Positions 1 to 32,257 of a stretch of 32,257 nucleotides of DNA are shown piece by piece (position 1 is the first letter of the stretch; the number at the start of each line of letters is the position of its first letter). A program made the translations under genes and the position numbers. The DNA is taken from assembly GCA_018660825.1 (NCBI GenBank), contig JABJJO010000015.1, positions 1 through 32,257 on the forward strand, given 5' to 3'. Source of the stretch: Planctomycetaceae bacterium. GTDB taxonomy: Bacteria > Planctomycetota > Planctomycetia > Pirellulales > Pirellulaceae. The notes under the pieces are model-generated. The model searched no databases and was not told the DNA's origin. It worked only from the letters and a program-made list of their open reading frames with translations.

Positions 1-1
1 C

Positions 2-1918
2 CAATACCCCGGTACGCCCACCACTTGTGATGGTGCGGAAGCGGTGGTTTGGGTGGAAACTAACATCTGCCAAGGTAGTGGTGCCTATCCGATTACTAGT
101 TCGACAACCATGGGAGCTGGATTCAACGCCGCTCGACAAAATGGAGTTCCTAACCTATGGGGCGATGAACTCGTTTTTGTTGAACCGGAAAGTGAACACT
201 CGGCAGCCACATTTTGTGAAGGCTTTGCCTTAGCCGGTGGCCGTGTCACTAACTTTACCTCAGGCCAAGGGCTGGTTCTGATGAAAGAAGTGCTTTACAC
301 CATCTCGGGTAAACGCTTGCCAGCCGTATTTAACATTGGTTCTCGAGCGCTAACTAGCCAAAGTCTTAACGTCCATGCGGGTCATGATGATGTCATGAGT
401 GTTGCCGATTGTGGCTGGGGGATACTGTTTGGCCGAAATGCTCAGGAAGCTCAAGACCTCTGTTTGATCTCTCGCCGTGCTGCCGAAGCAAGTTGCACCC
501 CGTTTTTGAATGTACAAGACGGATTTTTGACAACCCATACGGTTGAAACGGTGCGATTACTTGACAAGGAATTCATGAAGGATTTTGTCGGCAAGCCGGA
601 AGATAAAATATTGAATGTCATGGGAACGGAAAACCCATTGATGTCTGGCGTGGTTCAAAACCAAGATTCTTATATGAAAGGCAAGATTGCCCAACGCTGG
701 TATTATGATCAAGTGGAACCTGCGATTGAAGAAGCCTTCCAAGAATTCTATCGACAGACTGGAAGACGCTACGATTTAATCGAGCCTTACCGCTGTGAAG
801 ATGCCGAATATGTTATTGTTGGGCTCGGGTCGTACATGGAAACGGCACAGATAACGGTTGATTATCTGCGAGAAGAGCTAGGTATTAAAGCCGGCTGTTT
901 GAATATTTATTGCTTCCGTCCTTTTCCAGCCACACGCATCGTTGACGCATTAAAGGATTGTAAAGCGATTACCGTTATTGAACGAATGGATGATCCACTT
1001 TCGACAACGGGGAACCACTTAACGCGAGAAATCAAGGCGGCATTTTGTGATGCCATGAATGGCCAAAATGGTTGTGCCAAAATTGACAGTATGCCGCGCA
1101 TTTATCATGGTGCTGCTGGACTGGGCAGTCGTGATGTTCGGCCTGGTGACATTAACGCCATTTTTGACAACATGATAAATGATGGACAGGATTTCTTTTG
1201 TGTTGGCATTAAACACGCGATAGCACTGGCACCTAAAGAAGATCCCGATTTGCGTCCGACGGGTGCATTTTCCATGCGGGGTCATTCTGTTGGTGGATTT
1301 GGAAGTGTTACGACTAACAAAGTGATTGCCACAATTGCTGGTCAAGTGTTTGGTAAAGACGTTCAAGCCTATCCAAAATATGGCTCGGAAAAGAAAGGTC
1401 TACCCACAACCTATTATCTCACGATTGCCGAGTCCCATATCTATACCCACTCCGAATTGGAATACGTCAATCTAGCTGTGCTGAATGACACCAACGCTAT
1501 TCTCACCGGCAATCCACTAAACGGGTTGATTGAGGGAGGCGCGGTCTTCATGCAGAGTAATTTTGCTGACCCCAACGATGTCTGGAAGCGTATTCCTGCA
1601 AACTTCAAACAAGTCTTTAAGGAAAAGAAACTGCGTTTGTATTTTGCAGACATGGTGGACATTGCCCGCGAGGTAGCTTCGGTCGCAGACCTAGAAATGC
1701 GAATGCAAGGAATCGTGCTGTTGGGTGCGTTTCTAAAGTTAACGCCGTTTGCCACAGATAGTGGCATGAGCGATGACGAAGTCTACGCCGGTGTTGAAAA
1801 AGCGTTGCGTAAATATTTTGGTAAACGTGGGGAGCAAGTTGTACAGGATAACCTGACATGTGTTAAACGCGGGTATAGTGAAATGCAACAGGTGCCCGAA
1901 GAATTAATCCAATCATAA
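2..1918 (+). CDS. Pyruvate:ferredoxin oxidoreductase, alpha/gamma part (5' partial)
   Basis: This gene encodes the first half of a pyruvate (2-oxoacid):ferredoxin oxidoreductase, which converts pyruvate and CoA to acetyl-CoA and CO2 and reduces ferredoxin. The frame is open to the left edge, so the start lies just outside. The first visible residues (YPGTPTTCDGAEA, then AYPITSSTTMG) match the extreme N-terminus of NifJ-type enzymes, so only a few residues are missing. The conserved block with EHSAA, FTSGQGL and SRALTSQSLNVH belongs to the pyrimidine-binding alpha domain. FRPFPA near residue 305 is in domain II, and the stretch from about residue 390 (GAFSMRGHSVGGFGSV) is the gamma domain. The ferredoxin and TPP-pyrophosphate domains are absent here and are encoded by the next gene, 83 bases downstream. 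Family membership is clear. Pyruvate as the substrate is inferred from similarity to NifJ. Confidence 0.92.
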   Translation, partial: QYPGTPTTCDGAEAVVWVETNICQGSGAYPITSSTTMGAGFNAARQNGVPNLWGDELVFVEPESEHSAATFCEGFALAGGRVTNFTSGQGLVLMKEVLYTISGKRLPAVFNIGSRALTSQSLNVHAGHDDVMSVADCGWGILFGRNAQEAQDLCLISRRAAEASCTPFLNVQDGFLTTHTVETVRLLDKEFMKDFVGKPEDKILNVMGTENPLMSGVVQNQDSYMKGKIAQRWYYDQVEPAIEEAFQEFYRQTGRRYDLIEPYRCEDAEYVIVGLGSYMETAQITVDYLREELGIKAGCLNIYCFRPFPATRIVDALKDCKAITVIERMDDPLSTTGNHLTREIKAAFCDAMNGQNGCAKIDSMPRIYHGAAGLGSRDVRPGDINAIFDNMINDGQDFFCVGIKHAIALAPKEDPDLRPTGAFSMRGHSVGGFGSVTTNKVIATIAGQVFGKDVQAYPKYGSEKKGLPTTYYLTIAESHIYTHSELEYVNLAVLNDTNAILTGNPLNGLIEGGAVFMQSNFADPNDVWKRIPANFKQVFKEKKLRLYFADMVDIAREVASVADLEMRMQGIVLLGAFLKLTPFATDSGMSDDEVYAGVEKALRKYFGKRGEQVVQDNLTCVKRGYSEMQQVPEELIQS

Positions 1919-2001
1919 TTTAAATGCTCTGCTAGCGAAAAGCTTGCACGGGCATCGGTTTTAAGTCTGCAGGTTTTATACCTGTAGCGCGAAAGATAAA
2001 T

Positions 2002-3645
2002 ATGGCTACCGTCGATAAACCGTCGATCAATGAACCCAACGATCGCGATCCACATAATAACAATTCCTACGGCACGCTGGTTGATTCCGCCCCTCAGGAA
2101 CTTGACCTGCCAGTGCTTAACGTTGAAGATTTTAACGAGCGCATTATTCGTTCCTATGAATCCGGCGGAGCAGAAAAATCGCTGGATGCAGATCTTTCAG
2201 TAGCTCGTTCGCTAGTCCCAGCGGGTACCGCGGCATTCCGCGACTTTAGCTACGTGGCACCGGAAATCCCCGAATACATTACGGAGAATTGTACGGGTTG
2301 CATGGATTGCGTAACGCAGTGTCCTGACACAGCAATCTTAGGCAAGGTTTTATCTGAGTCGGAACTGAATACGAAGCTAGCAGACATTGAAGATGAAACT
2401 GACCGCGAGATGTTTGCCAAGCAGTGGGCCAAGACGCGTAAGTATTATGATGCTCCCCAGAAAAAAGGCAACGAAGGTGGGCGCTTCGCCATTCTGATTG
2501 ACCCGAGTAAATGTAAGGGCTGTGCTGAATGTGTGACGGTATGCGATGACTTGGCATTAGAGATGATTCCAAAATCTGAAAAGACGATGGAGGATATTCG
2601 CAAGAGCCATCGGTTTTTTAAAGAGTTTGGACCCTCCGATAGTACTTATATCAATGACAAATTGTTGATTGATATGATGCTCAAAGAAGAAACACATATT
2701 TATGTTGGTGGAGCGGGATCGTGTGCGGGTTGTGGTGAGGGTACAGCGCTGCGAATGATGTGCTCTGCTACAGGTGCTATGCACGGCGACCAATGGGGGA
2801 TTGTTGCGGCGACTGGGTGTAACACCGTGTATACCTCGACCTATCCATATAATCCTTACCTCGTGCCTTGGACTAACTCGCTGTTCGAAAATGCTCCAGC
2901 GGATGCGATGGGTGTACGAGCACGGTGGGATCAAATGGGCAAAGAAGAGCAGCCTATTTGGTGTATCGGTGGTGACGGTGCGATGTTTGATATTGGTTTT
3001 CAATCCCTTTCGCGAATGTTAGCGACGGGTATGAATATCAATGCCTTTATACTTGATACACAAGTTTATTCGAACACCGGTGGCCAAGCTTCTACGGCAA
3101 CCTTCATGGGCCAAAACGCTAAGATGAGCTTGCACGGCAAGAAATACAAAGGGAAACAAGAGCGGCGTAAAGAAATGGCACAAATTGCAATCATGCATCC
3201 CAACACCTTCGTCGCGCAAACGACCTGTGCTCATACCAATCACTTTTATAAGAGTGTTATTCGAGCACTCGAGTATGATGGACCGTCGGTTATTATCTGT
3301 TATACGACGTGTCAGCCAGAGCATGGCGTGGCCGATAACATGGCTGCGGATCAAGCACGCCTAGCAGTCGATTCGCGCGCGTTTCCAATGATGACGTATG
3401 ATCCTGAGGCAGGTGCGACGATCAAAGAGCGAATGTCGTTGCAGGGTAACCCAGGCATGAAGAATGATTGGTGGACTAATCCAAAAACGAAAGAAGAAGT
3501 TAATTTTATCGACTTCTGTCGTAGCGAAGGGCGCTTTGCCAAACATTTTGATAAAGACGGAAACCCATCCGAAATTTTGCTCGCGGCGCAACAAGAGCGC
3601 CTTGATAATTGGCATGTGCTGCAAGAATTAGCCGGGCTGATTTAA
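2002..3645 (+). CDS. Pyruvate:ferredoxin oxidoreductase, ferredoxin/beta part
   Basis: This 547-residue protein is the second half of the pyruvate:ferredoxin oxidoreductase begun upstream. After about 85 unconserved residues it has two [4Fe-4S] motifs (Cys97/100/103/107 and Cys171/174/177/181). A thiamine-diphosphate domain follows, with GAGSCAGCGEG at about 237-247 (Cys241 and Cys244, ligands of the proximal cluster), GDGAMFD at 324-330 and SNTGGQAS at about 357-364. Cys273 and Cys437 probably complete the proximal cluster. All the cofactors for electron transfer from TPP to external ferredoxin are therefore present. Single-chain NifJ is about 1170 residues; these two genes sum to about the same and break between the gamma and ferredoxin domains. 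The ATG at 2002 follows an A-rich stretch with no good Shine-Dalgarno sequence. The enzyme is oxygen-sensitive in most known members. Confidence 0.93.
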   Translation: MATVDKPSINEPNDRDPHNNNSYGTLVDSAPQELDLPVLNVEDFNERIIRSYESGGAEKSLDADLSVARSLVPAGTAAFRDFSYVAPEIPEYITENCTGCMDCVTQCPDTAILGKVLSESELNTKLADIEDETDREMFAKQWAKTRKYYDAPQKKGNEGGRFAILIDPSKCKGCAECVTVCDDLALEMIPKSEKTMEDIRKSHRFFKEFGPSDSTYINDKLLIDMMLKEETHIYVGGAGSCAGCGEGTALRMMCSATGAMHGDQWGIVAATGCNTVYTSTYPYNPYLVPWTNSLFENAPADAMGVRARWDQMGKEEQPIWCIGGDGAMFDIGFQSLSRMLATGMNINAFILDTQVYSNTGGQASTATFMGQNAKMSLHGKKYKGKQERRKEMAQIAIMHPNTFVAQTTCAHTNHFYKSVIRALEYDGPSVIICYTTCQPEHGVADNMAADQARLAVDSRAFPMMTYDPEAGATIKERMSLQGNPGMKNDWWTNPKTKEEVNFIDFCRSEGRFAKHFDKDGNPSEILLAAQQERLDNWHVLQELAGLI

Positions 3646-3678
3646 GAGCGAAGCTAAGAAATTGACGCGACAAGTTGT

Positions 3679-3720
3679 ATAACCAAGGACGGTTTGACGG
3701 TTGGCGGGACTGTTGGTTAT
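3679..3720 (+). repeat. Inverted repeat upstream of the PLP enzyme gene
   Basis: A perfect 8-base inverted repeat (ATAACCAA at 3679-3686, TTGGTTAT at 3713-3720) with a 26-base spacer lies between the oxidoreductase genes and the PLP enzyme gene. It overlaps the possible promoter at 3694-3723. It could be an operator or a loose hairpin. It lacks a clean T-run, so I do not call it a terminator. Confidence 0.4.
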
Positions 3721-3723
3721 CTT
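3694..3723 (+). promoter_or_regulatory. Possible sigma70-type promoter of the PLP enzyme gene
   Basis: TTGACG (3694-3699) is followed after 18 bases by TATCTT (3718-3723). The -35 matches consensus at five of six positions and the -10 at four of six. The gene's ATG lies 49 bases further downstream. This is pattern matching only. Confidence 0.35.
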
Positions 3724-3772
3724 TGTAGCCGGCACTTGTAAGTTGTTGCAGGTGTTTGCAAGGAAATACAAA

Positions 3773-4975
3773 ATGTCGGATTCTGATAAATATTGCTCAA
3801 ACTCAAATGAAGTGCCCGATAGCTCGGTACCCGCTGCGGATGAATATCGCGCGATCGGTCAAACCGTGCCAAATAATTTGCCATTGTTTCTTACCTCGGT
3901 CTGGCAATGTGAATCTACCGAACAAGCGGAAGCAATTCTTGATGGTGCGCAGCCCGGATTTGTTTACCAACGTGAAAGCCACCCCAATGCGAATCAATTC
4001 GCGAAGGTGTGTCGGACGTTACACAATGCTAGACATGCTACTGTTACATCATCAGGAATGGCGGCATTGTCGTTAGCGGTACTGTCGCAACTAGCGGCGG
4101 GTGATCATGTAGTTGTTTGCAATCGCTTGTACGGCCGTAGCATCGCTTTGCTTGGTAGTGAATTAATGCGATTAGGCATCCACCACTCGTTAGTAGATAG
4201 TTGTGATTTGCAGGCTGTGGCAGATGCAATGACCGACAACACTCGACTAATTGTTGCGGAAACTATCTCGAACCCGATGTTGCGGATTGCTGATATCAAG
4301 GCACTGGCAGAGATTGCGCATGCATGGGATGCAGAATTGCTAATCGACAATACTTTTGCAACCCCGGTAGTATGTCAACCCTTGGAGTTGGGTGCTGATT
4401 TAGTGCTTGAAAGTGTTAGTAAGTTTATGAATGGACACGGTGATATCATGCTAGGCATGCTTGCTGGCAATCACAGTAACTGGGAGCGGGTCGAGTCTGT
4501 GAACTCAACGTGGGGCTTGGCTAGCAGTCCGTTGGAGTGCTGGTTAGCATGTCGGGGTGTTGCGACGTTGGCACTCAGAATAAGCCGAGCGTGTGAGTCG
4601 GCACTTACGGTAGCGGAATACCTCGACGCGCACGATGCGGTAGAACGGGTTGTTTATCCGGGCTTGGAATCACATGATGATTTTCAATTGGCACAGCAGC
4701 AATTTATTCGAGGCAGCGGTCATGTTGTCACGTTTCAGATGGCTGGTGGTCGCGCCGTGGCAGATCAAGTGGTTGCGAGTCCCGCACTCGCGTTTTGCCC
4801 ATCACTGGGCGATGTGACAACGACGTTAAGCCATCCTCTTTCAACCAGCCACCGAGGATTATCTCTCGAACAACAGCAACAACTTGGCATTAATGGTGCA
4901 ACAATACGGTTGTCTGTGGGAATTGAAGAGAGCGATTCAATCATCGAGCGGCTGCAAATGGCAATAGAGCGGTAA
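3773..4975 (+). CDS. Cys/Met-metabolism PLP-dependent enzyme (cystathionine gamma-synthase/gamma-lyase family)
   Basis: This 400-residue cytoplasmic enzyme belongs to the gamma-family of PLP enzymes that interconvert cysteine, homocysteine and methionine precursors. Visible family signatures are YQR at 65-67, SSGMAA at 93-98, Tyr120 stacking over the cofactor, Asp192 in IDNTFATP, the Schiff-base Lys217 in SKFMNGHGD, and RLSVGIE near the C-terminus. I chose the ATG at 3773 because AAGGA sits 8 bases before it. A TTG-initiated extension from 3701 would add a hydrophobic leader unlike the family. Sequence alone does not separate cystathionine gamma-synthase, cystathionine lyase, methionine gamma-lyase and O-acetylhomoserine sulfhydrylase, and no neighbour decides it. 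The gene stands alone between the oxidoreductase and infA. Confidence 0.88.
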   Translation: MSDSDKYCSNSNEVPDSSVPAADEYRAIGQTVPNNLPLFLTSVWQCESTEQAEAILDGAQPGFVYQRESHPNANQFAKVCRTLHNARHATVTSSGMAALSLAVLSQLAAGDHVVVCNRLYGRSIALLGSELMRLGIHHSLVDSCDLQAVADAMTDNTRLIVAETISNPMLRIADIKALAEIAHAWDAELLIDNTFATPVVCQPLELGADLVLESVSKFMNGHGDIMLGMLAGNHSNWERVESVNSTWGLASSPLECWLACRGVATLALRISRACESALTVAEYLDAHDAVERVVYPGLESHDDFQLAQQQFIRGSGHVVTFQMAGGRAVADQVVASPALAFCPSLGDVTTTLSHPLSTSHRGLSLEQQQQLGINGATIRLSVGIEESDSIIERLQMAIER

Positions 4976-5108
4976 TAGATTCGCTCAAATTAACCAAAAC
5001 AGGACTGGTTATCAACGATATCGTATCTTAAACTCAGGGAACATAGAAATCGACGGATTAAGAAATGGATTTGCTTGTCATAGGTAACTTTAGTAACGTA
5101 TCGAAATA

Positions 5109-5114
5109 TATAAT
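5109..5114 (+). promoter_or_regulatory. Possible -10 element of infA
   Basis: A perfect TATAAT lies 22 bases before the infA start codon in the 161-base gap after the PLP enzyme gene. No convincing -35 hexamer is found 16-18 bases upstream. The predicted leader would be about 15 bases long. Confidence 0.35.
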
Positions 5115-5136
5115 AGGCTATTGGGTTTAAGGCTGT

Positions 5137-5361
5137 ATGAATAAGAAGAAAGAAGAAGCACTTGAAGTAGAAGGCACTGTTACACAGGCATTAGCAAACA
5201 CTAGGTTTCGCGTGCAGTTGGATAACGGGGCGGAAGTTCTAGCCCATGTAGCTGGACGGATGCGAAAACACTTTATTCGTATCGTGCCTGGCGATAAGGT
5301 TCGAGTTGAACTTTCACCGTATGATCTCACCAAAGGTCGCATTACGTTTCGAGAACGATAA
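5137..5361 (+). CDS. infA: Translation initiation factor IF-1
   Basis: This 74-residue protein is IF-1, which binds the A site of the 30S subunit and assists IF-2 and IF-3 in selecting the initiator tRNA. The single OB-fold S1-like domain is complete: [20 protein letters not shown] at the start, the diagnostic [10 protein letters not shown] in the middle, and [18 protein letters not shown] at the end. Length is normal (about 72 residues in most bacteria). The N-terminus is slightly lysine-rich. The gene is not in a ribosomal protein operon here. Only a weak AAGG lies 4 bases from the start. Two overlapping hairpins start at its stop codon. Confidence 0.97.
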
Positions 5362-5385
5362 TCGCAATGATTTGCGATTGCAAAT
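5361..5385 (+). repeat. Two mutually exclusive hairpins at the infA stop codon
   Basis: ATCGCAA (5361-5367) pairs perfectly with TTGCGAT (5372-5378) over a 4-base loop. ATTTGC (5370-5375) pairs with GCAAAT (5380-5385), also over a 4-base loop. The two stems share bases, so only one can form at a time. There is no T-run. They may be 3'-end stabilisers of the infA mRNA. Confidence 0.5.
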
Positions 5386-5404
5386 GAATAAATATTAAAT
5401 CAGT

Positions 5405-5423
5405 GACAGCGATGGACGCTGTC
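5405..5423 (+). repeat. Perfect 7-bp stem-loop between infA and the secreted protein gene
   Basis: GACAGCG (5405-5411) and CGCTGTC (5417-5423) form a perfect stem with a 5-base loop. No T-run follows. A 14-base palindrome (5444-5457) and a further 5-bp stem (5477-5490) lie downstream, before the next gene at 5530. This could be a processing site, a weak terminator or a structured leader. Confidence 0.5.
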
Positions 5424-5529
5424 GAATATTGCCCAATGGATAGAAAATAATTATTTTGGTTGGCAAACCATTATGAGTACGAGAACGTACCTCCGCTCTC
5501 TTCCCACACCTTTTTTGGAGAAGGTTATT

Positions 5530-7209
5530 ATGAAAATGTTTAAACAAACAACACTCTTTGTAGCAATGTTGTTGGGGCTCATTTTGCCTCAAATGCAAGC
5601 CAACGCTCAGACTGCGGCCGAAAAACCGATGGCGATTGTGGCAATTAATAATTATAACGACTTATCAAAAGACCTTGTTTATTTGCTTGATTTAGTGGGC
5701 CCTCCAGGAACCGCTCAAATGTTACAACAACAGGGAGCGGGATTTGCTCAAATGTTGGATGTTACCAAGCCAATTGGTGTGCTTGTCCAACCAGATGGGA
5801 TTTTGGGCGCTAAACTATTGGCCTTTATTCCAACGAATAATGTCGATCAAATTTTACTGATTCTGGCGGGGTTTGGGATTGTCGGTGAGTCGACCCCCGA
5901 AGGCTTAACTAAGATTGATGCTGGCGGAACCGCTATTTACATCAAACAAGGCGCCGGTTGGGCATTTGTCTCCAATACCAAAGAAGCGCTTGCTTCCCCA
6001 CCGGCTGATCCCGCCGCATTGCTAGGTGGTTTAGATAAGCAATATGATGTTGCCATTCAAGGCAATATAGATGCTATTCCTGAAGTATTCAAACAATTGA
6101 TGATGAGTCAGATCCAAGTTGGCATGCAACAGTCGATTCAGGAACCATTGCCAAACGAAACGGAAGACGCATTTGAAGCACGTCGCGCGCTTGCTCAACA
6201 GGGCATCCAAGACGTCCAAAAAATGATCAACGAGCTTGAATCCATTACGGCTGGCTTCAACATCGATCAAACGCGTCAATCTGTTTATCTCGATTTTAGC
6301 GTTACCGCCAAAGAGGGAACTGACACAGCAAAGCAGTTTGCTGAAGAAGATACGACCACACAATTGGCCGGTTTTCTTACCGATTCAGCCGCTGTTCAAA
6401 TGAATGTGGCATCGACGTTTGATACGGCTCAAGCAGACCAAATTAATATATCACTTGAAACGTTGCGAACTCAGGCGATTGCTCAAATCCAAAACGACCC
6501 AACGATTCCTAATGAGGAATTGCGGGCCTTGGCTATCAAAGCGATTTCCACTTTTATGGATGTTGGTAAGGCTACACTTAGCTCTGGCAAAATCGATTTG
6601 GCTGGCAGTGTGAATTTGACGGATACGGGGATCTCAGTGGTCGCAGCCGCGGTAGTACCACAAGCCGAACAACTTGATCAAATCGTCCGCGAATTTGTGA
6701 AAATTGCCTCTGAACAAGATCCTTCCTTTCCAAAAGTGGAAATCGACGCATTGAAAAAAGGCGGCACCTCTTTTCATGTTATTCGAGTTCCCATTCCTGA
6801 ATACGAAACCGAAGCGCGCTCAGCTTTTGGCGATGCTGTTGAAATTAGCATTGGCATGGGCCCTGATCGTGTTTACATCGGAGTCGGCAAAGACAACCTC
6901 AAACAATTGGAAGCTGCGATCGATGCATCAGCCGCTAACAAAGGCAAAACGGTTTCAGCAGGTTTATTAAAGGGTTCGGTGAATAAAATATTGCAGTTTG
7001 CCGCTGAGCAAACGCAGGATTTGACTTTGCAACAAGCCGCCGCCGCGGCCGCATCCGTTGCCGGTAAGGATACCGTCAGCATGGAAGCCACCACGATCAA
7101 GAATGGTGGTCGTTACCGCATTGAGCTAGAGGCCGGTGTGCTAAAAGCCATTGCAGTCGGCGTGATGGCCGCTCAAGCCGAAGCCGGGTTGGATGACAGT
7201 CCTTTCTAA
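5530..7209 (+). CDS. Secreted protein of unknown function
   Basis: I do not recognise this 559-residue protein. It begins with a clear Sec signal peptide: charged MKMFK, a hydrophobic core to about residue 20, and a likely signal peptidase I site after ANA at 24-26. No further membrane segment is evident, so it is probably periplasmic or exported. The mature part is rich in Ala, Gln and Asp. It has helical stretches around residues 195-260 and several low-Cys, moderately hydrophobic segments that look like repeated alpha/beta units. The start at ATG 5530 is supported by GGAGAAGG 7-9 bases before it. An earlier in-frame ATG at 5473 would put 19 residues before the signal peptide and is unlikely. 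A strong terminator follows. It may be a planctomycete-specific family, but that is not shown here. Confidence 0.8.
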   Translation: MKMFKQTTLFVAMLLGLILPQMQANAQTAAEKPMAIVAINNYNDLSKDLVYLLDLVGPPGTAQMLQQQGAGFAQMLDVTKPIGVLVQPDGILGAKLLAFIPTNNVDQILLILAGFGIVGESTPEGLTKIDAGGTAIYIKQGAGWAFVSNTKEALASPPADPAALLGGLDKQYDVAIQGNIDAIPEVFKQLMMSQIQVGMQQSIQEPLPNETEDAFEARRALAQQGIQDVQKMINELESITAGFNIDQTRQSVYLDFSVTAKEGTDTAKQFAEEDTTTQLAGFLTDSAAVQMNVASTFDTAQADQINISLETLRTQAIAQIQNDPTIPNEELRALAIKAISTFMDVGKATLSSGKIDLAGSVNLTDTGISVVAAAVVPQAEQLDQIVREFVKIASEQDPSFPKVEIDALKKGGTSFHVIRVPIPEYETEARSAFGDAVEISIGMGPDRVYIGVGKDNLKQLEAAIDASAANKGKTVSAGLLKGSVNKILQFAAEQTQDLTLQQAAAAAASVAGKDTVSMEATTIKNGGRYRIELEAGVLKAIAVGVMAAQAEAGLDDSPF

Positions 7210-7231
7210 GCAAAGTTATTGACCAGATAAT

Positions 7232-7271
7232 AAAAGCGGTGTCGGGTCAGCAATCCCGCCACCGCTTTTTT
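7232..7271 (+). terminator. Intrinsic terminator after the secreted protein gene
   Basis: A long GC-rich hairpin (AAAAGCGGTG, then CGGG, an 8-base loop, CCCG, then CACCGCTTTT) ends in a run of six T. One T-C mismatch separates the outer and inner stems. It starts 22 bases after the stop codon of the secreted protein. The A-run on the left side means it could work in both directions. It is the clearest terminator in the window. Confidence 0.9.
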
Positions 7272-7312
7272 ATTTTCCAGACAACCCCAGTTTGCGACGT
7301 TTAGGTATCACA

Positions 7313-8599
7313 ATGTCCAATTCTATTTCTGATAATATATTTTCAACGACGCGCACTCATATCGCGACGCTTTCAATTAAGGAAATTGCATCGCAGTTCA
7401 GTACACCAACGTTTGTTTATGATGCCGAAGTTATATTGCGCCGCGTGGCGGAGCTCAGTGAATTTGATGTGGTTCGTTACGCTCAAAAGGCCAACTCTAA
7501 TCTTGCAATTCTTGCGATGATGAAACAGCAGGGAGTCGTCCTAGATGCCGTCAGTGCGGGTGAAATCCACCGGGCACTTCGCGTTGGTTATCGGGGAGGC
7601 AGCGATGTTAGCGGTCGGCATGAGATCGTCTACACGGCAGATATTTTTGATCAAGACGCATTGACGCTTGTCCAGGAGCATAACATACACGTTAATTGCG
7701 GTTCGGTGGATATGATTGAGCAGCTCGGTAAGGTGACGCCGGGTGTGGAAATTACTTTACGGATCAACCCAGGATTTGGACACGGGCACAGCGAAAAGAC
7801 AAACACGGGCGGTTCGCAGTCCAAACATGGCATTTGGCACGAGCAATTAGAAGAGTGCAAAACGCTTGCGGCTCAGTATGACATCACCATTTCAGGATTG
7901 CATATGCATATTGGTTCAGGATGCGACATGGAACATTTGTCACAGGTTTGTGGTGCGATGGAAAAAGCGGTAGCTGTTGTTGGCGATACCGTTCGTACGA
8001 TTAGCACCGGTGGCGGATTGCCGATCCCTTATAGTGCCGATGAATCGCATATTGATTTACGGGAGTTTTACGCATTGTGGAACGCCACGCGGCAGCGGAT
8101 CACAGGCCAAGTTGATCATGAGGTGTGCTTGGAAATCGAACCTGGTCGCTTCTTAGTTGCGGAAAGCGGATTTTTGGTCACTCAAATTCGATCGATCAAA
8201 ACGACTTCTGACAGACGATTTTATTTGGTTGATGCTGGGTTTAATAACCTTGCTCGACCAATTATGTATGGCGCCTATCATCCGATTTCAATTGCCGTCG
8301 AAGAGGGCGAGAACCACGAACATGTGGACGTTGTCATAGGTGGCCCCTTATGCGAATCGGGTGATATATTTACTCAACAAGAGGGCGGATTTGTTTGTAC
8401 TCGGAGTCTACCAGAAGCGCAAGTTGGAGATTATTTAGTGCTCGAGTGTGCTGGTGCGTACGGTAGCGTGATGGGGTCCAATTATAATTCGAAATTATTT
8501 GCTGCCGAAGTGATGATTCATGATGGAGCGGCGCATTTGATTCGAGTACGGCAGACATACGATGCTTTGATGGCCGACGAACGAGTTATGGACGCATAA
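7313..8599 (+). CDS. lysA: Diaminopimelate decarboxylase
   Basis: This 428-residue enzyme most likely decarboxylates meso-diaminopimelate to L-lysine, the last step of lysine biosynthesis. It has the fold type III PLP barrel with cofactor Lys59 (YAQKANSN), HMHIGSG in the phosphate-binding region, STGGGLPIPY, and EPGRF. The C-terminal beta domain carries the catalytic Cys in GPLCESGD and the Tyr in AGAYGSVMGSNYNS. Length fits LysA. A related carboxynorspermidine decarboxylase is usually shorter and is less likely. I chose the ATG at 7313 (AGG 7 bases upstream) over a TTG at 7292, which would fall right behind the terminator. The gap to that terminator is only 41 bases, so the promoter must be there or overlap it. 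Confidence 0.88.
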   Translation: MSNSISDNIFSTTRTHIATLSIKEIASQFSTPTFVYDAEVILRRVAELSEFDVVRYAQKANSNLAILAMMKQQGVVLDAVSAGEIHRALRVGYRGGSDVSGRHEIVYTADIFDQDALTLVQEHNIHVNCGSVDMIEQLGKVTPGVEITLRINPGFGHGHSEKTNTGGSQSKHGIWHEQLEECKTLAAQYDITISGLHMHIGSGCDMEHLSQVCGAMEKAVAVVGDTVRTISTGGGLPIPYSADESHIDLREFYALWNATRQRITGQVDHEVCLEIEPGRFLVAESGFLVTQIRSIKTTSDRRFYLVDAGFNNLARPIMYGAYHPISIAVEEGENHEHVDVVIGGPLCESGDIFTQQEGGFVCTRSLPEAQVGDYLVLECAGAYGSVMGSNYNSKLFAAEVMIHDGAAHLIRVRQTYDALMADERVMDA

Positions 8600-8650
8600 A
8601 AAAGTATAGCCAAAGATGCCGGCAAGAGCGACTTTCGTTGGCTGACCTAT

Positions 8651-8678
8651 TTGCTCCGTGCCGATTAGTATTTATAAT
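8651..8678 (+). promoter_or_regulatory. Possible promoter of the ferredoxin gene
   Basis: TTGCTC (8651-8656), a 16-base spacer and a perfect TATAAT (8673-8678) lie 60 bases before the ferredoxin ATG. The -10 is strong; the -35 matches at only three positions. Confidence 0.4.
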
Positions 8679-8738
8679 CAACCACACAACGAGATATCAA
8701 AAAAATAGGTTGGTTTCAATTTTCAAAGGACGCCTTTG

Positions 8739-9134
8739 ATGGCCGCAAAAAAGACAGCCCGAAAAAAAGTGCCCAAGACATTGGCCGTCATCAATGCTGA
8801 TAATTGCACCGGTTGCGAGTCATGCCTTGAAGTATGCCCAGTGGACTGTATTGAAATGAAGCATTTTGGCCTCGGCACCAAGGGCAATCAAAGTTGGTGT
8901 GAAATCGATTTAGAAGCATGTGTTGGGTGTGAAGTTTGTGTGCATATTCCCACGAAAGCTTCCAACCCATATGAACTTACCGTTTGCCCATGGGATGCGA
9001 TTGAAATGGTTCCCACGGAGCATGTCGCGTCTGTCGTCGCCCAAATTGGCGGCCCACCAGAATATATCTATGAGAACTGGGATCGTCTCGTCGGCACTGC
9101 TCAGCATCTCGCGGAACTTCGCGCGGGCGGTTAA
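8739..9134 (+). CDS. Two-cluster [4Fe-4S] ferredoxin with atypical second motif
   Basis: This 131-residue protein is a small electron carrier. The first cluster motif is canonical: Cys23, 26, 29 and 33 followed by Pro. The second begins normally with Cys61, 64 and 67, but the fourth ligand candidate, Cys83 in CPWDAIEM, comes 15 residues after the third instead of the usual 3. Two further cysteines (37 and 54) are present. The N-terminus is basic (MAAKKTARKK) and about 45 residues follow the last Cys. The ATG at 8739 has AAAGGA 8 bases before it; the overlapping TTG at 8736 is less likely. It could serve the pyruvate:ferredoxin oxidoreductase encoded 5 kb upstream on the same strand, but that pairing is an inference. 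It is monocistronic and converges with the ceramidase-like gene. Confidence 0.88.
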   Translation: MAAKKTARKKVPKTLAVINADNCTGCESCLEVCPVDCIEMKHFGLGTKGNQSWCEIDLEACVGCEVCVHIPTKASNPYELTVCPWDAIEMVPTEHVASVVAQIGGPPEYIYENWDRLVGTAQHLAELRAGG

Positions 9135-9188
9135 TGTGGTTGCTTAGCGAATCCCTTATTAGATCATTGGCTAGGGTCGTAACTAAAT

Positions 9189-10592
9189 CTATTTTGTCCC
9201 TGATGAGGGGGTAGTTGTGCCGCCCATTTGCTTGCGTACTTCGGTAAGAATCTGAGCTTCAAACTCCTCGTGCCACAGCGCCGGAAAACCGTAATAGGTA
9301 TTGGATCCACCCCCTTCATATCCCCCTTCACGTAAAACTCGTAGCGACGGAATATATGCCATCACATCGTTGCTGTACCCCGCCACCCAAATTGCCGGAT
9401 TGCGGTAGGGGCTTGTTGGCTGTGGCCCCTGTTTGATTTTAATCGCGTAATCGATCACCACTTCGCCGCCAAGAAAAACCCACTGGATGCTGTTTCCGAG
9501 TTGCCAAGTCTGAATTGGGTAGGCGTATGTTTGGGGTAAGTCGTTATTGTTATCGAGCTGGTTGAGCAGAAATTGAGCGTATGGTTTTTCATACTGGTTG
9601 CCGTCGCGCAGTATAGCTTCAAGTTCTTTTTGTGTTTTGGGTACAGCCGTGCGGCCTTGGATTTCATGATACTGCGTTTGTAGTGGCCCAGCGACCTTTA
9701 GCATCCGGCCTTGCAAGACACTGTTGACGGCGGCTGCCAAGCGACTGCCGTATGTTTTAGCCAGCTCGACCGTTCTGCGCGGCAGTGGGTTTTGATCGGC
9801 TCCGCAACCAGCCCAAAACATGGCGGTTACCCCAGGATTGGTTTCTTCGAGTGTTGCTTGAGCAAATCCTGGGTAATCACCGGACCATTGTGTAAACGAG
9901 AGCACGGTTGAGTGGCAAGCATAGCCAAACACGACGGTCTTCAATTTGAAATCGGCATCGCGAATGGCGAGCACTGGGACATCGTGATCGAATGGACCTT
10001 TTAATTCCCCCGCGAGACGTAGTTGTGGCACATTTGCTTCGGTGTTGTTACGGCGATTTACAGCAACGGTACAATTTCCGTTGCCCCAAGTTAGTGATAC
10101 GGGTTGCATGGTTTTATATGCCGCGGCGACGACATCGACGATCAATGTACGTAGTTGCATGGTATATCGCTCGATTCGTGCCGCTTCGGCCGCTGGCGCA
10201 CGTAAATAATGCAGCGGTACTAGGTTATCACTTAACGCGGGGCCGGTGTGAGTGTGCGAGGTAGCGATGGCAAACTGGTCTCGACTCAGCCCGTGGTTTT
10301 TCTGCAAGGCCGCGGCAATTACTTTAGTAGACTCAGCTCCTATACCAATTAAGTCCGCGGTTATGAGAACCGCTTCCCGTCCGTCCGGATCGCGTAACAC
10401 TAGAGCTTTGGCCCAGATATCGGCCAACTTTCCATCTGCGGGAACCGTGCGTCCGCCGTAACCGGACATCCACATAAAATGGTTAGGCGTAATTTTAACT
10501 TTGGCCACGCCTGCCTTCCAGGGCACATTTTCTACGGCGCCGCAGTTAAAGACAAAGAGGCTGGCGAATAGCATCGATAGGCAAAAACGCAT
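9189..10592 (-). CDS. Neutral/alkaline ceramidase-like hydrolase, exported
   Basis: This 467-residue protein resembles the N-terminal catalytic domain of neutral/alkaline non-lysosomal ceramidases, zinc amidases that split ceramide into sphingosine and fatty acid. Signatures are GVAKVKITP at 28-36, the zinc-site SHTHTGP at 112-118, ACHST at 225-229, GDYPGF at 238-243 and GCGADQNP at 262-269. A hydrophobic leader of about 18 residues suggests Sec export. It contains a Cys, but without a good lipobox. It is shorter than true ceramidases and lacks their C-terminal domain. Planctomycetes have many such paralogues of unknown substrate, so ceramidase activity itself is uncertain. It starts 7 bases after the glycosyltransferase stop codon, so the two are co-translated. 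Confidence 0.82.
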   Translation of the reverse strand: MRFCLSMLFASLFVFNCGAVENVPWKAGVAKVKITPNHFMWMSGYGGRTVPADGKLADIWAKALVLRDPDGREAVLITADLIGIGAESTKVIAAALQKNHGLSRDQFAIATSHTHTGPALSDNLVPLHYLRAPAAEAARIERYTMQLRTLIVDVVAAAYKTMQPVSLTWGNGNCTVAVNRRNNTEANVPQLRLAGELKGPFDHDVPVLAIRDADFKLKTVVFGYACHSTVLSFTQWSGDYPGFAQATLEETNPGVTAMFWAGCGADQNPLPRRTVELAKTYGSRLAAAVNSVLQGRMLKVAGPLQTQYHEIQGRTAVPKTQKELEAILRDGNQYEKPYAQFLLNQLDNNNDLPQTYAYPIQTWQLGNSIQWVFLGGEVVIDYAIKIKQGPQPTSPYRNPAIWVAGYSNDVMAYIPSLRVLREGGYEGGGSNTYYGFPALWHEEFEAQILTEVRKQMGGTTTPSSGTK

Positions 10593-10599
10593 TTTTTTC

Positions 10600-11760
10600 T
10601 CACTTGATTCGATTGGTCATTAGTTCTTTTCGGGTATACATCGTATCACGCCATTTTATCCCACCGCGGACATAAAACAAAACGGTCGCGCGAATTATTG
10701 TGAAAACAAACACGGTAATAATCCACGGGAGAAATAATGTACAGATTGGGTTCACGCGAATACGTAAAGCCATCACGGCCGAAGAGACGAGCAGTAGCGA
10801 ACAAACGACGCCGAGCAATATTTGGGGTGTGTCTCGTAAAACAAGCACGCCGATGAATGGCCAAAGGAAGACCAAGAATAGGTTCAATATGGCAAGGGTC
10901 ACTAGCCCAAGATTATAGCCAACGCCGGCGTAAGCGTTCTTATCTAAACCCACGACGAGTTCAGGAATTGATTGATACCAAGGAACACTTATATCCTCCC
11001 GAGCTTGGAGTACGTGTTGCCGAAAGCCTTGTCGCTTGATGATCTGCCCGATCATCAAATCATCAACCACTTCCATGCTGATGTTGTGGTGCCCTTGAAT
11101 TTGTTCATAGACCTTTTTGCGGATCAAGTTGAATGCGCCTAAACCTAAAGATGCGTTGCAACGGGGATTGGCTACTTGCCAAACGCGATAGATAACCATG
11201 AAAATTCGAAAAAAGAAAATCACAAACGCATCCAGCCATGGATTAGGCATCGGTACACTCGGAAACATTGTCAGATGGTCTACTCGGTATTGTTCACTGT
11301 AAGCAACAGCGCGACGTAAGCAGAGGGGGTCAAAGGAAACATCAGCATCGGTAAAAAGTAGGTAGTCCGTTTGTGACGCATCGGAACCGAGTTGCAAAGC
11401 GTGGTTTTTACCGAGCCAACCGGTGGGTAATTCCTCGACGTGAACGACTTGTAGTCGTCGATCGCCATGAGCCAATCGATCTAAAATAGCACCCGTATTG
11501 TCGGTTGAGCGATCATTGACTGCTGTGAACCGCAGGTTTGGGTAATCTAGCTTCAACATCGACTGAATGGCTGGTTCAATATCACGTTCTTCATTGCGCG
11601 CGGCTACGATAATGGCAACGCTTGGCCATAGTGCGTCCTCAGGAATTAATTGGTCGCGCAACTGAGGCAAAGAGGATAATGAGTAATGCGCTAGGCCTTC
11701 GAATATTGAGATGGCTAGTACGTGAAACGCTGTGATCCAAATCAGCCATTCAACTCGCAT
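10600..11760 (-). CDS. Membrane glycosyltransferase family 2 (HpnB-like)
   Basis: This 386-residue integral membrane protein transfers a sugar from a nucleotide donor, probably to a lipid. An N-terminal membrane segment (about 5-22) precedes the GT-A domain. That domain has IIVAARNEERDI, NDRSTDNT at 82-89, GWLGKNHALQLG at 114-125, the metal-binding TDAD at 137-140, and DD at 233-234 near the acceptor site. Hydrophobic segments lie at about 173-192, and three or four more between 282 and 364. The C-terminal GGIKWRDTMY is typical of this group. The layout resembles the hopene-associated HpnB family and ceramide glucosyltransferases. The acceptor cannot be read from sequence. It lies 15 bases after the isomerase-like gene and 7 bases before the ceramidase-like gene, in one apparent operon. 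Confidence 0.85.
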   Translation of the reverse strand: MRVEWLIWITAFHVLAISIFEGLAHYSLSSLPQLRDQLIPEDALWPSVAIIVAARNEERDIEPAIQSMLKLDYPNLRFTAVNDRSTDNTGAILDRLAHGDRRLQVVHVEELPTGWLGKNHALQLGSDASQTDYLLFTDADVSFDPLCLRRAVAYSEQYRVDHLTMFPSVPMPNPWLDAFVIFFFRIFMVIYRVWQVANPRCNASLGLGAFNLIRKKVYEQIQGHHNISMEVVDDLMIGQIIKRQGFRQHVLQAREDISVPWYQSIPELVVGLDKNAYAGVGYNLGLVTLAILNLFLVFLWPFIGVLVLRDTPQILLGVVCSLLLVSSAVMALRIRVNPICTLFLPWIITVFVFTIIRATVLFYVRGGIKWRDTMYTRKELMTNRIK

Positions 11761-11775
11761 CCATAGTGCTTTCGA

Positions 11776-12597
11776 TCAAATAAGTTGTGCTTCGATTTTT
11801 TGTAAATAGCGGATGCTTTCACTGGCTAACGTTTCCACTCCCGGTTCGTAATCAAATACTTCGACGCTGACCCAGCCGCTATAGTTGGTATCTTTGAGTG
11901 CTTGCATTATGGGCAAAAAATCAACATCGCCCATGCCCGGTCCCCGTAGGTTTTCATCGTTAGCATGAAAATGGACGGTAATATCTGCGTGTTTGCGGAT
12001 AATACCATCGACAGGTTCACCCATTGAACACATTGCTTTCACATCCAAGTGCAATTGCACATTGTTGGCGGCAACGCGAGAGCACAGGTCGGCACCTTGG
12101 TCGGCCGTCAACAAGAAATCGCCTTCTAATGGTGATAAGGGTTCAACGGCAATAATAACATTGCGTTCGTCCAAGATCGGCACGACCTGCTGCAAAACAT
12201 CGGCGGCATAATTAAGTGCAGTATTGTGGTCGATGCCCGGAAGTAAATTCCGCTGTTGTGGAGATCCAAGTACCATTATGTGTCCCCCCAAGTCGCTACA
12301 TAGCCGTGCTAATTCGGCTAGATACTCAGCAGTTTGTCGACGGACATTCGCGTCGGGGCTCGTTAAATAGAGACCCTCGGTTTTAGCGAGGAGCCAATGG
12401 AGGCCGATGATTTCCAGGTCATGATCGTCAGCAAGTTGCCGTACGCTAGCTCTGCGGTCGGCTGAAATATCGAACACGTTTTCTTCGATAGTAAATGGAG
12501 CAAATTCCAGAGCGTCATAGCCAAGGCTTTTGGCAGCGGCGAACGCTTTTTCAAACGGCCAGTCTTGAAAGGTCTCATTGCAAATAGCGTACTTCAT
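11776..12597 (-). CDS. Sugar phosphate isomerase/epimerase-like TIM barrel protein
   Basis: This 273-residue protein has the xylose isomerase-like TIM barrel fold (AP_endonuc_2 family). It starts [10 protein letters not shown], typical of bacterial sugar isomerase/epimerase relatives. Likely metal ligands appear in the expected order: Glu in IAVEPL, Asp in LHLDVKAM, His in VHFHANDEN and Glu in [10 protein letters not shown]. The family includes hydroxypyruvate isomerase, inosose dehydratase and ketose 3-epimerases; nothing here singles out one substrate. The start codon overlaps the methyltransferase stop (ATGA), so translation is coupled. It could supply a sugar for the downstream glycosyltransferase, but that is only an inference from gene order. 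Confidence 0.83.
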
Positions 12598-13526
12598 ACG
12601 TCAATTCCTGGTAACGATGGTTGGTCTGTGTCCATGGGTGTTTTCTTTTTGGGCTTGTTGCCTAATTGGCGACCGTTGGCGGTTGCAGGCGCACTAATTT
12701 GTGGTTCGGGTGATCCGTCTAAATCGTCGCCGGGCGTGATTTGCTGGAGTCGATTCTCGACAGCATCAATATATTGTTCTGATAATTCAAAACCCAAATA
12801 ATTACGCTGTAGCTTTTTAGCGACTGCTAATGTGGTGCCACTACCAGCGAACGGGTCCATTACCAATTCGCCCGGATCGCTTGATGCGCGGATGATGCGG
12901 CCGAGTAACTGCTCGGGCATTTGACAACCATGCACGCCCAAACGTTCTTTGAAGGTTCCAGCGACTCGTGGAAAATACCACGTGTCGTCATCTGCGGTAA
13001 AACCGGTGGGTAAATCTTGCGGTCGTAGAATCCATGTGTCATCAGGCAATCGGCCGTTGGGATTTGCTCGCTTGTCGCCGTAGACTAATTGTCGTGCGGA
13101 TGGAACCCGTATTTCGGAAGCATTAAATGTAAACTGTTTGGAGTCTTTGACCATATGAAATAAATGAGCGTGCGAGCGATTGAACTTGCGTTTGCAGTTC
13201 ACGCCAAACGTGTAATACCAAATAACCCAACTGCGGCAGGTTAAGCCAAATTCCTGCTGCATCAAGACTTTCATCTCGGCGGCATATTCGTCGCCAATTG
13301 CGAGCCAGAATGTGCCATCGTCTTTGAGAACACGTACGACCTGCTCGATCCAGCGACTTGTCCATTTCAAATAGTCGTCCGCTTCGAGATTGTCTTGGTA
13401 AACATCATAGTCATAACCAATATTGAACGGTGGATCAGCGAATACGAGATCAACACTGCCCGTTGCTAAGCTTTGCATACCCTTGATGCAATCGATGTTA
13501 TGAACATTGTTGATAGCAGCGGACAC
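12594..13526 (-). CDS. DNA methyltransferase (adenine-N6 or cytosine-N4), beta-class order
   Basis: This 310-residue protein methylates DNA at a specific sequence using S-adenosylmethionine. The catalytic motif DPPFN at 31-35 comes first and the AdoMet-binding motif DPFAGSGTT at 224-232 near the end, which is the beta-class order. DPPF favours N6-adenine methylation, but N4-cytosine cannot be excluded. [13 protein letters not shown] at 200-212 is a variant of the usual HPTQKP block. The last 50 residues are polar, basic and probably disordered. No restriction endonuclease or specificity subunit is nearby, so it looks like an orphan methylase. It is the first gene of a four-gene run and overlaps the next by four bases. 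Confidence 0.88.
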
Positions 13527-13621
13527 ACGAACGCCTTAGTAAAAAGAAAGGTGGAACTAGCAAGACTGTAGGTATTGTACACCAAACGAGTGCCAATCCA
13601 ATCATGCAGTGCTGCGGCTTT

Positions 13622-14611
13622 TTATTGCGAGCCATTGGCAATGGGGATGCCGCTTTCCATGATGACTGAATCATCACGATGGACACCCGGCTCGACGATG
13701 CCGCGGTCGCTGACGTAATAGCGATCTCCCAGTCCGATAGATTGTGTTCCACGCACGAACGCAACATGTCCGTTTTCAAAGAGAATGTTTTGTCCCAGTC
13801 CGCCGTGGTTCATGCTGTAACGGTTGATGGATTGGCCGCTGGGGCGATCCGCAATGAGAGCAAAATTAGGTCGTTGTTGATTACGAATTGCTCGAATACG
13901 ACCACCCGCTTGATAGCCAACACTGTAGCCATATGTGCCTCCCATGCGTTGCTGCAGGGCAGTTAGATCTTCAGGTCTGGCTTCTGCCACTGTTTGTTGA
14001 GTTGGAATCCCTGGTTGCCGCCAAGCAATGGATTCGACCGCCGCTGGACAAAAGAAATTACCTTCGTCGGTAACATAGCCTTGTTCAAGTAAAATGGGAG
14101 CGTATGCACCCGAGGTTGCAAAAGCGGAGTTATTGGTAACGGCTGGAAAATTACCTTCGTGGGTAATGCTGTACTGGCTGAAACCAGCATAGAGGTTTTG
14201 TAGGTTGTTTTGGCATTCTCGCAACTCTGCAGCAAAGCGGCTGTTAAATAGTGCGGGTGAAAGCAACATCAACAAACTCGCCGCCACAATACCCGTTACA
14301 AAGATGTCCATTGGTCGCCACGATCGCCGTGAACTGGTGACAAGTTCTTCGCTGGTAAATGCTGGTTGAGCCAGAGGGATGGCTGTCCCAACTTTGTGAG
14401 CATCGATTTGGTCAAACACATATGCGAGCGTTTGGTTGTGCAGATCGGAAGGGGGTTCGCAGTGACGATACGATTCGAGCGGCAGCAGGCTACGGCGAAT
14501 TACATCCGCTTGTGATTGTAAATCGGCATCGCTACGCATCAAATCTTCGATGCGTTGGTGTTCTTGGGCATCTAAAGCACCCGTCACATATCCAATAATG
14601 TCTTCGTTCAT
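13622..14611 (-). CDS. Transmembrane anti-sigma factor with DUF1559/pseudopilin-like outer domain
   Basis: This 329-residue protein is the likely anti-sigma factor of the ECF sigma gene that ends three bases before it. Residues 1-66 (GYVTGALDAQEHQRIEDLM and following) look like the cytoplasmic sigma-binding helices of anti-sigma proteins, without an HxxxCxxC zinc motif. One membrane segment spans about 102-122. The outer part opens with CQNNLQNLYAGF and HEGNFPAV at 133-158 and closes with NHGGLGQNILFENGHVAF at 268-285. These match the start and end motifs of DUF1559-type pseudopilin-like proteins common in planctomycetes. The predicted role is to hold the sigma factor at the membrane until the outer domain senses a signal. 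The fold assignment is by motif; function is inferred from context. Confidence 0.8.
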   Translation of the reverse strand: MNEDIIGYVTGALDAQEHQRIEDLMRSDADLQSQADVIRRSLLPLESYRHCEPPSDLHNQTLAYVFDQIDAHKVGTAIPLAQPAFTSEELVTSSRRSWRPMDIFVTGIVAASLLMLLSPALFNSRFAAELRECQNNLQNLYAGFSQYSITHEGNFPAVTNNSAFATSGAYAPILLEQGYVTDEGNFFCPAAVESIAWRQPGIPTQQTVAEARPEDLTALQQRMGGTYGYSVGYQAGGRIRAIRNQQRPNFALIADRPSGQSINRYSMNHGGLGQNILFENGHVAFVRGTQSIGLGDRYYVSDRGIVEPGVHRDDSVIMESGIPIANGSQ

Positions 14612-14614
14612 ATC

Positions 14615-15241
14615 TTATTGCTCATTCATCGTACGCGACCAAAATTCGTTTAACTTTACAACGGCCGCGTGTAATCTACTTTTTACCGTCCCAACGGGGA
14701 CGCCTAGGATGTCTGCTGCTTCACGATACTTCATGCCTTGGTAATAAACCAAATCAATCACGCCGCGCATCTGTGTTGATAATTGGCTGACTGCTTGTTG
14801 AACCCATTGTCCGCGTTCGAGTTGAGCAACATGTTCTAGTGGATCGCCATCGTTTCCTTCAAGCAGATTAATTAGCGAACCAATATCAACACTGTCTTGT
14901 GATTTGTTAGTCTGATCTAAACTCACCATGCGATGGCGTTTTTGCCGCCGCTGGGCATCAATCGCTTGATTGGTGGCAACAGTATACAACCAAGGGCGAA
15001 AACGGCGACTGTCGTCAAAACGATCGCATTTTAAATGGACTTGTAAAAACGTTGCTTGAAAAACGTCTTCCGCCATTTCCGCATTGCCTACGTACCGTCG
15101 CAAATAACTATAAAGCTCTCGTTCGTACCTGCGCACCAATTGCGCAAACAGGTCTCGACAACCTTCTTTTTTATAACGAGCCATTATTTGCTCGTCAGTT
15201 AGTTCATTCCCCATAGTGGGTGACACCGGTGTTATTTGCAT
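14615..15241 (-). CDS. ECF-family RNA polymerase sigma factor
   Basis: This 208-residue protein has the two conserved parts of extracytoplasmic-function sigma factors. Region 2 runs through AEDVFQATFLQVH and FRPWLYTVATNQAIDAQRR. Region 4 has GMKYREAADILGVPVGTVKSRLHAAV as its helix-turn-helix. An acidic linker of about 40 residues joins them. It should direct RNA polymerase to promoters released by its anti-sigma partner, encoded three bases downstream. I use the ATG at 15241. A GTG at 15247 lies nearer the predicted transcription start, and an ATG at 15214 is the alternative; none has a clear ribosome site. A sigmaW-like promoter just upstream suggests it activates its own transcription. Confidence 0.93.
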   Translation of the reverse strand: MQITPVSPTMGNELTDEQIMARYKKEGCRDLFAQLVRRYERELYSYLRRYVGNAEMAEDVFQATFLQVHLKCDRFDDSRRFRPWLYTVATNQAIDAQRRQKRHRMVSLDQTNKSQDSVDIGSLINLLEGNDGDPLEHVAQLERGQWVQQAVSQLSTQMRGVIDLVYYQGMKYREAADILGVPVGTVKSRLHAAVVKLNEFWSRTMNEQ

Positions 15242-15256
15242 GCTCACTAGTTAACT

Positions 15257-15274
15257 TTACGCATGATAGCGTAA
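15257..15274. repeat. Palindrome upstream of the ECF sigma gene
   Basis: TTACGC and GCGTAA form a perfect 6-base inverted repeat around a 6-base centre. One arm contains the CGTA of the predicted -10 element, so a protein binding the palindrome would compete with RNA polymerase. Confidence 0.5.
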
Positions 15275-15283
15275 GGGGGTTCA
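15258..15283 (-). promoter_or_regulatory. Candidate ECF-type (sigmaW-like) promoter of the sigma/anti-sigma operon
   Basis: Read on the minus strand, TGAACC (15283-15278) is followed after exactly 16 bases by CGTA (15261-15258). The known Bacillus sigmaW promoter is TGAAAC-N16-CGTA, one base different. Transcription would begin near 15250, about 9 bases before the ATG at 15241. Its position directly before an ECF sigma gene supports autoregulation. The match was found by eye. Confidence 0.55.
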
Positions 15284-15369
15284 TTCACTGGCAAGAAAAA
15301 GACGAAAGCCCGTAAACGCGGCTGTTTTGTCGTAAATCATAACGATTTTAGCGGCTGATAATACCAAGG

Positions 15370-15858
15370 CTACGTTGCGCGGCAATAGGTTTCGAAGGAA
15401 TATTCATGGTCGTTTTTCTCATCCGCCGAGTGGCGTGCGCTACTTTTACATTCCCAGGCCGACCAGTCAATGGTATCAAGCCGAGTGTCGCCTTCGACGT
15501 CGGCATGGACGCGAGTGATGTAAAGTGCATCAACGAGCGGCAGTGCTAAATTATAGATTTGGCTGCCACCGACAATAAACGTTTCGTGATCGTCGGCGGC
15601 AACCGCCAAGGCTTGTTCAACACTGTTGACAACGATCGCACCTGGAATTTGGTAATCTGATTGTCGGGTGATAATTACCGTGGTTCGTCCCGGCAGCAGT
15701 CGCCCAATGGATTCATAGGTTTTACGACCCATGACAATATGGTGTCCCATGGTCAAGGCTTTGAATCTTTTCAAATCCGCCGAGATGTGCCACGGTAAAT
15801 CCATCTCTCGTCCGATAATTCCATTTTGGGAAATGGCAACAATAATAGAAATGGCCAT
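15370..15858 (-). CDS. folA: Dihydrofolate reductase
   Basis: This 162-residue enzyme reduces dihydrofolate to tetrahydrofolate with NADPH. It begins with MAISIIVAISQNGIIGREMDLPWH, which includes the catalytic Asp20 and the Trp of the Met20-loop region. GRKTYESIGRLLPGRTTVIITR binds NADPH, and FIVGGSQIYNLAL and LYITRVHADVEGDT follow as usual. Length and order are those of standard bacterial chromosomal DHFR. It lies 36 bases downstream of thyA. ThyA produces dihydrofolate while making dTMP and FolA recycles it, so the pair forms a functional unit. Confidence 0.95.
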   Translation of the reverse strand: MAISIIVAISQNGIIGREMDLPWHISADLKRFKALTMGHHIVMGRKTYESIGRLLPGRTTVIITRQSDYQIPGAIVVNSVEQALAVAADDHETFIVGGSQIYNLALPLVDALYITRVHADVEGDTRLDTIDWSAWECKSSARHSADEKNDHEYSFETYCRAT

Positions 15859-15894
15859 TGTACTATCGCTAATACTTTTTGAACTTGATGGAAT

Positions 15895-16689
15895 TTAGAC
15901 AGCAACGGAGGCTTTAATGTGCGGATGGGGTTCGTAGTTATCTAGGGTGAAATCTTCGAACTTGAAATCAAAGATGTTCTTTACGTCTGGATTGATTCGT
16001 AATGTTGGCGAATTCAGCGGCTCGCGGGATAACTGTAATTCGGCTTGCTCGAGATGGTTACTGTAAAGGTGTGCATCGCCGAGTGTATGTACAAACTCGC
16101 CAGGCTGTAGGGATGTAACTTGAGCCACCATTAGTGTCAGCAGTGCATAAGAGGCGATATTAAATGGAACACCGAGGAACACATCGGCGCTGCGCTGATA
16201 CAACTGGCAGGATAGCTTGTCGTTGGCCACATAAAATTGAAATAATAAGTGACAAGGTGGCAGTGCCATTTTATCCACGTCACCGACGTTCCAGGCGCTG
16301 ACGATCAGACGACGAGAGTCAGGGTTGGATTTGATGTTTTCAACAACATTACTAATTTGATCAATGATTCGACCGTCCGTACATTGCCAACTCCGCCATT
16401 GGTGGCCATAGACTGGCCCGAGGTTTCCATCTTCATCCGCCCATTCATCCCAAATGCGAACTTTATTGTCGCGGAGGTATTGGATGTTTGTGTCCCCGGT
16501 TAAGAACCAGAGTAACTCGTGGATGATGGACCGCAGGTGCAATTTTTTTGTGGTAAGCAGCGGAAAAGAATCCGCCAGATCAAATCGCATTTGATGTCCA
16601 AATAGGCTACGAGTTCCAGTGCCGGTGCGGTCCTCTTTGACAGCACCGTGGTCGTAGATTTGCTGGATTAGATCGAGATATTGACGCAT
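15895..16689 (-). CDS. thyA: Thymidylate synthase
   Basis: This 264-residue enzyme methylates dUMP to dTMP using methylenetetrahydrofolate. Diagnostic parts are [15 protein letters not shown] at the N-terminus, [40 protein letters not shown], the nucleophilic Cys in [31 protein letters not shown] for nucleotide binding, and the C-terminal KASVAV. From the ATG at 16689 the length equals that of E. coli ThyA; a TTG three codons earlier is less likely. There is no clear Shine-Dalgarno sequence. It precedes folA on the same strand and follows the EF-P/EpmA genes after a gap of 132 bases. Confidence 0.97.
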
Positions 16690-16821
16690 TGTTGTCAAGT
16701 AAAAGAGACGATTGTATAGAGCCTATTTATGTTCGTAGTTTACCATGTTCGCCCGCTATTTGAACCCTAGTAGGGATCGCGTCACGGTGTCCGAATGATG
16801 GTGGTGTAGGCTTCTGCTGCA

Positions 16822-18099
16822 TCACGCACGATCGAAGGGGAAAGCGATTACTTCGGAGATGTCGGTGGCACCGATTGCTAACATCACTAAGCGGTCAAAC
16901 CCTAGAGCTACACCGCAGCAATCCGGTAAGCCACTTTGCATTGCCGTATCCAAATAGCTTTCCTGCGGTAATCGAGGCTGCCCATCTTGTTCGCGTAGCC
17001 GGTTGTTTCGATCGTTGCGTCGTCGCAATTCCTGAACGTCTAATAGTTCGTGATAACCGTTAGCCAATTCCAAACCGTGAAAAAATAGCTCAAAGCGATC
17101 AGCTACTTTTGGGTTGTCGGGGTGTTGCCGAGCTAACGCGGCTTGAGAAAGAGGGTAGTCGACCAAAATGGTTGGGACGTGTAGCCCCAGCGTCGGCTGT
17201 ACATATTCGGCGAACAGTAAATCAAGCCAGCCATCGCGATCCATATTGCGCCAGTTTTCAGGCGGTTGGAAATCTAAACCCGCAATGCAGTGCAACAATT
17301 TCTCGGTAGAATCTTCGAGCGGATCAATTTCTATGGCTGTCATGAAGGCCTGTTGATAAGAAATCGTTTGGTGGGTGTTGGTGGACAAAATGGTGCTTAC
17401 TAGAGACCCCAAGAAGGTGATGGCGTCACTCGTTGACCAGGATGTCCGGTACCATTCAAGTATCGTGAACTCTAGGTTGTGATGAGGCCCCTTTTCAGCG
17501 TGCCGAAATGCGCGCGTGATTTGGTAAATAGCCTTCATGCCGACTGTCAACAACCGCTTCATGTGAAATTCTGGTGAAGTTTGCAACCAATATGTTTCGT
17601 TATCGATACCTACCGGAATCGGAAACAAATGGCGGTCGACAACGGTATCTATTGAAAGTACGGGTGTTTCGACTTCATCAAATCCGTGGTCGTAAAAGAA
17701 CGCTCGGACGAGAACCAGAAGTTCGCTACGGCGTTGCAATGTAGAGAGGGCCGCGGTTGGTTGGAAATTGGTACGATGATTCTCGGAAATGTTCTCAGTC
17801 ATGTTTGGTAGTTCCAGCACAAATGAAAACTCGAGATCGGCAATTGTAATTACATCTCCGGGTTGTAGTGATACTGGATTGGTGAGTGGGTGGCCGTTTA
17901 TTTTTGTCCCATTGGCACTGTCGAGGTCCGAGATTGTGAAATGCGGGTCGTCGGCGACAAGCCGAACATGTTTGCGACTGACAGAGGGTAAGTTGAGGTG
18001 AACGTCACAATCAGCATCTCGTCCAATGACGTTGTTACCCAGTACAAGCTCGTAAGCTTGTCCGCGATCGAGTCCATTTGTGGCTAGCAGATAGGCCAT
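16822..18099 (-). CDS. epmA: FHA domain fused to EF-P lysyl-ligase EpmA
   Basis: This 425-residue protein joins two domains. Residues 1-95 are a forkhead-associated domain with all phosphothreonine-binding landmarks: GRD at 26-28, SVSRKH at 39-44, SANGT at 61-65 and NG at 68-69. Residues 100-425 are EpmA/GenX, a truncated class II lysyl-tRNA synthetase relative that attaches (R)-beta-lysine to Lys34 of EF-P. LQTSPEFHMKRLL, FRHAEKGPHHNLEFTILEWYR (motif 2), ELANGYHELLD and GVALGFDRLVMLAIG (motif 3) are all there, and the end VIAFPFDRA nearly matches E. coli. The EpmA part has the length of the complete E. coli enzyme, and Met100 falls where that enzyme starts. It lies 29 bases after the EF-P gene. 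Substrate and role are well supported; the role of the FHA part is inferred. Confidence 0.93.
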   Translation of the reverse strand: MAYLLATNGLDRGQAYELVLGNNVIGRDADCDVHLNLPSVSRKHVRLVADDPHFTISDLDSANGTKINGHPLTNPVSLQPGDVITIADLEFSFVLELPNMTENISENHRTNFQPTAALSTLQRRSELLVLVRAFFYDHGFDEVETPVLSIDTVVDRHLFPIPVGIDNETYWLQTSPEFHMKRLLTVGMKAIYQITRAFRHAEKGPHHNLEFTILEWYRTSWSTSDAITFLGSLVSTILSTNTHQTISYQQAFMTAIEIDPLEDSTEKLLHCIAGLDFQPPENWRNMDRDGWLDLLFAEYVQPTLGLHVPTILVDYPLSQAALARQHPDNPKVADRFELFFHGLELANGYHELLDVQELRRRNDRNNRLREQDGQPRLPQESYLDTAMQSGLPDCCGVALGFDRLVMLAIGATDISEVIAFPFDRA

Positions 18100-18128
18100 G
18101 CTTATGGCGATGCGCTTTTTCGCAAAGG

Positions 18129-18701
18129 TTATTTTTGGTTTACACGTTCGACATAATCGCCGGTACGAGTGTCGACTTTGATAACATTTCCCATTTCAAT
18201 AAATGCTGGACAGAGAATCTCAGCCCCTGTTTCAACCGTAACAGGCTTGGTAACACTTGTTGCTGTGTCACCTTTGGCACCGGGTTCACAATATTCGACC
18301 TTTAACTCGACATGATTCGGTGGAGTTAACGTAATTGGATTTTCGTTCCAAAGTATGGCTTGGCATTTCATGCCTTCGGTTAAGTATTTCCAGTAGTCAC
18401 CCACCTGCTCGGCAGATAATTCATATTGGTCAAAATCAACGTTGTTCATAAAGACGAACGTATCGCCTTGTTTATACAAATATTGACACCCAACTTCCTC
18501 GACGTCTGCGGATTCGAGCGAATCGCCACCTTTATAGGTCCGATCCAAGATTGTATTCCGCAGTAAATTTCGCAGCTTGCATTTATAAAAAGCATTACCT
18601 TTACCAGGTTTTACAAAATTCATTTCGATCATCATGTACGGCTCGCCGTTAATTTCAACTCGCAAGCCCTTGCGAAAATCGTTAGTCTTATAGGTTGCCA
18701 C
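18129..18701 (-). CDS. efp: Elongation factor P (beta-lysylatable)
   Basis: This 190-residue protein is EF-P, which binds between the ribosomal P and E sites and rescues ribosomes stalled at polyproline. All three beta-barrel domains are present. The modification loop reads FVKPGKGNAF with the acceptor at Lys34, exactly the position modified by EpmA in E. coli. The lysine-type loop agrees with the neighbouring EpmA and EpmB genes, as opposed to the Arg32 of EarP-dependent EF-P. The C-terminus (VIKVDTRTGDYVERVNQK) is standard. The gene heads the minus-strand operon and is divergent from epmB across 94 bases. Confidence 0.97.
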   Translation of the reverse strand: MATYKTNDFRKGLRVEINGEPYMMIEMNFVKPGKGNAFYKCKLRNLLRNTILDRTYKGGDSLESADVEEVGCQYLYKQGDTFVFMNNVDFDQYELSAEQVGDYWKYLTEGMKCQAILWNENPITLTPPNHVELKVEYCEPGAKGDTATSVTKPVTVETGAEILCPAFIEMGNVIKVDTRTGDYVERVNQK

Positions 18702-18795
18702 GGTCGTTCACTTCCTCTACGCGAGTTATTTGTTGTTAAAATCAAGGGTCGTCTAAGGATTCTTTTACACCACTTTTCTTATTGATACTATAACC

Positions 18796-19851
18796 ATGCC
18801 TTCGCCGTTATTACAGTCCAAACTGCTTCGAACCGAAAAGCCTAACCTAGAAATGGAAGTTGAAATTCCGATATGGCAACAAGAGATAAAAACAGCCTTT
18901 CGTTCAGCAGATGAGTTATGCCGGTTTTTAAACGTCGATCTCGACGAGATGGGGATTTCAGCCGCCGCCGCAAAACAATTTCCCCTGTTCGTGCCGCGGG
19001 GGTTTGCCAGTCGCATGGAAAGTGGAAACTCAACGGACCCACTGTTGCGGCAGGTTCTTAATGTGGCACAGGAAGAAGTGGTGGACGCTCAGTTTAAAGT
19101 TGATCCTGTGGGGGAATCACAGGCAGACCTTGCGCCAGGGTTATTACAGAAATATGCGGGCCGGGCACTGCTGATTGTTACCGGTGTTTGCGCCGTACAT
19201 TGTCGTTATTGTTTCCGGCGGCATTTTCCCTACCAGTCGTTTCAACAAATAGGTGCCGCCGCTGGCCGTTGGCAGCCAGCATTGGATGCTGTGCGCAGCG
19301 ATGAGAGTATCCATGAGTTACTACTCAGTGGCGGAGACCCATTGGTGCTGACCGATGATTTGTTAACAGAATTAATAACCATGCTGGAGAATATCCCACA
19401 TCTCAAACGCTTGCGGATCCATACTAGGACGCCCATTGTGATACCATCACGTGTCACGGAGGCATTAGTGAATCGCTTGGTCTCCAGTCGACTGGCCGTT
19501 TGGTTTGTGGTTCATGCCAATCATGGCAATGAACTCGGAACAGAAGTACTGGATTCGCTTAACCGGCTTATTGCAGCAGGAATTCCCGTGCTCAATCAGA
19601 CGGTACTTTTGAAAGGCGTGAATGATTCGTGCGAAGCTTTAGAAGAGTTGTTTACTAAGCTGGCTGATGCGAGCGTGTTGCCCTATTATTTGCATCAACT
19701 GGATCGAGTAGCTGGCGCAGCACATTTCGAAGTGCCGATCGAAATCGGTAAGCAGTTGATTGCGCAACTACGAACGAGATTGCCGGGATATGCGGTTCCG
19801 CGCTATGTACAAGAACGTCCGGGAGAGTTGGCAAAAACGATACTAGGGTAA
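18796..19851 (+). CDS. epmB: EF-P (R)-beta-lysine-forming lysine 2,3-aminomutase
   Basis: This 351-residue radical SAM enzyme isomerises L-lysine to beta-lysine, the substrate EpmA attaches to EF-P. The cluster-binding motif is Cys132, Cys136 and Cys139 in CAVHCRYCFRR. SGGDPLVLTD follows and binds the cofactors. Near the C-terminus, VPRYVQERPGELAKTILG holds Lys347, aligned with the PLP lysine of E. coli EpmB. Length is close to E. coli EpmB (342) and lacks the C-terminal oligomerisation part of clostridial lysine aminomutases. With efp and epmA directly across the divergent promoter region, the EF-P assignment is strong. No Shine-Dalgarno sequence is visible, and AT-rich -10-like bases (GATACTATAACC) touch the ATG, so the transcript might be leaderless. 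Confidence 0.93.
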   Translation: MPSPLLQSKLLRTEKPNLEMEVEIPIWQQEIKTAFRSADELCRFLNVDLDEMGISAAAAKQFPLFVPRGFASRMESGNSTDPLLRQVLNVAQEEVVDAQFKVDPVGESQADLAPGLLQKYAGRALLIVTGVCAVHCRYCFRRHFPYQSFQQIGAAAGRWQPALDAVRSDESIHELLLSGGDPLVLTDDLLTELITMLENIPHLKRLRIHTRTPIVIPSRVTEALVNRLVSSRLAVWFVVHANHGNELGTEVLDSLNRLIAAGIPVLNQTVLLKGVNDSCEALEELFTKLADASVLPYYLHQLDRVAGAAHFEVPIEIGKQLIAQLRTRLPGYAVPRYVQERPGELAKTILG

Positions 19852-19940
19852 TACGATATTAACAAGTGTCCTAGGCCGTGGTGGACAACACGAAGACCAG
19901 CCTTGATGTAGTCCTGAGATACGGAGAAAGAATTAGATTG

Positions 19941-20600
19941 ATGAGTTTAGAACGAGTGTTAGAACCGGAAGTTATGGATACGTTAGCTGAAGCCCATGAC
20001 TATGATCGCATGGACCACAGTGGCGTTAACCAAGCCTTTGTTACTGATCTGCTGCAGACAGGCGATATTGGAATGGAAGTTTTAGACCTTGGAACGGGCA
20101 CAGCGCAAATACCTGTAGTATTGTGCCAGCAGGATCCGCATTGCCGAGTGATGGGGATTGATTTAGCGGCGCATATGCTCGATCTGGCTCGATACAACAT
20201 CGAAGTTGAAGGCTTCACGGAGCGCATTTTTTTGCAGCAAATTGACTCGAAGGATTTGTCGATGGAATCTGAATTGTTTGACACGGTGATGTCCAATAGT
20301 ATTATTCACCACATTCCTGAGCCACTCGTAGCGCTTACCGAAGCTGTACGAGTGGCTCGTATTGGCGGGTTGTTGTTCTTCCGTGATCTGATGCGACCGA
20401 CAACTGATGAACAGGTTGTTGCGTTGGTACAACAATATGCTGGCGACGAAAATGACCACCAGCAACAGATGTTTGATGATTCATTGCGGGCAGCGTTGAG
20501 CTTAGCGGAAATCCGCCTATTGATTAGCTCGCTAGGATTTGACGACGCAACGGTGCAGCCCAGCAGCGATCGCCATTGGACTTGGATAGCGCGTAAATAA
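19941..20600 (+). CDS. Class I SAM-dependent methyltransferase
   Basis: This 219-residue protein has a Rossmann-fold methyltransferase core: VLDLGTGTAQIPVVL (motif I), MGIDLAAHMLDLARYNIE (motif II), FDTVMSNSIIHHIPEP (motif IV region) and an RIGGLLFFRDL strand. The substrate is unknown. The DYDRMDHSGVN segment before the core resembles planctomycete relatives that I know only as uncharacterised methyltransferases. I place the start at ATG 19941, where the conserved MSLERVLEPEVMDT begins, with GGAG 14 bases upstream. A GTG at 19878 would add 21 unconserved residues. It follows epmB by 89 bases on the same strand and may be co-transcribed. Confidence 0.8.
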   Translation: MSLERVLEPEVMDTLAEAHDYDRMDHSGVNQAFVTDLLQTGDIGMEVLDLGTGTAQIPVVLCQQDPHCRVMGIDLAAHMLDLARYNIEVEGFTERIFLQQIDSKDLSMESELFDTVMSNSIIHHIPEPLVALTEAVRVARIGGLLFFRDLMRPTTDEQVVALVQQYAGDENDHQQQMFDDSLRAALSLAEIRLLISSLGFDDATVQPSSDRHWTWIARK

Positions 20601-20721
20601 AAGCTGGGAACCGAAATTAATCGACAATAAATTATCCACTTGAATATCACATACTGGGAACACACGGCAATCGTCAAATGTTTTATATTAAGCTAGTACC
20701 TTGCGATTATTTTAATACCGA

Positions 20722-22023
20722 ATGGAAAAAACGATGGCACACCAACCCAACAAAAAACATTTAAATCGCCGTAACTTCGTCAAATCATCCGCAGTTTTTT
20801 CGGTACCATTGTTTGTACCGAGCACGGTTTTTGGCGCTAACGAGAGACTCGACGTCGGTGTTATTGGTGTGGCAGGCCGAGGTGGTGCTAACCTTTCCGC
20901 GATGGGAGGTCAGAACGTTGTCGCCGTGTGTGACGTTGATAGCGATCGATTAGCTGGAGCAAAAAACAAACATCCAAAAGCAGTCGAGTACGCCGACTAT
21001 CGAAAACTCCTTGACCGCACCGATATAGATGCTGCTGTTATCTCCACCCCGGACCATCATCACGCTCCCGCGACGCTGCGTGCGCTTCGAGCAGGGTTAC
21101 ATGTTTATTGTGAAAAGCCATTGACCCACAGCGTTGAAGAAGCGCGAATGGTTGCCAGTGAAGCGAAGAAGCAAGGTGTTGCCACTCAGATGGGAACGCA
21201 AAATCACGAACACCCAGGATACCTAAGGTTAGTTGAAATCTTAGAATCCCAGACTCTAGGCCAAGTCCGCGAGGCACATATCATTACAGATCGCCCTGGC
21301 AAGTGGTGGCCGCAAGGCATTGATGCCCCTACTGGAAAGCATGAAATACCTGGCAACCTTAGTTGGGACTTATGGCTCGGGCCCGCTCAGTCGCGCTCCT
21401 ACAACCCGGCTTACATGCCATTTAAGTGGCGGGGGTTCTGGGACTTTGGCTGTGGAGCGATTGGGGATATGGCAATTCACTTGATGGACCCCAGCTTTTG
21501 GGGATTGAAGCTTGGTGGCAAAGTGACCGTTTCCTCGCAAGGTCCAAATGTTAATGCTGATAGCGCACCAACATGGATGATCACAAAATTTGAATTTGGA
21601 CGCCGAGGTAAATATGCTCCGGTTAACGTCTATTGGTATGAAGGAACAGCACGACCGAAGGATCCTGAAATCGCAAAAAATTTACCAATGAATGGATCGT
21701 TGTTTATTGGAGACAAAGGCCAAGTGGCGTGTGCACACGGGCAGTCCCCGGTCTTTATTGGTGACGGCGTCGCAGCACCAGCACCCTATTTACCGGAGTC
21801 ACCAGGGCATCATGCTCAATGGATTGCGGCTTGTAAAACTGGCAGTGCTACCGGTTCTAATTTTGCTTATGCAGGACCCTTTACCGAAATCGTCTTGCTG
21901 GGCAACGTTGCTTACCGAGCCGGAATTCCGATCACGTATGATCCCAAATCCATGAGGATAACGAACAACGATGCTGCCAATAGCCTCCTCAGAAAAGACT
22001 ATCGCCCAGGCTGGGAAATCTAA
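20722..22023 (+). CDS. Tat-exported Gfo/Idh/MocA family oxidoreductase
   Basis: This 433-residue protein is an NAD(P)-dependent sugar or inositol dehydrogenase relative. A twin-arginine signal (NRRNFVKSSA at 15-24) and hydrophobic stretch precede the Rossmann domain, which starts LDVGVIGVAGRGG. STPDHHHAPATLRAL and CEKPLTHSVEEA are the typical nucleotide-domain motifs, with the catalytic Lys in EKP. The C-terminal domain has DFGCGAIGDMAIHLMDPSFWGL. Tat export implies that it folds with cofactor before leaving the cytoplasm. Such exported members are very common in planctomycetes and mostly have unknown substrates. ATG 20722 is used; a second ATG at 20734 is equally possible. Confidence 0.9.
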   Translation: MEKTMAHQPNKKHLNRRNFVKSSAVFSVPLFVPSTVFGANERLDVGVIGVAGRGGANLSAMGGQNVVAVCDVDSDRLAGAKNKHPKAVEYADYRKLLDRTDIDAAVISTPDHHHAPATLRALRAGLHVYCEKPLTHSVEEARMVASEAKKQGVATQMGTQNHEHPGYLRLVEILESQTLGQVREAHIITDRPGKWWPQGIDAPTGKHEIPGNLSWDLWLGPAQSRSYNPAYMPFKWRGFWDFGCGAIGDMAIHLMDPSFWGLKLGGKVTVSSQGPNVNADSAPTWMITKFEFGRRGKYAPVNVYWYEGTARPKDPEIAKNLPMNGSLFIGDKGQVACAHGQSPVFIGDGVAAPAPYLPESPGHHAQWIAACKTGSATGSNFAYAGPFTEIVLLGNVAYRAGIPITYDPKSMRITNNDAANSLLRKDYRPGWEI

Positions 22024-22059
22024 GGCGCGGGCATTGCATTTCGGCAAAGCATGAGAGTT

Positions 22060-22153
22060 TACCCGCCGTTGCGAAACGTCAACGAAAAGAGATCACAGCC
22101 ATCCAATTTTTATGGCAGCGGAATTTTGAAGCCAGCCACGGGTAAGGCGGGTA
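22060..22153. repeat. Nested inverted repeats in a 248-base intergenic region
   Basis: TACCCGCC (22060-22067) and GGCGGGTA (22146-22153) are perfect complements enclosing 78 bases. Inside, GCCAT (22098-22102) pairs with ATGGC (22112-22116). ACGTCAA also occurs twice as a direct repeat. The layout could be a folded leader, a small RNA or an operator pair. No coding sequence is visible in 22024-22271. Confidence 0.35.
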
Positions 22154-22271
22154 CGTCAATAATCCTTGTTTTATTGTAATATTCAATTGACCCACAATGT
22201 TAACAACCAGCGACTGAATTATACTGAGTGTTCATTAATACCCCCCGCCCCTTTTTTCTAGAATATATACG

Positions 22272-23699
22272 ATGATGAAAAAACTATCACCAAATTCCCG
22301 CCGCGATTTTCTTAGTCTTTCTGCGAGCACGGTTGGTGCATTTGTCGTAGCCGAGACGCTTGGTAATTTTAATTATCTACAAGCGTCCAGCGTGGATAAA
22401 TCGGGGAAACAGAGTCCCTATGGTCCACTTAAACCAACGAAAGATATGAACACTGGTTTGGAATTGTTAAGTTTGCCAGAGGGGTTCAAATATATAACAG
22501 GCAACTGGAAGGGTGAGATGATGAGTGATGGCGGTAAAATGCCAGGTGCTCATGATGGAATGGGTGTCATTGCGGAGGATAATGGCATTGTTACACTCTG
22601 CCGAAATCACGAAATCAATGGTCTGAAACCCTCCTACGCGAAAGCGGCGAATACCTATGATGCTAATGCAGGTGGCGGCACAAGTAATTTCACTTTTGAT
22701 TGTAATGCGGGCAAGTTTTTGACGAGCCAAGCAAGCCTTTCCGGAACCGTCCGAAATTGCGCTGGCGGCGTAACTCCATGGGGAAGTTGGTTGACTTGCG
22801 AAGAGACGCTGAATGGTCCTGAAGACGAATCCGATCCGCAGTATGCGGAGTCGCACGGTTGGATATTTGAGGTTCCCGCTGATGGAAACGGATCACCTGT
22901 GCCTCTGAAGGATATGGGACGGTTTGTGCATGAAGCCGTCGCAGTTGATCCGGTGACATCGATTGTCTACGAAACCGAAGATCGATCAAGCGCTGGGCTG
23001 TATCGGTTTTTACCTAAAACAAAAGGAAAGCTGTCAGATGGTGGAATTTTGCAAATGATGAAAGTTCCAGGACAGCTTGACCTATCCAAGAACGTCAAAC
23101 CAGGTGCGATATTTGAAAACATCGAATGGGTCACGATTGATGATCCTACCATTCCTCATGTTGAAGGTACTACGAACGCCCTCGGTGTTTATTCACAAGG
23201 GCGTAAGCTAGGCGGGACTAACTTTGCCCGTCTCGAAGGTATTTGGCATTATCAAGGCTCGATCTTTTTCGATTCAACTAGTGGTGGAAATGTTCGCGCC
23301 GGGCAAATATGGGAATATATTCCAAGCAAGAATACGCTGCGATTGGTATTTGAGTCACCGGATAAATTGGTACTTAACATGCCGGACAACTTAGCGATTA
23401 GTCCGCGCGGTGGAATTCTTGTCTGTGAAGATTGTGGTACGACAACAGTGAAAACGGAGGCGGGGATTGAAAGATTCTATCCGCGGCTTCAGATGCTCAG
23501 TCCAGAGGGAGATATTTTTCCGCTCGGGTTTAATAATGTGATCATCAATGAGCGTACGATGGGAGTGAAGGGGGACTTCCGAGGCTCAGAATGGACCGGT
23601 GTGAATTTCAGTCCAGACGGGCAATGGCTTTTCACGAATATTCAATCTCCGGGCTTTACTGCGGCAATTACTGGACCGTGGAGTAAAGGATTTTTGTAA
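22272..23699 (+). CDS. Tat-exported PhoX-like protein (DUF839)
   Basis: This 475-residue protein resembles PhoX alkaline phosphatases, beta-propeller enzymes with an iron-calcium centre that release phosphate from organic esters. A twin-arginine signal (SRRDFLSLSAS at 9-19) comes first. Family motifs follow: PGAHDGMG at 91-98, RNHE at 111-114, NCAGG at 162-166, TPWGSWLTCEE at 168-178, FVHEAVAVDP, YETED, PDNLAISPRGGILVCED and GVNFSPDGQWLFTNIQ near the end. The Cys, Glu and Asp metal ligands expected of PhoX appear to be in place. It is shorter than classical PhoX, so phosphatase activity is likely but not certain. No Pho box was recognised upstream, and there is no Shine-Dalgarno sequence. Confidence 0.85.
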   Translation: MMKKLSPNSRRDFLSLSASTVGAFVVAETLGNFNYLQASSVDKSGKQSPYGPLKPTKDMNTGLELLSLPEGFKYITGNWKGEMMSDGGKMPGAHDGMGVIAEDNGIVTLCRNHEINGLKPSYAKAANTYDANAGGGTSNFTFDCNAGKFLTSQASLSGTVRNCAGGVTPWGSWLTCEETLNGPEDESDPQYAESHGWIFEVPADGNGSPVPLKDMGRFVHEAVAVDPVTSIVYETEDRSSAGLYRFLPKTKGKLSDGGILQMMKVPGQLDLSKNVKPGAIFENIEWVTIDDPTIPHVEGTTNALGVYSQGRKLGGTNFARLEGIWHYQGSIFFDSTSGGNVRAGQIWEYIPSKNTLRLVFESPDKLVLNMPDNLAISPRGGILVCEDCGTTTVKTEAGIERFYPRLQMLSPEGDIFPLGFNNVIINERTMGVKGDFRGSEWTGVNFSPDGQWLFTNIQSPGFTAAITGPWSKGFL

Positions 23700-23715
23700 C
23701 GACGGCGCGATTAAC

Positions 23716-25167
23716 TTAGAATAATTCGCTGATTGGTTCGCCATGGTAAATCAAATGCGGGCGATCTTGGCCGTCAACCCAAGCGGCTGTGGCGGGTAAA
23801 CCGAGGGCATCGTAAATAGTTGCTGCAAGATGCTCGGGTGTTTTGGGTAGGTCTGTGGGAAAGCCGCCATGTTTGTCAGATCTGCCAATCGCCTGGCCTC
23901 CGCGGACGCCACCACCGGCAAACCAAACGCTTTGCAGCGGCCCATGATGATCACGTCCAGGCAACTTATAATGACTTGGTAGTAAAGTGATTTTTGGTGT
24001 ACGGCCAAATTCACCAGCCATGACAATCAGTGTTTCGTCTAGTTCCCCAGCAGCATCTAGGTCGTCCAGTAGCGCACTCACTGCTTGGTCCGTTGGTGGG
24101 AACAAATGGTCTTTTAGATGGGGAAACGCATTTCCATGAGTATCCCATGCCTCGTCGTTGCCTAAGTTGACTTGGACCATGTTGACGCCCGCAGCAACTA
24201 ACCGTCGCGCCATCAGTAACGACCAGCCGAAACAGTTCTTCCCGTAGCTCTCTTGAACACGCTCGTTTGCGTTGGTGACGTCCAGTGCATGTTGGACGGT
24301 CTTGTCGGTTAGTAGAGAAATTGCTTGTTGGCGGTACTGGTCAAAGAGTTCCGTTTGAGCAGATTTGTCGAGGCGGCGTTTTTGGTCGGTGACAGATTGG
24401 ACGAGCTTGAGTCGATCGACAAACCGACCTTGGGCGAGCCCATGCGGTAACTCGAGGTTAGGAGCTTGAAAAGATCGTGTTAGATCTGTGCCACGATCCT
24501 GATGATCAAATGCGTATTTGGGAAATGCACCATACGACGTTTTGTGGAAAGAAGCTCCTTCGACAAACCAAGGATTAGCGTCTTCACCCATCATGCCGGC
24601 AAACTGTCCCGGAATGACTCGCCCTGAATTGTGTATTAGTCGCTCAGGTAGTACGGCGACTGGCGGTAAGTTGTTACGGCCGACGGTTAATGCGTTGGCC
24701 ACTGCAGCTATGGCTGGATTATCGGTTGGCCGCGGTGCGGATGCGTTGAAGCCGACTGGTAATTTGCTGTGCCCCGTTAACATGATATGGTGACCGGCCG
24801 AATGCTCGTTGGAGGTGTGGGTCAATGAACGAAGAATAGCCCATTTTTCGCTGCGCTGAGCCAACAGCGGCAGGTGTTCACAAATTTGTAAACCCGGAGT
24901 TGCGGTCGAAATTGGCTTGAAGTCACCGCGAATATCGTCGGGAGCGTCAGGTTTTAAGTCGAAACTGTCTTGTTGAGCTAGACCACCGGAGAGAAAAATA
25001 TAGATGATCTTCTTGGCCCTGTTTCCCGTGACACCCGCTAGGCTCTGGATAGGTGCGGCCTGTAAAGCGGATACATGGTTCATGCCCAATCCCAGCAACC
25101 CGACGGCTCCGGCCTGGATGGCATGCCGGCGGTTAACGAGAGCGTGTTGTGGTATTGGGTGAGACAT
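23716..25167 (-). CDS. DUF1501 family exported protein
   Basis: This 483-residue protein belongs to DUF1501, an alkaline phosphatase/sulfatase-fold family greatly expanded in planctomycetes. A Tat-like leader (NRRHAIQAGAVGLLGLG at 12-28) starts the protein. Family motifs are IFLSGGLAQQDSFDLKP, THTSNEHSAGHHIMLTGH, NLGNDEAWDTHGN, MAGEFGRTPKI, PGRDHHGP and GGGVRGGQAIGRSDKHG. In other planctomycete loci the partner is a DUF1549/DUF1553 cytochrome-like gene; none is adjacent here. Biochemical function is unknown. It converges with the PhoX-like gene over 16 bases. A TATAAT read on the minus strand ends 8 bases before the ATG and no Shine-Dalgarno sequence is visible, so the transcript may be leaderless. 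Confidence 0.9.
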   Translation of the reverse strand: MSHPIPQHALVNRRHAIQAGAVGLLGLGMNHVSALQAAPIQSLAGVTGNRAKKIIYIFLSGGLAQQDSFDLKPDAPDDIRGDFKPISTATPGLQICEHLPLLAQRSEKWAILRSLTHTSNEHSAGHHIMLTGHSKLPVGFNASAPRPTDNPAIAAVANALTVGRNNLPPVAVLPERLIHNSGRVIPGQFAGMMGEDANPWFVEGASFHKTSYGAFPKYAFDHQDRGTDLTRSFQAPNLELPHGLAQGRFVDRLKLVQSVTDQKRRLDKSAQTELFDQYRQQAISLLTDKTVQHALDVTNANERVQESYGKNCFGWSLLMARRLVAAGVNMVQVNLGNDEAWDTHGNAFPHLKDHLFPPTDQAVSALLDDLDAAGELDETLIVMAGEFGRTPKITLLPSHYKLPGRDHHGPLQSVWFAGGGVRGGQAIGRSDKHGGFPTDLPKTPEHLAATIYDALGLPATAAWVDGQDRPHLIYHGEPISELF

Positions 25168-25219
25168 TACAGCAATTATATATTACAGGCTGGGGCTAGG
25201 TGTTATAAATCGAAGGGCA

Positions 25220-25250
25220 GATAAATACTAAACGAGATTCTTTATTTATC
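25220..25250. repeat. AT-rich inverted repeat between the WD40 and DUF1501 genes
   Basis: GATAAATA (25220-25227) and TATTTATC (25243-25250) are perfect complements around 15 bases. It sits just after the WD40 gene in its direction of transcription and could act as a weak terminator or an operator for the DUF1501 gene. It has no GC-rich stem or T-run. Confidence 0.35.
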
Positions 25251-25266
25251 GGTGGTTGTTACTAAG

Positions 25267-26157
25267 TTACTTCAATGTCCAGACATTGACGCGGCGGTCA
25301 AATGAGCCAGATACTAGCAGATTACCGTCGTGGGAAAAAGCGAGTGAATATACGGTATTGCGATGACCTTTGAGTGATGTGATTTTGCGGTATGTTTCGA
25401 GATCCCACAGATTGATGACCCCGTCGGTGCCGCCACTGGCAAGGCGTTGGCCGTCATGTGAATAAACTAAACTCCGAATATTGCCTTGATGTCCTCGCAA
25501 GCGACCGGTTACTTCTCCCTTTTCACGATCCCAAACGGCGATCATGCCTTTGCCGCCACCCGTTGCAAATTGATTATTATCCGATTTTGAGTAGGCCACG
25601 CTATAGACCCCTTCTTCATGTTCCGTTATTGCATGCAATTGCGTGCCATCTTGGTTCCAAGTGATGACTTGGCTTGATAAGCTGCCAGCCGTGATCCAGT
25701 TTCCATCGGAGCTAACATCCACGCCGTAGGTGTAAGGGGTGAGACCCCCCATTTGCCGTACCTGACCGCTGGCTGTCCAAATGCGGACTGTATTGTCAAA
25801 GCCCGTTGTGACAATCCGTTCATCAGTGGGGCCTGCATAGACACCACATAATACGGCTAAGCTATGTCCGGATAACGTTGATTCAACGGAACCGCTGCTG
25901 GAGTTTAAAATTTTAACGGTCTTGTCCAAGCTCGTCGTTAGTATGTTGTTCCCGTCGCGAGAAAATTTTACACAGGATATGCCATCAGCATGGACGGCAC
26001 GAAATACTTTCACAGCCCAAGTGTCCGTATTCCAAACATAGACCGCACGGTTTAGACTGCCGGCGGTGATCAGAGCTCCATCCGCCGAAATATCAACACC
26101 ATAGACCGCATTGGGAGGTCCGCCGGGAAGGGTTTTATATGAATATTGTTGCATCAT
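25267..26157 (-). CDS. Stand-alone seven-repeat WD40 propeller protein
   Basis: This 296-residue protein consists almost entirely of seven WD40 repeats, beginning near residues 15, 57, 98, 140, 180, 222 and 264 and each about 41 long. Repeats 3 and 5-7 end in IW, VW, LW or VW, with GH dipeptides before repeats 3, 6 and 7. Seven repeats make one closed beta-propeller, a scaffold for protein contacts. There is no signal peptide, kinase, protease or membrane part, although planctomycete WD40 domains are often fused to such. It starts MM at 26157. No partner is evident among the neighbours. The fold is certain; the role is unknown. Confidence 0.93.
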   Translation of the reverse strand: MMQQYSYKTLPGGPPNAVYGVDISADGALITAGSLNRAVYVWNTDTWAVKVFRAVHADGISCVKFSRDGNNILTTSLDKTVKILNSSSGSVESTLSGHSLAVLCGVYAGPTDERIVTTGFDNTVRIWTASGQVRQMGGLTPYTYGVDVSSDGNWITAGSLSSQVITWNQDGTQLHAITEHEEGVYSVAYSKSDNNQFATGGGKGMIAVWDREKGEVTGRLRGHQGNIRSLVYSHDGQRLASGGTDGVINLWDLETYRKITSLKGHRNTVYSLAFSHDGNLLVSGSFDRRVNVWTLK

Positions 26158-26373
26158 TTTATTCTACTTAACATTGCCGATATTGTTTGGATTTTTCCTT
26201 AGTCTCATTAGTAGTTATTGTTGTGTGCTATAGTAGTCTGTGGTCGAGGTCCAGTTCTCCCAGCCTTTTTTGGGGGGGTGTTGGTAGTAAATACTCCGAT
26301 ACAATAACCGCTCAATACATAGACATAAAATTATATATAAGTGTGTTTGTTCTTCAGAAGGATTTATCCATCA

Positions 26374-26958
26374 ATGGCGCATTTTATGAAATACAGCCTC
26401 CGGGCTCTTTGTTTGTGTATGTTGGCAACAGCAGTTGCGTGGGGATACTTGACCTATCAGGATCTTAATAGCAGTCGAAATCGATACGCCAACCTCCCGG
26501 ACGATCCCACCGGTGGAACTCAAATGAGCACACCAGGAAGTATGGAGAGGATTGACCGGACGTTTGACGCGGTGAGTGATAGTGCATTGCAAGATGACGA
26601 TATCATTATTGCGTTGGAAGTCAACGGAGTACATTATGCATACCCTAAATGCCGCCTATCCGATATTGGCGCGCATGTCGCCACCGAAATACTTGGTGAT
26701 ATTCCAATTGCGGTAACGTATTGTAACGAAACAGAGTGTGTACGAGTTTTCACGGGTGATGCTGGCGGGGACCGTTTAGACGTTACCCAAGAAGGCCTCG
26801 ATGAAGGAAAGTTTGTAATTCTAGTAAATGGCAAGAACTTTTTTCAGGACGACGAATCGATTCCATTGCAAGATTATGCGTTTGAATTGGTTAGTTGGAG
26901 TCAATGGAAAACAGAGCATCCCGACGGCCGAGTGCTGGCGGACCACGTGTGGGAATGA
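26374..26958 (+). CDS. Short DUF3179-like membrane-anchored protein
   Basis: This 194-residue protein has one N-terminal hydrophobic segment (about 8-26), either a signal anchor or an uncleaved signal peptide. After it comes a DUF3179-like domain: HYAYPKCRLSDIGAHVATEILGD, followed by IPIAVTYCNETECVRVF at 110-126. Typical DUF3179 proteins have a TYCPLC-type motif at this place and are longer. Function is unknown for the family. I chose ATG 26374, which has AAGGA 11 bases upstream; an ATG at 26386 would shorten the cytoplasmic tail. The upstream 216-base region is divergent with the WD40 gene and holds a T6G7 run. Confidence 0.72.
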   Translation: MAHFMKYSLRALCLCMLATAVAWGYLTYQDLNSSRNRYANLPDDPTGGTQMSTPGSMERIDRTFDAVSDSALQDDDIIIALEVNGVHYAYPKCRLSDIGAHVATEILGDIPIAVTYCNETECVRVFTGDAGGDRLDVTQEGLDEGKFVILVNGKNFFQDDESIPLQDYAFELVSWSQWKTEHPDGRVLADHVWE

Positions 26959-27015
26959 CGTAAATAATTTAGGATTTTTCCTCCCATTGTTGGTTTTTGC
27001 AACGAATAATTGCGT

Positions 27016-27870
27016 ATGACATTTAATGTCGACTGTTCCTTATTCGTATTTATTATCAATGAGCGCATTGTGTATACCTATCAACAAGTTCGCCTAGCTG
27101 GTTGGCTAGCGTTGTCGAGCCATGAAATTCTTCCTAGCTTGCATCATTTCACGATGGTCCAAGCACGCCAATTCCACATAGCCCATAAGCAGCGGCTTAG
27201 TTGGTGGCTGGCGCAAGCAGAAGATGCTAGTCATTCTCACCAATTTGATTTGTTACGCAGCGTCATGTTGTCGGAAATATTAACGAGAGTGTGGACGGCA
27301 ACGGTCGATGGCTGGTATCAAACCAATGAAACGTTTGAACCAGCGAGCGACGCAACGTTTTGTATTTTTAAGAGTATCCAAGCGGAACATGCAGCCGCGA
27401 AACAAAAAATGCGCGATTTGATCACGCGATCCACCCATCGTTTCAAAATCCGTGAATTGGCACGGCGTTGCGAACGTTGGACAGATTTGCTTTTAGGATA
27501 TATGACGGACATCCCGGGCACTGGCCTGTACGGATACAGTCGTGACAGGATCGAAGAACATGGCAGTGATGTTCGCTGGCAACTTGCAAGTGGTCAAGGT
27601 CTTGCTGCTCGCAAATTTACGAACCTGTCGCTCAAGCAAATATTCGGTCTGCACGTCGAACCTCGTTTTGAGGGCAACGACACGTTACGAGAATTCAATG
27701 GCATTTGCTCGACGGCGCTTTTATCGTGTGTTGATAAATTTCGCGTCGACATTCCCGAGTCGTGGGTGCACTATTGTACGCATCCAGCCAACCAAGGAAT
27801 ATCGATAGCCGAGCGTCTGATTTCACAATGGCGTCGTGTTGACAGCGGCGAGTTGTATTTATTGAATTAA
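27016..27870 (+). CDS. Hypothetical cytoplasmic protein
   Basis: I do not recognise this 284-residue protein. It has no signal peptide or membrane segment and looks largely helical. The first part is rich in aromatic and His residues (SWWLAQAEDASHSH), and the middle is rich in Arg, Glu and Lys (FKIRELARRCERW). A conserved-looking segment, DIPGTGLYGYSRDRIEEHGSDVRWQL, may be a functional core. Base use is like that of its neighbours, and the open frame is long and uninterrupted, so it is probably real. The ATG at 27016 lacks a Shine-Dalgarno sequence; a TTG six bases earlier and an internal ATG near 27154 are alternatives. It converges with the ABC transporter operon over 23 bases. Confidence 0.65.
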   Translation: MTFNVDCSLFVFIINERIVYTYQQVRLAGWLALSSHEILPSLHHFTMVQARQFHIAHKQRLSWWLAQAEDASHSHQFDLLRSVMLSEILTRVWTATVDGWYQTNETFEPASDATFCIFKSIQAEHAAAKQKMRDLITRSTHRFKIRELARRCERWTDLLLGYMTDIPGTGLYGYSRDRIEEHGSDVRWQLASGQGLAARKFTNLSLKQIFGLHVEPRFEGNDTLREFNGICSTALLSCVDKFRVDIPESWVHYCTHPANQGISIAERLISQWRRVDSGELYLLN

Positions 27871-27893
27871 GATGCAAACGCAGTGTGCCGGAA

Positions 27894-29753
27894 TTAGATA
27901 GTACTGCTGCGTTGCTGATGTCGTTGGTCAATGAGTCGGCGAATATTGTTGAGATCATCACACGGCGTTGCTTCAATCAGCGTTCGTGTATAATCTTCGC
28001 GCGGGCTCCGGTAAATCGCTTCGGACGGTCCAAATTCAACGATTTTCCCGTCTTTCATAACGGCCATCATATCGGCCATGAATTTCACAACCGATAAATC
28101 ATGGCTGATAAAGATATAAGTTAGGCCCCGGCGTTCTTGTAGGTCGTTCAATAGATTGAGCACCTGAGCTTGCACAGATACATCGAGTGCGGATACGGAT
28201 TCGTCGCAAATGATGAACTGCGGCTCAACGGCGAGTGACCGTGCAATGCAGATTCGCTGTCGCTGTCCACCGGAGAATTCGTGTGGATATCGCCTCAGGT
28301 GCTCCGGCAACATTCCTACTTCCTCGAGCAGTGCGACCGCTCGATCAATACGATCCGTCCGAGAACTTCCAATCCGCTGTAGTTTCATTGGTTCGATAAT
28401 CGCCGCTTGAATTGTCATGCGAGGATTCATTGACCCGAAGGGATCTTGAAAGATAATCTGCATCTCTTGTCGTAGTGGCCGCATTTGGCGGCGACTAAAG
28501 GACGACACAGCGGAACCATCAAACATGACTTCACCCGCGGTCGATTTTTGTAGCTGCAAAATAGCGCGCCCCGCTGTCGTCTTACCGCAACCAGATTCAC
28601 CGACTAAGCCCAAGGTTTGGCCCCGATAGACATCAAAATCAATGCCGTCGACCGCTTTAACGTGGCCCACAACTCGTTGCAGCAATCCTTGCCGAACTGG
28701 AAAATGAACTTTAAGGTTGCGGACACTTAACAACGGCGTTTCAGCTTCACTAACGCACGTATGGTCTTTGATAAACGATGACGCATCATCGGCATATCCC
28801 AACGCTTGTAATTCCGAATGTTTGTGAAGTAATCGTGCCCGTCCTGTATTAATAAAAAACTGTTCTCGCTCGGCAGTCATCACCTTGGCGGTGATGATTA
28901 CCTTGCCATCGTCATCGATTGTCGTGTCCATAAAATCAGATACGGTGGGTAATCTTTTATAGATAGTATCAAGTCGCGGGCGACAGTTGAGCAGTCCTTG
29001 GGTGTAGGGATGCATCGGGTTTTCATAGATATCCAAAACATTCCCTTGTTCGACTACCTTGCCGCGGTACATGACCATCACGTCGTCAGCAATTTCGGCG
29101 ATGACACCAAGGTCATGGGTGATGAACAATACGGCCATTTGTCGCTTGTCCCGTAACTCGCGGATGAGATCCAGAATTTGTTTTTGCACCGTTACATCTA
29201 AGGCAGTGGTCGGCTCATCCGCAATAAGTAGTTTTGGATTGCAAGACAAAGCCATGGCAATCATGACGCGCTGTTTCTGTCCACCCGACATTTGGTGTGG
29301 ATAATAATGAATTCGCTCTGCCGGATCCGGAATTCCGACTTCGACAAACAACTCGATGGTCCGCGCTCGGGCTTCGTCTTTGGTAACATCTTGATGTTCC
29401 AAAATAGCTTCCATCACTTGGTGACCCACCTTGTGTACGGGATTGAGCGAGGACATGGGTTCTTGAAAAATCATGCTGATTTCGCTGCCGCGCAGCTTAC
29501 GCATCTGGTTTTCGTTCAGGTGCACAAGATCTTGCCCCAAGAACATGACACTGCCGGTGTTGATTTCCGCAGTCGCCGCGAGTAATTTCATGATGGTCAG
29601 TGATGTGACGGACTTTCCAGAACCCGATTCGCCAACTACCCCAAGGGTATGTCCAGGCATGATCGTCAAAGACAAATCATCCACGGCCTTGACAACACCG
29701 TTGTCGGTATTGAAATAGGTTCGCAGGTTTTGGATTTCAATGATGCCAGTCAT
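27894..29753 (-). CDS. Peptide ABC transporter, fused double ATPase (DppD-DppF type)
   Basis: This 619-residue protein carries both nucleotide-binding domains of an oligopeptide/dipeptide ABC importer. Domain 1 has Walker A GESGSGKS at 41-48, signature MSGGQ at 155-159 and Walker B LLIADE at 175-180, with the switch His in ITHD. Domain 2 has Walker A GESGCGKT at 385-392, signature FSGGQ at 493-497 and Walker B FIICDE at 513-518. An 80-residue linker (about 260-340) joins them and has no recognisable fold; the Cys-rich motif often found at the end of DppD is absent. Fused forms such as YejF are known. It is the last gene of the operon, 28 bases after the second permease. Confidence 0.93.
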   Translation of the reverse strand: MTGIIEIQNLRTYFNTDNGVVKAVDDLSLTIMPGHTLGVVGESGSGKSVTSLTIMKLLAATAEINTGSVMFLGQDLVHLNENQMRKLRGSEISMIFQEPMSSLNPVHKVGHQVMEAILEHQDVTKDEARARTIELFVEVGIPDPAERIHYYPHQMSGGQKQRVMIAMALSCNPKLLIADEPTTALDVTVQKQILDLIRELRDKRQMAVLFITHDLGVIAEIADDVMVMYRGKVVEQGNVLDIYENPMHPYTQGLLNCRPRLDTIYKRLPTVSDFMDTTIDDDGKVIITAKVMTAEREQFFINTGRARLLHKHSELQALGYADDASSFIKDHTCVSEAETPLLSVRNLKVHFPVRQGLLQRVVGHVKAVDGIDFDVYRGQTLGLVGESGCGKTTAGRAILQLQKSTAGEVMFDGSAVSSFSRRQMRPLRQEMQIIFQDPFGSMNPRMTIQAAIIEPMKLQRIGSSRTDRIDRAVALLEEVGMLPEHLRRYPHEFSGGQRQRICIARSLAVEPQFIICDESVSALDVSVQAQVLNLLNDLQERRGLTYIFISHDLSVVKFMADMMAVMKDGKIVEFGPSEAIYRSPREDYTRTLIEATPCDDLNNIRRLIDQRHQQRSSTI

Positions 29754-29781
29754 GCTATTTAATCTTAGGTGTCGTTTTGAG

Positions 29782-30912
29782 TTAATCTTTGGGATCTGCT
29801 AGGCGAGGGTCGGTGGCTTCCTGAACCCCTTCACCGATGAGGTTGTAGGCTAAAATGGTAATGAAGATGGCGATGCCAGGGAAAACGATTTGCCACCATT
29901 CGGTGTAGTTTGAGGTGCCCGCATTGAGGACTGTTCCCCAACTGGGATTGGGAGGGGGTGCCCCGAAACCGAGTAAGCTGAGGCCGGCTTCAACTTTAAT
30001 TGCCGCTGCAATGCCAAATACGATAGGCACCATTACTGGCGCGAGTGCATTGGGTAAAATATGTCGAAACATGATTCGCAACGGACCGGCACCGATACTC
30101 TGGGCTGCGGCGACAAACTCCGATTGCTTGAGCTTTAAAAACTCAGCGCGCGTGAGCCGCGCCATGCCTGTCCAACTTGTTAAACCTAAGATCGCCATCA
30201 TAATCCAAATATTGGTTTTATCGATGACAGCGATGAGTGCGAGAATCAACACAATGCCTGGGATGCACATAACTAGTTCAATAATGCGACTGATTACCAT
30301 GTCAATGGCGCCGCCCATGTAACCAGCAATAGCGCCGAGCGTGATTCCGATGAAGGCTGCGATTCCAGTGGATACGAATCCGACGAGTAACGCAATTCGC
30401 GTACCATGTACCATACTGGCAAATACATCGACACCTCGTTTATAGGTACCAAATATGTTTAGCTTAGAGGGAACACCACCATGATATGGGTTTCCAGGAC
30501 GATCCACCCATTCCCCGTCAGCATTCTTGTCTTGCCACTCACCATCACGCACAGGACGATAAGGATCTTGAAAAACTAAGGGGTAGATTGCCCAGCTTTC
30601 GGGGTCTTTTTTACGGAGATTTTTTGGATAGCGTTTACGAAACCGATCCTTGTGAAAGATGGGGTTTTCCCAATCGGCATTGAAGTAGGCGAGACAGGGG
30701 AAATAGAGGTCTCCTTTGTACTTACAGACAATCGGCTTAGTTCCCGCGATCATTGGTGAGAACACGGCGATTGCCGATAGACACAGAACTAGCGCCAACG
30801 CTAGCATCGAAAGCTTTCGGCGTCGGAAACGCCGCCAAGCTAGAATCCAAAATCCGGGCGACCGCTTTTCCTTGGTGGGCACATCGGAAGGTTGTTGAAT
30901 GTTTTCAGTCAT
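29782..30912 (-). CDS. Peptide ABC transporter permease, DppC/YejE type
   Basis: This 376-residue inner-membrane protein is the second permease of the importer. A basic cytoplasmic N-terminus (RRFRRRK) leads to a first membrane segment at about 34-56. A large periplasmic insert follows (about 57-150), much longer than in DppC and rich in charged and aromatic residues. The canonical permease domain begins at FGTYKRGVDVFASMVHGTRIAL. The EAA loop that contacts the ATPase reads SIGAGPLRIMFRHILPNALAP. The C-terminus EGVQEATDPRLADPKD is typical. The long insert resembles the YejE/microcin C group. It lies 21 bases after the first permease gene. Confidence 0.92.
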   Translation of the reverse strand: MTENIQQPSDVPTKEKRSPGFWILAWRRFRRRKLSMLALALVLCLSAIAVFSPMIAGTKPIVCKYKGDLYFPCLAYFNADWENPIFHKDRFRKRYPKNLRKKDPESWAIYPLVFQDPYRPVRDGEWQDKNADGEWVDRPGNPYHGGVPSKLNIFGTYKRGVDVFASMVHGTRIALLVGFVSTGIAAFIGITLGAIAGYMGGAIDMVISRIIELVMCIPGIVLILALIAVIDKTNIWIMMAILGLTSWTGMARLTRAEFLKLKQSEFVAAAQSIGAGPLRIMFRHILPNALAPVMVPIVFGIAAAIKVEAGLSLLGFGAPPPNPSWGTVLNAGTSNYTEWWQIVFPGIAIFITILAYNLIGEGVQEATDPRLADPKD

Positions 30913-30933
30913 AAAGGAAACCAGTTTGTTATA

Positions 30934-31926
30934 TTACTTATATGCAATCCGTGGATCGACAAACGCATACAGAATGTCTGCAAAGAGTTGGCCTAACAGC
31001 GTAAGTACCGAAAGTGAGAGTGTGAGTCCCATGATGACGGGATAGTCTCGTGTTCCAATACTGCGAAAATAAAGTTGTCCCATACCGGGCCAATTAAACA
31101 CTTGTTCCAGAATAATCGCGCCTCCTAGTAATGATGGAAGTGATAATCCGAGCAGGGTCACGAATGGGATAAGCGTGTTTCTAAAGGCGTGATGTAGAAT
31201 GATCCGCATCTGTCCCAAGCCTTTGGCGCGAGCTGTGCGAATGTAATCTTGGCGAATCACTTCTTCCATGTTGGCTTTAATGAAACGACTGTAATAAGCT
31301 AAGCTGACATATGTAAAACAGATAACGGGCAGCAACATGTGCTGCAACAAATCCCAAGTTTGAGCGATTGCTCCCATTTCGTCATAATCGGAATGGTGCA
31401 TTCCCATCAGTGGTAATTCCCATGCCGTTCCACTAAGCTTGACGGCAAATAGCAATTGTAAAAACAGAGCCGCAATAAATGATGGAATAGCGTATAGCAT
31501 ATATAAGCTAACGCCAGCGATTCGTTCATCGAGCTTGCCACTGCGAACGGTTGACCACAGGCCAATAGGTATGGCGAGGAGGTATGCGATTACTAAAGAT
31601 GGCACAGTAAGTAGCAGTGTCGCCCACACGCGACTTTCGATGACGTCGGTGACAGGTTTTTTTTCGTTATAACTAATACCCATATCGCCAGTGGCCAGAT
31701 TGTTGAGCCAGATCCAATAAGCTTCGTAGACTGGCTTATCGAGCCCATACGCTATTTTAATGCGCTCTAAATCTTCGGCGCTGGGCATCTTATCCGGATT
31801 CATCATGGCTGGATCGGTATCCATCGGGCTACCAGGCATGAAGCGGATCAATGCATAGACGACCATCGTGATTAGCAACAGCGTGAGCAATCCCAATAGG
31901 ATGCGGCGGATTAAATAGCCAGCCAT
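30934..31926 (-). CDS. Peptide ABC transporter permease, DppB type
   Basis: This 330-residue protein is the first permease of the importer. It begins MAGYLIRRILLGLLTLLLIT with the first membrane segment, then RFMPGSPMD and a periplasmic loop. Five more membrane segments follow, with the EAA loop ARAKGLGQMRIILHHAFRNTLIP between the last pairs. It ends VDPRIAYK as usual for DppB. AAGG lies 6 bases before the ATG. It follows the solute-binding protein gene by 79 bases. Substrate (dipeptide, oligopeptide or other) cannot be read from the permease. Confidence 0.93.
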   Translation of the reverse strand: MAGYLIRRILLGLLTLLLITMVVYALIRFMPGSPMDTDPAMMNPDKMPSAEDLERIKIAYGLDKPVYEAYWIWLNNLATGDMGISYNEKKPVTDVIESRVWATLLLTVPSLVIAYLLAIPIGLWSTVRSGKLDERIAGVSLYMLYAIPSFIAALFLQLLFAVKLSGTAWELPLMGMHHSDYDEMGAIAQTWDLLQHMLLPVICFTYVSLAYYSRFIKANMEEVIRQDYIRTARAKGLGQMRIILHHAFRNTLIPFVTLLGLSLPSLLGGAIILEQVFNWPGMGQLYFRSIGTRDYPVIMGLTLSLSVLTLLGQLFADILYAFVDPRIAYK

Positions 31927-32005
31927 GAATCGCCTTGTTGAACTTGGACTAGTTTGTACAAATGATACGCGAAGTTAGGCATCAGTGGAACTGTTGAGAA
32001 GAAGT

Positions 32006-32257
32006 TTACTGCATACCGGCGGGTTTAAAAATGGTAGATTCACCCGGGCCATAATTATAAGGTCCGCGAGCACTATAATTGTATCCTCGCAACGACCGGT
32101 TAAATCCATAATAAGCATTACGGAAATAGAGCCACGTGTAGGGCTGGTCATCCCACAATTGCAGGTGGATTTTTTGGTAAATAGCCGCTCTTTTTTCAGG
32201 GTCGAGTTCTCGTTTACCATCTTCAAAAAGCTGATCAACGATCTTACTGGAATAACA
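32006..32257 (-). CDS. Peptide ABC transporter solute-binding protein, C-terminal end (partial)
   Basis: The minus-strand frame open to the right edge gives 83 residues ending at a stop at 32006-32008. The sequence LDPEKRAAIYQKIHLQLWDD, then PYTWLYFRN and GYNYSARGPYNYGPGES, is typical of the C-terminal end of family 5 extracytoplasmic solute-binding proteins (DppA/OppA type). The start is outside the window. It precedes the DppB-type gene by 79 bases and completes the expected operon of binding protein, two permeases and ATPase. Longer open frames that overlap here are in the wrong phase and are not real. Confidence 0.88.
   Translation of the reverse strand, partial: CYSSKIVDQLFEDGKRELDPEKRAAIYQKIHLQLWDDQPYTWLYFRNAYYGFNRSLRGYNYSARGPYNYGPGESTIFKPAGMQ

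Follow-up and report, generated by a model that had tools for sequence, protein, structure and literature searches.

The activation of elongation factor P (EF-P) by its beta-lysine ligase EpmA is generally regarded as a housekeeping reaction that runs constitutively. The gene described here, in which an EpmA is preceded in the same open reading frame by an FHA domain, raises the question of what a phosphothreonine-binding fold might be doing on such an enzyme. With a conserved phosphothreonine-reading module on EpmA, EF-P modification would become a step at which kinase signalling might exert control.

The window (the whole 32,257-nt stretch of DNA analysed) is an entire contig, one of 221 in a 4.94-Mb draft genome. 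The earlier note, which gave no strand, had described an intact open frame joining an FHA domain with the key residues Arg27, Ser41, His44 and Asn63 to a complete EpmA. We find this single frame on the minus strand, with all four residues present in the window protein and both domains scoring above curated cut-offs. The Pfam FHA model PF00498 matches residues 24-86 (E 4.9e-20, 72.2 bits, gathering cut-off 20.7), the EpmA equivalog TIGR00462 matches residues 121-420 with 333.5 bits (cut-off 286.9), and PRK09350.1 matches residues 109-425 with 323.9 bits (cut-off 264). Lysyl-tRNA synthetase (LysRS) models score far under their cut-offs on the same protein (PRK00484.1, 160.5 of 468 bits; lysS_bact, 157.7 of 427.6 bits). 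Nine such fusion proteins are known to us, one from each available genome of the genus, and the FHA match recurs at E 0.001 in 8/8 of them, the ninth, which contains N bases, having been left out. The features discussed are collected in Table 1.

Table 1. Positions in the window of the fusion gene, its parts and selected codons, and of neighbouring genes
Feature	Position	Strand	Remarks
FHA-EpmA fusion gene	16822..18099	-	425 aa, ATG start, stop included, no internal stop
FHA domain, residues 1-95	17815..18099	-	PF00498 match and modelled fold
Linker, residues 96-110	17770..17814	-	low pLDDT, weakly constrained
EpmA (EF-P beta-lysine ligase) catalytic domain, residues 111-425	16825..17769	-	TIGR00462, 3a5z
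TNGLD, residues 7-11	18067-18081	-	between first two FHA strands; invariant 9/9 including G121
Arg27 codon	18019..18021	-	kept 8/9; His in G121
Ser41 codon	17977..17979	-	kept 7/9; Asn in G240, Gly in G121
His44 codon	17968..17970	-	kept 9/9
Asn63 codon	17911..17913	-	kept 8/9; Asp in G121
Leu209 codon	17473..17475	-	HNPEF stretch reads HNLEF; Leu 9/9 fusion proteins, Pro 50/59 others, Thr in sister genus
Thr223 codon	17431..17433	-	helix start in model; Thr 9/9 fusion proteins, 0/59 others
efp, elongation factor P	18129..18701	-	GTG start, Lys34 in VKPGKGNA
epmB, lysine 2,3-aminomutase for EF-P	18796..19851	+	TIGR03821 409.3 bits (cut-off 369.3); divergent from efp
Class I methyltransferase gene	19878-20600	+	directly 3' of epmB, 26-nt gap
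thyA and folA	15370-16698	-	after fusion gene

The full-length AlphaFold model (mean pLDDT 83.2, 15 rows) predicts two folded parts, whose arrangement it does not fix, joined by a stretch of low confidence with pLDDT below 50 at residues 100-112. Residues 110-425 of the model superpose on 3a5z_A, E. coli GenX/EpmA from the structure bound to EF-P, with a Z score of 39.8 over 315 residues, 1.9 Å and 44% identity. Because this EpmA/LysRS-like part dominated the listed structure matches of the full model, the FHA part was folded separately (residues 1-105, pLDDT 83.2). On its own it models as an FHA, the outcome that the earlier note required of this region, matching the GarA chain 6i2r_B with Z 14.1 (88 residues, 2.2 Å), and also DgcB (6hbz_B, Z 14.0), 3poa_A (13.9), OdhI (4qcj, 13.4) and the EmbR FHA (12.9). 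The first FHA strand begins at residue 2-3 and 9/9 fusion proteins start with MA at the FHA; neither the alignment of the nine nor the models of the window protein show an N-terminal tail of the GarA/OdhI kind before the domain. The EpmA part is predicted to be a class II LysRS-like core without the anticodon-binding domain, residues 1-95 forming the FHA instead.

Alanine occupies the beta-lysine selectivity position, A398 in the window protein, which we take to correspond to the alpha/beta-lysine selectivity site A298 of E. coli, in 9/9 fusion proteins and in 58/59 other EpmA proteins, the one remaining row having a gap there; these site counts, like the pocket counts and EpmA trees below, exclude identical rows and EpmA rows scoring under 250 bits. 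On all the sequence and model features examined, the fusion gene is an EpmA whose FHA holds up in both fold and motif, and we infer that the protein has EpmA enzyme activity. Residue 382 is Tyr in 9/9 fusion proteins and Arg in 44/59 other EpmA. Together with residue 209 (Table 1), this site indicates that the catalytic domain was itself altered around the time of the fusion.

The gene sits among the other components of its pathway. The efp gene lies upstream of it by 29 nt on the same strand, Lys34 is present in the EF-P sequences of the genus that were compared, and with epmB the parts needed for EF-P beta-lysylation are therefore found side by side. Clustering of efp, epmA (yjeA) and epmB (yjeK) is reported for many bacteria in the available text of PMC2821294. 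A scan of 27 ORFs in the window yielded no kinase domain. The methyltransferase gene adjoins epmB in 7/8 genus loci, the eighth (L080) stopping within epmB at a contig edge, and it was not found in L084-L103 (E 1e-8) or in the sister-genus loci L201 and L202 (E 1e-5); it might act in the EF-P pathway.

Does the FHA read phosphothreonine? Residues R27, S41, H44 and N63, which we take to be those forming the FHA phosphothreonine pocket, align with identical residues in the FHA structures solved for TB39.8 (3po8) and Ki-67 (2aff), and all four occur together in 7/9 fusion proteins. One exception (G240, locus L078) carries S41N. The other (G121, locus L083) carries R27H, S41G, N63D and G64D, and an FHA domain is still present, scoring 143.4 bits against a genus FHA profile that includes G121 itself. 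The phosphate-reading role has probably been lost in this species at least, and since G121 is nested in the tree, the decay of its pocket is a later loss, which provides a natural comparison within the genus. Candidate kinases for making an FHA ligand are present, since PF00069 (kinase-domain) matches occur in all nine genus genomes, 14-48 in each and 48 in the window's own; the fewest, 14, are found in G121 and in G239, the latter a 69% complete genome in which the pocket is kept, and no weight is given to these low counts.

A phosphothreonine-reading module is supported by the predicted fold, the complete pocket in 7/9 proteins, the many kinase-domain matches and the purifying selection described below, and the proposal of the earlier note, that kinase signalling may recruit or control EpmA by way of the FHA, is plausible. 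Two findings count against it: the decayed pocket of G121 and the EF-P threonine comparison below. Our main reading, to which we give a probability of about 0.5, is that a working EpmA gained a phosphothreonine-binding FHA once, at the base of the genus, and that this domain docks EpmA to a partner phosphorylated by a Hanks-type kinase.

Some FHA domains bind partners without phosphate, and the FHA could instead be a structural or docking part of that kind, stabilising the EpmA dimer, contacting EF-P or the ribosome, or filling the place of the anticodon-binding domain, with a pocket that is mostly inherited. In LysRS that domain sits N-terminal to the catalytic core, which is where the FHA is found here. 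EpmA is without an anticodon-binding domain, according to the available text of PMC2821294. The well-scoring FHA that G121 retains with a decayed pocket also fits such a role, as does the TNGLD stretch at residues 7-11, in which four of the five sites vary among 25 SpoIIE-linked FHA domains compared. Better kept than the pocket, TNGLD suggests a second, phosphate-independent contact. Yet the FHA parts, 88-92% identical to the window's in its nearest relative, are only 33-53% identical in the other members, and R27, S41 and N63, if unused, would be expected to drift more widely than a pocket complete in 7/9 proteins allows. We therefore regard a purely phosphate-independent role as rather unlikely.

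Under the preferred reading, in which the FHA binds phosphothreonine, the domain would hold EpmA by the flexible linker to a partner that a Hanks-type kinase has phosphorylated on threonine, and the place or time of EF-P beta-lysylation would come to depend on kinase activity. GarA and EmbR use FHA domains to bind autophosphorylated kinases. The likeliest partner would be a kinase that has phosphorylated itself on threonine, and EpmA or EF-P would then be phosphorylated or kept close by; a mycobacterial pairing of this kind, GarA with PknB, is named in a title among the references of PMC6213207. Phosphorylated EF-P itself would be the next likeliest partner, as EF-P is a kinase substrate in Streptococcus suis, where the available text of PMC12595652 reports direct phosphorylation by STK at Ser148 and Thr176.

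A comparison of eight distinct EF-P sequences from nine fusion loci with 43 from other loci revealed no threonine that all genus members share and few other sequences have, and EF-P is thus rejected as a genus-marked ligand. The closest case, residue 134, is Thr in 5/8 genus sequences and 2/43 others, and Lys in the window's own. The threonines of EF-P domain III are common to relatives without the fusion. Because Thr146, Thr158 and Thr178 occur in 43/43 of the other sequences, and Thr148, Thr151 and Thr180 in 38, 37 and 34 of them, EF-P remains a candidate partner.

In GarA and OdhI, a phosphorylated N-terminal tail binds back to the FHA. Self-binding of this type is unlikely here, given the lack of such a tail and of any linker threonine common to all fusion proteins, and an outside partner is therefore preferred. 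It is possible, and we propose it only tentatively, that a kinase-made phosphothreonine, carried by a kinase, by EF-P or by a partner bound to the ribosome, is read by the FHA as a switch for EF-P beta-lysylation. If this is true, polyproline protein synthesis in this genus would in turn be under kinase control.

The kinase might also act on EpmA directly. The FHA would then serve as a dock for a Hanks-type kinase and EpmA would be the substrate, for example at Thr223, with phosphorylation altering its activity or enabling binding by its own FHA or that of a dimer mate. EmbR is an FHA protein tied to kinases. GarA and Rv1747 are further kinase-tied FHA proteins (named in titles among the references of PMC6213207), and the restriction of Thr223 to the fusion proteins (Table 1) is in line with such a site. 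Against this, Thr223 is retained in G121 despite the decayed pocket. Threonine is a common helix cap, and residue 223 stands at a helix start. The missing tail and the absence of a linker threonine shared by all members also speak against this reading. Thr223 is thus a lead only, and we consider EpmA as the kinase substrate improbable.

If, rather than docking EpmA to a phosphorylated partner, the FHA were a passenger without a role, fixed by drift or by loss of intergenic sequence, its coding sequence should tell. Of 36 pairs compared, only window/L077 and L082/L112 have trustworthy, low synonymous divergence, and in these the FHA gives dN/dS values of 0.13 and 0.12, EpmA 0.14 and 0.07, and the adjoining linker, which has few codons, 0.94 and 0.25. 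The remaining 34 are saturated or close to it, and many of them show more non-synonymous change in the FHA than in EpmA, as in window/L083 with 0.42 for the FHA versus 0.29 for EpmA. The values of 0.12-0.13 in the two usable pairs indicate that the FHA is retained by selection; the deeper pairs indicate that it is held less tightly than the EpmA enzyme. The loss of the pocket in one member and the finding of the fusion in one genus only would suit a passenger, but the low ratios next to those of the linker, and an FHA frame intact in 9/9 proteins, make this explanation very improbable.

How widely the fusion occurs was assessed by searching all 241 family genomes available with the fusion protein (thresholds E 1e-35 or 1e-40). 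In all nine genomes of the genus the match spans residues 1-425; identity to the window protein is 52-89% in the other eight, none of which has a stop. The earlier note had named an assembly error absent from relatives as one danger to its idea; the window is indeed one whole contig of a 221-contig draft, but the two-domain ORF recurs with the identical join in all nine genomes, which excludes chance or mis-assembly, and we reject an assembly or gene-calling artefact as having a negligible chance of being correct.

Among the other 232 family genomes, 221 match from residue 74 or later only, these matches to the fusion protein being taken as EpmA, and 11 have no match at E 1e-35. The FHA part is unmatched in all 221 in this local protein search, where the match start is that of a local alignment, so that a highly diverged FHA before another EpmA could escape, and where some matches are partial or at a contig edge (e.g., G118, G226, G193, and G003) with N termini outside view. 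The EpmA model scores over its cut-off in 140/149 family genomes sampled. Of 294 genomes sampled across the phylum, 48 had a match, and only the window's own genome matched from residue 1. Of 397 genomes sampled from the class, 224 had a match; among the matches listed, those starting at residue 1 came from three genomes, all of this genus. An order sample at E 1e-103 (396 genomes) gave seven matches, five from this genus and two starting at residues 110 and 111.

Scanning GTDB contigs with two peptide patterns, a procedure in which 80 of 139 relatives were kept and which is not a census of bacteria, returned eight fusion loci (L077-L083 and L112) among those 80, all already within the nine; they include Planctomycetaceae bacterium UBA2972, an uncultured Pirellulaceae bacterium and Rhodopirellula sp. 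NAT69. Across 156 loci, the genus FHA profile found no match on an EpmA frame outside the genus. At E 1e-3 it matched neither the proteins with early N-terminal matches (L087 and L100 from residue 68, L095 from residue 44) nor the long open frames that precede EpmA outside the genus (e.g., L091, L031, and L148), and these candidates were rejected.

Two EpmA trees, of 68 and 70 rows, group the fusion proteins in a single clade (support 99/94 and 99/96), whose sister is an FHA-less genus, g5 (99/92 and 100/97). There efp and epmA are nearly contiguous, with 8 nt from the efp stop to the EpmA domain. The simplest history would be that the FHA was acquired a single time, in frame between efp and epmA, in the ancestor of the genus.

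The source of the domain is harder to trace. Apart from the fusion proteins themselves, the best matches to the genus FHA among 30 relatives are FHA domains at protein N termini, mostly of FHA-GAF-SpoIIE phosphatases, an architecture verified by Pfam for eight proteins (L003, L166-L169, L171, L172, and L178). The window's genome encodes one of these phosphatases (L003:139-1809), which is the fusion's nearest FHA relative there by profile score, as well as an FHA-GAF-sigma54 activator (L004). An FHA tree of 49 rows, limited by the short domain and with 18 of 46 inner branches open, places the fusion FHA as one clade (91/90) outside the SpoIIE-linked domains. The genus's own FHA-GAF-SpoIIE phosphatase is thus not supported as the donor despite the highest scores.

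The fusion protein can be compared with several known systems. With EpmA/GenX/PoxA/YjeA of E. coli and Salmonella (3a5z, 3a5y, and 3g1z) it shares the full-length catalytic domain, the efp and epmB neighbourhood, the EF-P Lys34 and the selectivity alanine; known EpmA is a bare catalytic core with HNPEF, whereas the window protein has an FHA in front and HNLEF. GarA and OdhI of Mycobacterium and Corynebacterium resemble it in FHA fold, phosphothreonine pocket and a presumed link to Hanks kinases, but are single FHA domains, while the FHA of the fusion is tail-less and joined to an enzyme. In EmbR and Rv1747 an FHA is likewise attached to another protein as a control module. EmbR has a transcription factor as its effector and Rv1747 an ABC transporter, unlike the translation-factor-modifying enzyme of the fusion. 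The planctomycete FHA-GAF-SpoIIE phosphatases, most of which share the MAxL start and which supply the top-scoring FHA relatives outside the fusions, differ in their partner domains, and the fusion FHA is not nested among them.

The earlier note knew of no described link of this kind. This holds for the joined domains, as we found no report of an FHA-EpmA fusion or of phospho-control of EpmA in the literature searched, which covers part of the field, but not for a link between kinase and EF-P, which has been published for S. suis (PMC12595652). That system is alike in having a Ser/Thr kinase that targets the EF-P pathway and different in that EF-P itself is phosphorylated, and the available text of that paper mentions no FHA domain. 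In one analysis of a recent study, EpmA was taken to be a protein with tRNA-synt_2 as its single domain (PMC11611912, available text), a definition that would leave out the FHA-EpmA architecture and so create a gap in such surveys.

Gene order around the fusion also varies within the genus. The thyA and folA genes follow the fusion gene in the window and in L077, and lie beyond the methyltransferase gene, on the other side of epmB, in L078, L079, L082, L083 and L112, an arrangement that points to a local rearrangement within the genus.
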